64,000 nt of DNA, from the NCBI RefSeq assembly GCF_009363855.1, contig NZ_CP045423.1, positions 1,332,001 to 1,396,000 on the forward strand, written 5' to 3'. The DNA comes from Microvirga thermotolerans (GTDB lineage: Bacteria; Pseudomonadota; Alphaproteobacteria; Rhizobiales; Beijerinckiaceae). Of this stretch, positions 1 through 64,000 are shown piece after piece (position 1 is the first letter of the stretch; every line of letters begins with the position of its first letter). Made by a program: the position numbers and the translations under genes. The notes below the pieces were generated by a model. It was not told where the DNA came from. It saw only the letters and a program-made list of their open reading frames with translations, and did no database searches.

Positions 1-95
1 CCGTAGGCCGGCCGGCGCCTGCCTTAACCCGGCATCAACCTTAATCCCGCATAAACGAAGCCGAAGGGGAGCCTCCGCCGGAGCTTCCCGGAACG

Positions 96-1334
96 GTGAG
101 TAGGGTTGGTCGCGTGCGTCTTCGGAATCGTCGCTCTCGGGTGAGATGGATCTGCGCCACGACGGCGCCCTGGGCCCTGGCGGCCGGACTGCTGGTGTCC
201 TTCACCGCCTCCGCCAGCAACGACGTGCAGTCCGGCTTCAGCTTCGCGGCCCGCAGCCCGGTGGCGCGCCTCACGGAGGCCGGGCTCGTTCCGCCCCTGG
301 GCGCGACGGCGCTTTCCGCGAGACTCGAGCCGGGCCGCGACCTCCTGCGAAGGACGGTGCGCCATGCCCTCCCGGAAGCCGCCGTCGTGCGCGGCGAGCC
401 CGTGCGCGGCGACCTCAAGACCGGCGCGGGCAACGCCTTCCCGGCAATCGACCGGACCGCGAAGGGCAGCCGTGTCCCGTCCCGCATCGTCGCTCTCTCC
501 GAGCGCGCCCAGGAGATCCGCGCGAACCTGACCGCTTCCGGCGCGCGCCTGCTGTTCAGCCGGAACGAGAACCTCCTGCCGCCGACCATCCTCATGGAGG
601 GCAGGCTCGAAGGGCCGGAGATGGAGCAGCGGGGCTTCGAGCCCTGGCAGGCGCCCGAGCTGACCACGACCCGCCAGGCCACCTCCATCCAGTCGCCGGC
701 GGCCGCCGCCGCGGGCTCCACGGGAGCCGCCGCGAGCCCCACCACCCCCATGGTCAAGCGCGCCGTCGTGCTGTCCTCGACCACGCCCGCTCCGGCGGAC
801 GCGACGCCCATCGAGATCGCCGCCGCGCCCGTCTCGCGCATCGACAGGAACGGCATGGGCACCACCGCCATCGCCCGGACCGACGAGGAGCGCCCGCGCT
901 ATGCGGACCTCATCGACCCGGATAACCTGAGCAAGGAGCAGCGCTGCCTGGCGGAGGCCGTCTACTTCGAGGCGCGCAGCGAGTCGGAGGAGGGGCAGGC
1001 GGCCGTGGCCCAGGTGGTGCTCAACCGGGTGAAGAGCGGACTTTACCCGTCCTCGATCTGCGGCGTGGTCTATCAGAATCGCCACCGCCACCTGGCCTGC
1101 CAGTTCACCTTCGCCTGCGAGGGCAGGGCCCTGCGCATCACCGAGCCGGAATCCTGGGACCGGGCCAAGCGGATCGCGAGCGCCGTCCTCGAAGGCAGGA
1201 CCTACCTGGCGGATGTGGGAGGCGCGACCCATTACCACGCCAGCTACGTGCGTCCCTATTGGGCGAAGCGCCTGAAGAAGATGGACGTGATCGGGCGGCA
1301 CATCTTCTACAAGCTGCGCCCCGGCCAGACCTGA
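96..1334 (+). CDS. SleB-type cell wall hydrolase (Hydrolase_2 family)
   Basis: Predicted 412-residue exported protein that would cleave peptidoglycan. The C-terminal ~130 residues, from EQRCLAEAVYFEARSE, are a typical SleB/CwlJ Hydrolase_2 domain, with the conserved Glu-rich AEAVYFEAR opening, the VVLNRV helix and a late THYHA motif. The first ~45 residues hold basic residues and a hydrophobic stretch (ALAAGLLVSFTASA) that reads as a signal peptide or anchor. The middle 230 residues are Ala/Pro-rich, low-complexity linker. The start is GTG at 96; another GTG at 141, just before the hydrophobic segment, is a reasonable alternative. In a non-sporulating alphaproteobacterium the role is presumably wall remodelling rather than germination. 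Confidence 0.85.
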   Translation: MSRVGRVRLRNRRSRVRWICATTAPWALAAGLLVSFTASASNDVQSGFSFAARSPVARLTEAGLVPPLGATALSARLEPGRDLLRRTVRHALPEAAVVRGEPVRGDLKTGAGNAFPAIDRTAKGSRVPSRIVALSERAQEIRANLTASGARLLFSRNENLLPPTILMEGRLEGPEMEQRGFEPWQAPELTTTRQATSIQSPAAAAAGSTGAAASPTTPMVKRAVVLSSTTPAPADATPIEIAAAPVSRIDRNGMGTTAIARTDEERPRYADLIDPDNLSKEQRCLAEAVYFEARSESEEGQAAVAQVVLNRVKSGLYPSSICGVVYQNRHRHLACQFTFACEGRALRITEPESWDRAKRIASAVLEGRTYLADVGGATHYHASYVRPYWAKRLKKMDVIGRHIFYKLRPGQT

Positions 1335-1417
1335 CGTTGCGACAGGTGTTTCCGGGTACGGGACAGGGGCAGGAAGATGCTATAGCGTTCCGGAGATGAA
1401 TTCTCGGGAATGCTGAA

Positions 1418-2818
1418 ATGGCCGCCGTCAGGACGAATGTGCCCGGATCGGGCTACGGGAATCCCTATGTGGATTCCCTCGTGTGGGGCGGCACCGCCTG
1501 GGACCTCGGCAAGGGGCCGATCCGGTATCTTTTCGGCAACCGCGCGAACTTTGCCGCCGCCAGCGAGCGTCACGCCTCGGGCCTCTACGTCTGGGACAAG
1601 GACGACGCGGAGGGCTGGACCGCCGAGGAGATGGGCGCCTTCCGGGCGGCACTCTCGCTGCTCTCCAAGGTCTGCGGGCTTACCTTCGCACCCGCGGGAT
1701 CGGCGGCGGAGGCGGACATCGTCTGGTGGAAGACCGGGATCTGGGACGGTTCGGCGGGCGCCCACGAGATCCCGGACGGGGAGCCGATCTGGGGCTACTT
1801 CAACCCGACGGAGGGCTGGCGGAACCTCCGCCCGGGCGGCGACGGCCGCAACACGATCATGCACGAGCTCGGGCATGCCGTGGGACTGGCCCATCCGCAC
1901 GACGGCGGCATGCGGAACGACGCGACGGTCTTTCCCGGCGTCTCCTCCTCCCGCGACGAGGGGCGCCATGGCCTCAACCAGGGAATCTGGACGGTCATGT
2001 CCTACAATTCCGGCTGGGACCGGAGGGATCACGATGCGAGCTTCGGCGCGCAGGGCGGCCTCGGCGCCCTCGACATCGCCGCCCTCCAGGCGCTCTACGG
2101 CCCGAATCTCTCCGCGGCCAAGGGCGGGAACGTCTATTCCCTGCCGACCCGCAACGGTCCGGGCACGGGCTGGTCCTGCATCTGGGACGCGGGCGGCGTC
2201 GACACGATCAGCGCCGTCCATTCGCGCAAGGACGCGGTCATCGACCTTCGCCCGGCTAACCTCCGGCCGAACGACCCCCATGCGGGCGGATACGTCTCGT
2301 CCCAGGCGGGCGTCGCGGGCGGCTACACCATCGCCAAGGGCGTGGTCATCGAGAACGCCGCCGGAGGCGCCGGCGACGACCGGATCTGGGGAAACGCGTC
2401 CGGCAATCTCCTGCGCGGCCGCGGGGGAGACGACGTGTTGAGCGGCCTCGACGGCAGCGACGTTCTTCGAGGGGAGGGTGGCCGCGACATCCTGTTCGGG
2501 GGCCGCGGCCGCGACGCGTTCGCCTTCGACACCAGGCCGGACGGGAAGGCGAACGTCGACAGGATCGCCGACTTCCGTTCCGGGGAGGACACGATTCGCC
2601 TCAACGCGCAGGTCTTCGGGGCCCTGACCCCCGGCAGCCTGGCGGAAGGCGCCTTTCGTCGCGGGGCGGCCTCCGATTCCAACGACCATATCCTCTACGA
2701 CGGCAAGACCGGCATGCTCGCCTACGATCCCGACGGAACGGGCGTCCAGGCTCCCGTGCACTTCGCCGTCCTCTCGGGCAGGCCCGCCTTGAACGCATCG
2801 GATTTTCTGGTGATCTGA
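1418..2818 (+). CDS. Serralysin-like M10 metalloprotease with RTX repeats
   Basis: 466-residue predicted secreted zinc protease. The metzincin motif HELGHAVGLAHPHD places His149, Glu150, His153 and His159 as zinc and catalytic residues, and VMSY near residue 193 is the Met-turn. Residues ~316-370 carry calcium-binding nonapeptide repeats (GGAGDDRIWG, GRGGDDVLSG, GEGGRDILFG), followed by the usual serralysin tail (DAFAFDTRPDGKANVDRIADF). There is no N-terminal signal peptide, which fits type I secretion through a C-terminal signal. No ABC/HlyD/TolC transporter genes lie nearby, so the exporter must be elsewhere. ATG start with a GGGAA ribosome binding site. Family assignment is firm; the substrate is unknown. 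Confidence 0.9.
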   Translation: MAAVRTNVPGSGYGNPYVDSLVWGGTAWDLGKGPIRYLFGNRANFAAASERHASGLYVWDKDDAEGWTAEEMGAFRAALSLLSKVCGLTFAPAGSAAEADIVWWKTGIWDGSAGAHEIPDGEPIWGYFNPTEGWRNLRPGGDGRNTIMHELGHAVGLAHPHDGGMRNDATVFPGVSSSRDEGRHGLNQGIWTVMSYNSGWDRRDHDASFGAQGGLGALDIAALQALYGPNLSAAKGGNVYSLPTRNGPGTGWSCIWDAGGVDTISAVHSRKDAVIDLRPANLRPNDPHAGGYVSSQAGVAGGYTIAKGVVIENAAGGAGDDRIWGNASGNLLRGRGGDDVLSGLDGSDVLRGEGGRDILFGGRGRDAFAFDTRPDGKANVDRIADFRSGEDTIRLNAQVFGALTPGSLAEGAFRRGAASDSNDHILYDGKTGMLAYDPDGTGVQAPVHFAVLSGRPALNASDFLVI

Positions 2819-2953
2819 AGCGCGGCGACGCATCGCGCCCGATGCGGGCGGCGATTCATCATCGCCGTTCATGCATTGCGCAATAAACATTCGATGTTGT
2901 GCCGGCCTTGCCTGCGCTAGTATCCCGCCCTTCCGATTTCGAAGGTCGCGATC

Positions 2954-4195
2954 ATGTCAGAGCCCGTGTCCCGTTCCCGGTTCTCGCCGGAACTCATCGT
3001 CGTGTCCGGTTGCCTGATTGCGCTGATCACGTTCGGTCCGCGCGCCTCCGCGGGCCTGTTCCAGATCCCGATGACGGTGGAGTTCGGCTGGGGCCGCGAC
3101 GTGTTCGGCCTCGCCATCGCGGTGCAGAACCTCCTCTGGGGTCTCGGGCAGCCTTTCGCCGGAGCCGTGGCCGACCGGTTCGGGGCCTTCCGGGTCCTTT
3201 GCGTCGGCGCGATTCTCTACGCCCTCGGCCTCGTGGTCATGGCCTATGCCACCACGCCGGGCCTGCTGCATCTCGGCGCGGGCGTCCTCGTCGGCTTCGG
3301 CCTGTCCGGCTGCTCGTTCAACCTGGTGCTCGGCGCCTTCGGCAAGCTCCTTCCGGAATCCTGGCGGCCGATGGCCTTCGGCGCGGGCACGGCGGCGGGC
3401 TCGTTCGGGCAGTTCCTGTTCCCGCCCCTCGGTAACGCGCTCATCGAATCCCTCGGCTGGCACCAGGCGCTCGTGGTCTTCGCGGCGAGCGTGCTCCTCG
3501 TCATGCCACTCGCCGTGGCGCTCGCGACCCGGCCCGCGGCGAAGGCCGGGCAGGGCGGGCCCGCTCCCGTTCCCGGGCAGTCGATCGGGCAGGCGCTTTC
3601 GGAAGCTTTCCGGCACCGGTCCTACGTGCTGCTGGTGCTGGGCTTCTTCACCTGCGGCTTCCAGCTCGCCTTCATCACGGTCCATCTGCCCGCCTACCTG
3701 CGGGACGCGGGCCTCTCCGCCGCCGTCGGCGGCTGGACCCTCGCGGTAATCGGCCTCGCCAACGCCTTCGGATCGCTGACCTCCGGCTGGCTCTCCACCC
3801 GCATGTCGAAGCGCTGGCTCCTCGCCTGGATCTATTTCGGGCGCGCGGTCGCCATCGCCGCCTTCATCCTGCTGCCGGCGTCGCCGGTCACCTCCATCGC
3901 CTTCGGCATCGCCATCGGCCTCCTGTGGCTCTCCACGGTTCCGCCCACGTCCTCCCTCGTGATGCTGATGTTCGGCACCCGCTACATGGCCATGCTCTAC
4001 GGCTTCGCGTTCTTCTCGCATCAGGTCGGCGGGTTCCTCGGGGTGTGGCTCGGCGGCATTCTCTACGAGGCCTACGGCAACTACACCTTCGTGTGGTGGC
4101 TCTCGATCGCGCTCGGCATCGCCTCCGCCCTCATCAATCTCCCCATCCAGGAGAAGCCGGTGGAGCGCCCCGTCGGCCTCCAGCCGGCCGAGTAG
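2954..4195 (+). CDS. MFS transporter
   Basis: 413-residue major facilitator with about 12 hydrophobic segments in two six-helix halves, joined by a polar loop near residues 195-215. The loop between helices 2 and 3 reads GAVADRFGAFR, the MFS signature region, and its counterpart in the second half is SGWLSTRMSKR. The sequence is closest in style to the monocarboxylate/organic anion branch, but I cannot name a substrate. It is followed 85 bases later by an AcuI-like reductase in the same direction, so a carboxylic-acid substrate is possible by inference only. Confidence 0.85.
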   Translation: MSEPVSRSRFSPELIVVSGCLIALITFGPRASAGLFQIPMTVEFGWGRDVFGLAIAVQNLLWGLGQPFAGAVADRFGAFRVLCVGAILYALGLVVMAYATTPGLLHLGAGVLVGFGLSGCSFNLVLGAFGKLLPESWRPMAFGAGTAAGSFGQFLFPPLGNALIESLGWHQALVVFAASVLLVMPLAVALATRPAAKAGQGGPAPVPGQSIGQALSEAFRHRSYVLLVLGFFTCGFQLAFITVHLPAYLRDAGLSAAVGGWTLAVIGLANAFGSLTSGWLSTRMSKRWLLAWIYFGRAVAIAAFILLPASPVTSIAFGIAIGLLWLSTVPPTSSLVMLMFGTRYMAMLYGFAFFSHQVGGFLGVWLGGILYEAYGNYTFVWWLSIALGIASALINLPIQEKPVERPVGLQPAE

Positions 4196-4280
4196 GGAGG
4201 CCCGTTCCCGCCGAGGCCGCGGCTGTGTCTTGCCTCCTTCCGCTCGGGCGCCAAAATGGTGGAACAGGGCGGAGGAACGG

Positions 4281-5267
4281 ATGGGCACCTTCAAGGCGAT
4301 TGTGATCGACCGGAGCGAGGCCGGGCAGACGGTCGAGCGCCGCGACTTCGACGAAGCCGATCTCATGGAGGGCGACGTCGTCGTCCGTGTGGTCTACTCG
4401 ACCCTGAACTACAAGGACGGGCTGGCGCTCACCGGCAAGGCGCCCGTCGTGCGGCGCTTTCCCATGATTCCGGGTGTCGACCTCGCCGGAACGGTCGAGC
4501 ATTCCGCCCATCCCGAATTCAAGCCCGGCGATTCCGTCGTCCTCAACGGCTGGGGTCTCGGGGAGACCCACCTCGGCGCCTATGCGCAGAAGGTGCGGGT
4601 GCGCGGGGACTGGCTCATCCACCTGCCGCGGGGGCTCTCCCTGTTCCAGTCCATGGCCATCGGAACCGCCGGCTACACGGCCATGCTGAGCGTGATGGCC
4701 ATCGAGCGGCACGGGCTGCGCTGCCAGAAGGGCCCGGCCATCGTCACCGGCGCCGCGGGCGGCGTGGGATCGGTGGCTATCGCCCTTCTCGCCAGGGCGG
4801 GCTGGCACGTGGTGGCTTCCACCGGTCGGCCGCAGGAGGCGGATTACCTGCGGCTCCTGGGCGCTTCCGAGATCATCGAGCGCAGCGAGCTCGCCGGCCC
4901 GGCCCGGCCGCTCGGCAAGGAGCGCTGGTGCGCCGGGATCGACACGGTCGGCTCCCACACCCTGGCCAACGTGCTCTCGATGACGAAATACGGCGGCGCC
5001 ATCGCCGCCTGCGGCCTGGCGGGCGGAATGGCTCTGCCCACCTCCGTCGCGCCTTTCATCCTGCGGGGCGTGTCCCTGCTCGGGATCGATTCGGTGATGA
5101 CCCCGCGGGCGCTGCGCCTCGAGGCCTGGAGCCGGCTCGCCCGCGAGCTCGATCTGGCGAAGCTCGAGACGATGACGACCTCGATTCCCCTCGACCAGGT
5201 GATGGAGGCGGGGCGGGCCATCGTGGAGGGCAAGGTGCGCGGCCGGATCGTGGTCGAGATCGACTGA
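4281..5267 (+). CDS. MDR-family oxidoreductase, acryloyl-CoA reductase AcuI/YhdH type
   Basis: 328-residue zinc-independent medium-chain dehydrogenase/reductase. The N-terminus has the YhdH/AcuI features STLNYKDGLALTG and PMIPGVDLAGTVE; the NADPH Rossmann motif is VTGAAGGVGSVA around residues 154-165. These enzymes reduce acryloyl-CoA to propionyl-CoA with NADPH, detoxifying an acrylate intermediate. ATG at 4281 follows GGAGGAA, which fixes the start; an upstream in-frame ATG at 4230 would add 17 residues not typical of the family. It converges on the LysR gene through a short hairpin. Family assignment is strong; the exact substrate is inferred. Confidence 0.85.
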   Translation: MGTFKAIVIDRSEAGQTVERRDFDEADLMEGDVVVRVVYSTLNYKDGLALTGKAPVVRRFPMIPGVDLAGTVEHSAHPEFKPGDSVVLNGWGLGETHLGAYAQKVRVRGDWLIHLPRGLSLFQSMAIGTAGYTAMLSVMAIERHGLRCQKGPAIVTGAAGGVGSVAIALLARAGWHVVASTGRPQEADYLRLLGASEIIERSELAGPARPLGKERWCAGIDTVGSHTLANVLSMTKYGGAIAACGLAGGMALPTSVAPFILRGVSLLGIDSVMTPRALRLEAWSRLARELDLAKLETMTTSIPLDQVMEAGRAIVEGKVRGRIVVEID

Positions 5268-5301
5268 AGCCGCGAGCCCATCCGGCCGGAGGCCGGCTTC
5301 C

Positions 5302-5330
5302 GCCCTGAGCGCCGCAGGGCCGCTCAGGGC
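5302..5330. terminator. Hairpin between convergent genes
   Basis: A perfect 10-bp inverted repeat, GCCCTGAGCG at 5302-5311 and CGCTCAGGGC at 5321-5330, with a 9-base loop. It lies between the convergent AcuI-like and LysR genes and overlaps the last codons of the LysR gene. There is no T-tract on either side, so it may slow or protect transcript ends rather than act as a classical intrinsic terminator. Confidence 0.45.
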
Positions 5331-6262
5331 GTCCTGACGCCGCTGCCTTCGATCCACTTCTTGTGCCGGCCGATTTCCGTGGCCATGAAGTCCATGAACG
5401 CACGCACGCGGGCCGACTGGCGCAGGTCCGGATGGGTGAGAAGCCAGAGGCCGGCCGAGAAGTCGGGGTTGACCTCCGACAGGCGCACCAGAGCCGGCTT
5501 GGCGTCGGCGATGAAGCAGGGCAGGGGGCCGATCCCCAGGCCCGCCTCCACCGCCTCCGCCAGCCCCAGGACCGTGTTCACCTTGTAGACGATCTTCTCG
5601 TGGGGAACCCGGTCGCGCACGAAGCGGGCGGCCTTGAGAGCGGCGAGGTTGTCGCCGAGGGCGACCCAGGTCCTCTGGAAGAGCTCGGGCATGTCCACGG
5701 CGCCTGCCGGGTCGGGAAAGTCGGCGGCGCGTCCGTAGATCGCCCAGGCGATGGTCGCCACCCGGCGGCCCACGAGAGTCTCGGGCGGGTTGTCGGTTGC
5801 ACGGATCGCAACGTCCGCGTCGCGCTTCGACAGGTTGAGCGCCTGGTTGGCGAGCACCACGTCGAGGCGCATTTCGGGGCAGGCCTGCAGGAACTTCGTA
5901 AAGAGCGGGGTGAGCATGTACACGAGAAGCGTGTCGTTCGTCGTGACCCGCAGCTCGCCCGCCGGTGCCACCGCCTGCCCGGCGAGCTTGCGGGTGAAGG
6001 TCGCGACGTTCTCCTCCATGTGCTCGGCGAGCGCGGTCATCTCCTCCCCGGCGGGGGTCAGGACGTAGCCTGTCCTGTGGCGCTCGAAGAGCTTGACCCC
6101 CAGGCTTTCCTCCATCTGCCCGAGGCGGCGGAACACCGTGGAGTGGTTGACGCCGAGCCGCTCGGCGGCGCCGGCCAGGCCGTTCGCCTCGGCGATGATC
6201 TTCACGAGCCTGAAATCGTCCCAGACAAGGTGATGCTTCGGCACGATTTTGCGTCCGCGCAA
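5324..6262 (-). CDS. LysR-family transcriptional regulator
   Basis: 312 residues. The N-terminal winged helix-turn-helix is [57 protein letters not shown] read across residues ~17-75. The remainder is the periplasmic-binding-like effector domain. The start is TTG at 6262, preceded by AGGG at suitable spacing; a GTG at 6244 is an alternative. It is divergent from a truncated wrbA whose 3' part is lost, and a perfect inverted repeat sits between them, so this regulator probably once controlled wrbA. It may now have lost its main local target. Confidence 0.85.
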
Positions 6263-6269
6263 GAATTGC

Positions 6270-6297
6270 CCTGCAAGAGTATCATCGGTCTTGCAGG
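6270..6297. promoter_or_regulatory. Inverted repeat, likely LysR operator
   Basis: CCTGCAAGA at 6270-6278 and TCTTGCAGG at 6289-6297 form a perfect 9-bp dyad with a 10-base spacer. It lies immediately upstream of the LysR start and between it and the divergent wrbA remnant. LysR-type regulators bind interrupted dyads in exactly such divergent intergenic regions, so autoregulation is likely. This is inferred from position and symmetry. Confidence 0.55.
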
Positions 6298-6415
6298 AGG
6301 GAAAGTTTATCTTCGCCGAAGCATAGCAATAGCGGTGGAAGATTTCGACGGAGATCGCCTTTGCGCGGTCTGCGCAGGTCTTGCCGCGTCCCCGCCAAGA
6401 TCACTGGAGACACGC

Positions 6416-6559
6416 ATGGCGAAGGTTCTTGTTCTTTATTATTCGTCCTGGGGCCATATCGAGCGGATGGCCTGCGCGGTTGCCGAAGGCGCCCGCGAGG
6501 CCGGCGCCGAGGTCGACGTGAGGCGCGTGCCGGAACTCGTTCCGGAGGAGGTCGCGCAG
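6416..6559 (+). pseudogene. wrbA: Truncated wrbA (NAD(P)H:quinone oxidoreductase) 5' fragment
   Basis: The first 47 codons ([19 protein letters not shown] through [10 protein letters not shown]) match the N-terminus of WrbA, including the flavodoxin-like FMN phosphate-binding loop region YYSSWGHIE. After VPEEVA, near position 6556, similarity stops abruptly and the frame runs on antisense through sua5 without WrbA content. Intact WrbA is about 200 residues and continues with a conserved YDAIIFGTPTRFGN-type segment that is absent in every frame here. The break is only ~30 bases from the end of the convergent sua5, so a deletion has removed the wrbA 3' three-quarters. No function is expected. 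Confidence 0.8.
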
Positions 6560-6586
6560 GAGGGGCGCCCCGACCGTTGCGGAACG

Positions 6587-7573
6587 CTATCGCTCCGCGG
6601 CAGCCCGAGCGAGACGGTCGTTGATCGCCTCGCCAAGGCCCGTTTCCGGAATGGGAGCGACGGCAATCGCTTCGGCTCCCGTGGCGTCGAGCCGCCGGAG
6701 ACAGGAGAAGAGACGCGCCGCGGCCTCCGCGAGATCGCCCGTCTCGCTCAGGTTGAGCGCCGCGACGGCCCGCTCGGTTCCGCTTGGGGAATGCGGCCCG
6801 AAAAGCAGGGCGGCCTCGCCGGGACGGATCTCGGCGGCGTCGAGGCGCACCCGCGCCCGGGGCGCGTAGTGGGAGGCGAGCATTCCCGGCGCGAGCGGGC
6901 CGTCGCCCGTCCCGGGAACGGACTCCAGCCTTCGTCCGAGGAGTGCCTCGATGGCCTCCCGCGGCACGCCGCCGGGCCGCAGCAGGCGCGGCGCGTCGCC
7001 GAGGCAGGACACGATGGTCGATTCCACGCCGACCTGCGTCTCGCCGCCGTCGAGCACAGCATCGATCCGCCCGTCGAGGTCTCCCAGCACATGGTCGGCG
7101 CTGGTCGGGCTTACCCGTCCCGAGCGGTTCGCGGAGGGCGCCGAAACCGGGCGGGCGACCGCCGCGAGCAGCGCCCGCGCGAACGGATGGGACGGCACCC
7201 GCAGTCCCACGCTGTCGAGCCCGGCCCGGGCAAGGTCGCACACCGTGCAGCCGGGGGCCGCCGGAACCACCAGGGTCAGCGGCCCCGGCCAGAAGGCTTC
7301 CGCCAGGCGCCGGGCCGTGCCGTCGAAGGTGCCCTGGGCGAGAGCGGCGGGCAGCCCGTCCACATGGGCGATGAGGGGGTTGAAGCGCGGCCGCTCCTTG
7401 GCCGCGTAGATCCGGGCGACGGCCTCGGGGCGGGTCGCGTCGGCGCCGAGGCCATAGACGGTCTCCGTCGGAAAGGCCACGAGCCCGCCGCCGCGCAGGA
7501 TCTCCGCTGCGCGGGTTACCCCGCCCTCGTCGGCGGCAAGCCGCTGCGTAACCATTGACCCGGGATCGTTCAC
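6587..7573 (-). CDS. tsaC: L-threonylcarbamoyladenylate synthase (Sua5 type)
   Basis: 328-residue Sua5/YciO/YrdC protein that makes threonylcarbamoyl-AMP from threonine, bicarbonate and ATP for the t6A37 modification of ANN-reading tRNAs. Typical motifs are [40 protein letters not shown] and [17 protein letters not shown]. Residues beyond ~210 form the Sua5 C-terminal domain ([14 protein letters not shown]), which separates this from the shorter TsaC. Start is GTG at 7573 with AGAGGA upstream; an ATG at 7555 is possible but lacks a clear ribosome binding site. The stop lies ~30 bases from a truncated wrbA, so its 3' flank has been rearranged. Confidence 0.92.
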
Positions 7574-7662
7574 GTCTAAACTATCCTCTTCGCGCGCCGG
7601 GCGGGTTTAACGGCGCGGCGATGTGCGTCAACATCAAAAGCCTCCTGCCGAAAGGAATCGCG

Positions 7663-9444
7663 ATGGCCTACCGCGCCCCGGTCTCCGACATTGCCTTCAC
7701 CATGCGCCATGTGGCCGGCTTCGACAGGGCCCAGGAGGAGGGGCTCTACGGGGATCTCTCCGCCGACCTGGCGGAGACGGTCCTGGAGGAGGCGGGCCGC
7801 TTCGCGGCCGACGTGATCGCTCCCCTCAACCGGGAGGGGGACCGGCACGGCGTCACCCTCAAGGACGGCGAGGTGACCACCGCGCCCGGCTGGAAGGAGG
7901 CCTACCGCGCCTGGACGGATGCGGGCTGGAACGCTCTCCCCGGCCCGGTCGCGTTCGGCGGCCAGGGCCTGCCGACGCTCCTCAACTCCGCCTGCGTCGA
8001 GATGTGGAACTCCGCCTCCATGGCGTTCGGCATCGGGCCGATCCTGACCATGGGCGCCATCGAGGCCCTGGTGGCGCACGGGACGGACGAGCTGCGGGAG
8101 CGCTACCTCGCGAAGCTGGTCTCCGGCGCGTGGACGGCGACCATGAACCTGACCGAGCCGCAGGCGGGCTCGGACCTCGCGGCGCTGCGCTCCCGCGCGG
8201 AGCCCGCCGGCGACGGCACCTATCGGATCAGGGGCCAGAAGATCTTCATCACCTATGGCGAGCACGACCTGACGGACAACATCGTCCATCTCGTCCTGGC
8301 GCGCCTGCCCGACGCGCCCGCGGGCACCCGCGGCATCTCCCTCTTCCTGGTGCCGAAGGTGCTTCCCGACGGCACCCGCAACGACCTGCGCTGCGCGGGC
8401 ATCGAGCACAAGCTCGGCATCCACGGCTCGCCCACCTGCACCATGGTGTTCGGGGACCGGGAGGGCGCCGTCGGCTGGCTCGTGGGCGAGGAGAACCGCG
8501 GGCTGAACTGCATGTTCACGATGATGAACAACGCGCGTCTCGCCGTGGGGCTGCAGGGCGTCGCCGTCGCCGAGCGCGCCTACCAGCAGGCCCTCGCTTA
8601 CGCCCGCGAGCGCCGCCAGGGCCGCGCGCCGGACCACGCGGGGGACGGGATGAGCCCCATCGTCGAACATCCGGACGTGCAGCGCAGCCTCCTCACCATG
8701 AAGGCGCTCACCGCCGCGGCGCGGGCGATCTGCTACATGACCGCCGCGGCCATCGACAGGGCGCATCTCGGGCGGGACGAGGCCGCCCGGCGGCAGGCGC
8801 ACGAGCGCGCCTCGCTCCTGACGCCGGTGGCGAAGGCCTTCTCCACCGACGTGGGCGTCGAGGTCGCTTCCCTCGGCGTGCAGGTGCATGGCGGCATGGG
8901 CTACATCGAGGAGACCGGGGCCGCCCAGCACCTGCGCGACGCGCGCATCGCGCCGATCTACGAGGGCACCAACGGAATCCAGGCCATCGATCTCGTGATG
9001 CGCAAGCTGCCCCTGTCGGGCGGCAACACGGCGCGGGCGCAGATCGCCGCCATGCGCGCCGCCGTCGCCCGCGTCATGAAGGAGGGGACGCCCCTCTTCG
9101 GAAACACGGCGCCGCGCCTGCGCGACGCCATCGAGTGCCTCGACCGCACGACGAGCCACATGCTCCGGCTCGTGCAGGCGAACGCGCCCGCCGAGGCGCT
9201 CGCAGGGGCCACGCCCTACCTGCGCCTCTTCGGGCTCGCCCAGGGCGGCGCAGCCCTCGCCGAGGCGGCGCTCGCCGCCAACCGGATGATCGGGGAGGGC
9301 GACGCCGATCCCGCTCATGCGGGCCGCATCGCCCTGTGCCGCTTCTTCGCGGAGAACCTCGCCGTCGGCGCGAAGGGGCTGGAGGACGCGGTCCTGGGCG
9401 GAGCCGGATTCCTTCAGGACGCCGCCACCGCGCTCGCGAGCTGA
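7663..9444 (+). CDS. Acyl-CoA dehydrogenase (large, DmdC-like subfamily)
   Basis: 593-residue FAD-dependent acyl-CoA dehydrogenase, longer than the ~380-residue classical form because it has an N-terminal extension (YRAPVSDIAFTMRHVAGFD) and a C-terminal extra domain, as in the DmdC-type group. Visible core motifs are NLTEPQAGSDLAALRS (FAD binding), GQKIFITYGEHD and VHGGMGYIEETGAAQHLRDARIAPIYEGTNGIQAIDL near the catalytic and FAD-contact region. ATG at 7663 follows AAAGGAA and gives the family N-terminus; upstream in-frame starts do not. It is followed after 4 bases by an SDR gene, probably co-transcribed. Likely role is beta-oxidation or a related acyl-CoA pathway; chain-length preference is unknown. 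Confidence 0.9.
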   Translation: MAYRAPVSDIAFTMRHVAGFDRAQEEGLYGDLSADLAETVLEEAGRFAADVIAPLNREGDRHGVTLKDGEVTTAPGWKEAYRAWTDAGWNALPGPVAFGGQGLPTLLNSACVEMWNSASMAFGIGPILTMGAIEALVAHGTDELRERYLAKLVSGAWTATMNLTEPQAGSDLAALRSRAEPAGDGTYRIRGQKIFITYGEHDLTDNIVHLVLARLPDAPAGTRGISLFLVPKVLPDGTRNDLRCAGIEHKLGIHGSPTCTMVFGDREGAVGWLVGEENRGLNCMFTMMNNARLAVGLQGVAVAERAYQQALAYARERRQGRAPDHAGDGMSPIVEHPDVQRSLLTMKALTAAARAICYMTAAAIDRAHLGRDEAARRQAHERASLLTPVAKAFSTDVGVEVASLGVQVHGGMGYIEETGAAQHLRDARIAPIYEGTNGIQAIDLVMRKLPLSGGNTARAQIAAMRAAVARVMKEGTPLFGNTAPRLRDAIECLDRTTSHMLRLVQANAPAEALAGATPYLRLFGLAQGGAALAEAALAANRMIGEGDADPAHAGRIALCRFFAENLAVGAKGLEDAVLGGAGFLQDAATALAS

Positions 9445-9448
9445 TCCC

Positions 9449-10279
9449 ATGAATCTCAAAGGCAAGACGCTCTTCATCACCGGCGCCTCCCGCGGCATCG
9501 GCCTCGCCATCGGCCTGCGCGCGGCGCGGGACGGTGCCAACGTCGTCATCGCGGCGAAGACGGCAGAGCCTCACCCGAAGCTGCCGGGCACGATCTACAC
9601 GGCGGCGGAGGAGATCGAGAAGGCGGGCGGCAGGGCGCTTCCTCTTTCGGTCGACGTCCGCGACGAGGAGGCGGTGAAGGATGCCGTCGCCCGCGCCGTC
9701 GCGACCTTCGGCGGCCTCGACATCGTGGTGAACAATGCCAGCGCCATCAGCCTGACGCGCACCCCGCAGACGGAGATGAAGCGCTTCGACCTGATGCACC
9801 AGGTCAACGCGCGCGGCACCTTCATGGTCTCGAAATACGCGATCCCGCATCTGGAGAAAGCCGAGAATCCCCACATCCTCATGCTCTCGCCGCCCCTCGA
9901 CATGAAGGAGAAGTGGTTCGCGCCCCATCTCGCCTATTCGCTTGCGAAATACGGCATGAGCCTGTGCGTGCTGGGGCTTGCGGGCGAACTGCGCGAGAAG
10001 GGGATCGCCGTCAACGCGCTCTGGCCGCGCACGACCATCGCCACGAGCGCCGTGCGCAATCTCCTCGGGGGCGAGGAGATCGTGCAGGCGAGCCGCACGC
10101 CCGACATCCTGGCCGACGCGGCCCATGCGATCTTCCTCAAGCCCGCCCGGAGCTTCTCCGGCCGCTTCCTCATCGACGACACCTTCCTGAGGGAGGAGGG
10201 AGTGACCGACTTCGAGAAGTACCGGGTCGATCCGTCGAGGCCGCTGATGCCCGACTTCTTCGTTCCGGACGACGCCTGA
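9449..10279 (+). CDS. SDR-family oxidoreductase (HSDL2-like)
   Basis: 276 residues. Rossmann motif TGASRGIGLAIG near residue 12, NNASAIS in the central strand and a YSLAKYG active site. The loop KTAEPHPKLPGTIYTAAEEIE and the C-terminal FLIDDTFLREEGVTDFEKY are typical of the hydroxysteroid-dehydrogenase-like-2 group associated with lipid metabolism. It starts 4 bases after the acyl-CoA dehydrogenase stop and is very likely in the same operon, consistent with a fatty-acid-related reduction. Substrate not identifiable. Confidence 0.87.
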   Translation: MNLKGKTLFITGASRGIGLAIGLRAARDGANVVIAAKTAEPHPKLPGTIYTAAEEIEKAGGRALPLSVDVRDEEAVKDAVARAVATFGGLDIVVNNASAISLTRTPQTEMKRFDLMHQVNARGTFMVSKYAIPHLEKAENPHILMLSPPLDMKEKWFAPHLAYSLAKYGMSLCVLGLAGELREKGIAVNALWPRTTIATSAVRNLLGGEEIVQASRTPDILADAAHAIFLKPARSFSGRFLIDDTFLREEGVTDFEKYRVDPSRPLMPDFFVPDDA

Positions 10280-10351
10280 GGCCCGCAAAGGCCGGTCTCG
10301 CCCCTGTCGCAAAAACCCGGTAATGATCTGCGAAAGGAGACGGAGACAGGC

Positions 10352-11341
10352 ATGATCGTCGTCCACAGGCCCGCCGGGGGAGGAAAGACCGAGGCGCTGG
10401 AGCGCCATGTGCTGCGGCCGGGAGAAGCCATTCCCGACGACGCCCTCTGGATCGACCTGATCGAGCCGACCCGGGAGGAGGACCGGCTGGTGGAGCGGCA
10501 TCTTTCCATCGAGATCCCGACCCGCGAGGAGATGGCCGACATCGAGCCTTCCGAAATTCTCTACCGCGAGAACAACGCCCGCTACATGACCGCGCGGGTG
10601 CTCTGCAATTCCGACAGCGAGACCCCGAAGCTCATCGACGTGTCCTTCATCCTCACCGAGCGCACCCTGGTGACGGTCCGCTACGGGGAGCCGCGCTCCT
10701 TTGCCATGTTCGCGGCGCGGGCCATGAAGCCGGGCGGGTGCCGTCCTCAGCCGGAGGCCGTCCTGGACGGGCTGATCGAGACCATCATCGACCGCGCCGC
10801 CGAGATCCTGGCGCAGATCGGCGCGCGGATCGACCGGCTGTCCCAGTCCATCTTCGAAAACGAGCGCCTCGGCACCCGGCGGGCGGCGAGCTTCCGCGCC
10901 GCCCTGAAGTCCATCGGCCGCAAGGGGGACATCATCTCGAACGTGCGCGAGAGCATGGTGACGGTGGAACGGCTTCTGCTCTTCCTTTCCGCCAGCATGC
11001 CGCGCCCCCAGAAATCGAAGGACTTCCAGGCGGAGTGGCGCACCGCCGTGCGCGACGTCCAGTCCATCGAGGAGCATGCCACCTTCCTGTCGAACAAGCT
11101 CCAGTTCCTGCTCGATGCCACCCTGGGCCTCGTCACCATCGAGCAGAACGACATCATCAAGCTGTTCTCCGTGGTGTCCGTGATCTTCCTGCCGCCGACG
11201 CTGGTGGCATCGATCTACGGCATGAACTTCCAGTTCATGCCGGAGCTGCACTGGCGGTTCGGCTATCCCTTCGCCATCGGGCTCATCGTCGTCGCCGCGG
11301 TCCTGCCCTACGTGTTCTTCCGCTGGAAGCGCTGGCTCTGA
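10352..11341 (+). CDS. corA: CorA-family magnesium transporter
   Basis: 329-residue CorA-family divalent cation channel. A long cytoplasmic N-terminal alpha/beta and helical funnel domain precedes two C-terminal membrane helices (IIKLFSVVSVIFLPPTLVASIYGMNF and YPFAIGLIVVAAVLPYVFF). The signature YGMNF, which forms the selectivity filter, and the basic tail RWKRWL are both present. The ribosome binding site is in the purine stretch AAAGGAGACGGAGA upstream of ATG at 10352. No M-box or other magnesium riboswitch is evident in the 72-base upstream gap. Confidence 0.92.
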   Translation: MIVVHRPAGGGKTEALERHVLRPGEAIPDDALWIDLIEPTREEDRLVERHLSIEIPTREEMADIEPSEILYRENNARYMTARVLCNSDSETPKLIDVSFILTERTLVTVRYGEPRSFAMFAARAMKPGGCRPQPEAVLDGLIETIIDRAAEILAQIGARIDRLSQSIFENERLGTRRAASFRAALKSIGRKGDIISNVRESMVTVERLLLFLSASMPRPQKSKDFQAEWRTAVRDVQSIEEHATFLSNKLQFLLDATLGLVTIEQNDIIKLFSVVSVIFLPPTLVASIYGMNFQFMPELHWRFGYPFAIGLIVVAAVLPYVFFRWKRWL

Positions 11342-11371
11342 GGGGCCCGCCGTTACCCCAAGGACGACGCC

Positions 11372-12121
11372 ATGTGCGGACGCTACGCCATCACCCTCCC
11401 GCCGGAGGCCTACCGCGCCCTCTTCGGCTATCCCGAGCAGCCGAACTTCCCGCCCCGCTACAACGTGGCTCCGACCCAGCCCGTGCCCGTGGTGCTCCAG
11501 GAGCGCGGAGAGCGGCACTTCCGGCTGGTGCGCTGGGGATTCCTGCCCTCCTGGGCGAAGGACCCGAAGGACTTTCCCCTCGTCATCAATGCCCGGGGCG
11601 AGACCCTGGAGACCAAGCCCACCTTCAAGGCGGCCCTGAAGCGGCGGCGCTGCATCTTCCTGGCGGACGGCTTCTACGAGTGGCAGCGGCACGGGCGCGA
11701 GAAGGCGCCGTTCCTGATCCGTCTGCGCGACCGCGGCCCCATGCCCCTGGCGGGGCTTTGGGAAACCTACACGGATCCCGCCGGCGGGGAGATCGACACC
11801 GCCGCCATCGTGACCACGGACGCCAACGGCGTCCTCGCCGCCATCCACGACCGGATGCCGGTGATCCTGTCGCGGGAGGATATCCCGGCCTGGCTCGACG
11901 TGAGCGACGAGGACACGGCGAAGGCCATGCGCCTCGTCCGTCCCTGCCCGGAGGCGTGGGTCGACATGGTCCCCGTCAGCCGCCGGGTGAACAAGGTCGA
12001 GAACGACGATCCCGGCGTGCAGGAGCCTCTCCCGGCGCCGGAGCCGGCTCCCGCGACCGCGAGACGCAAGGCTGCGAAGCCGCGCTCCAGCGACGAGGAC
12101 GAGCAGGGAAGCCTTTTCTAG
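11372..12121 (+). CDS. SOS response-associated peptidase (YedK/HMCES, SRAP family)
   Basis: 249 residues beginning MCGRY. Cys2 becomes the N-terminal residue that forms a thiazolidine crosslink with abasic sites in single-stranded DNA, shielding them during replication. Other SRAP motifs are RYNVAPTQPVPVV, RWGFLPSWAKDP, NARGETLETKPTFKAALKRRRCIFLADGFYEW (with the catalytic Glu) and HDRMPVIL. The C-terminal ~35 residues are a Pro/Ala/Lys-rich tail. It sits 31 bases after corA but no functional link is apparent. Confidence 0.92.
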   Translation: MCGRYAITLPPEAYRALFGYPEQPNFPPRYNVAPTQPVPVVLQERGERHFRLVRWGFLPSWAKDPKDFPLVINARGETLETKPTFKAALKRRRCIFLADGFYEWQRHGREKAPFLIRLRDRGPMPLAGLWETYTDPAGGEIDTAAIVTTDANGVLAAIHDRMPVILSREDIPAWLDVSDEDTAKAMRLVRPCPEAWVDMVPVSRRVNKVENDDPGVQEPLPAPEPAPATARRKAAKPRSSDEDEQGSLF

Positions 12122-12250
12122 ACCTGTCCCCGGTTTGGAACCGAAAAGCTTCGTGGACGTCTGAGCGGGTGGAAGCAGGCCGCCTTGTTCCGGCCCGGCC
12201 GATCGTGTTGGATGCGCCAGATCGTTCCGCCCGCCATGGAGGAGACATCG

Positions 12251-12763
12251 ATGTTCGCCCCCCGCCTTTGCCTGGTTGCGGTTCTCGTCGCGGCCGCGGT
12301 CCCGGTGCAGGCCTCGGCGAAGGAGAGGGCGGGGCCGGCGGCTTCCTTGCGGGACGCCTCCCGCGAACAGGTGGCGGAGGCGCTTCCTCCCGCGACGAGG
12401 AGCGCGATCCTCGCCGCGCGCAACCGGAAGCAGTATGTGGCCTCCTCGCTGGCGTTCGCGCGGACCGCCGCGGGAGCGGACGGCCTCCTGACGGAGGCCG
12501 ACGCCAGGGGGCTCGCGCCCGACGACCCGCGGGCCGTGCAGATCCGCTACTATCTGAAGACCCCCTATCTGAAGTCCTACTACACGCCCCGGAAGATCGG
12601 CAGCCGCACGGTGCCGAGGCTTTCCGTGCAGAAGGTGGGGCAGGTGGCCGGCGCGACCTGGGACAAGTTCGACGAGAACCGCGACGGCGTGCTCTCGGTG
12701 GAGGAGAAGGCGCCCCTCCAGGTCGCGCGCGGAGGATCCGCGGGCGGGAGGCCGTCCTTCTGA
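12251..12763 (+). CDS. Secreted EF-hand domain protein
   Basis: 170 residues with a clear signal peptide (MFAPRLCLVAVLVAAAVPVQASA) and one good EF-hand loop near the C-terminus, DKFDENRDGVLSVEEK, with Asp/Asn/Asp at the calcium positions and Glu at the last. A weaker candidate (TAAGADGLLTEADARGL) lies around residues 73-90. ATG at 12251 is preceded by GGAGA; an upstream in-frame start at 12185 would bury the signal peptide. Predicted periplasmic calcium-binding protein of unknown function. Confidence 0.75.
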   Translation: MFAPRLCLVAVLVAAAVPVQASAKERAGPAASLRDASREQVAEALPPATRSAILAARNRKQYVASSLAFARTAAGADGLLTEADARGLAPDDPRAVQIRYYLKTPYLKSYYTPRKIGSRTVPRLSVQKVGQVAGATWDKFDENRDGVLSVEEKAPLQVARGGSAGGRPSF

Positions 12764-12785
12764 GGATCCCGAAGAGGGCCTGGGC

Positions 12786-12812
12786 AAAAAAAGAAGCGCC
12801 CGGGGGGCGCTT
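12786..12812 (-). terminator. Intrinsic terminator, leftward
   Basis: Perfect 8-bp stem AAGCGCCC (12794-12801) / GGGCGCTT (12805-12812) with a 3-base loop. Read on the minus strand it is followed by C and seven T residues (complement of 12786-12792). It therefore terminates transcripts of the leftward small genes at 12948-13683, about 135 bases downstream of the last stop codon. Confidence 0.8.
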
Positions 12813-12947
12813 GAGGTTCGGTCTCCTCCCATGGGGCGAAAGGGAGACCGGGAACGGACGCTTTCGCGAAAGACGTATCGGGACGGCTTCAGGGATCTCG
12901 TCGTTCGCCGGAGGCGGCGGACCGGTTCCTTTTCGCCGTGAAGACCC

Positions 12948-13370
12948 TCATGCGTCGTTCGAGATTCCTTCCACGTTCAAAGGTTGCAGGCATTCGATGG
13001 CGACCCATCCGGTACAGGCCCGCAGGATCGGCTCCAGGTAGGCCCGGTTGCCCCGGATCTCCAGAACCCGGCACGGGTAGGCACGCCTTTCTCCGGGCGG
13101 GCGGTAGATCACCGTTGCGCCTGGCCGCAGATCCTGTTTCGCCATGGGACGACCCTCCCCGTTCATCGAAGGCGCCGCGGGATCCGGCGGTCGGGATCCG
13201 TCCGGCTGCGCGCGGACGCGCTCGATCGCCTCGATCGCGATGCGCGCCTGCTCCCGGTAGCGGTCCGTGACTATCCGCAGGAGCGGTCCGTCGGTCCGGC
13301 CCGGATACCAGGAGCAACCTCCTGCGAGTGCCAGTGCTTCGGCCACCACCTCGATTTCCTCGTCGGTCAC
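12948..13370 (-). CDS. Hypothetical protein (second gene of a small FNR-box operon)
   Basis: 140 residues, not recognised. The N-terminal ~55 residues are helical (MTDEEIEVVAEALALAGG). After a Pro-rich linker and an internal Met, residues ~76-135 read as a compact beta-rich module (LRPGATVIYRPPGERRAYPCRVLEIRGNRAYLEPI), resembling a small SH3-like barrel. Start is GTG at 13370. It lies 34 bases downstream of another small gene on the same strand and ends before a strong terminator, so the two form a short operon whose promoter carries an FNR/FixK-like box. Function unknown. Confidence 0.65.
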   Translation of the reverse strand: MTDEEIEVVAEALALAGGCSWYPGRTDGPLLRIVTDRYREQARIAIEAIERVRAQPDGSRPPDPAAPSMNGEGRPMAKQDLRPGATVIYRPPGERRAYPCRVLEIRGNRAYLEPILRACTGWVAIECLQPLNVEGISNDA

Positions 13371-13404
13371 GATGCCACCCGTCGGCTCAGGCGGAGAGCC
13401 ATGC

Positions 13405-13683
13405 TCACTGCCGCTGAAGCCGGTCCTGTAACAGAATCAACTGATGGAGATAGGGCATGCGCCGTTCGCGATGCCGCGCTTCCAGCCTGTTCCGCGCCTG
13501 CTTCCGCCGGGCCGGGTCCGTCATCGCCCGGTCGAGCCTGTCGCGCTCGCATTGATAGTCGAAGTCGATATCGGCCAGGGTCGTCAGAAGCGACTGGTAG
13601 AGGGACTCCAGATCCGGCGACGGGGGGCGGGACGGAATCGTCCGGGGCCCGGCCGGGGGCTCCCGCACATCGAGGTCAGCCAT
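13405..13683 (-). CDS. Hypothetical small helical protein behind an FNR-like box
   Basis: 92 residues, not recognised. Mostly helical and charged (DFDYQCERDRLDRAMTD, RKQARNRLEARHRERRMPYLHQLILLQDRLQRQ), with probable coiled-coil character in the second half. The ATG at 13683 (MADLDV) is preceded by AGGAG at 7 bases, favouring it over the in-frame ATGs at 13689 and 13707. It is the first gene of a two-gene leftward operon. About 100 bases upstream is a near-perfect FNR/FixK/DNR-type box, so expression is probably linked to low oxygen or nitrogen oxides. Confidence 0.65.
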   Translation of the reverse strand: MADLDVREPPAGPRTIPSRPPSPDLESLYQSLLTTLADIDFDYQCERDRLDRAMTDPARRKQARNRLEARHRERRMPYLHQLILLQDRLQRQ

Positions 13684-13779
13684 GCGCATCTCCTGTTTCA
13701 GGAGCATCCGATAAAGACTGCCCGGGAAATCGTCTGTTCGATATATAACAAATCCTATGTCTCGAAAGTAGAAGGAAAA

Positions 13780-13797
13780 TTTTGACTTAGATCAAAA
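13780..13797 (-). promoter_or_regulatory. FNR/FixK-type binding site
   Basis: TTTTGACTTAGATCAAAA, with core TTGAC-N4-ATCAA, differs from the consensus TTGAT-N4-ATCAA by one base and is symmetric over 7+7 bases except one position. A TAGGAT -10-like hexamer on the minus strand (13756-13751) would put the box centre near -43/-44 relative to the start of transcription, close to the class II activator position. It serves the leftward small-gene operon 13683-12948. Which regulator binds is unknown; the adjacent Crp/Fnr gene lacks the FNR cysteine cluster. Confidence 0.65.
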
Positions 13798-13822
13798 TAA
13801 GATCGCGAAAGTATGCTATTAA

Positions 13823-13837
13823 ACAACACAATGTTGT
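13823..13837. promoter_or_regulatory. Short perfect inverted repeat in AT-rich gap
   Basis: ACAACA (13823-13828) and TGTTGT (13832-13837) around a CAA spacer, followed by a second small dyad GTGT-N5-ACAC at 13841-13853. Both lie in an AT-rich stretch (13708-13877) between the small-gene operon and the 3' end of the Crp/Fnr gene. They could be part of the operon's control region or a transcript-end hairpin. Confidence 0.3.
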
Positions 13838-13877
13838 AACGTGTGAAATACACTGGGTCGACCTACCGATGTCGGCC

Positions 13878-14582
13878 TCAGGATGGCGCCAGCCGCAGGC
13901 GCTCGAAAGCCCGGCGGGTGTTGGCGTAACACTCGCAGACCGTCTCCTCGAGGCCCTTCCGGTCGAGAATGACGATGACGCCCCTGCGTTGCGCGATCAG
14001 GCCGGCCGTCTGCATGGTGCGGGTGATGAGGCTGACGGTCGGCCTCTGGACGCCGAGCATCTCTGCCAGGAACTCGTGCGTGAGAGGCAGTTCGTCCCGG
14101 CCCACCCGGTCGTGCGTGCTCAGAAGCCACCGGCAGCAGCGGGCCTCGACGCTGTGCACGGCGTTGCAGGCGACGATCTGAAAGGTCTGGGTCAGCAGCG
14201 CCTCCACATAGCGGAGGAACAGCTGTCTCAGGTTGGGGCGCGTTTCGAAAGCCTCCTGGAGGGGCTCGAGGCGGATCCGCGTGGCGGTCCCGGGCAATTG
14301 GACGAGGTAGCGTCCGAGCGCCTCGCGGGTGGTGAGGGCGCCGGCGAAGCCCGTGACGCCCTCCCGCCCGAACACGGCCATCTCCACCGTGCCCCCATCC
14401 CTCAGGAGCGTGACCAGGGAGATCAGCGCATCGTGAGGAAAGTAGGCATGGCCGATCAGCTCGCCGGCTTCGTAGAGCACATGCCCGAGCGGCAGCTCCA
14501 CATGCTCCATGTGCGGTTCGAGAAGGACAAAATCGTCCGGATCGAGGGAGGAAAGAAGCCAGTTCGCGCGATGGTCCATCAT
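13878..14582 (-). CDS. Crp/Fnr-family transcriptional regulator
   Basis: 234 residues. N-terminal cyclic-nucleotide-binding-like beta roll (residues ~10-125, with GHVLYEAGELIGHAYFPHDALISL and EGVTGFAGAL), a long dimerisation helix, and a C-terminal winged HTH with recognition helix in LTHEFLAEMLGVQRPTVSLITRTMQ. There is no FNR-type N-terminal Cys cluster, so an Fe-S oxygen sensor is unlikely; effector unknown. Start is uncertain: tandem ATGs at 14582 and 14579 give the family length, while an ATG at 14648 falls inside a palindrome. Neither has a strong ribosome binding site. Confidence 0.85.
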   Translation of the reverse strand: MMDHRANWLLSSLDPDDFVLLEPHMEHVELPLGHVLYEAGELIGHAYFPHDALISLVTLLRDGGTVEMAVFGREGVTGFAGALTTREALGRYLVQLPGTATRIRLEPLQEAFETRPNLRQLFLRYVEALLTQTFQIVACNAVHSVEARCCRWLLSTHDRVGRDELPLTHEFLAEMLGVQRPTVSLITRTMQTAGLIAQRRGVIVILDRKGLEETVCECYANTRRAFERLRLAPS

Positions 14583-14642
14583 CGTTCGCCACCACTGCCG
14601 CGTCGTCGCCGTGGAGGGCGATGCTCCGCCGGCGAGCACCTG

Positions 14643-14680
14643 GAGCATCGGACGTGAGTTCGCGTCCACGTCCGATGCTC
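14643..14680. repeat. Perfect 14-bp inverted repeat upstream of the Crp/Fnr gene
   Basis: Arms GAGCATCGGACGTG (14643-14656) and CACGTCCGATGCTC (14667-14680) with a 10-base loop. It sits ~60 bases upstream of the likely start of the leftward Crp/Fnr gene. Length and perfection suggest either an operator/5' UTR hairpin or a dispersed palindromic repeat element; a partial echo (GCATCCGATTTGG) follows at 14688. No T-tract, so not a simple terminator. Confidence 0.6.
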
Positions 14681-14803
14681 TAGAACGCATCCGATTTGGA
14701 AAACTTGGCCGCTCGGGCTTGGTTCCATGCGGCTGTGCAGGGGCAGGCGGCACAAAGAACCCCCTGCGGCGGGGCCGAGGGGGAGTTTCCAGAGGGAGGA
14801 ACG

Positions 14804-14881
14804 ATGAAGCTCCCCCGGTCAACTGTCGCAGGCAGGGATAGTTCCTTCGGAGTCGGCCCGGCGCGAGATTTTTCCGCGTGA
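14804..14881 (+). CDS. Possible 25-residue small protein
   Basis: ATG at 14804 is preceded by a strong ribosome binding site, GAGGGAGGAACG, and opens a 25-codon frame (MKLPRSTVAGRDSSFGVGPA...) ending at TGA. No similarity is recognised and codon-position bias cannot be judged at this length. The region lacks other genes. Reported only because of the ribosome binding site; it may be fortuitous. Confidence 0.25.
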   Translation: MKLPRSTVAGRDSSFGVGPARDFSA

Positions 14882-14953
14882 AACCGCTTCCGGGAACTGA
14901 AATACCGGGACAGAATAACTGTTCCGGCCGGCGTATCCGCCATGTTCTACATG

Positions 14954-14982
14954 GAAGTTTCGTGGATAGATTGCGAAACTTC
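14954..14982. promoter_or_regulatory. 9-bp inverted repeat upstream of VOC-like ORF
   Basis: GAAGTTTCG (14954-14962) and CGAAACTTC (14974-14982) are exact reverse complements separated by 11 bases; the dyad ends 5 bases before the GTG at 14988. One full helical turn plus between arm starts fits a dimeric repressor operator. No regulator gene is adjacent, so if it is an operator the partner is elsewhere or lost. Confidence 0.45.
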
Positions 14983-14987
14983 GAAAC

Positions 14988-15386
14988 GTGCCCGGACCGA
15001 AGCTTCAGCGTGCCATATGCGTCGTGTCGGATCTCAAACAAGGTGCGACCGACCGGATCGACATGGATGTCGACCGTGATCGTGGATACGAGGCCCTGCG
15101 CAAGGTTGTCTGGGAGGGGCCGTCGGGCGTCGAGATGAGCCCGAAGGGCAAGGCTTCGTTGTGCCTGTACCAAACCGACGAGAAACCGGCGCATCTTCAC
15201 CTGGCGTTCACGGCCGAGAGCCGCCGGCAGGTCGATGCCTTGTATCGCGCGGCTCTGGAGGCGGGCGGCAAAGACAATGGAGCGCCCGGTCTGCGCCTGC
15301 ACGACCACGCGAACTATTACGCGGCTTTCGTCATCGGCCCGGACGGGCACAACATCGAAGTGGTTTGCCACAAGCCCGAGACCTGA
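14988..15386 (+). CDS. VOC/glyoxalase-family protein, N-terminus abnormal
   Basis: 132 residues. From about residue 34 onward it reads as a VOC-superfamily protein of the small glyoxalase type: RGYEALRKVVWEG, KGKASLCLYQTDE, AHLHLAFTAESRRQVDALYRAALEAGGKDNGAPGL and YYAAFVIGPDGHNIEVVCHKPE, with His and Glu metal-ligand positions in the last strand. The first ~30 residues do not match the usual opening (an SDL...FY...L helix is missing, replaced by SDLKQGATDRIDMDVDRD), and the only start is a GTG without ribosome binding site, 19 bases after an in-frame TAG. It may be 5'-damaged or simply divergent. Confidence 0.6.
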   Translation: MPGPKLQRAICVVSDLKQGATDRIDMDVDRDRGYEALRKVVWEGPSGVEMSPKGKASLCLYQTDEKPAHLHLAFTAESRRQVDALYRAALEAGGKDNGAPGLRLHDHANYYAAFVIGPDGHNIEVVCHKPET

Positions 15387-15502
15387 CCCTTCCGTCGAAC
15401 CGCATCCCAAGGATGCCAAGATTCCCAGGCGTGCAGCGGCAGTCGAACGCAGGCGCATGGACCCGCCAGGGCAGGTTGGTCTCACCTTGCCTGCCCGTAG
15501 TC

Positions 15503-16786
15503 TCACTGCCTGCGATTCGATACCGGCTCCCGCCGCAGGATTCCCACCACCTCGAGGTGGGGCGAGTGCTTGAACTGGTCGACCGGCACGACCCGTTCCA
15601 GGCGATAACCGCCCTCCATGAGGATCGCCGCGTCGCGGGCGAAGGTGGCGGCGTCGCATGAGACGCTGACCACCAGGGGCACCTTGGATGCGGCGATCTG
15701 CCGGGCCTGGGCTTCCGCCCCGGCGCGCGGAGGGTCGATCACGACCGCATCGAAGGCGTTGAGTTCCGGCGCGAGGAGCGGGCGCCGGAACAGGTCGCGG
15801 GCTTCCACGGTGACGCGCCTCAGGCCCTGGGTCGTCCGCGCGGCCCTGTCGAGGGCGGCCATCGAGCCCTTGTCGGTCTCGACCGCGTGCACCTCCGACC
15901 GTTCCGCGAGGCGCAGTGCGAAGGGCCCGCAGCCCGAGAACAGATCCGCGACCCGCTTCGCGCCCCGGCATGCCTCGACCGCAAATCCCGCCAGGACCGC
16001 CTCCCCGCGCTCCGTCGCCTGCAGGAAGGAGCCCGGCGGAGGAACGACGGCGGCGCGGCCCATGAGGATGGCGGGCGGGCGGCGCTCCACCACCACGTCG
16101 CCGTGGAGGGACAGCCGCGCCAGGTCGAGCGCGGCGGCGAGATCGACGAGGCCCAGCCGGTCCCGGTCCTTCGCGGGGCCATGGCCGCGGATGTCCACGT
16201 CGAGCCCGGCGCGGGTCGCGGTGATCTGGATGTCCAGGGGCTTGCGGGCGCTCTTCAGGTGCTCGCCGATGGCGCGGGCGATCCGCGGCGCGGACTGGCG
16301 CAGGGCCGGCACGGCGATGGGGCAATGGTCGATCCCGATGACGTGATGACTGCGCGCGGCCATGAAGCCCACATGCATCGCCCGGTCGGGAGAGCGCACA
16401 TCGGGAGAGCGAACATCGGGAAAGCGCACATGGAGCGTCACGCGCCGCCGCCCCTCGCCGTGGGCGTCGATCATCGGCTCGACGGGCGCCTCGATCCGCG
16501 CATGGCGCAGGGTCTGCGCCAGGATGTCCTGCTTCCAAGCCTGGTAGAACGCGTGCCGCATGTGCTGCGTGGCGCAGCCGCCGCATTCGCCGAAATAGGG
16601 ACAGAAGGGCGTCTCCCGCTCGGGGGAGGCGTCGACGACGCGGACAAGCCGCGCCCGCTGGCCGTCCTTCGCGATCTCCGCCGTCTCGCCGGGCAGCGCA
16701 TAGGGCACGAAGACGGGCCCGTCCGGCGTGGCCGCGATCCCGTCGGCCCTGGCGCCGAGGCGCTCGATGGTCACCCGTTCAGCCAC
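15503..16786 (-). CDS. RlmD/TrmA-type RNA (uracil-5-)-methyltransferase
   Basis: 427-residue class I SAM-dependent RNA methyltransferase. N-terminal TRAM-like segment, then the Fe-S cluster motif CPYFGECGGC (with another Cys upstream or downstream expected), SAM motif VADLFSGCGPFALRLAE, AVETD, DPPRAGA and the catalytic VSVSCDAATFARD with nucleophilic Cys. The family methylates U747/U1939 of 23S rRNA or U54 of tRNA; which one cannot be told. GTG start at 16786 overlaps the tlyA stop by 8 bases, so the two are translationally coupled. An in-frame triple 15-bp repeat encodes PDVRSPDVRSPDR. Confidence 0.88.
   Translation of the reverse strand: MAERVTIERLGARADGIAATPDGPVFVPYALPGETAEIAKDGQRARLVRVVDASPERETPFCPYFGECGGCATQHMRHAFYQAWKQDILAQTLRHARIEAPVEPMIDAHGEGRRRVTLHVRFPDVRSPDVRSPDRAMHVGFMAARSHHVIGIDHCPIAVPALRQSAPRIARAIGEHLKSARKPLDIQITATRAGLDVDIRGHGPAKDRDRLGLVDLAAALDLARLSLHGDVVVERRPPAILMGRAAVVPPPGSFLQATERGEAVLAGFAVEACRGAKRVADLFSGCGPFALRLAERSEVHAVETDKGSMAALDRAARTTQGLRRVTVEARDLFRRPLLAPELNAFDAVVIDPPRAGAEAQARQIAASKVPLVVSVSCDAATFARDAAILMEGGYRLERVVPVDQFKHSPHLEVVGILRREPVSNRRQ
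16387..16431. repeat. Three tandem 15-bp units inside the RNA methyltransferase gene
   Basis: Units at 16387-16401, 16402-16416 and 16417-16431 read CGGGAGAGCGCACAT, CGGGAGAGCGAACAT and CGGGAAAGCGCACAT. Each adds five residues, giving the repetitive peptide stretch RFPDVRSPDVRSPDR. It lies outside the Fe-S and SAM motifs. Probably a slippage-prone, length-variable linker. Confidence 0.8.
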
Positions 16787-17507
16787 GGCGGGCCCCCAGA
16801 AGGAACTCGCGGTTTCCGTCGCCGCCCGCGATGGGCGAGGGCACGAGACCCGTGACGGTGAAGCCGAGCCCGGCGACGAATGCCTTCATGTCCTCGCAGA
16901 CCGCCCGATGAACCGCTTCGTCCCGCACGATGCCCTTCTTCACGTTCTCCCGTCCTGCCTCGAACTGCGGCTTGACGAGCACGGCGATCGAGGCGCGCGG
17001 CTTCAGGAATGCGACGGCCGCGGGCAGGACGAGCTTCAGCGAGATGAAGCTCACGTCCGACACGAGCAGGTCGGCCTTCTCCGGGATCGTCCGTTCCGTC
17101 AGCGCCCGCGCGTCCGTGCCCTCGAGATTGGTTACGCGCCCGTCCCGGGCGATCTTCGGATGCAGCTGGCCGCTGCCGACATCGACCGCATAGACGCGGG
17201 CCGCGCCGCGCATCAGCAGAACGTCCGTGAAGCCGCCGGTCGATGCGCCGATGTCGAGGCAGACGAGGCCCTTCGGGTCGATGGCGAAGGCGTCGAGCGC
17301 AGCCGCCAGCTTCACGCCGCCGCGCGACACGTAGGGATGGGGCTGCTCGGCCTCGATCGTCGCTTCGAGAGGCACCATGTCGGACGCCTTGCGCAGGCGC
17401 GTCCCGTCGGCGGTCACGAGGCCGGCGGCAATCGCCTCCTGCGCCCGCGCGCGGCTCGGGAAGAAGCCCCGCTCGACGAGAACCACATCGGCGCGTTTGC
17501 GGGTCAT
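16779..17507 (-). CDS. tlyA: TlyA-family rRNA methyltransferase / hemolysin A family
   Basis: 242 residues. N-terminal S4 RNA-binding domain (RADVVLVERGFFPSRARAQEAIAAGLV) followed by an FtsJ-like Rossmann methyltransferase: YVSRGGVKLAAAL, CLDIGASTGGFTDVLLMRGA, AVDVGSGQLHPKI, LVSDVSFISL and VKPQFEAGRE. In mycobacteria TlyA makes 2'-O-methylcytidines on 16S and 23S rRNA; activity here is inferred. ATG at 17507 starts at the S4 domain. It lies 22 bases downstream of dxs and overlaps the following methyltransferase, forming an xseB-dxs-tlyA-methyltransferase run. Confidence 0.93.
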   Translation of the reverse strand: MTRKRADVVLVERGFFPSRARAQEAIAAGLVTADGTRLRKASDMVPLEATIEAEQPHPYVSRGGVKLAAALDAFAIDPKGLVCLDIGASTGGFTDVLLMRGAARVYAVDVGSGQLHPKIARDGRVTNLEGTDARALTERTIPEKADLLVSDVSFISLKLVLPAAVAFLKPRASIAVLVKPQFEAGRENVKKGIVRDEAVHRAVCEDMKAFVAGLGFTVTGLVPSPIAGGDGNREFLLGARRG

Positions 17508-17529
17508 GGAGGGCTCGCGGCGCGGACGG

Positions 17530-19437
17530 TCAGGCCCGTGCCCGGACGACGGCCTCCCGGCCCAGGGCTTCGAACACTTTGGCCACGATGCCCGCCGCAT
17601 CCAGGCCTGCCTTGGCATACATGCGCTCGGGCTTGTCGTGATCGATGTAGATGTCGGGAAGGACCATGGCGCGGACCTTGAGGCCGCCACGGTCGAGGGC
17701 GCCCTTCTCCGCGAGGAGCTGGAGCACGAAGGAGCCGAAGCCGCCGATGGAGCCCTCCTCGACGGTGATGAGCACCTCGTGCTCGCGGGCGAGACGGAGG
17801 ATGAGGTCCTCGTCCAGGGGCTTGGCGAAGCGCGCGTCGGCGACGGTGGTGGAAAGCCCGCGCGAGTCGAGCTCCTCCGCCGCCTTCAGCGCCTCCGCGA
17901 GCCGCGTCCCGAGGGAGAGGATCGCGATGCGGCTGCCTTCCTTGACGATGCGGCCCTTGCCGATGGGCAGGGGCCGGCCGACCTCCGGCAGGTCCACGCC
18001 GACGCCCTCGCCGCGCGGGTAGCGGAAGGCGATGGGGCCGCTGTCATGAGCTGCGGCGGTCGCGACCATATGGACCAGCTCGGCCTCGTCGGCCGCGGCC
18101 ATGATCGTCATGTTGGGCACGCAGCCCAGGAAGGCGATGTCGAAGGAGCCCGCGTGGGTCGGCCCGTCGGCGCCCACGAGGCCCGCCCGGTCGAGGGCGA
18201 AGCGCACCGGCAGGTTCTGCAGCGCGACGTCGTGCACCACCTGGTCGTAGGCGCGCTGGAGGAAGGTGGAGTAGATGGCGCAGAACGGCTTGTAGCCCTC
18301 CGTGGCCATGCCGGCCGCGAAGGTGACCGCGTGCTGCTCGGCGATGCCCACGTCGAAGGTGCGCGCGGGATACTCCCTTCCGAAGAGATCGACCCCCGTT
18401 CCGGTGGGCATGGCGGCGGTGATGGCGACGATCTTGTCGTCCTTCGCCGCCTCCTTGATCAGGCTCTCGCCGAACACCTTGGTGTAGGAGGGCGCGTTGG
18501 CCTTCGCCTTGGCCTGCGCGCCCGTCACCACGTCGAAGGTGACGACGCCGTGATACTTGTCGGCCGCGGCCTCGGCCGGGGCGTAGCCCTTGCCCTTCTG
18601 CGTGACCACGTGGACGAGGATGGGGCCGGTCTCCGAATCCCGCACGTTCTTCAGGATCGGCAGGAGATGGTCGAGGTTGTGCCCGTCGATGGGACCCACG
18701 TAGTAGAAGCCCAGCTCCTCGAACATGGTGCCGCCGGTCCAGAACCCGCGGGCGAACTCCTCGGCCTTGGCGGCCTTGTCGTAGAAGAACTTCGGCAGCC
18801 GCTTCGCGAGCTGCTTCGCCGTCTCGCGGATGCCGCGATAGGTGCCGCCGGAGACGAGCCGCGCGAGATAGGACCGCATCGCGCCCGTGGGCGGGGCGAT
18901 GGACATGTCGTTGTCGTTGAGGATGACGATGAGGCGCGAATGCATGGCGCCCGCGTTGTTCATCGCCTCGTAGGCCATGCCCGCCGACATGGCGCCGTCG
19001 CCGATCACCGCGATGACGTTGTTCTTCCGCCCGTCCAGGTCGCGCGCCACGGCCATGCCGAGGCCTGCCGAGATGGAGGTGGAGGAATGGGCGGCGCCGA
19101 AGGGATCGTATTCGCTCTCGGCCCGCTTGGTGAAGCCCGACAGGCCGCCCGCCTGGCGCAGGGTCCGGATGCGGTCGCGCCGCCCGGTGAGGATCTTGTG
19201 CGGATAGGCCTGGTGTCCCACGTCCCAGATCAGCCGGTCGCGCGGGGTGTCGAACACGTAGTGAAGCGCCACCGTCAGCTCGACCACGCCGAGGCCCGCG
19301 CCCAGGTGCCCGCCCGTGACCGAGACCGCGCTGATGGTCTCGCTGCGCAGCTCGTCCGCCACCTGCCTGAGCTGGTGTTCGGAGAGCCGCCGCAGGTCGT
19401 CGGGGGTCTTGATGGTGTCGAGCAGGGGAGTGGACAA
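17530..19437 (-). CDS. dxs: 1-deoxy-D-xylulose-5-phosphate synthase
   Basis: 635 residues from the preferred start. Thiamine-diphosphate enzyme that condenses pyruvate and glyceraldehyde-3-phosphate, the first step of the MEP isoprenoid pathway. Motifs: SGGH-equivalent [40 protein letters not shown], the TPP/Mg site [16 protein letters not shown], and the transketolase C-terminal domain ([27 protein letters not shown]). The family N-terminus ([15 protein letters not shown]) fits a TTG start at 19437 after a GAGAGAG stretch; the longest frame uses GTG at 19476, adding 13 charged residues. Follows xseB on the same strand. Confidence 0.96.
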
Positions 19438-19503
19438 AGTCTCTCTCTCGCGGAGGCGTTCTCGGAAAACGTTCACTGGCAGATAGTGTGCCGGAGGGAA
19501 TGG

Positions 19504-19523
19504 GTCAAACCGGGCCGTTTGAC
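19504..19523. promoter_or_regulatory. Hairpin between xseB and dxs
   Basis: GTCAAAC (19504-19510) and GTTTGAC (19517-19523) form a perfect 7-bp stem with a CGGGCC loop in the 5' leader of dxs. It could be an operator dyad or a processing/attenuation hairpin between xseB and dxs. There is no adjacent T-tract. Confidence 0.4.
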
Positions 19524-19551
19524 GCTCCCGTCCGACCGCCCGGTCCGGAGC

Positions 19552-19800
19552 CTATTCGTCCACGTCGAGGGGCGTCCTGCCGGAAGCCTGGCCGTCGGGA
19601 CCGATGGTGATCTTCTCGATGCGGGCCTCGGCCTTCTTGAGAAGCTGCTCGCAGTGCTTCTTCAGGGCCTCGCCACGCTCGTAGATCGCGATGGAATCCT
19701 CCAGCGGAACATCGCCCCGCTCGAGCCGCCGCACGATCTCCTCGAGCTCGGCCAGGGCCTTCTCGAAGGGGAGCGCCTTGATGGAAGTGGTGTCGCTCAT
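19552..19800 (-). CDS. xseB: Exodeoxyribonuclease VII small subunit
   Basis: 82 residues, the usual size for XseB. Contains the family pattern [53 protein letters not shown], an antiparallel helical hairpin. It partners with XseA (not in the window) in the nuclease that degrades single-stranded DNA to oligonucleotides. ATG at 19800 (MSDTT) is the natural start. The xseB-dxs order is common in proteobacteria. Confidence 0.94.
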
Positions 19801-19836
19801 GCCGCCATCCGCCAAAATTCCGTCCTCCGTCCGTTT

Positions 19837-22542
19837 CTACCGCGTGGCCGCCGCATCGGCCGGCCGTTGCGCGAAAAGCCTCTGATAAACGAGACCGATG
19901 CCGATGAGAACAAGGCCGAGGCCGATGAAGGACAGGGCCCGCATGACGCCTTCCAGATTGGCCAGATCGACGATGAACACCTTCAGGACGGCGAGCACAA
20001 GATATACCGCCGAGGCGAGGCGGGCAAAGCGATTGTCGCGCCACAGCCCCGCGCCGAGGAGCAGGATGCCCATGCCGAGGAGCGTCACCGAATAGGCCCA
20101 TTGCTCGCCCTGGCCGAAACCGAGCCAGAACCCGAGCCCCGGTCCCTGGACGATTCGCCGGATCTGGAGGCCCGCAAAGGCGGTCAGGAGCAGGAGGCCG
20201 AGAATGGCGGAAATCCAGGCAAAGGCGGCCGGACGGGCTCTCCGCTCCTGGCGCGCGAGCGCAAGGGACAGGGCGGCGGGCAGGAGATAGGCCGGGAGGA
20301 GGGCGTTGAGGAAGGCGCCTCCCGGCACCGGCTCGCCCGTCAGGAGCGGGTTGTGGGCCGCCAGCAGCCCGCCCGCCGTCAGCAGGACCGAGACCGCCTT
20401 GAAGGCGAGGGAGCCCCACCGGTAGACCGGATCGGACCGGGCGAGGTCGAGCCGGGTCAGGAGCAGGGCGAAGGCGAGGCTTTCGGTCGCGACGAGGCCT
20501 GCCTCCAGAAGCCCGAAACGGGCGGACAGGGGATCGCCCCCGTTCAGGGCGTGACGGATCTCGAAGAAGACGAGGAAGGCCGCGAAGACGATGGCGAGGC
20601 TTTCCGCAAGCCGGACGACCGCGTCGCGCCCCGTCCGCTCCAGAAGGCGGCTTGCCAGGAAGAAGGCGGCGGCCGGGATCCCGTAGCCCCAGAGCAGCCA
20701 GTTCGCCAGGACCGGGCCGGGATCGCCCCCGACGATGGTGGGATTCCAGGCCAGCCGCCCGAGGACCACGAGGCCGATGGCGCCTGTCGCGTAGCGCAGG
20801 GCGGGAATCGCGACACGGTTCGCCACCCAGGCGGTTGCGAGGGCCGAAAGGGCGAAGGCGACGGTGAGCATGCCTTTTTCGAGCGCGAAGGTCAGGCCGA
20901 GGGCGATGGCCCCCAGCGCCGCCGAGGCGGTCGCGCCGAGGCCGAGGCGGACGGCGGCATCCTCCTCCGTCCGTCCGCCCCGGACGAGCCATTGCGAGGC
21001 CAGGGTGAAGACCAGGGCGAGGACGCCTGCGACCACGGCGAAGGACAGGCTGCGCTCGAACTCCGCCACGCGCCAATAGGCCGCGACCAGGGCCAGCAGG
21101 GGCCCCGCCCCCGCCGCGCCCGCATACCAGGCGGCCACGGGCAGGCGCAGGCCCCGCGAGCGGGCGAGCCGCAGCAGGGAGGCGACCGCGATCGCCGGGG
21201 TCGAAACGGCGGCGAAGGCGAGATACGTGCCCAGGGCGTCGGGGCGCACGGCAAAGGCGTCACCCGACTGGTAGAAGAGGTTCTCCGGGCTCCGGCCGAG
21301 CAGGGTCCCGATCGGCCAGACCGTCAGGGCTCCCACGCAGGCCAGCGCGGCCCAGGCAGCGGCGGGAGATCGTTGGGGGATGCGCAGCCCGGCGGCAAGG
21401 AGGGTCAGGGCGACCGTGCCGACGAAGACCGGACGGCCCTCTCCCGCGGCGACGGCGCTCGCGACGACCGTGGCGGCCAGGGCGAAGGCAAGAAGCACGA
21501 GGCTTTCCGGCCAGTCTATGGCGTGAGGCCCGTCCGACACTTCGCGACGGGGGTCGCCCCCCAGGAGAAAGGCGGCGAGGGCCGTCTGCACCGCCAGATG
21601 CGCCATGGCCGGAAGCACGTCTGAGCCGCCGATCCAGAGGATCGGCAGCGCCCAGAGGAGGGCGCCGACGGTTCCGGCGAGAGCCAGCCAGCGCCACAGC
21701 CGGAGCCAGGCGACGCCATAGGCAGGCAGGACCGCGAAGGCGAGATAGATCGTAAGCGCCCAGGGCTGCGGCTCCTCGGAGGACACGAGGAGCGGACTTC
21801 CCATGGCGCCGAGGAGGCCGAGCGCGGCGAGGGCGGGGCCGTGGAGGGTCGCCGCGACCATCGCCAGCACCGCGACGATGCCCAGCAGGACGAAGGTCGT
21901 ACCGGGCCCGATGAGGTCGTAGAGGGCGTAGGCCGCATAGGCCGAGGCGAAGGCGGTGCAGGTTCCCGCGGCGGTGAGGATGCTCGGCACGTGGGCGGCG
22001 GCGAAGCCGGGCAGGGACACGGCCCCCTCGCGGCGCCGCAGCCATTCGCCCGCGCCGGCGAGGCCGAGGGCGAAGAGCCCGCCGAGGAGGATGCGGGTCA
22101 TGGGGCTCAGGAGACCCTGCTCGATGGAATAGCGCACGAGGAAGAGGCCGCCGAGCGCCAGGGCGAGCCCGCCGACCCAGACCGCCCAGCGGGTGCCGAG
22201 CCTCGCTTCGAGGTCGCGCCCGCCGGAAGACGGGGCGACGGGCGGAGCCGCGGCGATGCCGGGAACCGACGCGCGAGGGGCTTCCGGCTCCGGAGGCTCG
22301 GGTTCCCTGGGGGCGGGTTCCGGCCCTGCCTCTTCCTGCTCGGGAGCGGCGGACGGCGCGGCCGGTGCCGGGGAGACGACAGGGACGCTCCCCGCGCGGA
22401 GGGCGTCCTCGAGCCGCTCGAGGCGGAGCGTCAGGAGCGCGATGCTGCGCCGTGCCCTGATCGCCAGCACGAGCCCGGCGACGGCGCTGACGGGGAAGGC
22501 CAGCGCGAGGAGAACGAGAAGCAGGACCTCGATGTCGTCCAA
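19837..22542 (-). CDS. DUF2339 multi-pass membrane protein
   Basis: 901-residue integral membrane protein with more than 20 hydrophobic segments. The N-terminus has one membrane helix, a short coiled region, a Pro/Glu-rich linker (~residues 50-95) and then the conserved RDLEARLGTRWAVWVGGLALALGGLFLVRYSIEQGLLSPMTR segment that typifies DUF2339. Start is TTG at 22542 after GAGGG. The family is widespread, function unknown; a role in the envelope is only a guess. It starts shortly after the tyrosine phosphatase gene on the same strand. Confidence 0.87.
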   Translation of the reverse strand: MDDIEVLLLVLLALAFPVSAVAGLVLAIRARRSIALLTLRLERLEDALRAGSVPVVSPAPAAPSAAPEQEEAGPEPAPREPEPPEPEAPRASVPGIAAAPPVAPSSGGRDLEARLGTRWAVWVGGLALALGGLFLVRYSIEQGLLSPMTRILLGGLFALGLAGAGEWLRRREGAVSLPGFAAAHVPSILTAAGTCTAFASAYAAYALYDLIGPGTTFVLLGIVAVLAMVAATLHGPALAALGLLGAMGSPLLVSSEEPQPWALTIYLAFAVLPAYGVAWLRLWRWLALAGTVGALLWALPILWIGGSDVLPAMAHLAVQTALAAFLLGGDPRREVSDGPHAIDWPESLVLLAFALAATVVASAVAAGEGRPVFVGTVALTLLAAGLRIPQRSPAAAWAALACVGALTVWPIGTLLGRSPENLFYQSGDAFAVRPDALGTYLAFAAVSTPAIAVASLLRLARSRGLRLPVAAWYAGAAGAGPLLALVAAYWRVAEFERSLSFAVVAGVLALVFTLASQWLVRGGRTEEDAAVRLGLGATASAALGAIALGLTFALEKGMLTVAFALSALATAWVANRVAIPALRYATGAIGLVVLGRLAWNPTIVGGDPGPVLANWLLWGYGIPAAAFFLASRLLERTGRDAVVRLAESLAIVFAAFLVFFEIRHALNGGDPLSARFGLLEAGLVATESLAFALLLTRLDLARSDPVYRWGSLAFKAVSVLLTAGGLLAAHNPLLTGEPVPGGAFLNALLPAYLLPAALSLALARQERRARPAAFAWISAILGLLLLTAFAGLQIRRIVQGPGLGFWLGFGQGEQWAYSVTLLGMGILLLGAGLWRDNRFARLASAVYLVLAVLKVFIVDLANLEGVMRALSFIGLGLVLIGIGLVYQRLFAQRPADAAATR

Positions 22543-22598
22543 GGCGCGTCCCTCGGGTTCGTTTCCCGGGACAGCGACGCTGCGGACGGCGGAATCGG

Positions 22599-23117
22599 CT
22601 AGTCCCTGCTAAGCTGTAACATGAAGGGTGTGCCCTCCATAGCCTCCGCCCCGCGGCCGATGACGCGGACGGCGTCCACCATGCGGCCCCGCCGCCCCAG
22701 GATGTCGTCGGCGAGGGCGACGAAGCGGGCGTTGGGCGTCGCGGTGGGGGAGGCCCGGCGCAGGGCCCCTGCGATGTCCGCCTCGTCCCGCTCCGGCGCG
22801 AGCGCGCAGGCGGAGATGAAGGCGGCGGCCGTCGAGCGGCTGATCCCGGCCCAGCAGTGGAAGACGAGGGGGCTCTCCCGCTCCCATGCCCGGACGAAGG
22901 AGAGGAGCCGCTCGATGTGCTCCGCCCCCGGGAGGATGTGGCCGTCCATCGGCTCCACGATGTCGCTGACGCCGATGAACAGGTGGCGGTCCGGCGCGAT
23001 GGCGGGCGGGCGCTCCACCGCCGAGCCTACGTTGATGAGCGTCACCACATGGCTCGCGCGGGTCTCGGCGACGGTATCGTGCAGGCGGGAGAGGGGACAG
23101 ACATGAAGGGTCGGCAT
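22599..23117 (-). CDS. Tyrosine/dual-specificity phosphatase-like protein
   Basis: 172 residues. The phosphatase signature is HCWAGISRST, the HCX5R(S/T) P-loop with nucleophilic Cys and Arg, preceded by an Asp-containing segment (FIGVSDIVEPMDG) that may supply the general acid. The group is often annotated as a tyrosine phosphatase family protein in rhizobia and relatives. ATG at 23117 chosen; the longer upstream frame is not protein-like. Substrate unknown. Confidence 0.85.
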   Translation of the reverse strand: MPTLHVCPLSRLHDTVAETRASHVVTLINVGSAVERPPAIAPDRHLFIGVSDIVEPMDGHILPGAEHIERLLSFVRAWERESPLVFHCWAGISRSTAAAFISACALAPERDEADIAGALRRASPTATPNARFVALADDILGRRGRMVDAVRVIGRGAEAMEGTPFMLQLSRD

Positions 23118-23181
23118 GATGGGATCTCGTCGCGGATTCGTCGCTTCGGGTTCGGGGCGATCATAGGGCTCCTTGCGGGCG

Positions 23182-23784
23182 TCATCGCGGCGGCGTGGCC
23201 GTGCAGGCCAGGACCTGCTCGCGATAGCGCTCCTCCGCTTCGGCCACGGGCCAGGGGTCGAGGAAGGGCTCGACCGCACGGGGCATCGGCTCGGGCCTGC
23301 CGAAGATCCGGACCGCCTCCTCCCGCGCGAACCCGGCAAGGCGCGTCGCCTCCAGGAAGGCGGCCTGCCGGTCGGCGCGCTTGATGAAGCGCTTGAGGGG
23401 GGCGGGCGGCTCGGCGGGAAGTCCGAAATGGACGTGGATGGCGGCGAGGAGCCGGCTCTCGACGGATTTGTAGGCGTCGCCGATCACCGTCTTGAACGGC
23501 GAGATGATGTCGCCGATCACGTATTCCGGCGCGTCGTGGAGCAGCACCGCCAGCCGCGCGGATCGCGACAGGTCGGGGTCGAGATGCTCGGCGATCGTCG
23601 CCACCAGCAGGCTGTGCTGGGCCACGGAGAAGATGTGGGAGCCTTCCGTCTGCCCGTTCCAGCGCGCCACGCGGGCGAGGCCATGGGCGATGTCGTCGAG
23701 CTCCACGTCGAGGGGGGAGGGGTCGAGCAGGTCGAGGCGCCTGCCGGAGAGCATGCGCTGCCAGACGCGGGGCTCCTTCGCCAT
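23182..23784 (-). CDS. HD-domain hydrolase (YfbR-like)
   Basis: 200 residues. HD metal site: H in SHIFSVAQHSLLVA, HD in LAVLLHDAPEYVIGDIISPFK, and a downstream Asp in RADRQAAFLEATR. This pattern matches YfbR-type 5'-deoxynucleotidases and related phosphohydrolases. Its ATG overlaps the stop of the upstream tag gene by ATGA, indicating translational coupling. A link between nucleotide sanitation and alkylation repair is plausible but inferred. Confidence 0.87.
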   Translation of the reverse strand: MAKEPRVWQRMLSGRRLDLLDPSPLDVELDDIAHGLARVARWNGQTEGSHIFSVAQHSLLVATIAEHLDPDLSRSARLAVLLHDAPEYVIGDIISPFKTVIGDAYKSVESRLLAAIHVHFGLPAEPPAPLKRFIKRADRQAAFLEATRLAGFAREEAVRIFGRPEPMPRAVEPFLDPWPVAEAEERYREQVLACTATPPR

Positions 23785-24392
23785 CAGCGCTTCCCGGCGA
23801 GCGCCGCGCATTCCGCATGGCGGAAGCAGCCGGTGAGATGGTCGTTCACCATGCCGACCGCCTGCATGAAGGCATAGACGATGGTGGGCCCGACGAAGTT
23901 GAACCCTTCCGCCTTCAGCGCCTTGGAGATGCGGCGCGACACGTCGGTCTCCGGGCGCACGTCGGCGCGGCTGCGCAGGTTGTTCTGGATCGGCCGCCCG
24001 TCGACGAAATCCCACAGGAACCGCGAGAACCCGCCGCGCTCCTGGATCGCGAGCCAGGCGCGGGCGCTCGCGACGGTGCTTTCGATCTTGGCGCGGTTGC
24101 GCACGATCCCGGGGTCGAGCATCAGCGCCTCGACCTGCGCCTCGTCGAACCGCGCGATCACGGCGGGGTCGAAGCCCGCGAAGGCGCGGCGGAAGTTCTC
24201 GCGCTTGCGCAGAATCGTGATCCAGGACAGGCCCGCCTGGAACCCGTCGAGGATGAGCTTCTCGAACAGGGCCCGGTCGTCGAACTCGGGAACGCCCCAT
24301 TCCGTGTCGTGGTAGGTCACGTAGAGCGGGTCGGTGCCGGGCCACCAGCAGCGGGTCTTGCGGTCGGCGTGGAGGATCAATCCGTCGGTCAT
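23784..24392 (-). CDS. tag: DNA-3-methyladenine glycosylase I
   Basis: 202 residues. Removes 3-methyladenine from alkylated DNA. Family features: N-terminal RCWWPGTDPLYVTYHDTEWGVPEFDDRALFEKLILDGFQAGLSWITILRKRENFR (zinc-binding Cys and His in the snap), central NRAKIESTVASARA, and C-terminal EGFNFVGPTIVYAFMQAVGMVNDHLTGCFRHAEC with the second half of the zinc site. Catalytic Glu lies in TEWG. ATG at 24392 is clear. Upstream gene of a pair with the HD hydrolase. Confidence 0.94.
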   Translation of the reverse strand: MTDGLILHADRKTRCWWPGTDPLYVTYHDTEWGVPEFDDRALFEKLILDGFQAGLSWITILRKRENFRRAFAGFDPAVIARFDEAQVEALMLDPGIVRNRAKIESTVASARAWLAIQERGGFSRFLWDFVDGRPIQNNLRSRADVRPETDVSRRISKALKAEGFNFVGPTIVYAFMQAVGMVNDHLTGCFRHAECAALAGKR

Positions 24393-24447
24393 GGAAATGG
24401 TTTAGCTTCGCCGGGACGGAACGGGAAGGGCTTCCTTGCACCCGTCG

Positions 24448-25089
24448 TCAGGGCTTCGGACCTTTCGCGTCCACCAGCTCCGCCATGGCCTGCGCGGCGG
24501 CGCCGGCCTGGCCGCGCAGGCCCTCCGCGACGCCCTGCCGGTCGGCCTCGGACCTGTTCTGGCTCACCTTCCACTTGCCCTCGATCCGCGTGATCTCGAT
24601 GGCGATGCCGACGATTCCCCTGATCTGTGCGGAGATGAAGTCCTCCGGCGCGTCGCCCACGGCCCAGGGGGCGGGGAAGGGCGCCTCCTGCTGGGCGGTG
24701 AGGGCGGCGACCTGGTCCCGGATCCAGCCGGGATCGTCGAACACGGTCAGCCGCCCGTAGGCCTGGACCACGGCGTAGTTCCAGGTCGGCACGACCTTTC
24801 CGGTCTCGCGCTTGGCCTCGTACCACGAGGGCGTGACGTAGGCCTCCGCGCCCTGGAAGATCGCCAGGACCTCCGCGCCGGATTCCACGTCCTGCCATTG
24901 CGGGTTCGCCCGCGCCAGATGGGCCTTGAGCATCCCGTAGGGCGAAGCGGCCGCATCGAGAAGAAAGGGAACCGGATTGGCGAGAAGGCCCGAGCGCCCC
25001 GCCGTCACGAGCATGCCGAGCGGATGGGCGCGGATGAACCGATGCTGGACGTCCAGGCGGTCCTCGCGGAAATGCGGCGGCCGATACAT
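24448..25089 (-). CDS. PaiB-like FMN-binding split-barrel protein
   Basis: 213 residues beginning MYRPPHFREDR, the hallmark of the PaiB family (FMN-binding negative transcriptional regulator in Bacillus). Other family segments are HPLGMLVTAG, NPVPFLLD, GMLKAHLARANPQW, YVTPSWYEAKRETGKVVPTWNYAVVQAYG and a C-terminal WKVSQNRSEADRQGVAEGL. It probably binds flavin in a split barrel. Whether it regulates transcription here is unknown. Confidence 0.9.
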   Translation of the reverse strand: MYRPPHFREDRLDVQHRFIRAHPLGMLVTAGRSGLLANPVPFLLDAAASPYGMLKAHLARANPQWQDVESGAEVLAIFQGAEAYVTPSWYEAKRETGKVVPTWNYAVVQAYGRLTVFDDPGWIRDQVAALTAQQEAPFPAPWAVGDAPEDFISAQIRGIVGIAIEITRIEGKWKVSQNRSEADRQGVAEGLRGQAGAAAQAMAELVDAKGPKP

Positions 25090-25160
25090 GTCACACCCTC
25101 CTCGTCCGCCAATGTCATAGACGGGAGGAGAGGCCGCCGACCAATCAATTTTCTCTAAGG

Positions 25161-25187
25161 CGCTCCATCACGCGCGACGATGGAGCG
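25161..25187. terminator. Stem-loop downstream of histidine kinase gene
   Basis: CGCTCCATC (25161-25169) and GATGGAGCG (25179-25187) form a perfect 9-bp stem with a 9-base loop, 22 bases after the histidine kinase stop read on the minus strand. The following minus-strand bases (CCTTAGAGAAAATTG) lack a T-run, so this is a terminator-like hairpin rather than a certain terminator. Confidence 0.45.
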
Positions 25188-25208
25188 GTATTTCGCCTCG
25201 GCCGGCTT

Positions 25209-27155
25209 TCAGCCTTTCGCGCGGAGGCCGCGCAGCTTGTCGGCGAGTTCGGTCCAGCGATAGGGCTTGCTGATGAAGGAGGCTCCTTCCGGCAGCCCCT
25301 GCGTCGGGAGGGTGGAGACGGGATAGCCGGACGCCAGCAGGATCTTCACGTCCGGCCGCAGGCGCCGGGTCTCCTTGGCAAGTTCGAGGCCGCTCATGCC
25401 CCGCGGCATGACCACGTCCGAGAACAGGACGTCGATATGCGCATCCCCCTTCAGCACGTCGAGAGCCGCGATCGCGTCCGTGGCGGTCAGGACCTCGTAG
25501 CCGAGGCTGTCGAAGATCTCGCTCGCGATCTCGAGCACCTCCGGCTCGTCCTCGACGATCAGGACGGTGCCGGCGGTCTCTCTGATCTCCCGTTCGTCCG
25601 TCGTCTCTTCCTGCCGCTCCTCGTCGCTCTCCTGGGCGGGAAGCAGCATGACGACCGTCGTGCCTTTCCCGAGCGCGGTGTCGATCTCGATATGGCCCCC
25701 CGACTGCTTCACGAAGCCGTAGACCATGGACAGGCCGAGGCCCGTGCCCTTGCCGACCTCCTTCGTGGTGAAGAAGGGTTCGAAGGCGCGGGCGGCGTCC
25801 TCGGGCGCCATGCCGGATCCCGTGTCCGACACGGAGATCTCCACATAGTCGCCCGGCTTCATCTGTTTTCTCTGGCCGTCCTCTTCTCGAATGACGACGT
25901 TCCGGGTCTGGATCCTCAAGGAGCCGCCGTCGGTCATCGCGTCGCGGGCATTGATGACGAGGTTGAGCAGGGCCGTCTCGAACTGCGGGCCGTCGATGCT
26001 CGCCGCACGGAGGCGCGGGTCGAGGACGATCTGGAAGTCGACGGTCTCGCCGCAGGCCCGGCGCAGCACGGGCTCGAACCCCCTGACGAGGTTGTTCGGG
26101 TTGTTGATCTCGGGCTGCAGCGGCTGCCGGCGGGAGAACGCGAGCAGCTGCTGCGTGAGCTTGGCGCCCCGGTCGGCGGCGCGCTGCGCGCTTTCGATGA
26201 GACGAATGTCGCGCGGGTCGCGGGCGCTCCGGGTGAGCAGGTCCAGGTTGTTGACGATGATGGTCAGGAGATTGTTGAAGTCGTGGGCGATGCCGCCCGT
26301 GAGCTGGCCGACCGCCTCCATCTTCTGCGACTGGAACAGGGCCTCCCGCGCCTGGGCGAGGGCCTCCTGCGCCTTCTTGCGCTCGGTGATGTCGCGGGTG
26401 ATCTTGGCGAAGCCGATCAGGGTTCCCGTGTCGTCGTGGATGGCGTCGAGAACCACATGGGCCCAGAAGCGGGTGCCGTCCTTGCGCACCCGCCAGCCCT
26501 CGCCCTCGAACTTGCCCTGCTCGCGCGCGGTGCGCAGGGCGCGGGCGGGCAGCCCCGTCGCGCGGTCCTCCTCCGTGTAGAAGCGGGAGAAGTGCTCGCC
26601 GATGACTTCGTCCTCGTTGTAGCCCTTGAAGCGCTGCGCCCCGGCGTTCCAGTTGGTGATGAAGCCGTCCGGGTCGAGCATGTAGATGGCGTAGTCGGTC
26701 ACGCCCTTCACGAGCATCCGGAACCGCTGCTCGCTCAGCCTGAGCGCGTCCTCGGCTTTCTTCCGCTCGGAGACGTCCCGCGTGATCTTGGCGAAGCCGA
26801 GGATGGTGCCGTCGGCGGCGCGGATGGCGTCGATGACCACATGGGCCCAGAATCGGGTGCCGTCCTTGCGCACCCGCCAGCCCTCGCCCTCGAACTTGCC
26901 CTGCTCGCGCGCGGTGCGCAGGGCGCGGGCGGGCAGCCCCGTCGCGCGGTCCTCCTCCGTGTAGAAGCGGGAGAAGTGCTCGCCGATGATCTCGTCCTCG
27001 GTATAGCCCTTGAAGCGCTGCGCCCCGGTGTTCCAGCTCACGATGAAGCCGTCCGCGTTGAGCATGTAGATGGCGTAGTCCGTGATGGACGCGAGAAGAA
27101 GCTGCAGCTGCCCCTCGTCCCGCGCTGCGACCCGTTCTTTCGTTATAGAGTTCAT
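25209..27155 (-). CDS. Hybrid sensor histidine kinase with two near-identical PAS domains
   Basis: 648 residues: two PAS/PAC units (~residues 20-135 and ~148-263), a HisKA dimerisation domain with phospho-acceptor His in GGIAHDFNNLLT, an HATPase domain (NLVINARDAM, DTGSGM, GKGTGLGLSMVYG), and a C-terminal receiver (VLIVEDEPEV, DVLFSDVVMP with the phospho-Asp, and FISKPY). No membrane segments, so it is cytoplasmic and senses an internal signal. The PAS units share YTEEDRATGLPARALRTARE and WAHVV almost unchanged and arose by a 128-codon tandem duplication. ATG at 27155. No partner response regulator lies nearby. Confidence 0.93.
   Translation of the reverse strand: MNSITKERVAARDEGQLQLLLASITDYAIYMLNADGFIVSWNTGAQRFKGYTEDEIIGEHFSRFYTEEDRATGLPARALRTAREQGKFEGEGWRVRKDGTRFWAHVVIDAIRAADGTILGFAKITRDVSERKKAEDALRLSEQRFRMLVKGVTDYAIYMLDPDGFITNWNAGAQRFKGYNEDEVIGEHFSRFYTEEDRATGLPARALRTAREQGKFEGEGWRVRKDGTRFWAHVVLDAIHDDTGTLIGFAKITRDITERKKAQEALAQAREALFQSQKMEAVGQLTGGIAHDFNNLLTIIVNNLDLLTRSARDPRDIRLIESAQRAADRGAKLTQQLLAFSRRQPLQPEINNPNNLVRGFEPVLRRACGETVDFQIVLDPRLRAASIDGPQFETALLNLVINARDAMTDGGSLRIQTRNVVIREEDGQRKQMKPGDYVEISVSDTGSGMAPEDAARAFEPFFTTKEVGKGTGLGLSMVYGFVKQSGGHIEIDTALGKGTTVVMLLPAQESDEERQEETTDEREIRETAGTVLIVEDEPEVLEIASEIFDSLGYEVLTATDAIAALDVLKGDAHIDVLFSDVVMPRGMSGLELAKETRRLRPDVKILLASGYPVSTLPTQGLPEGASFISKPYRWTELADKLRGLRAKG
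26452..26605. repeat. Direct repeat copy 1 within histidine kinase (second PAS domain)
   Basis: About 154 bases that recur 384 bases away at 26836-26989 with one mismatch visible (G/T at 26469 versus 26853); the 136 bases from 26470 to 26605 match completely by eye. It encodes the C-terminal half of the PAS core. See the duplication finding. Confidence 0.85.
26836..26989. repeat. Direct repeat copy 2 within histidine kinase (first PAS domain)
   Basis: Partner of the copy at 26452-26605, offset by 384 bases (128 codons), so the reading frame is preserved. Flanking PAS sequence has diverged more, which suggests recent gene conversion limited to this block or strong constraint. Confidence 0.85.
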
Positions 27156-27263
27156 CGAGGCCGTCCGATCCCGCTACCAGTCCATCTGTCTTCTCGACGC
27201 GCAGGGTTCAGTCGAAAGGTAACGCGATCGTGAAGCAAGCGTTCCTGCGCCCCGGCCGATGGC

Positions 27264-28142
27264 TCAAATCCGCTCATCGGCTCCGCCGGGGAAAGGAAAG
27301 CCGATCCAGTCCGGCTTGTCCAGGGTGACGGGGATCCCGCCGGCCCTGATCGTCTCGCCTGCGGCGAGGGCTTCCGCCGCCCTGTCGAGGCGGATCATGA
27401 GGAGGCCGCGCCCCCGCGCGCCCGTGCCCGCCTTGCCGAGGAGCTTCTCCCCGGCCGTCACCTCGGCCCCGGCCTCCGCGGCGAAGCCGCCCTCGTAGAC
27501 CGCGGGGACGATTCGGGTCCGCGCCGTGCCCCGGTGCTGCATGCGGGAGACGACCTCCTGGCCCACATAGCAGCCCTTGTCGAAATCCACCCCGTGGAGC
27601 TGGTCCATGAGGGCCTCGTGGGGGAAGGCCTCGCCGAACAGGAAGTCCCGCCCGCCCTCTGGCACGCCGAGGGCGATGCGGCGGGCGTGGTAGTCCTCCG
27701 GCGGCACCGTCGCGAATTCCGCCGCGTCCTCGGCCGCCACGACGCCCCGCCAGCCCAGGGCGGGAAGGCGCGGATCCTCGCAGATCAGGCCCGCCTCGTC
27801 CGCGGGCGGCGGCGCGTCCCACCCGGCCACCACGGCGAGGGCGTCCGACTTGTCCTCGATGAGGACCCTGGCCCGGAGCCGGTAGAAGGCGAGGCGCTTG
27901 GCGAGGTCGGGGGCGAAGACCTTCGTCACGTCGAGGAAATAGCCGCCGCCGATCTCCTGCGGCGCCTCGAAGACGATGAAGTCGAACAGGATCTTGCCCT
28001 GCGGCGTCAGCAGCGCCCCGAGCCGCGCCCGCCGCGGGGAGACGCGGTCCATGTCGCAGGTGAGGAGGCCGTCGAGGAAGGTCCTGGCGTCCTCCCCCGA
28101 AACCTTGACCACGCCCCTGTCGGGGAGATGCGCTGACGGCAT
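27264..28142 (-). CDS. ygfZ: YgfZ/GcvT-family folate-binding protein
   Basis: 292 residues. The defining YgfZ motif KGCYVGQEVVSRMQHRG is near residue 195, with an upstream LDGLLTCDM segment and a C-terminal barrel. YgfZ uses tetrahydrofolate to help maintain Fe-S proteins such as MiaB. ATG at 28142. It is divergent from dihydroorotase with an 86-base gap. Confidence 0.9.
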   Translation of the reverse strand: MPSAHLPDRGVVKVSGEDARTFLDGLLTCDMDRVSPRRARLGALLTPQGKILFDFIVFEAPQEIGGGYFLDVTKVFAPDLAKRLAFYRLRARVLIEDKSDALAVVAGWDAPPPADEAGLICEDPRLPALGWRGVVAAEDAAEFATVPPEDYHARRIALGVPEGGRDFLFGEAFPHEALMDQLHGVDFDKGCYVGQEVVSRMQHRGTARTRIVPAVYEGGFAAEAGAEVTAGEKLLGKAGTGARGRGLLMIRLDRAAEALAAGETIRAGGIPVTLDKPDWIGFPFPGGADERI

Positions 28143-28228
28143 GTGCGACTCCGGCGATCTTGTCCTGTTGCTCTCGCGAGAAGCGTGACATATGCCCGGT
28201 CGGCACCAGCCTCAAGGGATGAAAGCCC

Positions 28229-29563
28229 ATGCCCCAGACCTTCGACCTGATTCTCAAGGGCGGCACCGTCGTGAACCACGACGGGCGCGCGGAGCGCGAC
28301 GTGGGCGTCCGGGACGGCACCATCGCGGCGATCGGCGACCTGTCGCGGGCCTCGGCGGGGCGGACGGTCGACTGCACGGGGCTGCACATCCTGCCCGGGG
28401 TCATCGACACCCAGGTGCATTTCCGCGAGCCGGGGCTCGACCACAAGGAGGACCTGGAATCCGGCTCCCGCGCCGCTGTGATGGGCGGCGTCACGGCCGT
28501 GTTCGAGATGCCCAACACCGACCCGCAGACCACGACGCCCGAGGCGCTGGCGGACAAGATCGCCCGCGCCCGCGGGCGGATGCACTGCGACTTCGCCTTC
28601 TGGGTCGGCGGCACGCACGAGAACGCCCGGCACGTGGCGGAGCTCGAGCGCCTTCCGGGCGCTGCCGGAATCAAGGTGTTCATGGGCTCCTCCACCGGCT
28701 CGCTCCTCGTCGAGGACGACGAGGGCATCGCCGAGATCCTGCGCCGCACCCGCCGCCGCGCCGCCTTCCATTCCGAGGACGAGGCCATGCTGCGGGCCCG
28801 TAAGGACCTGCGGGTCGAGGGCGACCCGCGCTCCCATCCCGTGTGGCGCTCGGCCGAGGTGGCGCTCGCCTGCACCCGGCGGCTGGTGCGCATCGCGCAG
28901 GAGACCGGCGCCCGGATCCACGTCCTCCACGTCACCACGGCGGAGGAGATGGCGCTCCTGAGGGACTGCAAGGACCGCGTCTCGGTGGAGGTGACGCCGC
29001 ACCATCTCACCCTCGTCGCCCCGGACGCCTACGAGCGTCTCGGAACCTATGTGCAGATGAACCCGCCCGTGCGCGACGAATTCCACCGCGCGGCCCTCTG
29101 GCAGGGCCTGGACGAGGGCATCGCCGACATCCTCGGCTCCGATCACGCGCCGCATACGCGCGAGGAGAAGGACAGGACCTATCCGAACACGCCCTCGGGC
29201 ATGACCGGCGTGCAGACCCTCGTTCCCATCATGCTCGATCACGTCAATGCGAGCCGTCTCACGCTCGAGCGCTTCGTCGACATGACCAGCGCCGGTCCCA
29301 AGCGCCTGTTCGGGATTGCCCGCAAGGGCCGCATCGCCGTGGGCTACGATGCGGATTTCACCGTGGTCGACCTCAAGCGCCGCGAGACGATCACCAACGG
29401 CTGGATCGCCTCGAAATGCGGCTGGACGCCCTATGACGGCGTCACGGTCACGGGCTGGCCCATCGGCACGGTCGTGCGCGGCAACGTGGTGATGTGGGAC
29501 GGCGACCTGGCGGCGCCGTCGCAGGGCGACGCCGTGCGCTTCGAGGAGACGCTGGGCGGGTAG
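28229..29563 (+). CDS. pyrC: Dihydroorotase (class I type)
   Basis: 444-residue amidohydrolase that cyclises carbamoyl-aspartate to dihydroorotate in pyrimidine synthesis. Metal-binding motif is DTQVHFREPGLDHKEDLESGS, followed by EMPNTDPQTT, GIKVFMGSSTG (carbamylated Lys expected), FHSEDE, VTPHHLTL and the catalytic SDHAPHTREEK. Length and DTQVHFREPG favour the long class I dihydroorotase rather than E. coli-type PyrC. No aspartate transcarbamoylase gene is adjacent. Confidence 0.92.
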   Translation: MPQTFDLILKGGTVVNHDGRAERDVGVRDGTIAAIGDLSRASAGRTVDCTGLHILPGVIDTQVHFREPGLDHKEDLESGSRAAVMGGVTAVFEMPNTDPQTTTPEALADKIARARGRMHCDFAFWVGGTHENARHVAELERLPGAAGIKVFMGSSTGSLLVEDDEGIAEILRRTRRRAAFHSEDEAMLRARKDLRVEGDPRSHPVWRSAEVALACTRRLVRIAQETGARIHVLHVTTAEEMALLRDCKDRVSVEVTPHHLTLVAPDAYERLGTYVQMNPPVRDEFHRAALWQGLDEGIADILGSDHAPHTREEKDRTYPNTPSGMTGVQTLVPIMLDHVNASRLTLERFVDMTSAGPKRLFGIARKGRIAVGYDADFTVVDLKRRETITNGWIASKCGWTPYDGVTVTGWPIGTVVRGNVVMWDGDLAAPSQGDAVRFEETLGG

Positions 29564-29644
29564 GGCCCGTCCGCGCGGCATTGCGGTTTCGGCCCCGGGC
29601 GGAGAAGGAGGAGCATCGCTGCGGCGTCACGGCGGGGCGAGCAC

Positions 29645-30463
29645 TCACGTCGTGCGGTTCGGCGGCAGGCTCACCGGCTTCAGCACCTCGCGCGCGGCTT
29701 CCGCGAAGGCGCGCATCACCTCCGGGCCGTAGGGGTTGTCGAGCACGATGGTGCGGAAGAGCTCGTCCGTGTCGTGCCGGACCATCTCCACCATGCGCTG
29801 GAGGTGATTGAACGATGCCGTCGTCAGGTCGAGGCGCGGCAGCTGCATCGCCGCCGTCACGCGGCCGAGGAGATGGGTGAGACCCTGCACGTAGGCCATC
29901 TGCCGGTCGTGCTCGTCGGCGCCGGTGCGGATCACGTCGAGGCGGAGGCGGCGGCGCAGGAAACGGGCGACGCTCAGGCTCCGTGCCGATTCCCCGGCAC
30001 AGACCGCGATGCGAAGCCCCGCGATTCCGTCGCGGCCGCTCTGCGGCCCGAAGAGGGGATGGGTGCCCACCGCATGGACCGTTGCGGGAAGCTCCTCCCG
30101 CAGGATCGCGAGAGGCTCGGTCTTCACGGAGCACACGTCGATCACGAGGGCGCCGGGGCGCAGATGCGCCGCCATCGCCCGCGCGACGGCGCGAAGGCTG
30201 CCCAGCGGCACGGCGAGGACCACGATGTCCTGCCCGGCGGCGGTGGCGAGATCCACGGCCTCGACGTCCCACCGGGCGCAGACCGCGCGAAGGTCGCGGC
30301 GGGTGTCGTGGATGCGGATGTCGAAGAACGGTCGCAGATGCGGAATGCAGAACTCGCCGAAGGCGCCGACGCCGACAAGGGCGAGGCTGCGCCGTCGCGC
30401 CGGCGGGCCGGCATGCTCGAGGGACAGGCAGGAGGGGGAGGGGACTAATGGCTGCGTGCTCAT
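29645..30463 (-). CDS. Prephenate/arogenate dehydrogenase (TyrA family)
   Basis: 272 residues. NAD(P)-binding GVGAFGEF near residue 31, the central VPLGSLRAVARAMAAHLRPGALVIDVCSVKTEP and the TyrA active-site region VHAVGTHPLFGPQSG, then a helical dimerisation domain with DEHDRQMAYVQGLTHLLGR. It would oxidatively decarboxylate prephenate or arogenate toward tyrosine. No chorismate mutase or ACT domain is fused. Upstream lies a leader peptide with Phe and Tyr codons and a terminator hairpin, so it is probably regulated by transcription attenuation, which independently supports an aromatic amino acid role. Confidence 0.88.
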   Translation of the reverse strand: MSTQPLVPSPSCLSLEHAGPPARRRSLALVGVGAFGEFCIPHLRPFFDIRIHDTRRDLRAVCARWDVEAVDLATAAGQDIVVLAVPLGSLRAVARAMAAHLRPGALVIDVCSVKTEPLAILREELPATVHAVGTHPLFGPQSGRDGIAGLRIAVCAGESARSLSVARFLRRRLRLDVIRTGADEHDRQMAYVQGLTHLLGRVTAAMQLPRLDLTTASFNHLQRMVEMVRHDTDELFRTIVLDNPYGPEVMRAFAEAAREVLKPVSLPPNRTT

Positions 30464-30507
30464 GCGGTTCTCGGAGGCTTCGTCCGCCGCAGGGCACCGC
30501 TGAAATG

Positions 30508-30528
30508 AAAACGCCGCCGAGCGGCGGC
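30508..30528 (-). terminator. Attenuator terminator in the TyrA-family leader
   Basis: On the minus strand GCCGCC-GCTC-GGCGGC is a perfect 6-bp GC stem followed by GTTTTC, 44 bases before the TyrA-family start. The 5' half of this stem can pair instead with GAGCGGCAC, just after the leader peptide stop (complement of 30555-30563), giving an antiterminator. That upstream segment can alternatively pair with CGACCCTGCC inside the leader ORF (complement of 30598-30607). Confidence 0.75.
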
Positions 30529-30563
30529 ACCATTTCGACGAAATCGATCGACCCGTGCCGCTC

Positions 30564-30614
30564 CTATGGGGAGGGCCGGTAATAGGAAAAGGCGAAGGGC
30601 AGGGTCGCGATCAT
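30564..30614 (-). CDS. Leader peptide of TyrA-family attenuator
   Basis: A 16-codon ORF encoding MIATLPFAFSYYRPSP, with a GGAAGA ribosome binding site 8 bases before ATG. It contains two Phe and two adjacent Tyr codons just upstream of a mutually exclusive hairpin set and a terminator, the layout of classical ribosome-mediated attenuators. Ribosome stalling at Tyr/Phe codons would cover the first pairing segment, allow the antiterminator and turn on the downstream dehydrogenase gene. Identified from sequence logic alone. Confidence 0.75.
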   Translation of the reverse strand: MIATLPFAFSYYRPSP

Positions 30615-30756
30615 GCGGGCGATCTTCCGCAAATCGCGCGCCGGGTCAAGCACCCTGCGCTCGGGTTTCCGCGAGGTCCGGCCCGCGGACCGGCGATGCG
30701 TTCCGGAAAGTCAGGGGCGACCGGTGAGGATAAGCATGCGGGCAGGCGCCGGGTCT

Positions 30757-31014
30757 TCAGTGCTTCAGCGCCATGGAGAAGCCGCCGCTGCGGATCTTGT
30801 CCGGCAGCCCGGCGGCGTACTCGGCCACCGCCTCCTCGCCATAGGTCGCGACGAGCTCCGCGAAGGCCGCGAAAAGGGCGGCCTGCGCCATGCAGTCGCC
30901 GTCAAGGCCGTCGAGCTCGGCCTCGGCGAAAGCTTCGGTCACGTAGCTCAGGGCGGCCTGCTTGATGGCGCTGAGTTCCGGCAGGTCGGGGAGAAGGACG
31001 TCGTTGTCGTTCAT
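30757..31014 (-). CDS. Hypothetical small acidic protein
   Basis: 85 residues, not recognised. Acidic and helical (MNDNDVLLPDLPELSAIKQAALSYVTEAFAEAE, AALFAAFAELVATYGEEAVAEYAAGLPDKIRSGGF). ATG at 31014 chosen because the longer upstream frame is unlike a protein. Transcribed toward the TyrA-family leader. The segment from 30615 to 30756 between them holds the presumed leader promoter, with TTGACC on the minus strand at 30649-30644. Confidence 0.6.
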   Translation of the reverse strand: MNDNDVLLPDLPELSAIKQAALSYVTEAFAEAELDGLDGDCMAQAALFAAFAELVATYGEEAVAEYAAGLPDKIRSGGFSMALKH

Positions 31015-31143
31015 GATCCAGGCCCCATCGCGGGGCGGCGCGTGTTCGGTTGACCCGAATGTAGTGAGCGCGCCGGCCCACCGCCACCTTCTCCTTGCGA
31101 AGAGGTTAACGCGAGAGGGCATTCACCGAAAAATGTGGATAAA

Positions 31144-31686
31144 TCACCCGCCGTACCGGCTGGAGATGGTCCGCGCGAGGGTCTCTCCCTCCCGGAGGTA
31201 GCGGTTCGAGGCCTCCTGGGCCGAGGCGGTGCAGATCCGGTAGGTCAGGGCATAGGCCTGGTAGCCCTTGTTGTAGGCGCCCGCGAGCCGCTCGCGCCGC
31301 CCGGGGGTGGTTCCCTCCGCATCGAGCAGGGCCTGCATGCGGGCCTGCCACTCGGGGCCGTCCGGCGCGGCGCAGAGCGGCCGCAGGAGGGCGAGCGAAC
31401 CCATGATCTCGGCGAGGCGCAGGAGCTCCTTCTCGTAGGGGGCGGGGGGCGGCTCCACCGGCGGCGCGGGTTCCGCCTTCTGCTCCTTCTCCTTGGGAGC
31501 GGAGGGGCGCTGGGGCTGAGGCTGCGGCTGCGCGGGCGCGCGCCGCGGCGCGGGCCGGTACTGGGGCGCGGGCACCTGCGGCTGGGGCTGCGGCGGAACG
31601 CCGAACAGGCGCTCGAAGAAGCTCTGCGCGCCCGCGGGCTCCATCGCGGCGAGGAGGATCGCTCCGGCCGCGAGGCCGCGCCTCAT
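31144..31686 (-). CDS. TIGR02301 family secreted protein
   Basis: 180 residues: signal peptide (MRRGLAAGAILLAAMEPAGAQS), a long Pro/Gln/Ala-rich linker (residues ~30-85), and a conserved helical domain (LRLAEIMGSLALLRPLCAAPDGPEWQARMQALLDAEG... YNKGYQAYALTYRICTASAQEASNRYLREGETLARTI) recognised as TIGR02301, a rhizobial family of unknown function. Its ATG overlaps the NUDIX stop by ATGA. Confidence 0.85.
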   Translation of the reverse strand: MRRGLAAGAILLAAMEPAGAQSFFERLFGVPPQPQPQVPAPQYRPAPRRAPAQPQPQPQRPSAPKEKEQKAEPAPPVEPPPAPYEKELLRLAEIMGSLALLRPLCAAPDGPEWQARMQALLDAEGTTPGRRERLAGAYNKGYQAYALTYRICTASAQEASNRYLREGETLARTISSRYGG

Positions 31687-32132
31687 GGCTCCGCCTCCAG
31701 GCGCCCGAGGGCGAAGGCCCGCTCCAGCACGGCTTCCAGGCCCGGCGTCATGGGCAGACCGACGATGTCCCGTTCCGTGACCCAACGGATTTCCTTTGCT
31801 TCGGGGCCTGTCCGAGGCTCGCCGGAAACCCAGCGCGCTGCGTGGGCGGCGATGACGACATGGTGTCTTACACGGCCTTCCGCATCCCGTTCAATGAATT
31901 CGACGGGCGCGATCGGGCCGAGCAGCTTGGCCTCAACCCCGACCTCCTCGCGAAGTTCCCGCAGGGCCGCCTCGGCCAGGGTCTCGCCGATCTCCACCCG
32001 GCCGCCGGGCAGGGAGAAGAGACCCTCGGCGGGCGGCCTGCCGCGGGCCGCCAGGAGCACCCGCCCCTCCCGCAGCACGGCGACGGAGGCGGCGAGGACG
32101 GGGCGCGTCGGGTAGAGGCGGGATTCGGTCAT
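31683..32132 (-). CDS. NUDIX hydrolase
   Basis: 149 residues. The NUDIX box is GGRVEIGETLAEAALRELREEVG, with all catalytic glutamates in place. The protein likely hydrolyses a nucleoside diphosphate derivative (MutT-like ADP-ribose or dNTP), substrate undetermined. Translationally coupled on both sides: its ATG overlaps the HTH-citrate synthase stop and its stop overlaps the TIGR02301 start. Confidence 0.9.
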   Translation of the reverse strand: MTESRLYPTRPVLAASVAVLREGRVLLAARGRPPAEGLFSLPGGRVEIGETLAEAALRELREEVGVEAKLLGPIAPVEFIERDAEGRVRHHVVIAAHAARWVSGEPRTGPEAKEIRWVTERDIVGLPMTPGLEAVLERAFALGRLEAEP

Positions 32133-33262
32133 GGGTCCCGGCCCTCCTCCTCCGCCAGCACGTAGCGGGCCCGGGGGCGGATCAGGGTGGCCTGGCCGCG
32201 CTGCTCGATGGCGTGGGCGAGCCATCCGGCGGTCCGCCCCACCGCGAACAGCACGAAGGCTGCGCCGGCGGGAAGGCCGTAGGCGCGCTCCATCATCGCG
32301 AGCGCCATGTCGATGCTGGGCCGTTCCCCCGTCGCGCTTTCCACGGCGCGCAGGGTGGTCGCGTCCGAGGCGAGGAGGGGAGCGTCCTCCAGGAGCGCCT
32401 GCGCGCGGGGGTCCCCGTCCGGGTAGAGCCGGTGCCTGAAGCCCGGGGCGGGCGAGGTCCGCGGCGCCTCGAGGAAGTGCCTGACCCGCTCGATCATGCC
32501 GCCGTGGTGCGGGCCGCTCAGGGCGGCGAGCCCGGCGATGACCGCGTTGCGCAGGGTCGCGCCCGTGGAGGCGGTGACCCGCACGGCGAAGGCGGAGGAG
32601 CTGAGCTCGTGATCGGCGCTGAGCACCAGCGCCCGGCGGATCGGCTCGCAGGCGCGCGGAGCGCCCCAGGCCGCGGCGAGATGCCGGTGGATCGGCTCCG
32701 TGCCGGGATCGGCCCCGCTTCCCGCCGCCGCCACGAGGCGCAGGATCGTCGCCACCTCCGCCGCGCGGGTTTCCTTCGGCGCCGGCGCGGACAGGAGGCG
32801 GATCGCCTGGGCGACGAAGGCATGGGGCCCGAAGGCAGGGCCCGGCAGGTCCTTCGCGAGATCCTTCACGAGCGGGGAGGGCGAATCGAAGGCCTGAGGG
32901 TCGAGGCCGCCGATCAGGAGCAGGGCCGTCTCCTCCAGGGTCGCGGTCCGCGCCAGGGCGACGGCGTCCCGCTCCCGGTAGAAGAGGCGTCCGTCCTTGA
33001 TCCGGGCGATGCTCGTCTCCAGGACGGGAAGGCCCCAGTCCAGGGCCGTGGCAGCCGCCACGGCGGGACGGCGGAACCGTGCCTTGCGCTCCGCCAGCGC
33101 CTCCACGTCGTCGAGGGCGTAGAGCCTCTGGCGTGGGTCGTGAGGCGAAGCGAAGGAGCGGATCAGCCCCCGGCTCACATAGGCATAGAGGCTCGCCCGA
33201 CTGATGCCGAGGCGCCCGGCCGCATCGCCGGCGGAGGTGAGGTCGAGGGAGGGACGGTCCAT
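32129..33262 (-). CDS. Citrate synthase-family protein with N-terminal HTH
   Basis: 377 residues. Residues ~8-60 form a MerR-like DNA-binding head (AGDAAGRLGISRASLYAYVSRGLIRSFASPHDPRQRLYALDDVEALAERK). The rest is a short citrate synthase: SADHELSSSAFAVRVTAST, GPHHGGMIERV, GFRHRLYPDGDPRA, SIDMALAMMERAYGLP and RTAGWLAHAIEQ. The His/His/Asp catalytic positions appear conserved, so it may be active, or it may be a metabolite-sensing regulator. First gene of an operon with NUDIX and TIGR02301 genes; divergent from a second citrate synthase 74 bases away. Confidence 0.88.
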   Translation of the reverse strand: MDRPSLDLTSAGDAAGRLGISRASLYAYVSRGLIRSFASPHDPRQRLYALDDVEALAERKARFRRPAVAAATALDWGLPVLETSIARIKDGRLFYRERDAVALARTATLEETALLLIGGLDPQAFDSPSPLVKDLAKDLPGPAFGPHAFVAQAIRLLSAPAPKETRAAEVATILRLVAAAGSGADPGTEPIHRHLAAAWGAPRACEPIRRALVLSADHELSSSAFAVRVTASTGATLRNAVIAGLAALSGPHHGGMIERVRHFLEAPRTSPAPGFRHRLYPDGDPRAQALLEDAPLLASDATTLRAVESATGERPSIDMALAMMERAYGLPAGAAFVLFAVGRTAGWLAHAIEQRGQATLIRPRARYVLAEEEGRDP

Positions 33263-33265
33263 AGG

Positions 33266-33289
33266 TTGATATGTTGATTCAAGATTGAC
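33266..33289. promoter_or_regulatory. Three TTGA repeats between divergent citrate synthase genes
   Basis: TTGAT at 33266, TTGAT at 33274 and TTGAC at 33285 are direct repeats spaced 8 and 11 bases apart in the 74-base divergent promoter region; the middle one extends to TTGATTCAA, a near-palindrome. A plausible operator for the HTH-bearing citrate synthase that starts 4 bases away. Confidence 0.35.
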
Positions 33290-33336
33290 CCTTCCGCAAT
33301 CCCGGCGCGAAGCTCCCCCCGAAAAGGAGATGCCTC

Positions 33337-34404
33337 ATGACCACCGGACTCGACGATGTCATTGCCGCCGAAACCGTTCTCAGCCACGTGGACGGCGAGG
33401 CGGGCCGCCTGATCGTCCGCGGGCGCGACCTGGAGGAACTGGCGGGCCGCATCGCCTACGAGGATGCGGTCGCCCTGCTCTGGGAAGGACTCGTTTCCCT
33501 CGACGGCGATCCCCGCGCCGCCATCGGCCGCGGGCGGGAGCGGGCCTTCCGGCTCCTGTCCCCGCTCGCGCCCCATCTGCGCGGCCTCGCTCCCGTGGAG
33601 GGGATGCGCCTCCTGCTCGCAGCCTTGCCGGACGCGGAGCCCGCGCAGGCGGCCCTCGCCGTCGGCGCCGCGGCGGTCGCGGCCGCCATGGCGGTGCGCG
33701 GAGCGCAGGGCCTGCCGCCCGTCGCTCCCGATCCGGAGGCGGGCCACGCGGCCGACCTCCTGCGCATGCTGCGCGGCGGACCGGTCGATGCGTCCGAGGC
33801 GAAGGCGCTCGACACCTATCTCGTCACCATTCTCGATCACGGCCTCAACGCCTCGACCTTCACGGCGCGGGTCGTCGCCTCGACGGAGGCGGGCCTGCTC
33901 TCGGCGGTGGTCGCGGGGCTGTGCGCCCTGAAGGGGCCCCTGCACGGCGGCGCGCCCGGGCCGGTGCTCGACATGCTCGATTCCATCGGCGGCGCGGACC
34001 GGGCGGAGGAATGGCTCGACGCGGCGATCGCCCGCAACGAGCGCCTGATGGGCTTCGGCCACAGGGTCTACCGGGTCCGCGACCCGCGGGCGGACGTGCT
34101 GAAGGGGGCCGTGTCCCGCCTCAAGGGCCGGGACAACCGGATCGCCTTCGCGGAGGCCGTGGAAGCGGCCGCCCTGAAGGTCCTGGCGCGCCGCAAGCCG
34201 GGGCGGCGGCTCGACACCAACGTGGAATTCTACACCGCCCTGCTGCTGGAAGCCCTGGGCGTCCCCCGCGAGGGTTTCACGCCCCTCTTCGGCGCGGGCC
34301 GGACGGCGGGCTGGGTGGCGCACGCGGTGGAGCAGGCGAAGGCCGGACGCATCATCCGGCCCCAGTCGCGCTACGTGGGGCCGTGGCCGGCCGAGGCCGC
34401 GTAG
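33337..34404 (+). CDS. Citrate synthase / methylcitrate synthase family protein
   Basis: 355 residues, shorter than the ~430 of housekeeping GltA. Motifs: VLSHVDGEAGRLIVRGRDLEELA, LDHGLNASTFTARVVAST (first catalytic His), GPLHGGAPG, MGFGHRVYRVRDPRAD (second His), and LDTNVEFYTALLLEALGVP where the usual catalytic Asp of N-V-D-F is Glu, a variant also known in some bacterial citrate synthases. Ends RTAGWVAHAVEQ. ATG at 33337 follows AAAAGGAGA. It condenses acetyl- or propionyl-CoA with oxaloacetate; which is uncertain. Divergent from the HTH-citrate synthase. Confidence 0.85.
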   Translation: MTTGLDDVIAAETVLSHVDGEAGRLIVRGRDLEELAGRIAYEDAVALLWEGLVSLDGDPRAAIGRGRERAFRLLSPLAPHLRGLAPVEGMRLLLAALPDAEPAQAALAVGAAAVAAAMAVRGAQGLPPVAPDPEAGHAADLLRMLRGGPVDASEAKALDTYLVTILDHGLNASTFTARVVASTEAGLLSAVVAGLCALKGPLHGGAPGPVLDMLDSIGGADRAEEWLDAAIARNERLMGFGHRVYRVRDPRADVLKGAVSRLKGRDNRIAFAEAVEAAALKVLARRKPGRRLDTNVEFYTALLLEALGVPREGFTPLFGAGRTAGWVAHAVEQAKAGRIIRPQSRYVGPWPAEAA

Positions 34405-34411
34405 GACCCGC

Positions 34412-35122
34412 TCACGCCTGCGGCGAAGACGCGAGACCGATCCGCCGCAGGACCGCCTCCGTGATCCGCGCGCAGCGGGCCCCGGCAAACGGGAATGTGT
34501 CCGCGAGCGCGGAGGAGAGCGTCCGGTCGAGGGCCTCCCGCAGGAGGCGCCGGGCGCGGTGGAGCCTCGTCTTCACGGTCTCCGGGCGCAGGCCGAGCTG
34601 CGCGGCGGTCTCCTCGACGCTCATCTCCTCGATGTCCCGCAGCACGAAGACGACGCGGAACGGGTCAGGCAGCCGGTCCACGGCCCGCTCCAGAAGGCGC
34701 CGGATCTCCGCGCGCGCCGCCGCCGTTTCCGGGTCGCCGTCCTTCTGGGCCGTCGGCAGGACGATGATGCGGGCCTCTCCCCGTTCCTCAATCCGGTCGA
34801 TGTGCTCCACCCCGACGGTCGGGCGCCTCTGCCGGACCCGGCCGAGCGCCTCGTTGAGCGCGATCCGCGTCAGCCAGGTGGAGAGGCGCGCCTCGCCCCG
34901 GAATCCGTCGAGGTGGGCGAAGGCGCGGACATAGGCCTCCTGCACCACGTCCTCGGCCTCCGCCTCGTCTCCCAGGACGCTGCGGGCGACCCGGTAGAGG
35001 CGGCGGTTGTGCCGCTGCATGATCTCGCGGAAGGCGTCCCCGTCGCCGTGGCGCGCACGCTCCACCAGCGCAATGTCGCCCAGGCTGCGCAGATCCGGTT
35101 CGGCCGTCGCCGTGCTTCCCAT
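34412..35122 (-). CDS. ECF-type RNA polymerase sigma factor
   Basis: 236 residues with sigma2 (VERARHGDGDAFREIMQRHNRRLYRVARSVLGDEAEAEDVVQEAYVRAFAHLDGFRGEARLSTWLTRIALNEALGRVRQR) and sigma4 (LPDPFRVVFVLRDIEEMSVEETAAQLGLRPETVKTRLHRARRLLREAL), and a C-terminal extension with one Cys (CARITEAVLRRIGL). ATG at 35122 follows GAGGGA. No anti-sigma gene is adjacent; instead it is preceded on the same strand, after 81 bases, by a cupredoxin gene. Confidence 0.9.
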   Translation of the reverse strand: MGSTATAEPDLRSLGDIALVERARHGDGDAFREIMQRHNRRLYRVARSVLGDEAEAEDVVQEAYVRAFAHLDGFRGEARLSTWLTRIALNEALGRVRQRRPTVGVEHIDRIEERGEARIIVLPTAQKDGDPETAAARAEIRRLLERAVDRLPDPFRVVFVLRDIEEMSVEETAAQLGLRPETVKTRLHRARRLLREALDRTLSSALADTFPFAGARCARITEAVLRRIGLASSPQA

Positions 35123-35203
35123 GACAGGCTCCCTCGCCGTTTCTAGATAGGGCGGCGGCCCGGAGATTCCCGGCCGCCGCTCGGTCCGCAACCGCGGCCT
35201 CGC

Positions 35204-35719
35204 TCACGCCCGCCGGACGATGCCGCGCCGCAGGATCTCCTCGACCGCGGGGAAGGCGCGCGCCGCCTCCTCGGGAAGCGCCGCCGTCCCGCCGGGCGGA
35301 GCCGCCCCCGGATGGCCCACGACGATTCTCCCGACCATTCCGGCATGTTCATGGGGAACGCAGAAATAATCGTAGGTCCCTTCCACCGTGAGGGCGACCG
35401 AGAAATCCTCGTCGGGCAGCAGGTAGTCCGAGTTCCAGGGCGCGGCGGCTGCCGGGATCCGCAGGGGATGGTCCAGGTTGGCCGGATGGTAGGCGGTCGC
35501 GGTGTGGGAGTTTCCCGGATCGCGGTTGACCCAGCGGACGGCCTGTCCCGGCCGGACGAGGATCCCGACCGGGTCGAACCAGACCTGGGATCCGTCCGCG
35601 TTGCCGCGCATGAGGATCTCGACCGGAGGCGGCGCGGCGGCTCCGGCCCTTCCGGCGAGGAAGGGCGCGGCGAGGGCTGCCGCGCCGAGGCCCAGGATGC
35701 CGCGTCGGGTCGGCGTCAT
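35204..35719 (-). CDS. Plastocyanin-like cupredoxin with Tat-type signal
   Basis: 171 residues. N-terminal RRGILGLGAAALAAPFLAGRAGA is a twin-arginine-like signal. The cupredoxin fold carries type 1 copper ligands: His in NSHTATAYH, then Cys, His and Met in YDYFCVPHEHAGMVGRIVVG. Likely a periplasmic blue-copper electron carrier. Its ATG overlaps the upstream DUF5602-like stop (ATGA), and the sigma factor gene follows, suggesting one operon. Confidence 0.88.
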   Translation of the reverse strand: MTPTRRGILGLGAAALAAPFLAGRAGAAAPPPVEILMRGNADGSQVWFDPVGILVRPGQAVRWVNRDPGNSHTATAYHPANLDHPLRIPAAAAPWNSDYLLPDEDFSVALTVEGTYDYFCVPHEHAGMVGRIVVGHPGAAPPGGTAALPEEAARAFPAVEEILRRGIVRRA

Positions 35720-36132
35720 TTCGCCACCCGCCCTTCGTCGGTCTTGGACACGTGCCACAGGATCACATGGGCGTGCGGCTTCTCGACGCCGGGATGGCCG
35801 GCGTTGAAGTAGACGTCCACGTGATCGACCCGGCCGCCCGGTGCGGCGAGGTCGTCGAAGCGCTTGTCCTTGTTCGACAGGTCCTCGATGGGGAGCATGT
35901 AGACCGTGCTGACGAGCCGGCCGTCACGGTCGTAGGCCAGGAAGGGACCGGCGGGCAGGGTCTTGGGATCCACGTAGAGCTGGCCCAGCCCGGGCAGGAA
36001 ATCGGGCAGCTTCACGAGCTCGCTCACCTTCTTGTAGGACCCGGCCGGAGGCGCCTTCTCGACCTGGTCGGCGGCAAGGGCGGGCATGGCGAGCGCCGCG
36101 AGCCCGGCGGCGACGGCGAAACGGAAAAGCAT
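35716..36132 (-). CDS. Secreted DUF5602-like protein
   Basis: 138 residues with a signal peptide (MLFRFAVAAGLAALAMPALA). The mature part (KVSELVKLPDFLPGLGQLYVDPKTLPAGPFLAYDRDGRLVSTVYMLPIEDL, VDHVDVYFNAGHPGVEKPHAHVILWHV) resembles DUF5602-type proteins, with a His-rich C-terminal region (NAGHPGVEKPHAHVILWH) that could bind metal. ATG at 36132. First gene of an operon with the cupredoxin and probably the ECF sigma factor. Function unknown. Confidence 0.75.
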   Translation of the reverse strand: MLFRFAVAAGLAALAMPALAADQVEKAPPAGSYKKVSELVKLPDFLPGLGQLYVDPKTLPAGPFLAYDRDGRLVSTVYMLPIEDLSNKDKRFDDLAAPGGRVDHVDVYFNAGHPGVEKPHAHVILWHVSKTDEGRVAK

Positions 36133-36244
36133 GGCGTCATCCTCTCTCGATCCGGGCGGAAGGCCCGGCACGGTCGATTGGATGGCGCTTTCCGGGAAAG
36201 GTTCCCGGATTCCGGCAATTCCCTCCGCGGAGGACGGCCCGCGG

Positions 36245-37000
36245 TCAGACGTGCTGCCCGCCGTTGATGTGGAGCTCCGCCCCGTTCACGTAGGACGAGG
36301 CGTCGGTGCACAGGAAGTAGATGGCCTTCGCCACCTCGTCGGGCGTGCCGAGGCGGCGCATCGGGATCTGCTCGACGATCTTCTCCGTGCCGGGCGACAG
36401 GATGGAGGTGTCGATCTCGCCGGGGGAGATGGCGTTGACCCGCACCCCCAACGGGCCGAAATCCGCCGCCATCTCCCGGGTCAGGGCGGCGAGGGCCGCC
36501 TTGGAGGTGGCATAGGCCGCGCCCGCGAAGGGATGGACCCGGGAGCCCGCGATGGACGTGACGTTCACGACCGAGCCCCTGGCCTTCGTCAGCTCGTCCA
36601 CCAGGCCGCGGGCCAGCATGATCGAGGCGAAGAAGTTCACCTGGAACACGCGCACCCAGTCCTCGTAGCTCGTGTCGAGGGAGCCCATGCGCGCCCCGCC
36701 CGGTCCCTTCGGGGAGATGCCCGCATTGTTGACGAGGGCGTGCAGCACGCCGCCTTCCGCCGCGAGCCGCCCTTTCACCTCCGCGATGGCGCGGCGCGTG
36801 TCGTCCGCGTCGGCGAGGTCGACCTGCAGATGGTCCTCCGGCCCCATCTCCCAGGGGCAGTTCTCCGGGAAGGCGTGGCGCGAGCAGGTGATGACCCGCC
36901 AGCCGGCTGCCGAGAAGCGTTTCACGGTGGCATGCCCGATGCCGCGGCTGGCGCCGGTCAGCAGCATGATGCGGCGGGAATTCTGGGGCGTCGTGGGCAT
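36245..37000 (-). CDS. SDR-family oxidoreductase
   Basis: 251 residues. Classical SDR: TGASRGIGHATVKRF, NNAGISPKG, S in VTSIAGSRV, YATSKAALAAL (Tyr-x3-Lys) and PGEIDTSIL. Ends in a typical INGGQHV. Best guess is a 3-oxoacyl or related dehydrogenase, substrate not identifiable. ATG at 37000 chosen. Confidence 0.9.
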   Translation of the reverse strand: MPTTPQNSRRIMLLTGASRGIGHATVKRFSAAGWRVITCSRHAFPENCPWEMGPEDHLQVDLADADDTRRAIAEVKGRLAAEGGVLHALVNNAGISPKGPGGARMGSLDTSYEDWVRVFQVNFFASIMLARGLVDELTKARGSVVNVTSIAGSRVHPFAGAAYATSKAALAALTREMAADFGPLGVRVNAISPGEIDTSILSPGTEKIVEQIPMRRLGTPDEVAKAIYFLCTDASSYVNGAELHINGGQHV

Positions 37001-37163
37001 GGGCGGCTCGGGCGTCCTGTTGGAACGGGGCGCGGAACCTAGCGCGTGGGAGGTCCCAGGTCCATGGGCTGCCGCTCCGGCATTGCCGGATGCCCGTTGC
37101 GATGGCATCACATGGCGCGGTCGGGGGGGCTTCGCCGATTCCAAGCTCCGGGAGGGAAAGCCG

Positions 37164-37538
37164 ATGCAGGTTCCGGCGCCGGTCAGGGCCTATGTCGACG
37201 CCTACGACGCGAAGGACGTCGACGGGATGCTGAGATGCCTGACGGAGAACGTGCCTTTCCAGAACATCGCGTCGGGCGCGGTGAATGCCGAGACGAACGG
37301 CATCGATGCGTTCGCGGAACTCGCCCGCATGGGCGCCGCGGCCTTTCGAGAGCGCAGGCAGGAGGTGAAGGGCTGCATCGCGGTCGGAAACCGGGTGACG
37401 ATCGAGGTCGACTACAGCGCCGTGGTCGGAGCGGATCTCCCCAACGGCTGGAAGGCGGGGCAGGCGCTGCGCTTCGCGGGCGCGAGCTATTTCGAACTCG
37501 AGGGCGGCAGGATCGCCAGGATCGTCGACGCGAGCTGA
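37164..37538 (+). CDS. NTF2-like (SnoaL-type) protein
   Basis: 124 residues with an NTF2/SnoaL-like cone fold pattern: VRAYVDAYDAKDVDGMLRCLTENVPFQNI, TNGIDAFAELARMG, VTIEVDYSAVV, FAGASYFELEGGRIARIVD. ATG at 37164 follows GGAGGG. Such proteins may be isomerases or lyases, but many lack known function. Confidence 0.8.
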   Translation: MQVPAPVRAYVDAYDAKDVDGMLRCLTENVPFQNIASGAVNAETNGIDAFAELARMGAAAFRERRQEVKGCIAVGNRVTIEVDYSAVVGADLPNGWKAGQALRFAGASYFELEGGRIARIVDAS

Positions 37539-37579
37539 GGGATCCGCATCCCGGCACGCATGCACAAGGATGAAACCCG

Positions 37580-37786
37580 ATGCAGCTCTACCGCTACCTG
37601 ACGGGCCCGGACGACGCCACGTTCTGCCACCGGGTCACGGCCGCCCTGAACAGCGGTTGGCAGCTCTACGGCCCCCCGACGCTGACCTATGACGAGGACA
37701 AGAAGCGGGTCATCTGCGGCCAGGCGATCGTGAAGGAGGTCGAGGGCGCCGAATACACGCCCGACCTCGATCTCTCGGAGCAGTGA
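37580..37786 (+). CDS. DUF1737 domain protein
   Basis: 68 residues matching the DUF1737 family (LYRYLTGPDDATFCHRVTAALNSGWQLYGPPTLTYDEDKKRVICGQAIVKE). ATG at 37580. It follows the NTF2-like gene by 41 bases in the same direction and may be co-transcribed. Function unknown. Confidence 0.85.
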   Translation: MQLYRYLTGPDDATFCHRVTAALNSGWQLYGPPTLTYDEDKKRVICGQAIVKEVEGAEYTPDLDLSEQ

Positions 37787-37804
37787 CCGGCCCGGGGCGC
37801 CGGA

Positions 37805-38413
37805 TCAGGGGTAGAGCCGCGTCCTGCGCCAGCCCTCGCCTTCGCGGGTGAAGAGCGCCCGGTCGTGCAGGCGGAAGGGCCGGTCCTGCCAGAACTCGAT
37901 GGAGACCGGGGCGATGCGGAAGCCGGTCCAGTAGGGCGGGCGGGGCACCTCGCCGACGGCGTATTTCGCGGCGTTCACGGCGACCGCCTTCTCCAGGGCG
38001 AAGCGGCTCTCCAGGGGGCGGGACTGCTGGCTCGCCCAGGCGCCGATGCGGCTGTCGCGCGGGCGGCTCCGGAAATAGGCGTCGGCCTCCTCGTCGCTCA
38101 CCGTCGTCACCGGGCCGCGCGCCCGCACCTGGCGCCGCAGGCTCTTCCAGTGGAGCACGAGGGCCGCCTTCCTCTGGCCGAGGAGTTCGCGGCCCTTGTT
38201 GGACTCGGTGTTGGTGTAGAAGACGAAGCCGTTCTCGTCGAAGCCCTTGAGCAGGACCATCCGCACGTTCGGCATCCCCTCCGAATCCACGGTCGCCAGC
38301 GCCATGGCGTTGGGATCGTTCGGCTCCGAGCGGGTCGCCTCCTCCATCCAGGCGGAGAAAAGGGCCCAGGGCTCGTCGACTTCGGTGAAGTCACCGCTTG
38401 TTAACTGATTCAA
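37805..38413 (-). CDS. pdxH: Pyridoxamine 5'-phosphate oxidase
   Basis: 202 residues from the preferred start. FMN enzyme that makes pyridoxal phosphate. Motifs: [111 protein letters not shown] and the terminal RRTRLYP. The TTG at 38413 ([10 protein letters not shown]) has AGGA 7 bases upstream and matches the family N-terminus; a TTG at 38437 gives a longer form without a ribosome binding site. Confidence 0.94.
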
Positions 38414-38461
38414 GGCTTTATCCTGGTGTGTGACCAATTCGTTGCGGGGGACCGACGCCGG

Positions 38462-38980
38462 ATGAGGGCCGATGCGCGCCGTTATAGATCAGATGCCGCC
38501 CTGCGCGAAGCGGTGAAGATCGCGGCCGCTGCCCTGATCGCCCTCTCCACCGGTGCCTGCAGCTTCACCTACGGGATCGTCGGCTACCAGGAGGAGGAGC
38601 CGGCGGCCACCGGCTCCATTTCGCCGAAGGCGGTCTCCCCCCTCTCGCCCGACCTCAACGAGGAGGACTGGCGCCGCGCCAAGGCCGCGCTCGCCGTCGC
38701 CCTCGACCCGCAGGGGGCGGGCACCCAGGTCTCCTGGGACAACCCGGACACGGCCCGCAAGGGCAGCTTCTCGCCCTCGGGCCCGCCCTTCGTGAAGAAC
38801 GACGAGATCTGCCGCTCCTTCGTGGCCCATCTCAGCGGTCCGACGGCCGCCACCCTCGACGGCACCGCCTGCCGCCCCTCGGGCGGCGAATGGGCCATCA
38901 GGGAATTGAAGCCGGCGAAGGCGAAGAGCGCCGAGAAGGTCCAGGATCGGAACCCCGAGAAGGCCGGGGGAAGGGCGTGA
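38462..38980 (+). CDS. RT0821/Lpp0805-family surface lipoprotein
   Basis: 172 residues. Basic N-terminus and hydrophobic stretch ending [12 protein letters not shown], a likely lipobox with Cys as the lipid-modified residue. The C-terminal half matches the RT0821/Lpp0805 surface protein family: [51 protein letters not shown] at 38462; a GTG at 38426 would overlap the divergent pdxH leader. Envelope protein of unknown function. Confidence 0.78.
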
Positions 38981-39135
38981 CGGCCGGCTTCGGCGGGCGG
39001 GCGCTGTCAGTGGGGCGGGCGCAGCCGTTGCAAACGGGCAACACTTTCCCATATGGTCCTTGAGAGCCGGTGGGGCGGACGGCTGCTTCTCCCCCGCTTC
39101 CGACTGCCCCCAATCGACGGCTGATGGATTTCACG

Positions 39136-40086
39136 ATGCGTAACCCCTACGACATTCTCGGCGTGCCCCGCACCGCGAGCGAAGCGGATATCAAGAAGGC
39201 CTTCCGCAAGCTGGCGAAGACCTATCATCCGGACCGCAACGCGAACGATCCGAAGGCCAAGGACAAGTTCGCGGAGGTGAACGCCGCCTACGAGATCCTC
39301 GGCGACGCGCAGAAGCGCGCCCAGTTCGACCGGGGCGAGATCGACGCGGAGGGCAAGCCGCGCTTCCAGGGCTTCGAGGGCTTCGGCGCGGGCCGGGGCG
39401 GCGGCGCCCGGGGCGAGGATTTCGCAGGCTTCAACTTCGGCTTCTCCGGCGGCGGCCCCTTCGGCGGCCGGCGGCGGGCGCCCGGCGGCGACGCGGAGGA
39501 CGACATCTTCTCCCAGCTCTTCGGCGAGGCCTTCCGCTCCGCCTCCGAGGGCGGGCGGCGCACCCGCGCCCGCGCGCCGCAGAAGGGCGAGGACGTGAAG
39601 GCCACCCTCACGGTGACTCTCGAGGAGGCCGCGAACGAGGCCAAGAAGCGCATCAGGCTGCCCACCGGCCGGGACGTGGACGTGGTGATCCCGAAGGGCG
39701 TCGCCGACGGCCAGGTGATCCGCCTGCGCGGTCTCGGCCAGGGCGCCCCGGGCGCCGATCCCGGCGACGCCCTTCTGACCATCCGCATCGCCCCGCACGA
39801 GCGCTTCACTCCCGAGGGCTCCAACCTGCGCCTGCGCCTGCCCATCGAGATCGAGGAGGCGGTCCTGGGCGGCACCATCCGCGTGCCGACCCTGACCGGA
39901 GCCGTGGAGATGGCGATCCCGCCCCTGACCAATTCGGGCCGCACCCTCCGCCTGCGGGGCAAGGGCCTTCCCGGCAAGAACGGCAACGGCGACCTCCTCG
40001 TCACCGTCGAGATCAAGCTGCCGGAGGTCGTGGACGAGGACCTGATGGAATACGCCCGCAAGCGCCGCTCCGCGAAGGCGCGCTGA
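39136..40086 (+). CDS. DnaJ C-terminal domain chaperone (CbpA-like)
   Basis: 316 residues. J domain with HPD ([33 protein letters not shown]), a Gly/Phe-rich linker (~70-115) and two C-terminal substrate-binding beta domains ([16 protein letters not shown]... ). The Cys-rich zinc domain of true DnaJ is absent, making this a type II, CbpA-like co-chaperone for DnaK. Start ATG at 39136 matches relatives (MRNPYD); an in-frame ATG at 39124 adds four residues. Confidence 0.92.
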
Positions 40087-40204
40087 GGCTTTTCGGCTCT
40101 CGGCCGATTTGCCTGGGGAAGGGCGCGAGGTCTCTTCCCCCTGGCCACGCTGTCGGCTAAAGAGGCCTTTGTTCCGACGGTCCAGCGACGGTTTAAGGTG
40201 AAAC

Positions 40205-41029
40205 ATGGCAGAGACAACGGCGCCCGGCATCCTGGCCGGAAAGCGCGGCTTGATCATGGGGGTTGCGAATAACCGGTCCATCGCCTGGGGCATCGCGCAG
40301 GCTGCCCGCAAGCACGGAGCCGAGCTGGCCTTGACCTATCAGGGCGAGGCCCTGAAGAAGCGGGTCGAGCCCCTCGCGAAGGAGCTGGACGCGGCCGTCG
40401 TCGGCCATTGCGACGTCACGGACGGCGCGACCATCGACGCGGTCTTCGACGAGGTGGGGAAGCTCTGGGGCTCCCTCGACTTCGTGGTCCACTGCATCGC
40501 TTTCTCCGACAAGGACGAGCTCACCGGCCGCTACGTGGACACGAGCGAGGGCAACTTCTCCAAGTCGCTCCTCATCTCCTGCTACTCCTTCACGGCCATC
40601 GCCCAGCGCGCCGAGAAGCTGATGAAGGACGGGGGCTCCCTCCTCACGCTCACCTATTACGGCGCCGAGAAGTGGATGCCCCACTACAACGTGATGGGCG
40701 TCGCCAAGGCGGCGCTGGAGGCGTCGGTGCGCTATCTCGCGGCCGATCTCGGCCCGCAGAACATCCGCGTCAACGCGATCTCCGCCGGCCCGATCAAGAC
40801 GCTCGCCGCTTCCGGCATCGGCGATTTCCGCTACATCCTGAAGTGGAACGAGTACAACTCGCCGCTCCGCCGCACGGTCACCATCGAGGAGGTTGGCGAT
40901 ACGGCGGCCTATCTCGTCTCCGACATGGCCCGCGGCATGACCGGCGAGATCCTGCACGTGGATGCGGGCTATCACGTGGTCGGCATGAAGAACCCCGAGG
41001 CACCCGACCTGTCGCTCGACAAAGACTGA
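40205..41029 (+). CDS. fabI: Enoyl-[acyl-carrier-protein] reductase (NADH)
   Basis: 274 residues. Last step of each fatty acid elongation cycle. Features: GLIMGVANNRSIAWGIAQAARKHGAELALTYQGEAL, HCIAFSDKDELTGRYVDTS, TYYGAEKWMPHYNVMGVAKAALEASVRYLAADLGP with the Y-x6-K catalytic pair, and NAISAGPIKTLAASGI. ATG at 40205. A histidine phosphatase gene begins 2 bases after its stop. Confidence 0.96.
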   Translation: MAETTAPGILAGKRGLIMGVANNRSIAWGIAQAARKHGAELALTYQGEALKKRVEPLAKELDAAVVGHCDVTDGATIDAVFDEVGKLWGSLDFVVHCIAFSDKDELTGRYVDTSEGNFSKSLLISCYSFTAIAQRAEKLMKDGGSLLTLTYYGAEKWMPHYNVMGVAKAALEASVRYLAADLGPQNIRVNAISAGPIKTLAASGIGDFRYILKWNEYNSPLRRTVTIEEVGDTAAYLVSDMARGMTGEILHVDAGYHVVGMKNPEAPDLSLDKD

Positions 41030-41031
41030 TC

Positions 41032-41622
41032 GTGACCGCCGGCCGACCTACGATCTACTTCATCCGCCACGGCGAGACCGACTGGAACGTCGAAGGGCGG
41101 CTCCAGGGACAGCGGGACATTCCCCTCAACGACGTCGGCCGGGTGCAGGCCGAGGAGGCGGGCCGCCGCCTCCAGGCCCTCGTGCCGCGGGCCGAGGATC
41201 TCGACTACGTGGCGAGCCCGATGCTCCGGACCCGCGAGACCATGGAGCGGATGCGCGCCGCCATGGGCCTCTATCCCGATTATTACCGGCTCGACGAGCG
41301 CCTGATCGAGCTCACGTTCGGCGCGTGGGAAGGGCTGACCTGGAAGGAGGTCCGCCAGAGGGAGCCTCAGCTTGCCGCCCTGCGCGAGCGGGACAAGTGG
41401 AACTACGTCCCGCCCGGCGGCGAAAGCTATGCCATGCTCGCCGAGCGGGTGCGCCCGATCCTCGACGACCTGACCCGGGACACCGCCCTCGTCGCCCACG
41501 GGGGCGTCGCCCGCGCCTTCCTGGCGGTCGCCTGCGGCGTCTCCACCCGGCACGCGGCGAGCATCGACATCTGGCAGGGCAAGATCCTGGTCATCCAGGG
41601 CCGCAGCCATCGCTGGGCCTGA
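41032..41622 (+). CDS. Histidine phosphatase family (phosphoglycerate mutase-like) protein
   Basis: 196 residues. Branch motif RHGETDWNVEGRLQGQRDIPLNDVGR holds the phospho-accepting His; second His in VAHGGVARAF; also SPMLRTRETMERM. GTG start at 41032, two bases after fabI, implies co-transcription and translational coupling. Substrate unknown; not a housekeeping glycolytic enzyme by length. Confidence 0.9.
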   Translation: MTAGRPTIYFIRHGETDWNVEGRLQGQRDIPLNDVGRVQAEEAGRRLQALVPRAEDLDYVASPMLRTRETMERMRAAMGLYPDYYRLDERLIELTFGAWEGLTWKEVRQREPQLAALRERDKWNYVPPGGESYAMLAERVRPILDDLTRDTALVAHGGVARAFLAVACGVSTRHAASIDIWQGKILVIQGRSHRWA

Positions 41623-41709
41623 GGCGCGGGCTTGAGCGGCCGGCTTGGCCATTGAGGTCGCCGGGAGAATATGCTCTCATCGAAACCGTGTTTCGTGAGG
41701 GAGGCGCCC

Positions 41710-42102
41710 ATGCGCCGGATCGTCGTCGGTGCCGCGCTCGTCCTGTCGATGGCCGGTTCCGCGGGCGCGGAAACCCTGGACCGGACCGTGAAGGCAGGCA
41801 GCCGCTCCGCCATCGGCGGCTTCTTCGGCTACGAGGTCGACACCTGCTATCCGTCCGAGATCCCGGACGTGAAGATCCGCCAGGCGCCGTCGAACGGCAG
41901 CTTCCAGATCGTCCCCTACGAGCAGGTCCTCGGCAAGGATTCCCGTTGCCCCGGCAAGAAGGTGCGCGGGCTCGCCTACGTCTACACGCCGAACAAGGGC
42001 TTCAGGGGCGCCGACGAGGTCGTCCTCGACATTCCGTGGCGGTCCACGGACAGCGGCGGGCTGACGATCTGGAGCTATACCTACCGGATCCGCGTGGAGT
42101 AG
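41710..42102 (+). CDS. Secreted hypothetical protein
   Basis: 130 residues with a signal peptide (MRRIVVGAALVLSMAGSAGA). The mature domain (SRSAIGGFFGYEVDTCYPSEIPDVKIRQAPSNGSFQIVPYEQ... YVYTPNKGFRGADEVVLDIPW... YTYRIRVE) has the feel of an Ig/cadherin-like beta sandwich with two cysteines that may form a disulfide. ATG at 41710 follows GAGGGAGG. Function unknown. Confidence 0.7.
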   Translation: MRRIVVGAALVLSMAGSAGAETLDRTVKAGSRSAIGGFFGYEVDTCYPSEIPDVKIRQAPSNGSFQIVPYEQVLGKDSRCPGKKVRGLAYVYTPNKGFRGADEVVLDIPWRSTDSGGLTIWSYTYRIRVE

Positions 42103-42446
42103 GGGGAACCCTCGCCGTCCCGAAGCGGTCCCGCACCCCTTCCGGCGTCATTCCGGGACAGCGCAAAGCGCTGGGCCCGGAACCCATCACCGCCGAGACT
42201 TGACGGGCAGGACGCAACGGCAACCGCTGCGTCCCCTTCTGTATCGTCAGCGGCTATAGGTTCCGGGCTCGCCTGCGGCGCCCCGGAATGACGCCGGAAG
42301 GGATGGCGGTGCAGAGGACTCCCATTTTCGAGGGCACGAAAGGGTGCGAAGGCTCGGGTCGTACGTCAGAGGACCTCCCGAATCCGTGGGCAGGCGTGAC
42401 ACTGCCGGGCTTTCGCTCTAAGAGGCCCTGAACCTCAGATACCGCC
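42103..42446. other. Intergenic region holding a REP-like palindrome
   Basis: 344 bases between the secreted protein and aroC with no coding frame I can support. It contains a large nested palindrome (42137-42302) and presumably the aroC promoter in the last 140 bases. No riboswitch recognised. Confidence 0.7.
42137..42302. repeat. Nested palindromic repeat element (REP/BIME-like)
   Basis: Outer arms are a perfect 21-bp inverted repeat, 42137-42157 (CCCTTCCGGCGTCATTCC...) and 42282-42302. An inner pair CCCGGAACC (42176-42184) / GGTTCCGGG (42259-42267) and a central GGACGCA/TGCGTCC hairpin (around 42210-42234) nest inside. The whole 166 bases could fold into one long stem. The composition (GTCATTCCGGGNNAGCGC...CCGGAACCC) is like dispersed repeats seen between genes in many rhizobial genomes. 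Confidence 0.8.
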
Positions 42447-43580
42447 ATGTCCCACAACACCTTCGGCCATCTCTTCCGCGTCACCACCTTCGGCGAAAGC
42501 CACGGCCCGGCCATCGGCTGCGTCATCGACGGCTGCCCTCCGATGATCCCCCTCGACGCGGCGGAGATCCAGGCGGAGCTCGACCGCCGCAAGCCGGGCC
42601 AGTCCCGCTTCACCACCCAGCGCCGCGAGCCCGACGAAGTGAAGATCCTGTCCGGGGTCTTCGCGGACGAGCGGACGGGGCGGCAGGTCACGACGGGAAC
42701 TCCCATCGCCCTCCTGATCGAGAACGTGGACCAGCGCTCGAAGGATTATTCGGAGATCAAGGACCGGTACCGGCCCGGCCATGCGGACTTCACCTACGAC
42801 GTGAAGTACGGCATCCGCGACTATCGCGGCGGGGGGCGCTCCTCCGCGCGCGAGACGGCGGCGCGGGTCGCGGCGGGGGCGGTCGCCCGCAAGATCCTGC
42901 CGGGGGTGACGATCCGGGGCGCCCTGGTGCAGATGGGCCCCCACCCCATCAACCGGTCCCGGTGGGACTGGGACGAGGTGCAGCGGAACCCCTTCTTTTC
43001 CCCCGATGCGGAGGCGGCGGCCTTCTACGAGGATTATCTCGACCGCCTGCGCAAGGAGGGCTCCTCCGTCGGCGCGGTGATCGAGATCGTGGCGGAGGGC
43101 GTGCCGCCGGGGCTCGGCGCTCCGATCTACGGCAAGCTCGACGCCGAGCTCGCCGCGGCGCTCATGTCCATCAACGCGGTCAAGGGCGTCGAGATCGGCG
43201 ACGGTTTCGCCGCCGCGGCCCTGCGGGGCGAGGAGAACGCGGACGAGATGCGGCCCGGCAATGCGGGCATGCCGACCTTCCTCTCCAACCATGCGGGCGG
43301 CGTCCTCGGCGGCATCTCCACGGGCCAGCCGCTCGTCTGCCGCTTCGCCGTGAAGCCGACCTCGTCGATCCTCACCCCGCGCGCCAGCGTCACCCGCTTC
43401 GGCGAGGAGGTGGACGTCTCGACCCGGGGGCGGCACGATCCCTGCGTGGGCATCCGGGCCGTTCCGGTCGGGGAGGCGATGGTGGCCTGCGTCCTCGCGG
43501 ACCAGTACCTCCGCCACCGGGCCCAGGTCGGCCAGTCCGTCCCTTGGCCCTTCGGTGAATTGAGCCCCGCTCAATCCTGA
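42447..43580 (+). CDS. aroC: Chorismate synthase
   Basis: 377 residues. Converts EPSP to chorismate using reduced FMN, the last shikimate pathway step. Motifs: [82 protein letters not shown] and [20 protein letters not shown]. Length and motifs complete. It sits just upstream of ribBA; no other shikimate genes are in the window. Confidence 0.97.
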
Positions 43581-43598
43581 TCCGCGGCGTCTGCATCG

Positions 43599-43619
43599 GA
43601 TTTAAGTGGTGCTTAAATC
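43599..43619. promoter_or_regulatory. Palindrome 23 bp upstream of HTH-RibBA
   Basis: GATTTAAG (43599-43606) and CTTAAATC (43612-43619) are exact reverse complements around TGGTG. The dyad lies 23 bases before the ATG of a RibB protein that carries its own HTH domain, so it is a natural candidate operator for autoregulation. It is also markedly AT-rich in a GC-rich background. Confidence 0.55.
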
Positions 43620-43642
43620 GAGGATCCGTTAAGACGGCAGCC

Positions 43643-44932
43643 ATGAAGCTCGCCGAGTGGCTGTCCCGCAATCGTGTCTCCCGGGTGGAGTTCGCCCGCC
43701 GCATCGGCGTCACGCCTGCGGCGGTCACGCAGCTGTGCAACAGCGACCATGCCTGGATGTCCCGGGACACCGCCGATCTCATCGCCCGCGCGACCCGCGG
43801 CGCCGTCACCCCTAACGATTTCCTGCCGACGCCCCTGAAGGAGGCCCGCATGCTCCATTCCGTCACCGAAGCCATCGAGGCCTTCGCCCGGGGCGAGATC
43901 GTGATCGTCACCGACGACGACGACCGCGAGAACGAGGGCGACCTCATCGTCGCCGCCTCCCTCTGCACGCCGGAGAAGATGGCCTTCATCATCCGTAACA
44001 CCTGCGGCATCGTCTGCGCGCCGCTCACGGCCTCGGAAGCGCGCCGCCTGCGGCTCGATCCCATGGTGGCCACGAACGACGCTCCGCTCGGCACCGCCTT
44101 CACCGTCTCGGTCGACGTGAAGCACGGGCTCACCACCGGCATTTCCGCCGAGCAGCGCACCAACACGGTGCGGGCGCTCGCCAACAACAACATGGGCGCG
44201 GGCGACTTCGTCCGGCCGGGACACGTCTTCCCGCTGGTCGCCAAGGACGGCGGGGTGCTCATGCGCTCCGGCCACACGGAGGCCGCCGTGGACCTGTGCA
44301 GGCTCGCGGGCCTGCCGCCGGTCGGCGTCATCTGCGAGCTCGCCAACGACGACGGCACGGTGATGAAGGGCGAGCAGATCCAGGCCTTCGCCGAGAAGCA
44401 CGGGCTCAAGCGCATCTCCGTCGCGGACCTCATCGCCTACCGGCAGGCGCGGGAGAAGCTGGTCGAGCGCATCGCCACCTTCCCGGTCGAGACGGAGTGG
44501 GGGACCTTCACGGGCTATGCCTATTCGACGCCCTTCGACAGCGTCCAGCACATGGCCCTGGTTCACGGCCGCATCGGCGACGGCGCCGACATTCCCGTGC
44601 GCCTGCACCGGGCCAATGCCCTCACGGACGTGTTCCAGGGGGGCAAGACCATCGCCGCGGCGCTGAAGCGCTTCGCGCAGGAGGGCAAGGGAGTCCTCGT
44701 CTATCTCCGCGACGGAACGGCGGGCGTGCCGACGACCAACCTCTCCGACACCGAGACCACCGCCTCGGAGGCCATGCGCTCGAGCCAGTGGCGCGAGGTC
44801 GGCCTGGGAGCGCAGATCCTGAAGGATCTCGGCGTGGTGTCGATCCGCAACCTCGCCACGACCAGCCGGTCCTATGTCGGGCTCAGCGGCTTCGGGATCG
44901 AACTGCTCGGCGAGGAAGCCCTCGAGCCGTGA
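43643..44932 (+). CDS. ribB: HTH-RibBA fusion: 3,4-dihydroxy-2-butanone-4-phosphate synthase with degenerate GCH2 domain
   Basis: 429 residues. Residues 1-62 are a Cro/YdaS-like HTH (MKLAEWLSRNRVSRVEFARRIGVTPAAVTQLCN...). Residues ~70-275 are RibB: TDDDDRENEGDLIVAA, GIVCAPLT, NDAPLGTAFTVSVDVKHGLTTGISA, RPGHVFPL, SGHTEAAVDL. The C-terminal ~150 residues align with GTP cyclohydrolase II but lack the zinc-binding Cys triad (no GDxxxSxxCDC; HRANALTDVFQGGKT instead), so only RibB activity is expected. An internal ATG at 43850 has a strong AAGGAGG site and would give the usual RibBA without HTH; dual products are possible. Confidence 0.9.
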   Translation: MKLAEWLSRNRVSRVEFARRIGVTPAAVTQLCNSDHAWMSRDTADLIARATRGAVTPNDFLPTPLKEARMLHSVTEAIEAFARGEIVIVTDDDDRENEGDLIVAASLCTPEKMAFIIRNTCGIVCAPLTASEARRLRLDPMVATNDAPLGTAFTVSVDVKHGLTTGISAEQRTNTVRALANNNMGAGDFVRPGHVFPLVAKDGGVLMRSGHTEAAVDLCRLAGLPPVGVICELANDDGTVMKGEQIQAFAEKHGLKRISVADLIAYRQAREKLVERIATFPVETEWGTFTGYAYSTPFDSVQHMALVHGRIGDGADIPVRLHRANALTDVFQGGKTIAAALKRFAQEGKGVLVYLRDGTAGVPTTNLSDTETTASEAMRSSQWREVGLGAQILKDLGVVSIRNLATTSRSYVGLSGFGIELLGEEALEP

Positions 44933-44947
44933 CGCGCCGAGGCAGGC

Positions 44948-45889
44948 TCAGCTGCGCATGTCACGGCCCATGAGCGCATCCACGTGGGCGGCCACCGACT
45001 TCGAAAGGCCCTCGAGATCGTAGCCGCCTTCGAGGACCGAGACGAGCCGGCCCCCGCAGAACCTGTCCGCGAGGTCCATCATCTTCCACGTCGCCCAGGC
45101 GAAGTCCGCCTCCGTGAAGTTCAGCCCCGCCAGGGGATCGCGCCAATGGGCATCGAAGCCCGCGGAGATCACGATCAGGTCGGGCGAGAAGGCCTCGATG
45201 CGCGGCAGGACGATCGTTTCCATCGCTTCCCGGAAGGCCGCTCCGTCGCTGCCGGTCGCCAGGGGCGCGTTGACGATGGTCCCGCATTCTCCCTGCTCGG
45301 ACGCCGCCCCCGTGCCGGGGTAGAGCGGCATCTCGTGGGTCGAGCAGTACATCACCGTCGGGTCGCGCCAGAAGATGTCCTGGGTGCCGTTCCCGTGATG
45401 CACGTCCCAGTCGAGGATGGCGACGCGCTCGGCGCCGTGCCGGCTCTGGGCGTGACGGGCGGCGATGGCCGCGTTGTTGAAGAAGCAGAAGCCCATGGCC
45501 CGGCTCCGCTCGGCGTGATGGCCCGGCGGCCGCATGGCGACGAAGGCGTTGCGCACCTGGCCCGACATGACCTCGTCCACGGCGAGGACCGCGCCGCCCG
45601 CGGCCCTGAGGGCCGCCTCGTAGGTGCCCGGCGACATCACCGTATCCTCGTCGATCCGGATCAGGCCCTCGCGCGGGGCCATGTCGCGGATGCCGATCAC
45701 GTAATGCTCGGGATGGGCGAGCGTCAGGCTCTCCATCTCGGCCATGGGCGCCTTCTCGCGGATGAGGGAGGCGAAGCGCTCCTTTTCCAGCACGCCCTCG
45801 ACGGCGCGGATGCGTTCGGGCCGTTCGGGGTGGCCGAGGGGGGTCTGATGGGCGAGGGCCGCGGGGTGGGTGACGTAGAGCGTGGGCAT
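44948..45889 (-). CDS. Histone deacetylase family protein
   Basis: 313 residues, acetylpolyamine amidohydrolase/HDAC-like. Motifs: HPERPERI, RPPGHHAERSRAMGFCFFNNAAIAA (active-site His-His), ILDWDVHHGNGTQDIFW (zinc Asp and His), STHEMPLYPGTG, SAGFDAHWRDPL (zinc Asp) and VLEGGYDL. Catalyses deacetylation of a small molecule or protein lysine; substrate unknown. ATG at 45889. Confidence 0.93.
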   Translation of the reverse strand: MPTLYVTHPAALAHQTPLGHPERPERIRAVEGVLEKERFASLIREKAPMAEMESLTLAHPEHYVIGIRDMAPREGLIRIDEDTVMSPGTYEAALRAAGGAVLAVDEVMSGQVRNAFVAMRPPGHHAERSRAMGFCFFNNAAIAARHAQSRHGAERVAILDWDVHHGNGTQDIFWRDPTVMYCSTHEMPLYPGTGAASEQGECGTIVNAPLATGSDGAAFREAMETIVLPRIEAFSPDLIVISAGFDAHWRDPLAGLNFTEADFAWATWKMMDLADRFCGGRLVSVLEGGYDLEGLSKSVAAHVDALMGRDMRS

Positions 45890-45982
45890 CCTGAAACGGC
45901 TTGACGCATGAGGATTCTGGAAGGTCGACAGGCACTGTCGCAGCCGGAAGGCCGCCTGTCCATGTCATGCGCACATCGATGT

Positions 45983-45997
45983 TGTTGCGATGCAACA
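45983..45997. promoter_or_regulatory. Short dyad between divergent HDAC and L,D-transpeptidase genes
   Basis: TGTTGC (45983-45988) and GCAACA (45992-45997) around GAT, in the 223-base divergent promoter region. May be an operator; too short to be sure. Confidence 0.3.
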
Positions 45998-46112
45998 CCC
46001 TTGCGGCAAAAGCCGTGGCATGGTGGACGAATCGCCCCGAAGGGGTATGGGACCTTTCAACCAACCGTAGCGTTAGACAGACGGCTCCAGAAACCGGACA
46101 AGAGCTTAGACC

Positions 46113-46700
46113 ATGCGCCTTTCCAGCCTATCCCTCGCCCTGGCCGTCGCGACGGTTCTCGCCGGATGCACCTTCAAGGGCGTTCCGGATCCGCAGGTCT
46201 CGTCCCGCGATTCGGAATGGATGGCGCTGGTCCCGAAGGCGCAGGAGGACCTGCGCTACGGGCGCTACCTCATGGACGATCCCACGGGCGAGGCCCCCGG
46301 CACGATCGTCGTCGATACCAAGGAGCGCTTCCTCTACTACGTGCTGCCCGGCAAGAAGGTGATCCGCTACGGCGTCGCCGTCGGGGACGAGGCCTACGGC
46401 TGGACCGGCACCGCCCGCGTGGCCCGCAAGGCCGAGTGGCCCGACTGGAATCCGCCGGCCGAGATGAAGGCCCGCTGGCCGCACGTGAAGTTCACCAGGG
46501 GCGGTCCGGAGAATCCCCTGGGTGCGCGGGCGCTCTATCTCTACGAGGGCAACAGGGACACGCTCTACCGCATCCACGGCACGAACGAGCCGGAGAAGAT
46601 CGGTCTCGCCGTCTCGTCCGGCTGCATCCGCATGCGCAACATCGACGTGATCGACCTCTACAACCGGGTCGACGTGAACACGAAGGTCATCGTCCGCTGA
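46113..46700 (+). CDS. L,D-transpeptidase lipoprotein (YkuD domain)
   Basis: 195 residues. Lipoprotein signal with lipobox VLAGC near residue 18. YkuD domain from ~65: IVVDTKERFLYYVLPGKKVIRYGVAVG, then the catalytic HGTN and SSGCIRM with nucleophilic Cys. Makes 3-3 crosslinks in peptidoglycan or attaches proteins to it. ATG at 46113. Confidence 0.93.
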   Translation: MRLSSLSLALAVATVLAGCTFKGVPDPQVSSRDSEWMALVPKAQEDLRYGRYLMDDPTGEAPGTIVVDTKERFLYYVLPGKKVIRYGVAVGDEAYGWTGTARVARKAEWPDWNPPAEMKARWPHVKFTRGGPENPLGARALYLYEGNRDTLYRIHGTNEPEKIGLAVSSGCIRMRNIDVIDLYNRVDVNTKVIVR

Positions 46701-46725
46701 GAGTCCGGGGCCGGTCGGTCGGCCC

Positions 46726-46923
46726 TCAATCCGTCATCGCTTCCTTGCGCAGGATGGCGGGCAGCGCATTCGTCCGGGGGCGCTCGATCCTCTGGCCGGC
46801 CGCCCTGACGGCTGCGGCGAGGGCGGGGAGCGCCACGGGCTTGAAGGCCGGCTGCGGGGCGCGGCCGGCGGGAGCCGGGCGGTAGCTCGCCTGGCTGTCG
46901 CGTTCTGCGTTGGGCGTCGTCAC
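46726..46923 (-). CDS. Hypothetical small basic protein
   Basis: 65 residues, unrecognised, Pro/Ala/Arg-rich (PAPAGRAPQPAFKPVALPALAAAVRAAGQRIERPRTNALPAILRKEAMTD). GTG start at 46923 is preceded by a strong GGGAGGA site with a 5-base spacer, which is the main support. Downstream convergent with the L,D-transpeptidase. Confidence 0.5.
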   Translation of the reverse strand: MTTPNAERDSQASYRPAPAGRAPQPAFKPVALPALAAAVRAAGQRIERPRTNALPAILRKEAMTD

Positions 46924-47129
46924 GAAATCCTCCCAAGGAAACGGGCCTTTCCGGCCCGTCGGATATGATCCGGAATCTCATGGCCGCTTCGGGGCAGAGT
47001 CGTGATCATTCGCTGGCTTGGCCGGAGATGCGCGACCGAGCCTTAACCGCCGCTTAACAAGGTTGCATGGCCTGTCGTAGGGGCGCGGCAGGCGACGCCG
47101 GGAGCGAGGAGCCCCCGGCGTCGCTCGCT

Positions 47130-47702
47130 TCAGGCGGCCGCCTCGCTATAGGGCGCCGCCTGGCGCGCGCCGCGCAGCATCGTTGCCCACCAGGACAGGC
47201 GCGAGAGCATGACGGGCATGGCCTGCCGGGTCTCGGCCGGCGGGTCGAGCCGGCCGTCCGGACCGATGAGGTTCCAGACATAGGCGAGGCTGACGCAGTC
47301 CCGGATCCCGACCGCATGGAGCTCGGCGAAGACCAGACGCAGCTGCTCCACGGCCCGCAGGCCGCCCGAGATCCCGCCATAGGAGACGAAGGCGACGGGC
47401 TTGGCGTGCCACTCGCGGTAGGCCGAATCGATCAGGAACTTGAGCGGAGCAGGAAAGGAGTGGTTGTACTCGGGCGTGACGACGATGAAGGCGTCGGCCC
47501 GGTCCAGACGGCCGCGCAGCGTTTCGAGCGCCGGGTCGTCCTTCGCCCCAGGACGCGGATCGAGCATGGCGGGGTCGACGGGCTCCAGCGTGAAGTCGCC
47601 GTGCTCCCGCACCGCTCCGGCCACCCAGTCGGCGACGGCCTCGCAGAGGCGGCCCTCCCGCGTGCTGCCGTAGATCAGCGCCACATTGAGGGGGTCGTTC
47701 AT
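47130..47702 (-). CDS. NADPH-dependent FMN reductase
   Basis: 190 residues. Flavodoxin-like: [23 protein letters not shown] (FMN phosphate loop), [56 protein letters not shown] at 47702 lies after AGGGAGAG; the upstream in-frame ATG at 47708 overlaps it. Divergent from soxR with a canonical soxbox in the promoter, so it is very likely a SoxR-activated target that helps handle redox-cycling compounds or quinones. Confidence 0.9.
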
Positions 47703-47749
47703 TGGCATCTCTCCCTTTCGGTTGCCGTTGAGGAGGGCGCGGTGTAGAA

Positions 47750-47767
47750 CCTCAACCATACTTGAGG
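47750..47767 (-). promoter_or_regulatory. SoxR binding site (soxbox) with 19-bp promoter spacer
   Basis: CCTCAA-CCATAC-TTGAGG is a perfect 6+6 dyad matching the known soxbox (CCTCAAGTTAACTTGAGG). Read toward the FMN reductase, TTGACC and TACACC flank it at a 19-base spacing, the over-long spacer typical of MerR-family activation. It lies between soxR and the reductase gene and is 15 bases from the soxR start. Confidence 0.9.
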
Positions 47768-47781
47768 TCAAGAGGCGTCGG

Positions 47782-48243
47782 ATGGGCAGGATCGAACCCG
47801 GCAGGCTCAAGCGCGAACTCACGGTGGGGGAGGTGGCGGCCCGAAGCGGCGTGGCGGTTTCGACGCTGCACTTCTACGAGGCGAAGGGGCTGATCCGGAG
47901 CGCCCGCAATCGCGGCAATCAGCGTCGGTATTCGCGAGACGTGCTGCGCCGGGTCGCCATCATCAAGGTGGCGCAGCGCACCGGGATTCCCCTGGCGGAG
48001 ATCAAGGAGGCCCTCGCCGAGCTTCCGGACGGGCGGACGCCGACCGCCGAGGACTGGGCCCGGCTTTCGGCCCGCTGGAAGGCCGATCTCGACGCACGGA
48101 TCGTCCGCCTCATGCGGCTGCGGGACCAGCTCAGCGACTGCATCGGCTGCGGCTGTCTTTCCACCGCCGCCTGTCCCCTGCGCAATCCGTGGGACGAACT
48201 GTCCGAGGAGGGGCCGGGCCCGCGCCTTCTCGACCCCCTCTGA
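47782..48243 (+). CDS. soxR: Redox-sensitive transcriptional activator SoxR
   Basis: 153 residues. MerR-type HTH ([38 protein letters not shown]), a dimerisation helix and the [2Fe-2S] ligand motif [19 protein letters not shown], with four Cys as in E. coli SoxR. It senses redox-cycling drugs through cluster oxidation. ATG at 47782. No soxS nearby, as usual outside enterics; the divergent FMN reductase is the obvious direct target. Confidence 0.96.
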
Positions 48244-48258
48244 GAGCGGCCGCGACGG

Positions 48259-49104
48259 TCAGAGCTCGCGGACCGACAGCCGCCGTGCGAAAGCTTCGCC
48301 GTCCCTCAGCCCCATCTCGTAGGCGTGGCGGATTCCTTCCGGATCGGTGATGTCGAACTGGCCGACCGGGACCGGCTCCCGCGGCTGCACGTAGGTGCGC
48401 CCAGGAACCTGCGGGAGCGAGCGGTAGAGCCGGGAGAGCACGACGAGCGTCCGCCCGCCCTTCGCCTCCACCGCCGCGAGGGGCTCGACGGGCACGTTGT
48501 CCACGAGGCCGCCGTCGAGCGCTGCCTGGCTTCCCACCCGGCCGACGGGCATGAACGGCGGCACGCTCGCGCTCGCCATGAGCACCTCGGCGAGCTCTCC
48601 CGGCGAGGCGAGGTTCCTCACGGGGACGAATTCCGGGCGGAAGCCGAGGGCGCGGCCCCCTTTCGGATGCACCGGGGTGCGCCACTTCTTCTCGATCTGG
48701 TAGGTGGCGATGCCGAGGGGCAGGGCGAGCGACAGGGGCAGGCGCCGGGGCTTTCGCGCGATGCCGACCAGAATCTCAGGGCCGTTCTTCAGGCTCGCGA
48801 AGGCGGCCTCGTCGATCACGGTCGCGATGAGGTCGCGGTACATGCCCGCGACCGGCCAGAACGAGCCTTCGCTGCGCCTGGCACGCCACTCGAAATTGCG
48901 CCGGCCGCGGCTGCAGCCTTCCACCACCAGCCCGTTCACCCGCCGCCCGAGCCCGAGGAGGCTGTAGCACGCGGTCCAGGCGCCGGCGCTCACCCCGACC
49001 GCGAGTTCGGGCCTGAGCCCGAGCAGGGGCGCGGCGGCCTCCCAGAACCCGCCCTGCCAGTAGCAGCGGTTGCCGCCTCCCGCGAATGCGACGGCGTCGA
49101 ACAT
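48259..49104 (-). CDS. Patatin-like phospholipase
   Basis: 281 residues. Patatin signature: oxyanion loop AFAGGGNRCYWQGGFWE, nucleophile elbow GVSAGAW (GxSxG), and DGGLVDNVP carrying the Asp of the Ser-Asp dyad. Probably hydrolyses phospholipids or lysophospholipids. It starts 6 bases after the MarR gene stop on the same strand, so the MarR protein likely shares its transcript. Confidence 0.9.
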   Translation of the reverse strand: MFDAVAFAGGGNRCYWQGGFWEAAAPLLGLRPELAVGVSAGAWTACYSLLGLGRRVNGLVVEGCSRGRRNFEWRARRSEGSFWPVAGMYRDLIATVIDEAAFASLKNGPEILVGIARKPRRLPLSLALPLGIATYQIEKKWRTPVHPKGGRALGFRPEFVPVRNLASPGELAEVLMASASVPPFMPVGRVGSQAALDGGLVDNVPVEPLAAVEAKGGRTLVVLSRLYRSLPQVPGRTYVQPREPVPVGQFDITDPEGIRHAYEMGLRDGEAFARRLSVREL

Positions 49105-49110
49105 CGCGCC

Positions 49111-49608
49111 TCAGCGCCGGAGTCGGGCGAGCGTCTCCTCCTCGGCGGCGCGCGCCCGCTCGCGCCACGCCAGGACGATGCGCTCCAGATCGGCCAGATC
49201 TTCGGGCGGCAGGGCCCCCAGGGTGCTCTGAACATAGGCCCGCTGCACCGCGATGCCCTGCTCCGCGAGCGCCCGGCCTTTCGCCGTCAGGTAGAGGGCG
49301 TTGGACCTGCGGTCGCCGGGAATGGCGCGGCGCTCCACGAGGTCGGCCTCCACCATGCGGTCGAGCAGGCCGGAGACATTCCCCTTCGTTACGTACAGAC
49401 GCTCGGCGAGCTCCTGCTGGCTGAGGCCCTCCTGCTCCGTCAGGGTGGAGAGCAGGTCGAACTGCGGAATGGACAGGCCCAAGGCCTTCAGCTCGGCCGC
49501 AACCGTGTTCGTGGCCCGCCGGTGCAGGCGGATAATCCTGAACCAGACCCGAAGCGGGTCCACGGTCGGCGTGGGAGTGCGGGGCGCAGTGGGAGACGTC
49601 GAGGGCAC
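49111..49608 (-). CDS. MarR-family transcriptional regulator
   Basis: 165 residues. Winged HTH core: RIIRLHRRATNTVAAELKALGLSIPQFDLLSTLTEQEGLSQQELAERLYVTKGNVSGLLDRMVEADLVERRAIPGDRRSNALYLTAKGRAL. GTG at 49608 has GAGGA 5 bases upstream and gives the family length; an ATG at 49746 with AGGGAGA would add a 46-residue unstructured N-terminus. Upstream gene of a pair with the patatin and divergent from the DUF898 gene. Confidence 0.85.
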   Translation of the reverse strand: MPSTSPTAPRTPTPTVDPLRVWFRIIRLHRRATNTVAAELKALGLSIPQFDLLSTLTEQEGLSQQELAERLYVTKGNVSGLLDRMVEADLVERRAIPGDRRSNALYLTAKGRALAEQGIAVQRAYVQSTLGALPPEDLADLERIVLAWRERARAAEEETLARLRR

Positions 49609-49794
49609 GGGATCCTCATGCGTTTTGGGACAGTTTACATCGGAACCTTTTGCGCCGTCACCCGCCCGGTATCTGAAATCCGTGGCGTTTTCTGGATAGG
49701 CAGGCTGTGGATTGTCCTTCACGGCATAGCCGAGGGTCTGTTCCATGACAACATTCTCCCTGTAGGATCGTCGCCTTCGTTCCGGAAACGCGCC

Positions 49795-51018
49795 ATGACC
49801 GCTTCTCTCTCGCCCCACCTCAGCCCCGCCGAGGAGGCCGCTCCCATGTCCTTTTCGGGAAGGGGGCGCGAGTTCCTCAGGCTTCTCGTGACCGGAAGCC
49901 TGTTCCAGATCCCGACCTTCGGCTTCTACCGGTTCTGGCTCATCACGAAACTGCGCAGGCATCTCTGGTCCAACACCCAGGTGGCGGGCGAGGCGTTCGA
50001 GTACACCGGGACGGCGAAGGAACTGCTGATCGGCTTCCTCGTCGCCCTCGCGGTCCTGACGCCGATCTACATCGCCTACTTCATCCTCGGCCTCCTCCTG
50101 GAGGAGAAGCAGGCACTCGCCGGCGTGCCGCTGGTGATCGTCCTCTACGTGCTCGCGCATTTCGGGGCGTATAGGGCGCGCCGCTACCGCGCCACGCGCA
50201 CGGTCTTCCGGGGGCTGCGCTTCTGGATGAAAGGGAGCGGCTGGGCCTATGCCGTCCGCGCGGTGCTGTGGGACATTGCGACGATCCTGACCCTCGGTCT
50301 GGCGATGCCCTGGGCCTCCGCCTCCCTCGAGCGCTACCGGATGCGCCACACCTATTTCGGCACCATCCAGGGCGACTTCGTCGGGACCGGCTGGACCCTC
50401 TTCAAGCGGGCCTGGTGGGGCTGGGCGCTGATGCTCGCGATCCTGGCAGGGGGAGGGGCCTTTCTCGCCCGCGTGGCCGCGACCGACCCGCAGCGGCTCG
50501 AGGGGGTCGCCGGGCTCGTCGTGACAGGGATGGCCTTCCTCGCCCTCGGCTTCGTGCCCGCGGTGACGGCGATCATGGTCCGCTGGCAGCTGGAGGGAAT
50601 CCGCTTCGGGGAGGTCGCGGTATCGAGCCGGCTCGGCGCCGGCGCCTTCTACGGCACGTACTTCAAGCTGATCTTCTCCTCCCTCGGCTTCATCCTCGCC
50701 TTCGTCCTGGTGGTTGCCCTGGGCGCGGCGGTTCTCTCGGGCGCCCTCAAGGGAGCGTTCGCGCAGGTGCAGGCGGGGGCCGTCAGCGGGTCGACCGTCG
50801 CCATCTTCTCGATGATTGCCCTGGGCTACCTCCTGTTCCTGCTCGGCTTCGGCGTGATCCAGCGCTACTTCATGGGGCGGGGCCTCTGGGCTGTGACCGT
50901 GAACTCGCTTTCGGTGACGAACCTGCACGCGCTCGACGAGGCCGTGGCCGCGGGGCGGCCCGCGGGCGCCATGGGGGAGGGGCTCGCCGACGCGCTCGAC
51001 TTCAACGTCGGTCTGTGA
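49795..51018 (+). CDS. DUF898/YjgN-family membrane protein
   Basis: 407 residues with about 8 membrane segments. Family patterns: FSGRGREFLRLLVTGSLFQIPTFGFYRFWLITKLRRHLWSNTQVAGEAFEYTGTAKELLIGFL and its internal partial repeat GDFVGTGWTLFKRAWWGW / ASLERYRMRHTYFG. Function unknown. It is followed by an M48 protease and a DUF1499 protein in one run. Confidence 0.88.
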   Translation: MTASLSPHLSPAEEAAPMSFSGRGREFLRLLVTGSLFQIPTFGFYRFWLITKLRRHLWSNTQVAGEAFEYTGTAKELLIGFLVALAVLTPIYIAYFILGLLLEEKQALAGVPLVIVLYVLAHFGAYRARRYRATRTVFRGLRFWMKGSGWAYAVRAVLWDIATILTLGLAMPWASASLERYRMRHTYFGTIQGDFVGTGWTLFKRAWWGWALMLAILAGGGAFLARVAATDPQRLEGVAGLVVTGMAFLALGFVPAVTAIMVRWQLEGIRFGEVAVSSRLGAGAFYGTYFKLIFSSLGFILAFVLVVALGAAVLSGALKGAFAQVQAGAVSGSTVAIFSMIALGYLLFLLGFGVIQRYFMGRGLWAVTVNSLSVTNLHALDEAVAAGRPAGAMGEGLADALDFNVGL

Positions 51019-51072
51019 CACCCGAGAATAAGGAACCGCCGCCGCAGCGAAGGCCGCGGACGGAGGCATGCG

Positions 51073-52134
51073 ATGGGCGAGGCGGTCTTCTACGACGGAA
51101 AACAGGCGCGCCGCAGGCTCGTGACGATCAGGGTCGCCGCGTCCGGCCTCGACATCGAGGAGGCGGGCGAATGGATCGCCTCCTGGCCGGCCGGGAAGGT
51201 GAGGCGAAGGGATGCGCCCGACGGAATCCTGAGGCTCGTGCTCGACGGCGGACCTCAGACGGCGCGCCTCGACGTTTCCGACCCTGACGACCAGGCCGCG
51301 ATCCGGCTCCGTTGCGGGGCGCTCGACGAAGGCGCGCCGAAGGAGCGGGCAGGGCGCATCCTCTTCTGGTCGCTCGCCGCGGCCGCCTCCATCGTCGCGA
51401 GCGTCGTCATCCTGGTTCCCGTCGCGGCCGAGCGGATGACGCCGCTGGTGCCGCTTTCCTGGGAGAAGCGCCTCGGCACCGCCGTCGACAACCAGGTCAG
51501 GCTCTTCCTCGGCGGCAAGACCTGCGCGAACCCGGCCGGGGCGGCGGCACTGGCGCGGTTGACCGCGCGCCTCGCCGAGGCGGCGGCTCCGGCGTTCCCC
51601 ATCGAGGTTCAGGTCCTGGACTCGTCCGTCCCGAACGCCATCGCCCTTCCGGGCGGCCGCATATATCTCTTCCGGGCACTCGTCGACCGGGCCGGGAATC
51701 CGGACGAGGTCGCCGGCGTCATTGCCCACGAGATCGGGCATGTCCGGCATCGCGACGGCCTGCGCAAGCTGATCCAGGCGGGCGGCACGTCCTATCTCTT
51801 CGGCCTTCTGTTCGGCGACGTCGCGGGCGGCGGCGCGGTCGTGCTCGCGAGTCGGGCGCTGGTCGACAATGCCTATTCGCGCGAGGCGGAAACGGCGGCG
51901 GATGCGGCTGCCGGCACCGTCATGACGGCGCTCGGCCGTCCGGCGGGCGCAATGGCGCATCTTCTCAAGCGCATCGAGGGGAACGAAAGCAGGATCCCCG
52001 CATTTCTCTCCACCCACCCGGTCACCGACCAGCGTCTCAAGGCTCTCGAGCGGTTCGTTCCGGAACAGGCGGGTCCGCCGCTCCTGACCGATGAGGAGTG
52101 GCGTGCGCTCAAAGAGATTTGTAAGACGTCCTGA
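51073..52134 (+). CDS. M48-family metallopeptidase
   Basis: 353 residues. N-terminal beta-rich segment (~1-90), one membrane helix (ILFWSLAAAASIVASVVILVPVA, ~97-120), and a zinc protease domain with HEIGH (VIAHEIGHVRHRDG), the third ligand in YSREAETAAD, and FLSTHPVTDQRLKALE. Predicted membrane-anchored gluzincin with the protease domain probably outside the cytoplasm, possibly for protein quality control. Stop and next start overlap (TGATG). Confidence 0.9.
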   Translation: MGEAVFYDGKQARRRLVTIRVAASGLDIEEAGEWIASWPAGKVRRRDAPDGILRLVLDGGPQTARLDVSDPDDQAAIRLRCGALDEGAPKERAGRILFWSLAAAASIVASVVILVPVAAERMTPLVPLSWEKRLGTAVDNQVRLFLGGKTCANPAGAAALARLTARLAEAAAPAFPIEVQVLDSSVPNAIALPGGRIYLFRALVDRAGNPDEVAGVIAHEIGHVRHRDGLRKLIQAGGTSYLFGLLFGDVAGGGAVVLASRALVDNAYSREAETAADAAAGTVMTALGRPAGAMAHLLKRIEGNESRIPAFLSTHPVTDQRLKALERFVPEQAGPPLLTDEEWRALKEICKTS

Positions 52135-52913
52135 TGCGGCATCTCATCATCGAGGAACCTTATTCCCGGCCGGCGAAATGGTCGCCCGCGGTCGCGTGGT
52201 TCGCGCTCGCCGTCACGGCGATGGCCGCCGCCCTGATCCGGTTCGGGTGGATCGATTATCCGTCCGGCTTTGCGGCGCTCGGAGCCGGCATCCTGGCGGC
52301 GCTCGTCGCCGTCGGCCTGTCCCTCGTCGCCTTCGTGCGCATCTGGCAGGAGGGCAGGCGCGGCCTGAGCTACGCGATCAGGGGGCTCGTGGTCGCCGGG
52401 CTGGTTCTCGCCTATCCCGCCTGGATGGCGGTGAAGGCGGCCACCCTGCCGCCGATCACCGACATCAGCACCGACACGGAGAACCCGCCGCCCTTCTCCC
52501 GTTCGCGGGCGGCGCTGCAGGCGAGGGGCGGGCGCATTCCGCCGGACCCGTCTCCGGAGGTTCGGGAGGCCCAGCGGAGCGCCTATATCCGCATCGCGCC
52601 CCTGACCCTCGACCTCGCGCCCGACCAGGCCTTCGAGGTGGCGCGCAAGGCGGCCGAGCGCCTCGGCTGGCAGATCGTCGAGGCGGTGCCGCCGGGTGGG
52701 CGCGTCGGCACCGGCCGGATCGAGGCGGTGGCGCGGTCCCTCGTCCTCCGGCTGCCGGACGACGTCACCGTGCGGATCAGGCCCCGCGCGGACGGGACCC
52801 GCATCGACATCCGCTCCGCATCGCGCATGGGCGCCCACGATCTCGGCGCGAACGCCGCCCGCATCCGCACCTTCCTCGACGAGGCGTCCAACCTGGCGCT
52901 CGCCGTCGACTGA
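52134..52913 (+). CDS. DUF1499 membrane protein
   Basis: 259 residues. Three N-terminal membrane segments (~18-35, 44-65, 82-100) precede a DUF1499 domain (PPITDISTDTENPPPFSRSRAAL... AFEVARKAAERLGWQIVEAVPPGGRVGTGRIEAVARSLVLRLPDDVTVRIRP... SASRMGAHDLGANAARIRTFL). Overlaps the M48 gene stop by one base, so they are coupled. Function unknown. Confidence 0.88.
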   Translation: MRHLIIEEPYSRPAKWSPAVAWFALAVTAMAAALIRFGWIDYPSGFAALGAGILAALVAVGLSLVAFVRIWQEGRRGLSYAIRGLVVAGLVLAYPAWMAVKAATLPPITDISTDTENPPPFSRSRAALQARGGRIPPDPSPEVREAQRSAYIRIAPLTLDLAPDQAFEVARKAAERLGWQIVEAVPPGGRVGTGRIEAVARSLVLRLPDDVTVRIRPRADGTRIDIRSASRMGAHDLGANAARIRTFLDEASNLALAVD

Positions 52914-52919
52914 GCGGGA

Positions 52920-53834
52920 TCAGGCGAGCCTGTACTCGCCGTCGAGGGAGGGCAAGCCCTCCGTGACGACCTCGCCCCGCGCCACCAGATCCTCCAGATG
53001 GGCGAAGACCGAAAGCCCTGCGGCGCCGACCAGGGCCGGTCTCAGGCCCTGGTAGATGGCGGCGACGATGGCCGGAATCGTCCGGTCGCCGGCGGCGAGC
53101 CGGTTGAGGATGGAGACCTCCCGCTGGCGGCGATGATGGGCGAGAGCGCGCACGAAGCGCTGCGGCTCCCGGACGGGCCCGCCGTGGCCGGGCCAGTAGA
53201 GCTGCTCGTCCCGGGCGCGGAGCTTGTCCAGGGAGGCCATGAAGGCCCCCATCGCGCCGTCCGGCGGGGCGATCACGGTGGTCGACCAGGCCATCACGTG
53301 ATCGCCGGAGAAGAGGGCCTTCTCCTCCGGCAGGTAAAAGGCGAGGTGGTTCGCCATGTGTCCGGGCGTTTCCACCGCCACGAGGCTCCAGCCGGGGCCG
53401 GAGACCCGGTCGCCCTCGCGCATCTCCTCGTCCGGCGCATACTCCCTGTCGGAACTCGCCTCGAGCGGGTTCACCTCGTCTATCCCAAGGGCACGGGCGC
53501 TGCGATGCGGCCCGCAGCCGACGAGCCTCGCGCCCGTCGCCGCCACGATGGCCTTCGCCGCGGGCGAATGGTCCCTGTGGGTATGGGTGACGAGCACGTG
53601 GGTCACGGTCTCTCCCCGGACTGCGTCGAGCAGCGCCTGGATGTGCGCGGGCTCGTCCGGGCCCGGATCGACGATGGCCACCCGTTGCCTGCCGACCACG
53701 TAGGTGCAGGTGCCGGTGAAGGTGATGGGCCCGGCATTCCCGGCGACGATTCGCCGGACCAGGGGGCTCACGCGTACGCAGCGCCCGGGTCCGTCGGGGG
53801 GAGTCGTGTCGAAGGTCAGGTCGTCGTCCGCCAT
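52920..53834 (-). CDS. MBL-fold metallo-hydrolase
   Basis: 304 residues. Metallo-beta-lactamase motif THTHRDHSPAAKAI, further ligands His in TPGHMANHLAFYL, Asp in FSGDHVMAW and His in WPGHGGPV. LACTB2-like in overall plan, with a C-terminal winged-helix region (VSILNRLAAGDRTIPAIVAAIYQG). Could be an RNase or thioesterase; substrate undetermined. ATG at 53834. Confidence 0.9.
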   Translation of the reverse strand: MADDDLTFDTTPPDGPGRCVRVSPLVRRIVAGNAGPITFTGTCTYVVGRQRVAIVDPGPDEPAHIQALLDAVRGETVTHVLVTHTHRDHSPAAKAIVAATGARLVGCGPHRSARALGIDEVNPLEASSDREYAPDEEMREGDRVSGPGWSLVAVETPGHMANHLAFYLPEEKALFSGDHVMAWSTTVIAPPDGAMGAFMASLDKLRARDEQLYWPGHGGPVREPQRFVRALAHHRRQREVSILNRLAAGDRTIPAIVAAIYQGLRPALVGAAGLSVFAHLEDLVARGEVVTEGLPSLDGEYRLA

Positions 53835-53957
53835 GGCCCGTCTCGTGTTTCTGCGTATGCTCGGAGGGGAACGGCCGCGGCTTGAGGCGTTCGCCCGACC
53901 CACCTATAAGGCGTTCGGAACCGCCTGCGAATGGCGGACAGATCTGGAGATCTCTCG

Positions 53958-54566
53958 ATGTCGACTGGCGCTACGCCCCTTGCCTCGCCGTCCACCCTCG
54001 TCGGCCTGCTCTGGCCGTCCCGGAACGATGCCCGCTTCGCCGCCCTCCGCGCCATTGTGCTGATGGTCGCGGGTTCGGCGCTCCTGACGATCTCGGCGAA
54101 GGTGCAGGTGCCCCTGCCTTATGTGCCGATGACCCTGCAGACCATGGTGGTCCTCCTTATCGGCGCCTCCTACGGCTGGCGTCTCGGCGGCGCGACCGTG
54201 GCCCTCTACCTCGCCGAGGGCGCCATGGGCATGCCCGTCTTCGCCAACACGCCGCCCCTGCCGGCGGGAATCGGCTATCTCGCGGGCCCCACCGGCGGCT
54301 TCCTCTTCGGCTTCCTGCTCGCCGCCCTCGTGATGGGCGCCATGGCCGAGCGGGGCTGGGACCGCACGCTGGGCCGGGTCGTCGTGATGATGACCATCGG
54401 CCATGCGCTGATCTTCGTGGTCGGCCTTGCCTGGCTCTCCGCTCTCATGCCCTTCGCGAAGGCCTGGGCCGTGGGCGCCGCTCCCTTCGTGGCCGCGACC
54501 GTCGTCAAGACGGCCCTCGCCGCCGCGCTGATGAAGGCGGCCTGGACGGTCACCCGCCGGGGCTGA
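53958..54566 (+). CDS. bioY: Biotin transporter BioY
   Basis: 202 residues with five to six membrane helices. BioY features: AKVQVPLPYVPMTLQTMVVLLIGASYGWRLGGATVALYLAEGAMGMPVFA and GGIGYLAGPTGGFLFGFLLAALVMG. S-component of an ECF-type biotin importer, which may work alone in bacteria without BioMN; none is visible here. ATG at 53958 after GGAG. A BioR-like half site (CCACCTATAA, 53900-53909) lies upstream and a strong terminator follows. Confidence 0.9.
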   Translation: MSTGATPLASPSTLVGLLWPSRNDARFAALRAIVLMVAGSALLTISAKVQVPLPYVPMTLQTMVVLLIGASYGWRLGGATVALYLAEGAMGMPVFANTPPLPAGIGYLAGPTGGFLFGFLLAALVMGAMAERGWDRTLGRVVVMMTIGHALIFVVGLAWLSALMPFAKAWAVGAAPFVAATVVKTALAAALMKAAWTVTRRG

Positions 54567-54591
54567 CCCGACCTGCGCTGCCCGACGACGA

Positions 54592-54615
54592 AAGCCGCCT
54601 TCGGGCGGCTTTTTT
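54592..54615 (+). terminator. Rho-independent terminator of bioY
   Basis: AAGCCGCC-TTCG-GGCGGCTT is a perfect 8-bp stem with a stable UUCG tetraloop, followed directly by a T-run (GGCGGCTTTTTTC). It begins 25 bases after the bioY stop on the plus strand. Confidence 0.93.
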
Positions 54616-54643
54616 CATGGGCAGGAAGGAGCGGCCGGCGGCG

Positions 54644-54931
54644 TCAACGGGCCGAATGGACGACCTTGAGCGAAGGGCGCGTCGAACCGTGGCGGAAGAT
54701 GAGTTCGACGAATTCCCCGTCCGGCTCTCCGGTTTCGAGGACATGATAGCCCATCTGCCGCGCCACGGCGCGGACCTGATCGAGGTTGTCGCGCCCGACC
54801 CGCCGGCTGAATTCGGTCAGCCGCGAATCCATCAGCACGGCGAGCATTCCGATCTCCACGCCCTGGTCGAATTCCGCGCAGCGTCCCGGAAACCTGAGGC
54901 GCAGGCCGTTGTCGAGATGGATGTGACGCAT
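54644..54931 (-). CDS. Hypothetical protein
   Basis: 95 residues, unrecognised. Reads as a small mixed fold: MRHIHLDNGLRLRFPGRCAEFDQGVEIGMLAVLMDSRLTEFSRRVGRDNLDQVRAVARQMGYHVLETGEPDGEFVELIFRHG. ATG at 54931 with a weak upstream GGGGG. The protein-like composition and amphipathic pattern support it over the overlapping longer frame. Confidence 0.6.
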   Translation of the reverse strand: MRHIHLDNGLRLRFPGRCAEFDQGVEIGMLAVLMDSRLTEFSRRVGRDNLDQVRAVARQMGYHVLETGEPDGEFVELIFRHGSTRPSLKVVHSAR

Positions 54932-55152
54932 GTGAGAGGCCCCCGCCACGCCTGGATGGTCACGCCTTGAGGCGGCGTTCTTGATCCGAATCCGTCTAGC
55001 TCCCTTCGCGGGGAAGGGAAAGGCGGCAAGCACGCGCATCGCAGGCCCTGCCGCAGGAATTTGCCGGATGCCGGAACCGTGACCGTAAGGGACGGAACCG
55101 TCGAACCTGTCGCACATTAGGCACAGGAGGAATGCAACGAAAAGGTCCTTCC

Positions 55153-55482
55153 ATGCGCCTTCTTCCTGCCGTCGCGGCAGCCGCACTGCTGAGCCAGACG
55201 GCCCTCGCCCAGACCCCGTCTCCGCCGGCTTCCGGGCCGGATCTCTCCAACCCGGCCGTCAATCTCGCGCCGAAGGGAAGTCCGGAACGGGCGGGCACGG
55301 TGGCGCCCGGCGCCAACAGCTTCACGGAGGGGCAGGCCCGCTCCCGGATCGAGGCGCAGGGCTTCAGCGACGTGTCCGACCTGCGCAAGGACGATCAGGG
55401 GATCTGGCACGCGAAAGCGAATCGTGACGGCCGGAGCGTCGAGGTGCTTCTCGATTACCGCGGCAACGTCGCATCGAAATAG
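55153..55482 (+). CDS. Secreted PepSY-like small protein
   Basis: 109 residues with a signal peptide (MRLLPAVAAAALLSQTALAQ). Mature C-terminal part (FTEGQARSRIEAQGFSDVSDLRKDDQGIWHAKANRDGRSVEVLLDYRGNV) has the PepSY-type alpha/beta pattern seen in periplasmic inhibitor-like proteins. ATG at 55153; an upstream ATG at 55132 would add seven residues and sits too close to AGGAGG. Confidence 0.75.
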   Translation: MRLLPAVAAAALLSQTALAQTPSPPASGPDLSNPAVNLAPKGSPERAGTVAPGANSFTEGQARSRIEAQGFSDVSDLRKDDQGIWHAKANRDGRSVEVLLDYRGNVASK

Positions 55483-55528
55483 GACCCGTTCCGTTGGCCG
55501 CCGGCGGCGGTTTCAGGGAGATTTCTTC

Positions 55529-56230
55529 ATGGCTCAGAACACGATCACCGCCTTCTACGAGAATTACGACGGCGCGGCCCGGGCGGTCTCCCGCCTGGAG
55601 GCCGCCGGAATCCCGCACGCCGACATCAGCCTCGTCGCCAGCAATGCGAACGATGCCTACTCGCGCCACGCGACGCGTTCCTTCGACGAGGAGCGGGAGC
55701 GGTCCGAGGCCGCCGGAACGGGCGCGACCATCGGCACGCTCGCGGGCGGCGGCGCCGGTCTGCTGGCCGGGTTGGGAATGCTGGCGATTCCGGGGCTCGG
55801 TCCCGTGGTCGCCGCGGGCTGGCTGGTCTCGACCCTCGTCGGAGCGGGCGCGGGGGCCGCCGTCGGCGGCCTCGCGGGCGCACTCGTGGATGCGGGCGTG
55901 AACGCGGAAGAGGCGGAGGTCTATGCGGAAGGCATCCGCCGGGGCGGCGCCCTGGTGACCGTGCGGACGGACGAGGCCGAGATGGGCCGGATCATCGACA
56001 TCCTCGACGACGAGGGGCGGGTCGACATCGAGGAGCGCCGCGAAGCCTGGGCTTCGGAAGCCACGGAGGAACCCGGCCCGCCGATCGGCGCCGCCGCCTC
56101 CACCGCCACGGGCCTCACCACGGACATGATGCCGAACCCGTTCGACACGGATGGCAAGGCCCGCACGGAGGTGGAGGTGGAGGACGAACGCGAGCGGAGC
56201 CTGAGGGAGCGCGGCCTCGGCCGGTCTTAA
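55529..56230 (+). CDS. General stress protein-like (YflT/GSP17M-type N-terminus)
   Basis: 233 residues. N-terminal module TITAFYENYDGAARAVSRLEAAGIPHADISLVASNAND resembles the GSP17M/YflT domain. A central Gly/Ala-rich hydrophobic region (~65-125, GATIGTLAGGGAGLLAGLGMLAIPGLGPVVAAGWLVSTLVGAGAGAAVGG) could insert in membranes; the C-terminal third is acidic. ATG at 55529 after AGGGAG. Stress role is inferred from family name only. Confidence 0.75.
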   Translation: MAQNTITAFYENYDGAARAVSRLEAAGIPHADISLVASNANDAYSRHATRSFDEERERSEAAGTGATIGTLAGGGAGLLAGLGMLAIPGLGPVVAAGWLVSTLVGAGAGAAVGGLAGALVDAGVNAEEAEVYAEGIRRGGALVTVRTDEAEMGRIIDILDDEGRVDIEERREAWASEATEEPGPPIGAAASTATGLTTDMMPNPFDTDGKARTEVEVEDERERSLRERGLGRS

Positions 56231-56387
56231 GGGAAAGACCCTGCGGAATTTCGCGCCAGGCAGAAGGACGGGAGGCCTTCTTGGCATCGCCGCATCCGGT
56301 AACGGACCGCTTACCATGATCTCAGACGTCTGCGATCCATTGCCGGCCCGGCGCGTTGTTCCTGCACGACGCGTACAGGAGTATCCC

Positions 56388-56462
56388 ATGACGATCCTCG
56401 ACCCCCTCACCGGCGAACTCGTCACGATCGAAACCCCGCCGAGGCCCCTTCGCCGGACGTGA
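56388..56462 (+). CDS. 24-residue microprotein
   Basis: ATG at 56388 is preceded by CAGGAG with a 6-base spacer and opens MTILDPLTGELVTIETPPRP plus LRRT before TGA. The sequence is strikingly protein-like for its size, with a DPLTGELVTIE core, and short proteins of this kind occur in related alphaproteobacteria by my recollection. It is convergent with the C5-epimerase-like gene that ends 24 bases later. Confidence 0.5.
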   Translation: MTILDPLTGELVTIETPPRPLRRT

Positions 56463-56485
56463 GGTGGACGAGGGTGAAGGGTGCA

Positions 56486-58147
56486 TCAGTCCAGGGCCAG
56501 CGTTTCCAGCAACGCCTTCTGGGATCCGCGGGCTGCCTCGGTGTCGGCACCCTCACAGGCCTTGCCGGATTTTGCTGCGGCAAGGGAGCCGATCAGACTC
56601 CGCAGTTCGGCTTCGGAAACTTCGTGAGGAAGGCGCTTGCCCATGAGGCTTGCAACGCCTTCCGCAAGTTCGGCGCTGGGATGGAATCCGCGGCGCTCCC
56701 TCAGGGCGAGGTCCGGATGCCCCTGGGCCTTGTCCTTGAGCCAGTTACGATGAAAGTTCTGCCAGCGGACAGCGCGGACGAGATAGTCCGGCTTTGAGGT
56801 CATCCGGCCAATGAGGGCCATCAGGTCCGCGTGGAATGGGATGTATTCCTGGGCCACCTGCCCCCACGCGAAGTCTCTCAGGCCGGTTTCGAAAACGATC
56901 CTTTCCGTGCTGCCGCTGCGCGTTCTCTCCAACGCCTTCAACTCGACGTATTCGTGAAGCTCGGGGCGGAAGCCTAAGGCATACAGTTTCACGACGGCAT
57001 TGCAGCACTCGGCTTCCACAACGAACCGGGTCGGGAGGTCGAGGAGATCCGGCCTGAAGGAGCGGCCCTCGGGCAGGATGAACTGGGCGAATACGCGTCT
57101 TCCGAAAGCGGTCGCCTCGCCGTCTTTCGCCTTGCCCAGATCTCCCCAGACGATGTTGGCGGAAGGCCGCTTCCGCTGTTCCTGGAAGTTGACGCTCGAG
57201 ACAGTTTCTCCCTGGACAAGCGTCAGGGAGCGGACATGCACTCCCTCCGCTTCGATCAGGAAGTCGACTCCTGAATACCGGGGGCGAAGATCGTAGCGAT
57301 TCCAGTAGCCGTTATCGATCGTGTCGAACGCGCGTTCGAGCGAATTCAGCCCTGCGAGAGCCGCCTTGCGAAAGTTCTCCTCGGGAAAGTACCGATCCAG
57401 GACGAGCAGCGTGAAAATGGAATAAAGATGTGCGTTCACGATGAACGGGGCATGCTGGTCCGGAACGGGAATTTCCTGGAACCACACGAACCCGTCGTCA
57501 TCCGAGCGGACGCCTCCTTGCGAGACAGGCAGAAGGAGCGCACGCGCCGCGTCGCGCGCGATCTCGAGGTATTTTCCGTCGCCCGTCGTGCAGCCGGCCA
57601 TGAGAAAGCGGGTGGCGACAGCCGCTTGCGAGAAGGCCGAAGGCCAGTTTTCCGCTACGACGAGGTCGTTGACCTGCGTTGCGTAATTATAGTTCCAGAC
57701 AAGCGCATTGCCGACCTGGATCGCATTCTTCTCGAGCCAGGCGAAGGCGGCCTGCCTTTTGGCCGTCATGTCCAGAGGAACGCAACCGTCCACGAGGCCG
57801 TACTCGATCCCCCTGTCGCCGATGCTGAAGGCGACCGAGGAAACGTTCCTGAAGACTTCTCCATGCGGACCTTGAGAGAAGGGGACGCCATCCTCGTCCA
57901 AGCGGAGGGAACTGCTCCAGTACGCCGTTCGCTCCGGCAACTCGACCTTGCCAGTCTCCGCCTGCTGGACGATGCAGTAATTCATGGCGGCGTCGCATTG
58001 GCTGGCGCTTCCGTCCTCATGGAAAGCCTCATGAATGCGGACGAGCGAAGACGATAAGTCGTTACGGATCTCCTTGCCGACGATAAGCCAAGCGAAGGCG
58101 CATAATAAGAAGATTGATATATTGTAGTATAATAATCCGGAGCGCAA
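56486..58147 (-). CDS. D-glucuronyl C5-epimerase-like protein
   Basis: 553 residues. N-terminal membrane anchor or signal (LLYYNISIFLLCAFAWLIVGK). The core resembles D-glucuronyl C5-epimerase C-terminal domains: VAENWPSAFSQAAVATRFLMAGCTTGDGKYLEIARDAARALLLPVSQGGVRSDDDGFVWFQEIP, then APFIVNAHLYSIFTLLVLDRYFP. It may modify a uronic acid-containing polysaccharide. TTG start at 58147 after AAGGAGG. Lower GC, TTA leucine codons near the start and position next to two tRNA genes suggest acquisition by transfer. No other polysaccharide genes are adjacent. Confidence 0.75.
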   Translation of the reverse strand: MRSGLLYYNISIFLLCAFAWLIVGKEIRNDLSSSLVRIHEAFHEDGSASQCDAAMNYCIVQQAETGKVELPERTAYWSSSLRLDEDGVPFSQGPHGEVFRNVSSVAFSIGDRGIEYGLVDGCVPLDMTAKRQAAFAWLEKNAIQVGNALVWNYNYATQVNDLVVAENWPSAFSQAAVATRFLMAGCTTGDGKYLEIARDAARALLLPVSQGGVRSDDDGFVWFQEIPVPDQHAPFIVNAHLYSIFTLLVLDRYFPEENFRKAALAGLNSLERAFDTIDNGYWNRYDLRPRYSGVDFLIEAEGVHVRSLTLVQGETVSSVNFQEQRKRPSANIVWGDLGKAKDGEATAFGRRVFAQFILPEGRSFRPDLLDLPTRFVVEAECCNAVVKLYALGFRPELHEYVELKALERTRSGSTERIVFETGLRDFAWGQVAQEYIPFHADLMALIGRMTSKPDYLVRAVRWQNFHRNWLKDKAQGHPDLALRERRGFHPSAELAEGVASLMGKRLPHEVSEAELRSLIGSLAAAKSGKACEGADTEAARGSQKALLETLALD

Positions 58148-58375
58148 AATGGAACCTCCTTCGCGCTCGCTGCGGAATTGTCATCCGAGGCAATTCAAGG
58201 AACGCTCAGCATGACGGCACTGACGGGCATGACGCAGATGCCGCCGCGATATCCACGCATATCGACACGAGTCGTTCCAATCGAGCCGACAAATCATCGG
58301 CCGGTGAATCGATCCGGATTGCGATCCGCCGGCCCCGGGGGCGCTGCAGACCTGAAAAGACTTCAAGGAGGAGAA

Positions 58376-58452
58376 TGGTCGGAGTGGCAGGATTTGAACC
58401 TGCGACCCCCACGTCCCGAACGTGGTGCGCTACCAGACTGCGCTACACTCCG
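58376..58452 (-). tRNA. tRNA-Pro (CGG)
   Basis: 77 bases on the minus strand. Acceptor CGGAGTG pairs with CACTCCG; D-arm GCGC...GCGC; anticodon stem CCACG/CGTGG around loop TTCGGGA, anticodon CGG; T-arm GCAGG-TTCAAAT-CCTGC; discriminator A; CCA encoded at 58378-58376. All canonical features present. Confidence 0.97.
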
Positions 58453-58606
58453 ACACCGAAATCATCGGGAAGGCCGGTCTTATAGCGGGGGGCATCCTGG
58501 GCCGCAAGAGGGAAAACGACCTCGGCCGTAAGATCCTCGCGGCCTCGAAAACCCAGTTGCCAGCCCTGCCCCCGGCGATTATGTACACCCCACTTCGCGC
58601 GAGTGT

Positions 58607-58681
58607 TGGGGCGTCGCCAAGCGGTAAGGCAGCGGTTTTTGGTACCGCCATTCCCAGGTTCGAATCCTGGCGCCCCAGCCA
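58607..58681 (+). tRNA. tRNA-Gln (TTG)
   Basis: 75 bases. Acceptor TGGGGCG / CGCCCCA; D-arm GCC...GGC; anticodon stem GCGGT/ACCGC around loop TTTTGGT, anticodon TTG; T-arm CCAGG-TTCGAAT-CCTGG; discriminator G; CCA encoded at 58679-58681. Confidence 0.97.
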
Positions 58682-59110
58682 GCGCGGCCCGGATTCCCCC
58701 CACCGTTTCCGCCTTTTAACGCCACGCTCTTCGGGTGGATGCGCTTTTGCGACCGTTCGGGCCTGAGGCTCCGACCACGTTCGAAAGCCGCGGGATCGCA
58801 GGCCTCTTCGCCTCGGTGTCGCCCGTGACGCCGGTCGCAACGGCATCGTCGCTTCCCATCGCAGGGTCGCCAGGTCCGGCGGTTCGTTCCCGGACCATGG
58901 CGGCTTCGTCGCGAGCGGCGGATTCTGGAACTCGATGGAGCAGGGGGTGCAGGTCTCGGTTTCGGGTCTCCTGCGCTCCGCCTGAGCTTCCGGACGGTCC
59001 GCTTCTCCGCGACGGCGCCTCCCGTTCTCGGGAATCGCCACCCGACGGGGCAGACAAGCCGTGCCGTTTCCATGCAGGATGCGCGTCCATTGAGTGGGAA
59101 TCACGCAGGA
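58682..59110. other. Intergenic region after tRNA-Gln, nothing recognised
   Basis: 429 bases between tRNA-Gln and the FAH-family gene. Open frames here (such as those on either strand around 58735-59070) are Arg/Ser-rich and unlike proteins. No terminator, repeat or RNA structure stands out. It presumably holds the promoter of the FAH-family gene. Confidence 0.6.
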
Positions 59111-60316
59111 ATGGGGGATGCCGTGAAGGGGCTGGCACTGGGAGACGATCCATTGAAGGCGCTTCCATCGGATGGGTATCGCGGCGCGCTCGCGGGCCGC
59201 GTCTGGCGGCCCGGCCTCGGTCCCTCGGTGGCGGCGATCCGGGAGGAGGGGGTGTTCGACATCTCGACGGCCTGCCCGACCATGAGCGCCCTTGCGGCGC
59301 TCCCCGATCCCGCAAAAGCGGTCAGGTCGCTGCCGGGGGAGCGGATCGGGTCTCTCGACGACGTTCTCGCCAACACGCCGCCCGAGCGCCGCGATTCCGC
59401 AAGACCTTGGCTGCTCGCTCCGGTCGATCTCCACGTCATCAAGGCCGCCGGCGTGACCTTCGCGGTCTCCATGCTGGAACGGGTGATCGAGGAGCGGGCG
59501 CGGGGGGATGCCTCTTCGGCCGCCGCCATCCGGGCCGAGGTGACGCGCCTCGTCGGCGACGACCTGAGCCGGCTCCGGCCGGGCTCGAAGGAGGCCATGG
59601 ACCTGAAGGCGGTGCTGGTGGCGCAGGGCGCCTGGAGCCAGTATCTCGAGGTCGGCATCGGCCCCGATGCGGAGATCTTCACCAAGGCGCCGACCCTTTC
59701 GGCGGTGGGCACGCTCATGGAAGCGGGCGTGCATCCGAAATCCACCTGGAACAACCCGGAGCCGGAGGTGGTGCTCGTGGTCACCGCGGAAGGGCGCATC
59801 GTCGGCGCGAGCCTGGGTAACGACGTGAACCTGCGCGATTTCGAGGGACGCTCGGCCCTGCTCCTGTCCAAGGCCAAGGACAACAATGCCTCCTGCGCCA
59901 TCGGGCCGTTCGTCCGCTTCTTCGACGGCAGCTTCTCCCTCGACGAAGTGCGCCGCACCACGGTGACGCTGACGGTGGAGGGCGAGGACGGCTTCCGGCT
60001 GGAAGGGTCCTCCTCGATCGCCCGGATCAGCCGCGACCCGGAGGACCTCGTGGCGCAGACGGTGGGCGCGAACCATCAGTATCCGGACGGGTTCGTGCTG
60101 TTTCTCGGCACCATGTTCGCGCCGACCCAGGACCGGGATACGCCGGGAATGGGGTTCACGCACAAGTCCGGCGATATCGTCACCATCGCGGCGCCGGAGC
60201 TCGGGACGCTCGTCAACCGCATCCGGCCGAGTTCGGAATGCGAGCCTTGGACCTTCGGCATCGGCGCCCTCATGCGAAACCTTGCGAAACGGGGCCTGCT
60301 GGACACCGCCGGCTGA
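59111..60316 (+). CDS. Fumarylacetoacetate hydrolase family protein
   Basis: 401 residues. FAH-like fold: RPWLLAPVDLHVIKAAGVTFAVSMLERVIEERARGD, metal ligands in the E-x-E region (NPEPEVVLVVTAEGRIVGASLGNDVNLRDFEGRSALLLSKAKDNNASCAIGPFVRFF). Longer than typical C-terminal FAH hydrolases because of a ~90-residue N-terminal domain. Likely acts on a 2-keto-3-deoxy sugar acid or a related acylpyruvate. ATG at 59111 chosen over upstream 59072. Confidence 0.87.
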   Translation: MGDAVKGLALGDDPLKALPSDGYRGALAGRVWRPGLGPSVAAIREEGVFDISTACPTMSALAALPDPAKAVRSLPGERIGSLDDVLANTPPERRDSARPWLLAPVDLHVIKAAGVTFAVSMLERVIEERARGDASSAAAIRAEVTRLVGDDLSRLRPGSKEAMDLKAVLVAQGAWSQYLEVGIGPDAEIFTKAPTLSAVGTLMEAGVHPKSTWNNPEPEVVLVVTAEGRIVGASLGNDVNLRDFEGRSALLLSKAKDNNASCAIGPFVRFFDGSFSLDEVRRTTVTLTVEGEDGFRLEGSSSIARISRDPEDLVAQTVGANHQYPDGFVLFLGTMFAPTQDRDTPGMGFTHKSGDIVTIAAPELGTLVNRIRPSSECEPWTFGIGALMRNLAKRGLLDTAG

Positions 60317-60367
60317 AGCGGGCGTCGACCTGCCGCATACCCGCAGAATTCCATGACGGATGGTCTC

Positions 60368-61027
60368 ATGCCCGACCTCGCGACGTTTCTGACCTTCTAC
60401 ACCGCCGTCCTGGCGCTTCAGCTGGCGCCGGGACCGGACATGATCCTCCTGCTCAGCCGCGGCGTGGGGCAGGGGCGGCGCACGGCCGTTCTGACCGCCA
60501 TCGGCATGACCCTCCTGGCCGCGCTCGTGCAGCTGCCTCTCCTCGCGCTCGGCGTGACGTCGCTGATCCAGGCCTCGCCGCTGGCATTCGAGTTGCTGCG
60601 GTGGGCGGGGGCGCTCTATCTCGTCTGGCTGGGCGCGAAGCTCCTGGTAGGCTCCTTCCGCCGCCAGGAACTGCATCTGAGCAAGGCGCCGCGCCCGGTG
60701 CCGGATAGGGTCGCCCTTCGGCAGGGGATGATCAACAATCTCACCAACCCGAAGGCCATGGTCTTCATGCTCGCCTTCCTTCCCCAGTTCGTCGATCCTG
60801 CCAACGGCTGGCCGGTGACCGCGCAGCTCCTCTTTCTGGGTGCGGTCCAGAAGATATCCGGCTTCTTCGTGCTCGTCGGCGTGGCGATAGGGGCGGGAAC
60901 CATCGGGAACTGGCTGGCGCGCCGGCCGGGTCTCGTGGCCTGGCAGGAGCGGGCTGCCGGCGCGATCATGGTCGGGCTCGGCCTGAGGCTCGCCCTGTCC
61001 GGCGACGCGCCGTCCGTGCGCCGCTGA
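60368..61027 (+). CDS. LysE-family translocator
   Basis: 219 residues, six membrane helices. RhtB/LysE pattern: [43 protein letters not shown] and [25 protein letters not shown]. Exports amino acids or their analogues; substrate unknown. ATG at 60368 matches relatives; an ATG at 60353 is in frame. Confidence 0.9.
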
Positions 61028-61044
61028 AAGTCGGCGCCGCCGTC

Positions 61045-61068
61045 GCGGGACCTCCCGCCGATCTTTTT
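61045..61068 (+). terminator. Weak intrinsic terminator after LysE gene
   Basis: GCGGG-ACCT-CCCGC stem-loop (61045-61058) followed five bases later by TTTTT (61064-61068). Short stem, but position 17 bases after the LysE stop is suitable. Confidence 0.45.
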
Positions 61069-61118
61069 CCCGCTTCGCGGGTTGTGCAGGACGCAGCTCA
61101 ACCGAAAGCGGGCGGGGA

Positions 61119-62060
61119 ATGGCATCGGACGACAGGATTCTCGATTGTCTCATCGTGGGCGGCGGCCCGGCGGGCCTGACGGCCGCTCTGTATCTGGCAA
61201 GGCTCAGGCGGCACTTCGTTATCGTGGACAGCGGCGCAGCACGGGCGGCCTGGATTTCGAAGAGCCACAACATCCCCGTCTTCGCCCAGGGGATTTCCGG
61301 AAAGGAGTTTCTCGCCCGGCAGCGGGACAATCTCGCTCAGTACGGCGTTTCTCCCGTATCGGGGACCGTGGCGGGTCTGCGCAAGCAGCCCGACCGGTTC
61401 GTCGCCATGGTCGAAGGCGCGGAGGGCCCTCGCCAGATCGCCGCGAGCCGCGTCCTGCTCGCCACCGGCGCCGTCGATGTCGAGCCCGACCTCCCCGATC
61501 TCCCGGACGCGGTCCGGCGCGGGCTCGTCCGTTATTGCCCCATCTGCGACGGCTACGAATCCCGCGACCGTCGCATTGCCGTGATCGGCTACGGAGACAG
61601 GGGCATCGGCGAGGCGATCTTCATCGCGCGCACCTATTCCCGGGACGTGACGCTTCTCACCCTCGGCCAGCACCTGCAGAGGCCCCTGAAGCGGCAGGGC
61701 GAACTCGATGCGCTCGGGGTCCGGGTCGTCGAGGCTCCCGTCGAGCGGCTCGACCTGGAGGGCGACCGGATCGCCGCGCTCCACGCCGGCGGCACGGAAC
61801 TGCGCTTCGACGTGCTCTATTCCGCCCTCGGCCTCAAATACCGCTCGGACCTCGCCCTGTCCCTGGGAGCGGAGCACGATGCCTCCGGCGGGCTCGTCGT
61901 CGACGGGCATTGTCAGACGAGCGTCAAGGGCCTGTATGCGGCGGGCGACATCGTGAGCGGGCTCGACCAGATCGTCGTGGCCATGGGCCACGCCGCCACG
62001 GCCGCCATTCACATCCACAATCGTTGCGAGCGGCCGCCGGAGGACCGGGGAGGCGCTTGA
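61119..62060 (+). CDS. NAD(P)/FAD-dependent oxidoreductase, thioredoxin reductase-like
   Basis: 313 residues. N-terminal FAD motif [21 protein letters not shown], middle CPICDGYE (CxxC like thioredoxin reductase), second nucleotide-binding motif [14 protein letters not shown], and C-terminal [31 protein letters not shown]. The CxxC is in the usual TrxR position, but the protein may reduce a different partner or act as a ferredoxin/flavin reductase. ATG at 61119. Confidence 0.9.
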
Positions 62061-62081
62061 AAGAGGGGCCTCGCGCCGGGC

Positions 62082-63101
62082 TCAGCTCAAGGCCTTGGCG
62101 AGCAGCGGCAGGCTCGTATCCATCCGGTAGTCCACCGAGGAGTGGTTGTCGTGGAACTCCTCGTAGGTGTGCGGGATGCCGGCCGCCTCGAGCTTCCGGT
62201 GCAGGATCCGCGATCCGTAGACCATGTTGTACTGGTCGATGTCGCCGCAATCGATGTAGAGGCATTTCAGCCGGCGCAGGGCGTCGCGGTGCTCTTCCGC
62301 GTCCACCATGCGCAGCGGGTCCCAGCGCAGCCAGTTGGCCCAGCGCTCCTCGATCGGCTCGCAGGTGTGCAGGTCGACCGGAAGGCGTATCCCGTAGAAC
62401 TCCCCGGGCGCCGGATCGAAGGTCGCGGCCTGGGCGAGAATCATCATCGTGTGCCAGTCCGCATCCTTGGCCTTGGGGCCCGCCTCGAACTTGCGGATGA
62501 AGGCCTCGATGGACATGCCGTGATCCGCAAGGTGGCGGAGCGCGCCGGCGAACTCGCCGAGATGGTAGAGGAACTCGAAGCCCACGTCGCCCGAATGGCT
62601 CGCCGCCGCAGCCCAGACGGACCCGCCGTGACGCAGGGCGTGGACGAGGGTGCCGTATCCGCCCGAGCTCTTGCCGAAGACGCCGCGGCGGCCGTCGCCG
62701 CCGCAGGAGAAGCGCCGCTCCACGAAGGGCAGCATCTCCTCGATGAGGAAGGTTTCCCAGGGGCCCGTGGCGGCGCTGTCGATGTACTGGTTGCCGCCGA
62801 GCCGGGTAAAGCAGTCGGGGAACGCCACCACGACCGGGGGCATGGCCCCCGTGCCGATCAGCCGGTCGAGCCGTTCCGGGACGTTCTCGCCATAGTTCCT
62901 CCAGTTCGTGTGGGCCGGACCGCCCGCGGTGTAGCCCACCAGGTCCACGAGAAGGGGAAGGCCGCGGCCGTCGTGGCCGGCGGGGACGTAGACGTCGACG
63001 CGCCGTCTCGCCGGATCGCCGAGCAGGTTGCCTTTGAGGCACGCGCTGTCGATCCAGAGGGTGTGCACGGTTCCTTCCGGCTGGGTATGGTCCTTCCGCA
63101 T
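62082..63101 (-). CDS. Esterase-family alpha/beta hydrolase
   Basis: 339 residues, putative esterase D / enterochelin-esterase style. Nucleophile elbow GKSSGGYGT, Asp in the region DCGDIDQYN, and His in FHDNHSSVDYR near the C-terminus. Early part VDVYVPAGHDGRGLPLLVDLVGYTAGGPAHTNWRNYGEN is typical. ATG at 63101 follows GAGGA by 5 bases; an ATG at 63107 overlaps that site. Substrate unknown. Confidence 0.85.
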   Translation of the reverse strand: MRKDHTQPEGTVHTLWIDSACLKGNLLGDPARRRVDVYVPAGHDGRGLPLLVDLVGYTAGGPAHTNWRNYGENVPERLDRLIGTGAMPPVVVAFPDCFTRLGGNQYIDSAATGPWETFLIEEMLPFVERRFSCGGDGRRGVFGKSSGGYGTLVHALRHGGSVWAAAASHSGDVGFEFLYHLGEFAGALRHLADHGMSIEAFIRKFEAGPKAKDADWHTMMILAQAATFDPAPGEFYGIRLPVDLHTCEPIEERWANWLRWDPLRMVDAEEHRDALRRLKCLYIDCGDIDQYNMVYGSRILHRKLEAAGIPHTYEEFHDNHSSVDYRMDTSLPLLAKALS

Positions 63102-63262
63102 GGTCATCCTCGTTGGGTGGAGGGCGAACCGTGACGAGGCAGGGGACTTTTGTCCAGATCCAGGCCCCTCGCGGCCGTGAATAAGTCCTTTCGGGACCTA
63201 GCCATTTCCCCTCCGTCGGCGCTACGGTAATTTCGACGAGGCATTGCATGGGGGACAGGACA

Positions 63263-64000
63263 ATGGCCGAAGGTTATCTGCCGAAATGGACGCTGAAGAC
63301 GGAAGGCGTCGTCATGCCGGACGAACGCCTGCCGATGGGGCAGACCATCGTCGTCGGGCTCCAGCACGTGGTCGCCATGTTCGGCGCGACCGTGCTCGCG
63401 CCGATCCTCATGGGGTTCGACCCGAACGTGTCGATCCTGTTCTCGGGCATCGCCACGCTGCTCTTCTTCCTCGTGGTGGGCGGCCGCGTCCCGAGCTATC
63501 TCGGATCGAGCTTCGCCTTCATCGGGCCGGTCCTCGTCGCCACGGGCGCGACGGTCGGCAGCCCCAACCCGAACATCGGCCTCGCGCTCGGCGGCATCAT
63601 CGCCGCGGGTGCCTTGTACTTCCTCATCGGCCTCGTGGTGCAGATGGCCGGGCACCGCTGGGTCGAGCGCCTGATGCCGCCGGTGGTGACGGGCGCCATC
63701 GTCGCGGCGATCGGCCTGGTGCTCGCGCCCATCGCCATCTCCAGCGCCTCGGGCGCCTCGCCGGACAACCAGGCGGGCTCGGACTTCGCCCGGTGGATCT
63801 CGCTCGCGACCGTCGTGGCAGTGGGCCTCGTGGCCGTCTATGCCCCGGGCATGTGGCGCCGGCTGCCGGTGCTGATCGGCGGCGCGGTCGGCTATCTCGC
63901 CTACTACGTCTGCGCCAACATCCTGGGTCTCGGCCAGCCCATCGACTACGCGAAGGTGAGCCAAGCGGCCTGGTTCGGCATGCCGCAGTTCCACAGCCCG
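63263..64000 (+). CDS. Uracil/xanthine permease (NCS2 family), truncated by window end
   Basis: 246 codons present, open at the 3' end. NCS2/UraA-type features: LPMGQTIVVGLQHVVAMFGATVLAPILMGFDPN (first helix with conserved GLQH), GRVPSYLGSSFAFIGPVLVA, GHRWVERLMPPVVTGAIVAAIGLVLAP. The sequence resembles UraA/RutG uracil permeases. ATG at 63263; an in-frame ATG at 63248 would add five residues. Nothing downstream is visible. Confidence 0.9.
   Translation, partial: MAEGYLPKWTLKTEGVVMPDERLPMGQTIVVGLQHVVAMFGATVLAPILMGFDPNVSILFSGIATLLFFLVVGGRVPSYLGSSFAFIGPVLVATGATVGSPNPNIGLALGGIIAAGALYFLIGLVVQMAGHRWVERLMPPVVTGAIVAAIGLVLAPIAISSASGASPDNQAGSDFARWISLATVVAVGLVAVYAPGMWRRLPVLIGGAVGYLAYYVCANILGLGQPIDYAKVSQAAWFGMPQFHSP

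Follow-up and report, generated by a model that had tools for sequence, protein, structure and literature searches.

A probable tyrosine-sensing leader-peptide attenuator upstream of a short tyrA-like gene in Alphaproteobacteria

The region upstream of the short tyrA-like gene in the window (the whole 64,000-nucleotide stretch of Microvirga thermotolerans DNA that was analysed) very probably functions as a tyrosine-specific, ribosome-mediated transcription attenuator. Comparison with related loci establishes that the leader ORF, its pair of Tyr codons, the spacing of this pair, the promoter position and the helices are conserved. How would such an element operate? From the sequences, we infer a start site, a stalled ribosome, a termination event and a response to tyrosine that are connected as follows. 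Transcription would begin at the leader AUG or beside it, and the ribosome would load on the 5′ end and follow RNA polymerase. When Tyr-tRNA is short, the ribosome would wait at the tandem UAU UAC codons and leave segment 2 free; segment 2 would then pair with the emerging segment 3, no terminator would form from segment 4, and the tyrA-like gene would be transcribed. When tyrosine is ample, a ribosome at the stop codon would cover segment 2, allowing the 3:4 helix and its U-rich tail to end transcription. If no ribosome is present, segment 1 would take segment 2, and the terminator would form as well.

An attenuator in front of a stand-alone TyrA gene had been proposed in an earlier note on this DNA. 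That proposal is upheld by the relatives, where the leader is conserved in eight of the nine genus genomes with a close orthologue and far beyond the genus, whereas the Phe sensor and the GGAAGA ribosome binding site that formed part of it find no support.

The features of the element are as follows, with positions counted from the first letter of the window.

30644..30649, minus strand: -35 promoter element TTGACC
30621..30626, minus strand: -10-like hexamer AAGATC
30564..30614, minus strand: leader ORF of 16 codons, MIATLPFAFSYYRPSP and a stop codon (ATG at 30614, stop 30566-30564)
30598..30607, minus strand: segment 1, CGACCCTGCC, within the ORF
30579..30584, minus strand: tandem Tyr codons TAT TAC, the putative sensor
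30555..30563, minus strand: segment 2, GAGCGGCAC, immediately past the stop codon
30523..30536, minus strand: segment 3, GAAATGGTGCCGCC, partner of segment 2 (antiterminator) or segment 4 (terminator)
30502..30518, minus strand: segment 4 and U-rich tail, GGCGGCGTTTTCATTTC
30484..30494, minus strand: segment 5, CCCTGCGGCGG, a potential partner of the terminator loop and the 3′ half of arm 3
30468..30472, minus strand: GAGAA, probably a weak Shine-Dalgarno sequence for the tyrA-like gene
29645..30463, minus strand: short TyrA-family gene, 272 aa

Gene, promoter and leader ORF

The 272-aa protein matches the NAD-binding domain of prephenate dehydrogenase (Pfam PF02153, E 1.8e-16), and its nearest PDB chain is prephenate dehydrogenase 1 (5t9f, E 6.8e-19). 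These two matches bear out the TyrA family in the earlier call of a stand-alone prephenate/arogenate dehydrogenase. A PDH_C match is absent from the protein in Pfam, its other Pfam match lies under the cut-off of that model, and it reaches the cut-off of none of the 17 listed NCBIfam models. The tyrA-like gene, which starts at 30463, is convergent with a dihydroorotase gene, and the genome has a second TyrA relative at another locus (G000:C1:3652863, 48% over 84 residues).

Relatives were drawn from 48 genus genomes, 298 family genomes, 33 further loci and a single scan across named genomes. A gene closely orthologous to the window's (E <= 2.5e-60) occurs in 9 of the 48 genus genomes. A short ORF with a Tyr-Tyr pair lies upstream of the gene at 63 of 97 orthologue loci, a set that was reduced from 99 by merging two identical pairs, takes in distant relatives from other phyla and still contains at least two genomes in duplicate (L080/L113 and L084/L105). 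Such an ORF appears in 5 of 1940 dinucleotide shuffles (always 300 nt long, with a search span of 650 nt at four real loci), in 1 of 97 reverse complements and in none of 22 regions upstream of other TyrA relatives, defined as weaker tblastn matches in genus genomes. The leader is absent from the family group g33, four MAGs, other phyla and two further loci, in which an additional 1.1 kb of upstream sequence (L137 and L138) contains none either; these absences count against the attenuator. A member of the genus, G008 (L010), keeps the promoter and the architecture while its Tyr codons read CAT TGC. This is again a point against the attenuator, and judged from its sequence the locus is a natural loss of the sensor.

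Three side observations concern the surroundings of these tyrA loci. In g33 (L033, L036, L037, L040, L043, L045, L048, L106 and L125), a small lipoprotein-like ORF containing ...GCDPCGG... or ...CTACGDW... is seen by eye near the place of the leader. At L057-L059 and L063 (MAGs, two Geminicoccaceae), the short tyrA gene stands, by eye, directly behind an aminotransferase-like gene and has no leader. Glycine and cobalamin riboswitch matches lie near two tyrA loci (L083:663-751; L034:3621-3720).

Only two tRNAs reach the Rfam gathering score in the window, the four matches in 30400-30720 are all under threshold, and no match lies within the element in 40 related loci. On these searches of the window and the related loci, a T-box, a riboswitch or a known Rfam leader is rejected.

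The promoter is defined by its distance from the leader. Of the 70 leaders, 68 carry TTGAC at a distance of 34-39 nt upstream of the ATG, and in 42 of them the distance is exactly 35 nt; mononucleotide shuffles show such a TTGAC in 0.34%. In the window, a 17-nt spacer separates TTGACC from the -10-like hexamer, which lies six bases before the ATG; the same spacer follows TTGAC in all eight genus tyrA leaders, and the seven other genus loci mostly read NTGATS at the -10-like position. Given TTGAC and its 17-nt spacer, the transcript is expected to start at or next to the AUG, and the leader mRNA is probably leaderless. GGAAGA, which the earlier note took for the ribosome binding site, is found in only the window copy among the eight genus tyrA leaders and is rejected as a conserved site; the sequence upstream of the ORF fits a promoter that abuts the ATG.

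The leader ORF is present at 30614-30564, where the earlier note had placed it. The 70 leaders that were compared comprise 63 with tandem Tyr codons and seven identified through a lone Tyr in an equivalent context, and the latter, with one Tyr in place of the pair, weigh against the attenuator. The invariance of the Tyr pair within the 63 holds by construction because these leaders were selected for it. The fixed distance between the pair and the stop, exactly four codons in 62 of the 63, is not by construction, nor are the third-base changes in the Tyr codons (TAT TAC in 49, TAT TAT in 9 and TAC TAC in 5). The 70 leaders encode 59 distinct peptides, a diversity that counts in favour of the attenuator, and end most commonly in YYAPSS (25), YYAPLP (7) or YYRPRH (4); the stop codons of the whole set are TAG (43), TAA (22) and TGA (5).

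Alternative helices and the output of the element

The antiterminator of the window pairs GAGCGGCAC (30563-30555) with GTGCCGCC..., and the terminator-like hairpin reads GCCGCC-GCTC-GGCGGC-GTTTTCATTTC (30528-30502, minus strand), with GCTC as its loop. A terminator pattern scan of 29300-31200 returns three sites, all variants of this one hairpin, compared with 0.9 +/- 1.0 in shuffles. The stem extends outward (GAAATG...CATTTC; GAAACA...TTGTTTC in L009), and the U-tract is therefore short and lies partly within the stem. The tail that follows, GUUUUCAUUUC, is partly paired and its U-tract interrupted, which speaks against the attenuator. The global fold of 187 nt is likewise an adverse result, being unremarkable (z = -1.28), and the support for the element is therefore comparative.

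The 2:3 pairing and the terminator stem lie where the earlier note had put them. In the folding calculation, the RNA left free by a ribosome begins 12 nt downstream of the first base of a chosen codon. With the first Tyr codon chosen, the minimum free energy (MFE) fold in the window copy is 2:3, the antiterminator; with the stop codon chosen, it is 3:4, the terminator; and without a ribosome the MFE fold of the full leader is 1:2 plus 3:4, with segment 1 paired to the stretch past the stop. Moving the Tyr edge 3 nt upstream yields a mixed fold with five 3:4 pairs and three 2:3 pairs, which is unfavourable to the attenuator.

The same calculation extends to 79 elements (57 tyrA, 22 tyrS). With a ribosome at the stop, 3:4 forms in 79/79. 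When a ribosome is near the Tyr codons and arm 4 has yet to be transcribed, 73/79 form 2:3 (genus 8/8, Acetobacteraceae 9/10, Bosea 18/18, clade Y 16/21 and tyrS 22/22). Once everything is transcribed, 2:3 beats 3:4 at equilibrium in only 6/79. This last result counts against the attenuator, and the switch would therefore need kinetic, co-transcriptional folding.

Among the eight genus tyrA sequences, the extended 3:4 helix has 99.0% of its cells paired and two pairs changed on both sides, and 21/500 shuffles score as high. The 2:3 helix is 95.8% paired in the same sequences, with slid versions reaching at most 81.3%, and shows no compensatory change, which is held against the attenuator. In clade Y, a group of genomes from the family (n=13), 1:2 is 93.6% paired, and 3:4 is 97.8% paired with 1/500 shuffles as high. 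For the Bosea clade (18 distinct rows), 2:3 is 91.7% paired (17/500 shuffles; slid up to 75.0%), and the covariation score of 3:4 plus 5:6 is reached by 2/500 shuffles.

Does the element act on transcription, or does it act on the start of translation? In a translational or dual attenuator, stalling at the Tyr codons would shift a relay of helices (1:2, 2:3, 3:4, loop/4:5 and 5:6) and hold the anti-Shine-Dalgarno strand 5 off the start site, and ample tyrosine would let 5:6 mask the tyrA start. We regard this reading as the less probable one, and it is compatible with transcription attenuation since the two outputs are not mutually exclusive. By eye, the 3:4 hairpin of the Bosea clade and clade Y has no U-tract. 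TTTTTT does follow one copy of the clade-Y hairpin that occurs outside the clade, in G586 (L141). Bosea sequences carry a start-codon hairpin, GRCATCG..CGATGYC, in which one pair is G-C in 9, A-U in 6, G-U in 2 and other in 1; the Bosea 4:5 helix (84.3% paired) hardly varies. In clade Y, 4:5 and 5:6 are 97.1% and 84.6% paired, although neither scores above shuffles (140/500 and 195/500, respectively). Helices that cover the Shine-Dalgarno, which in clade Y are of the GACCTC..GAGGTC type, outdo shuffles at p <= 0.05 in 14/22 clade Y, 8/22 tyrS, 1/18 Bosea, 1/8 genus tyrA and 0/10 Acetobacteraceae loci, in a test that does not cover the start codon spanned by the Bosea hairpin.

Within the genus, the tyrS elements retain a loop:5 helix. 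It is 88.4% paired in the genus tyrS alignment (22 of 24 loci; L262 and L264, which have no GGAG motif, were left out), with one pair that is U-A in 11 and A-U in 10 sequences and with 0/500 shuffles as high. In the genus tyrA sequences (n=8), it is 90.9% paired (8/500 shuffles), and one loop pair is A-U in 4, G-C in 2 and U-G in 1. However, helices slid by a few columns nearly equal it in covariation score (0.110 vs 0.112 at two columns for tyrS and 0.123 vs 0.130 at three columns for tyrA), although far fewer of their cells are paired. The window's own segment 5 is mismatched at both loop positions, no sequestering helix over its Shine-Dalgarno stands out (shuffle rank 0.94), and 5:6 is only 71.4% paired in the genus tyrA sequences. 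Moreover, the computed accessibility of the Shine-Dalgarno does not rise overall in the ON state (up/down: genus 1/2 of 8, Acetobacteraceae 2/3 of 10, Bosea 0/2 of 19 and clade Y 6/5 of 24), in a test whose hairpin finder took 4:5 for 3:4 in several Bosea and clade-Y rows. We keep a translational output as a rival chiefly for the clades without a U-tract and not for the window, where transcription attenuation is preferred.

The cassette upstream of other genes

Whole-genome runs of covariance models reveal the same cassette in front of other genes. R1 was built on Bosea plus clade Y, R2 on the genus plus Acetobacteraceae and R3 on mixed loci that include three tyrA copies, the window's among them. 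In the class, R1 matches 18/385 genomes (E <= 0.01), R2 60/385 (E <= 0.01) and R3 32/385 (E <= 0.001), and R3 matches 42/149 family genomes (E <= 0.001); many R2 and R3 matches, the weaker ones especially, span the terminator only, and R3 E-values hold by construction for its training loci because R3 was built partly on the scanned genomes. Within the genus, a full-length R3 match (E <= 1.5e-16) is present in 46/48 genomes, at 47 places that divide into 8 tyrA loci and 39 others. Twenty-four of these 39 places were read and 15 were not; all 24 precede tyrS.

The tyrS leaders, such as MITGRTTFTNYFTPSP and a stop, contain YY in 9 cases and YF in 15. With a Y-F pair in 15/24 leaders, the sensor codons do not always fit a single amino acid, which again counts against a tyrosine-specific attenuator. 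The cassette lies ~110 nt before tyrS with ...NYFTPSP or ...SYYTPSP and similar sequences before the stop codon (L219, L221, L222, L248, L250, L252-L254 and L256-L271). No leader of this type precedes tyrS in the window genome itself.

Outside the genus, the range of genes widens (leader peptides are given up to the stop codon unless noted). Short tyrA with the element occurs in three further families (G586, G649 and G343), and canonical TyrA in G502 follows a leader with a GTG start, YY and a stop further on. The tyrS genes are preceded by QYYAPSP in G138 and VYFARLP in G530 (both identified by NCBIfam) and by a leader in G124 (by eye). Trp leaders precede trpS in G071 (NWRRSP), G641 (KLWWLAC), G427 (RFYWPSP) and G503 (IWWRSF, with the gene judged from its first 59 residues only); the F-Y-W leader before one of these trpS genes has mixed sensor codons, a further point against the attenuator. 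Class II DAHP synthase follows NRYFWTTLT in G108 and is seen by eye in G069, and class I DAHP synthase follows SYFWYFSY..., which continues, in G679; the Tyr-Phe-Trp leaders of the two classes are at L225, L227 and L210. GNAT acetyltransferases have WYF or VYF leaders in G506, G413, G049 and G571 (Pfam) and in G387, G599 and G676 (by eye). Small S4-like proteins are found behind AYFTSSK in G586 (S4 above cut-off), in G613 (below cut-off) and in G691 (by eye), and a leader containing NYYYWF in G522 precedes an S4-like small protein without a Pfam match.

In a set of 19 loci that were read, 14 fit the aromatic-leader picture and five have no aromatic leader, the latter at E 3.7e-5 to 6.8e-4, a range that overlaps weaker true-looking matches. 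A second set of 21 loci (20 places) also contains five without an aromatic leader, and one ambiguous case, G474, in which a single Tyr precedes a GNAT-like gene. Twenty loci of the cassette type yield no match to an Rfam family. To judge by their sequences, the sensor codons mostly suit the gene behind them. We lean towards the view that the tyrA element belongs to a hitherto undescribed superfamily of alphaproteobacterial attenuators that are leaderless and respond to aromatic amino acids. In this proposal, one cassette would precede short and canonical tyrA, tyrS, trpS, both types of DAHP synthase, GNAT and S4-like genes, its codons would be re-set for each gene (YY/YF, W/WW, Y-F-W or W-Y-F), and its output would have moved between termination and start-site masking by clade.

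Could the tyrA leader be a general aromatic sensor that reads Phe plus Tyr, as the earlier note had it? The window's own leader does contain two Phe codons, and the Y-F pairs of genus tyrS and the W-Y-F leaders before GNAT genes point in the same direction. However, the Phe codons are not kept, since 41 of the 70 tyrA leaders have no Phe and no position ahead of the Tyr pair is mainly Phe. The Tyr-Tyr part of the earlier claim is thus conserved and the Phe part is not, and we consider a combined sensor improbable. Most improbable of all is that the short ORF senses no tyrosine and is merely accompanied by an ordinary hairpin, or encodes a trans-acting peptide as reported for the leader peptide of S. 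meliloti (PMC7298713), given the fixed distance from Tyr-Tyr to the stop, the third-base changes in the Tyr codons and the presence of this leader type before aromatic-pathway and aminoacyl-tRNA synthetase genes.

Relation to known attenuators

The tyrA element resembles the E. coli trp attenuator in its tandem codons near the leader end and its overlapping 1:2, 2:3 and 3:4 pairings. In E. coli trpL, tandem Trp codons lie three codons before the stop. The tyrA element differs from the trp attenuator in that it appears to sense Tyr, is probably leaderless, precedes a stand-alone tyrA gene and has no Rfam leader match. A closer parallel to its predicted 5′ end is another alphaproteobacterial attenuator, S. 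meliloti trpL, whose rnTrpL transcript is reported to begin with the leader AUG (PMC7298713, PMC10117765), although trpL responds to tryptophan and precedes trpE(G).

Other systems share the aromatic theme. The aroR leader before aroF in C. glutamicum has Phe-Tyr-Phe codons (PMC11802643, PMC4046766) and, like the tyrA element, puts aromatic codons before an aromatic-pathway gene, but it belongs to an actinobacterium and is described in a review as answering Phe limitation, with Tyr availability having no effect (PMC11802643). The pheA and pheST attenuators of E. coli likewise link an aromatic amino acid to a biosynthetic and an aminoacyl-tRNA synthetase gene, with Phe instead of Tyr (PMC11802643). 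Tyrosine-dependent termination before tyrS is described for the T-box of Enterococcus durans, which differs in being a tRNA-mediated RNA instead of a leader peptide (PMC3315439).

Attenuation by a translating ribosome is well established for Trp, His, Leu, Thr, Ile/Val and Phe (PMC1183508), and in a comparative paper of 2005 tyrosine is associated with T-boxes, and His, Thr and Phe with attenuators (PMC1262725). Our search of the open-licence literature found no earlier report of a Tyr-specific leader-peptide attenuator, in keeping with the earlier guess that a Tyr/Phe attenuator before a stand-alone TyrA is rarely described. The wider set of leaderless aromatic attenuators, of which the tyrA element would be one branch, is seemingly undescribed as well. 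A conserved Tyr-Tyr leader would fill the tyrosine gap among ribosome-mediated attenuators and would provide tyrosine biosynthesis and tyrS with a regulator in Microvirga, Bosea and Acetobacteraceae. Sensor codons that are re-set from gene to gene would offer a natural series for studying the influence of codon choice on how sensitive attenuation is, and uncharacterised GNAT and S4-like genes would be tied to aromatic amino acid starvation by their leaders.

Two groups of these loci may be noted. The GNAT loci with W-Y-F or V-Y-F leaders are L142-L145, L168, L205 and L223, of which 4/7 are Pfam-checked. L146, L167, L172 and L202 encode stand-alone proteins of ~90 aa behind WYF, AYF or YYYWF leaders; these proteins resemble the S4/C-terminal part of TyrS, with clear Pfam support for L167 only.
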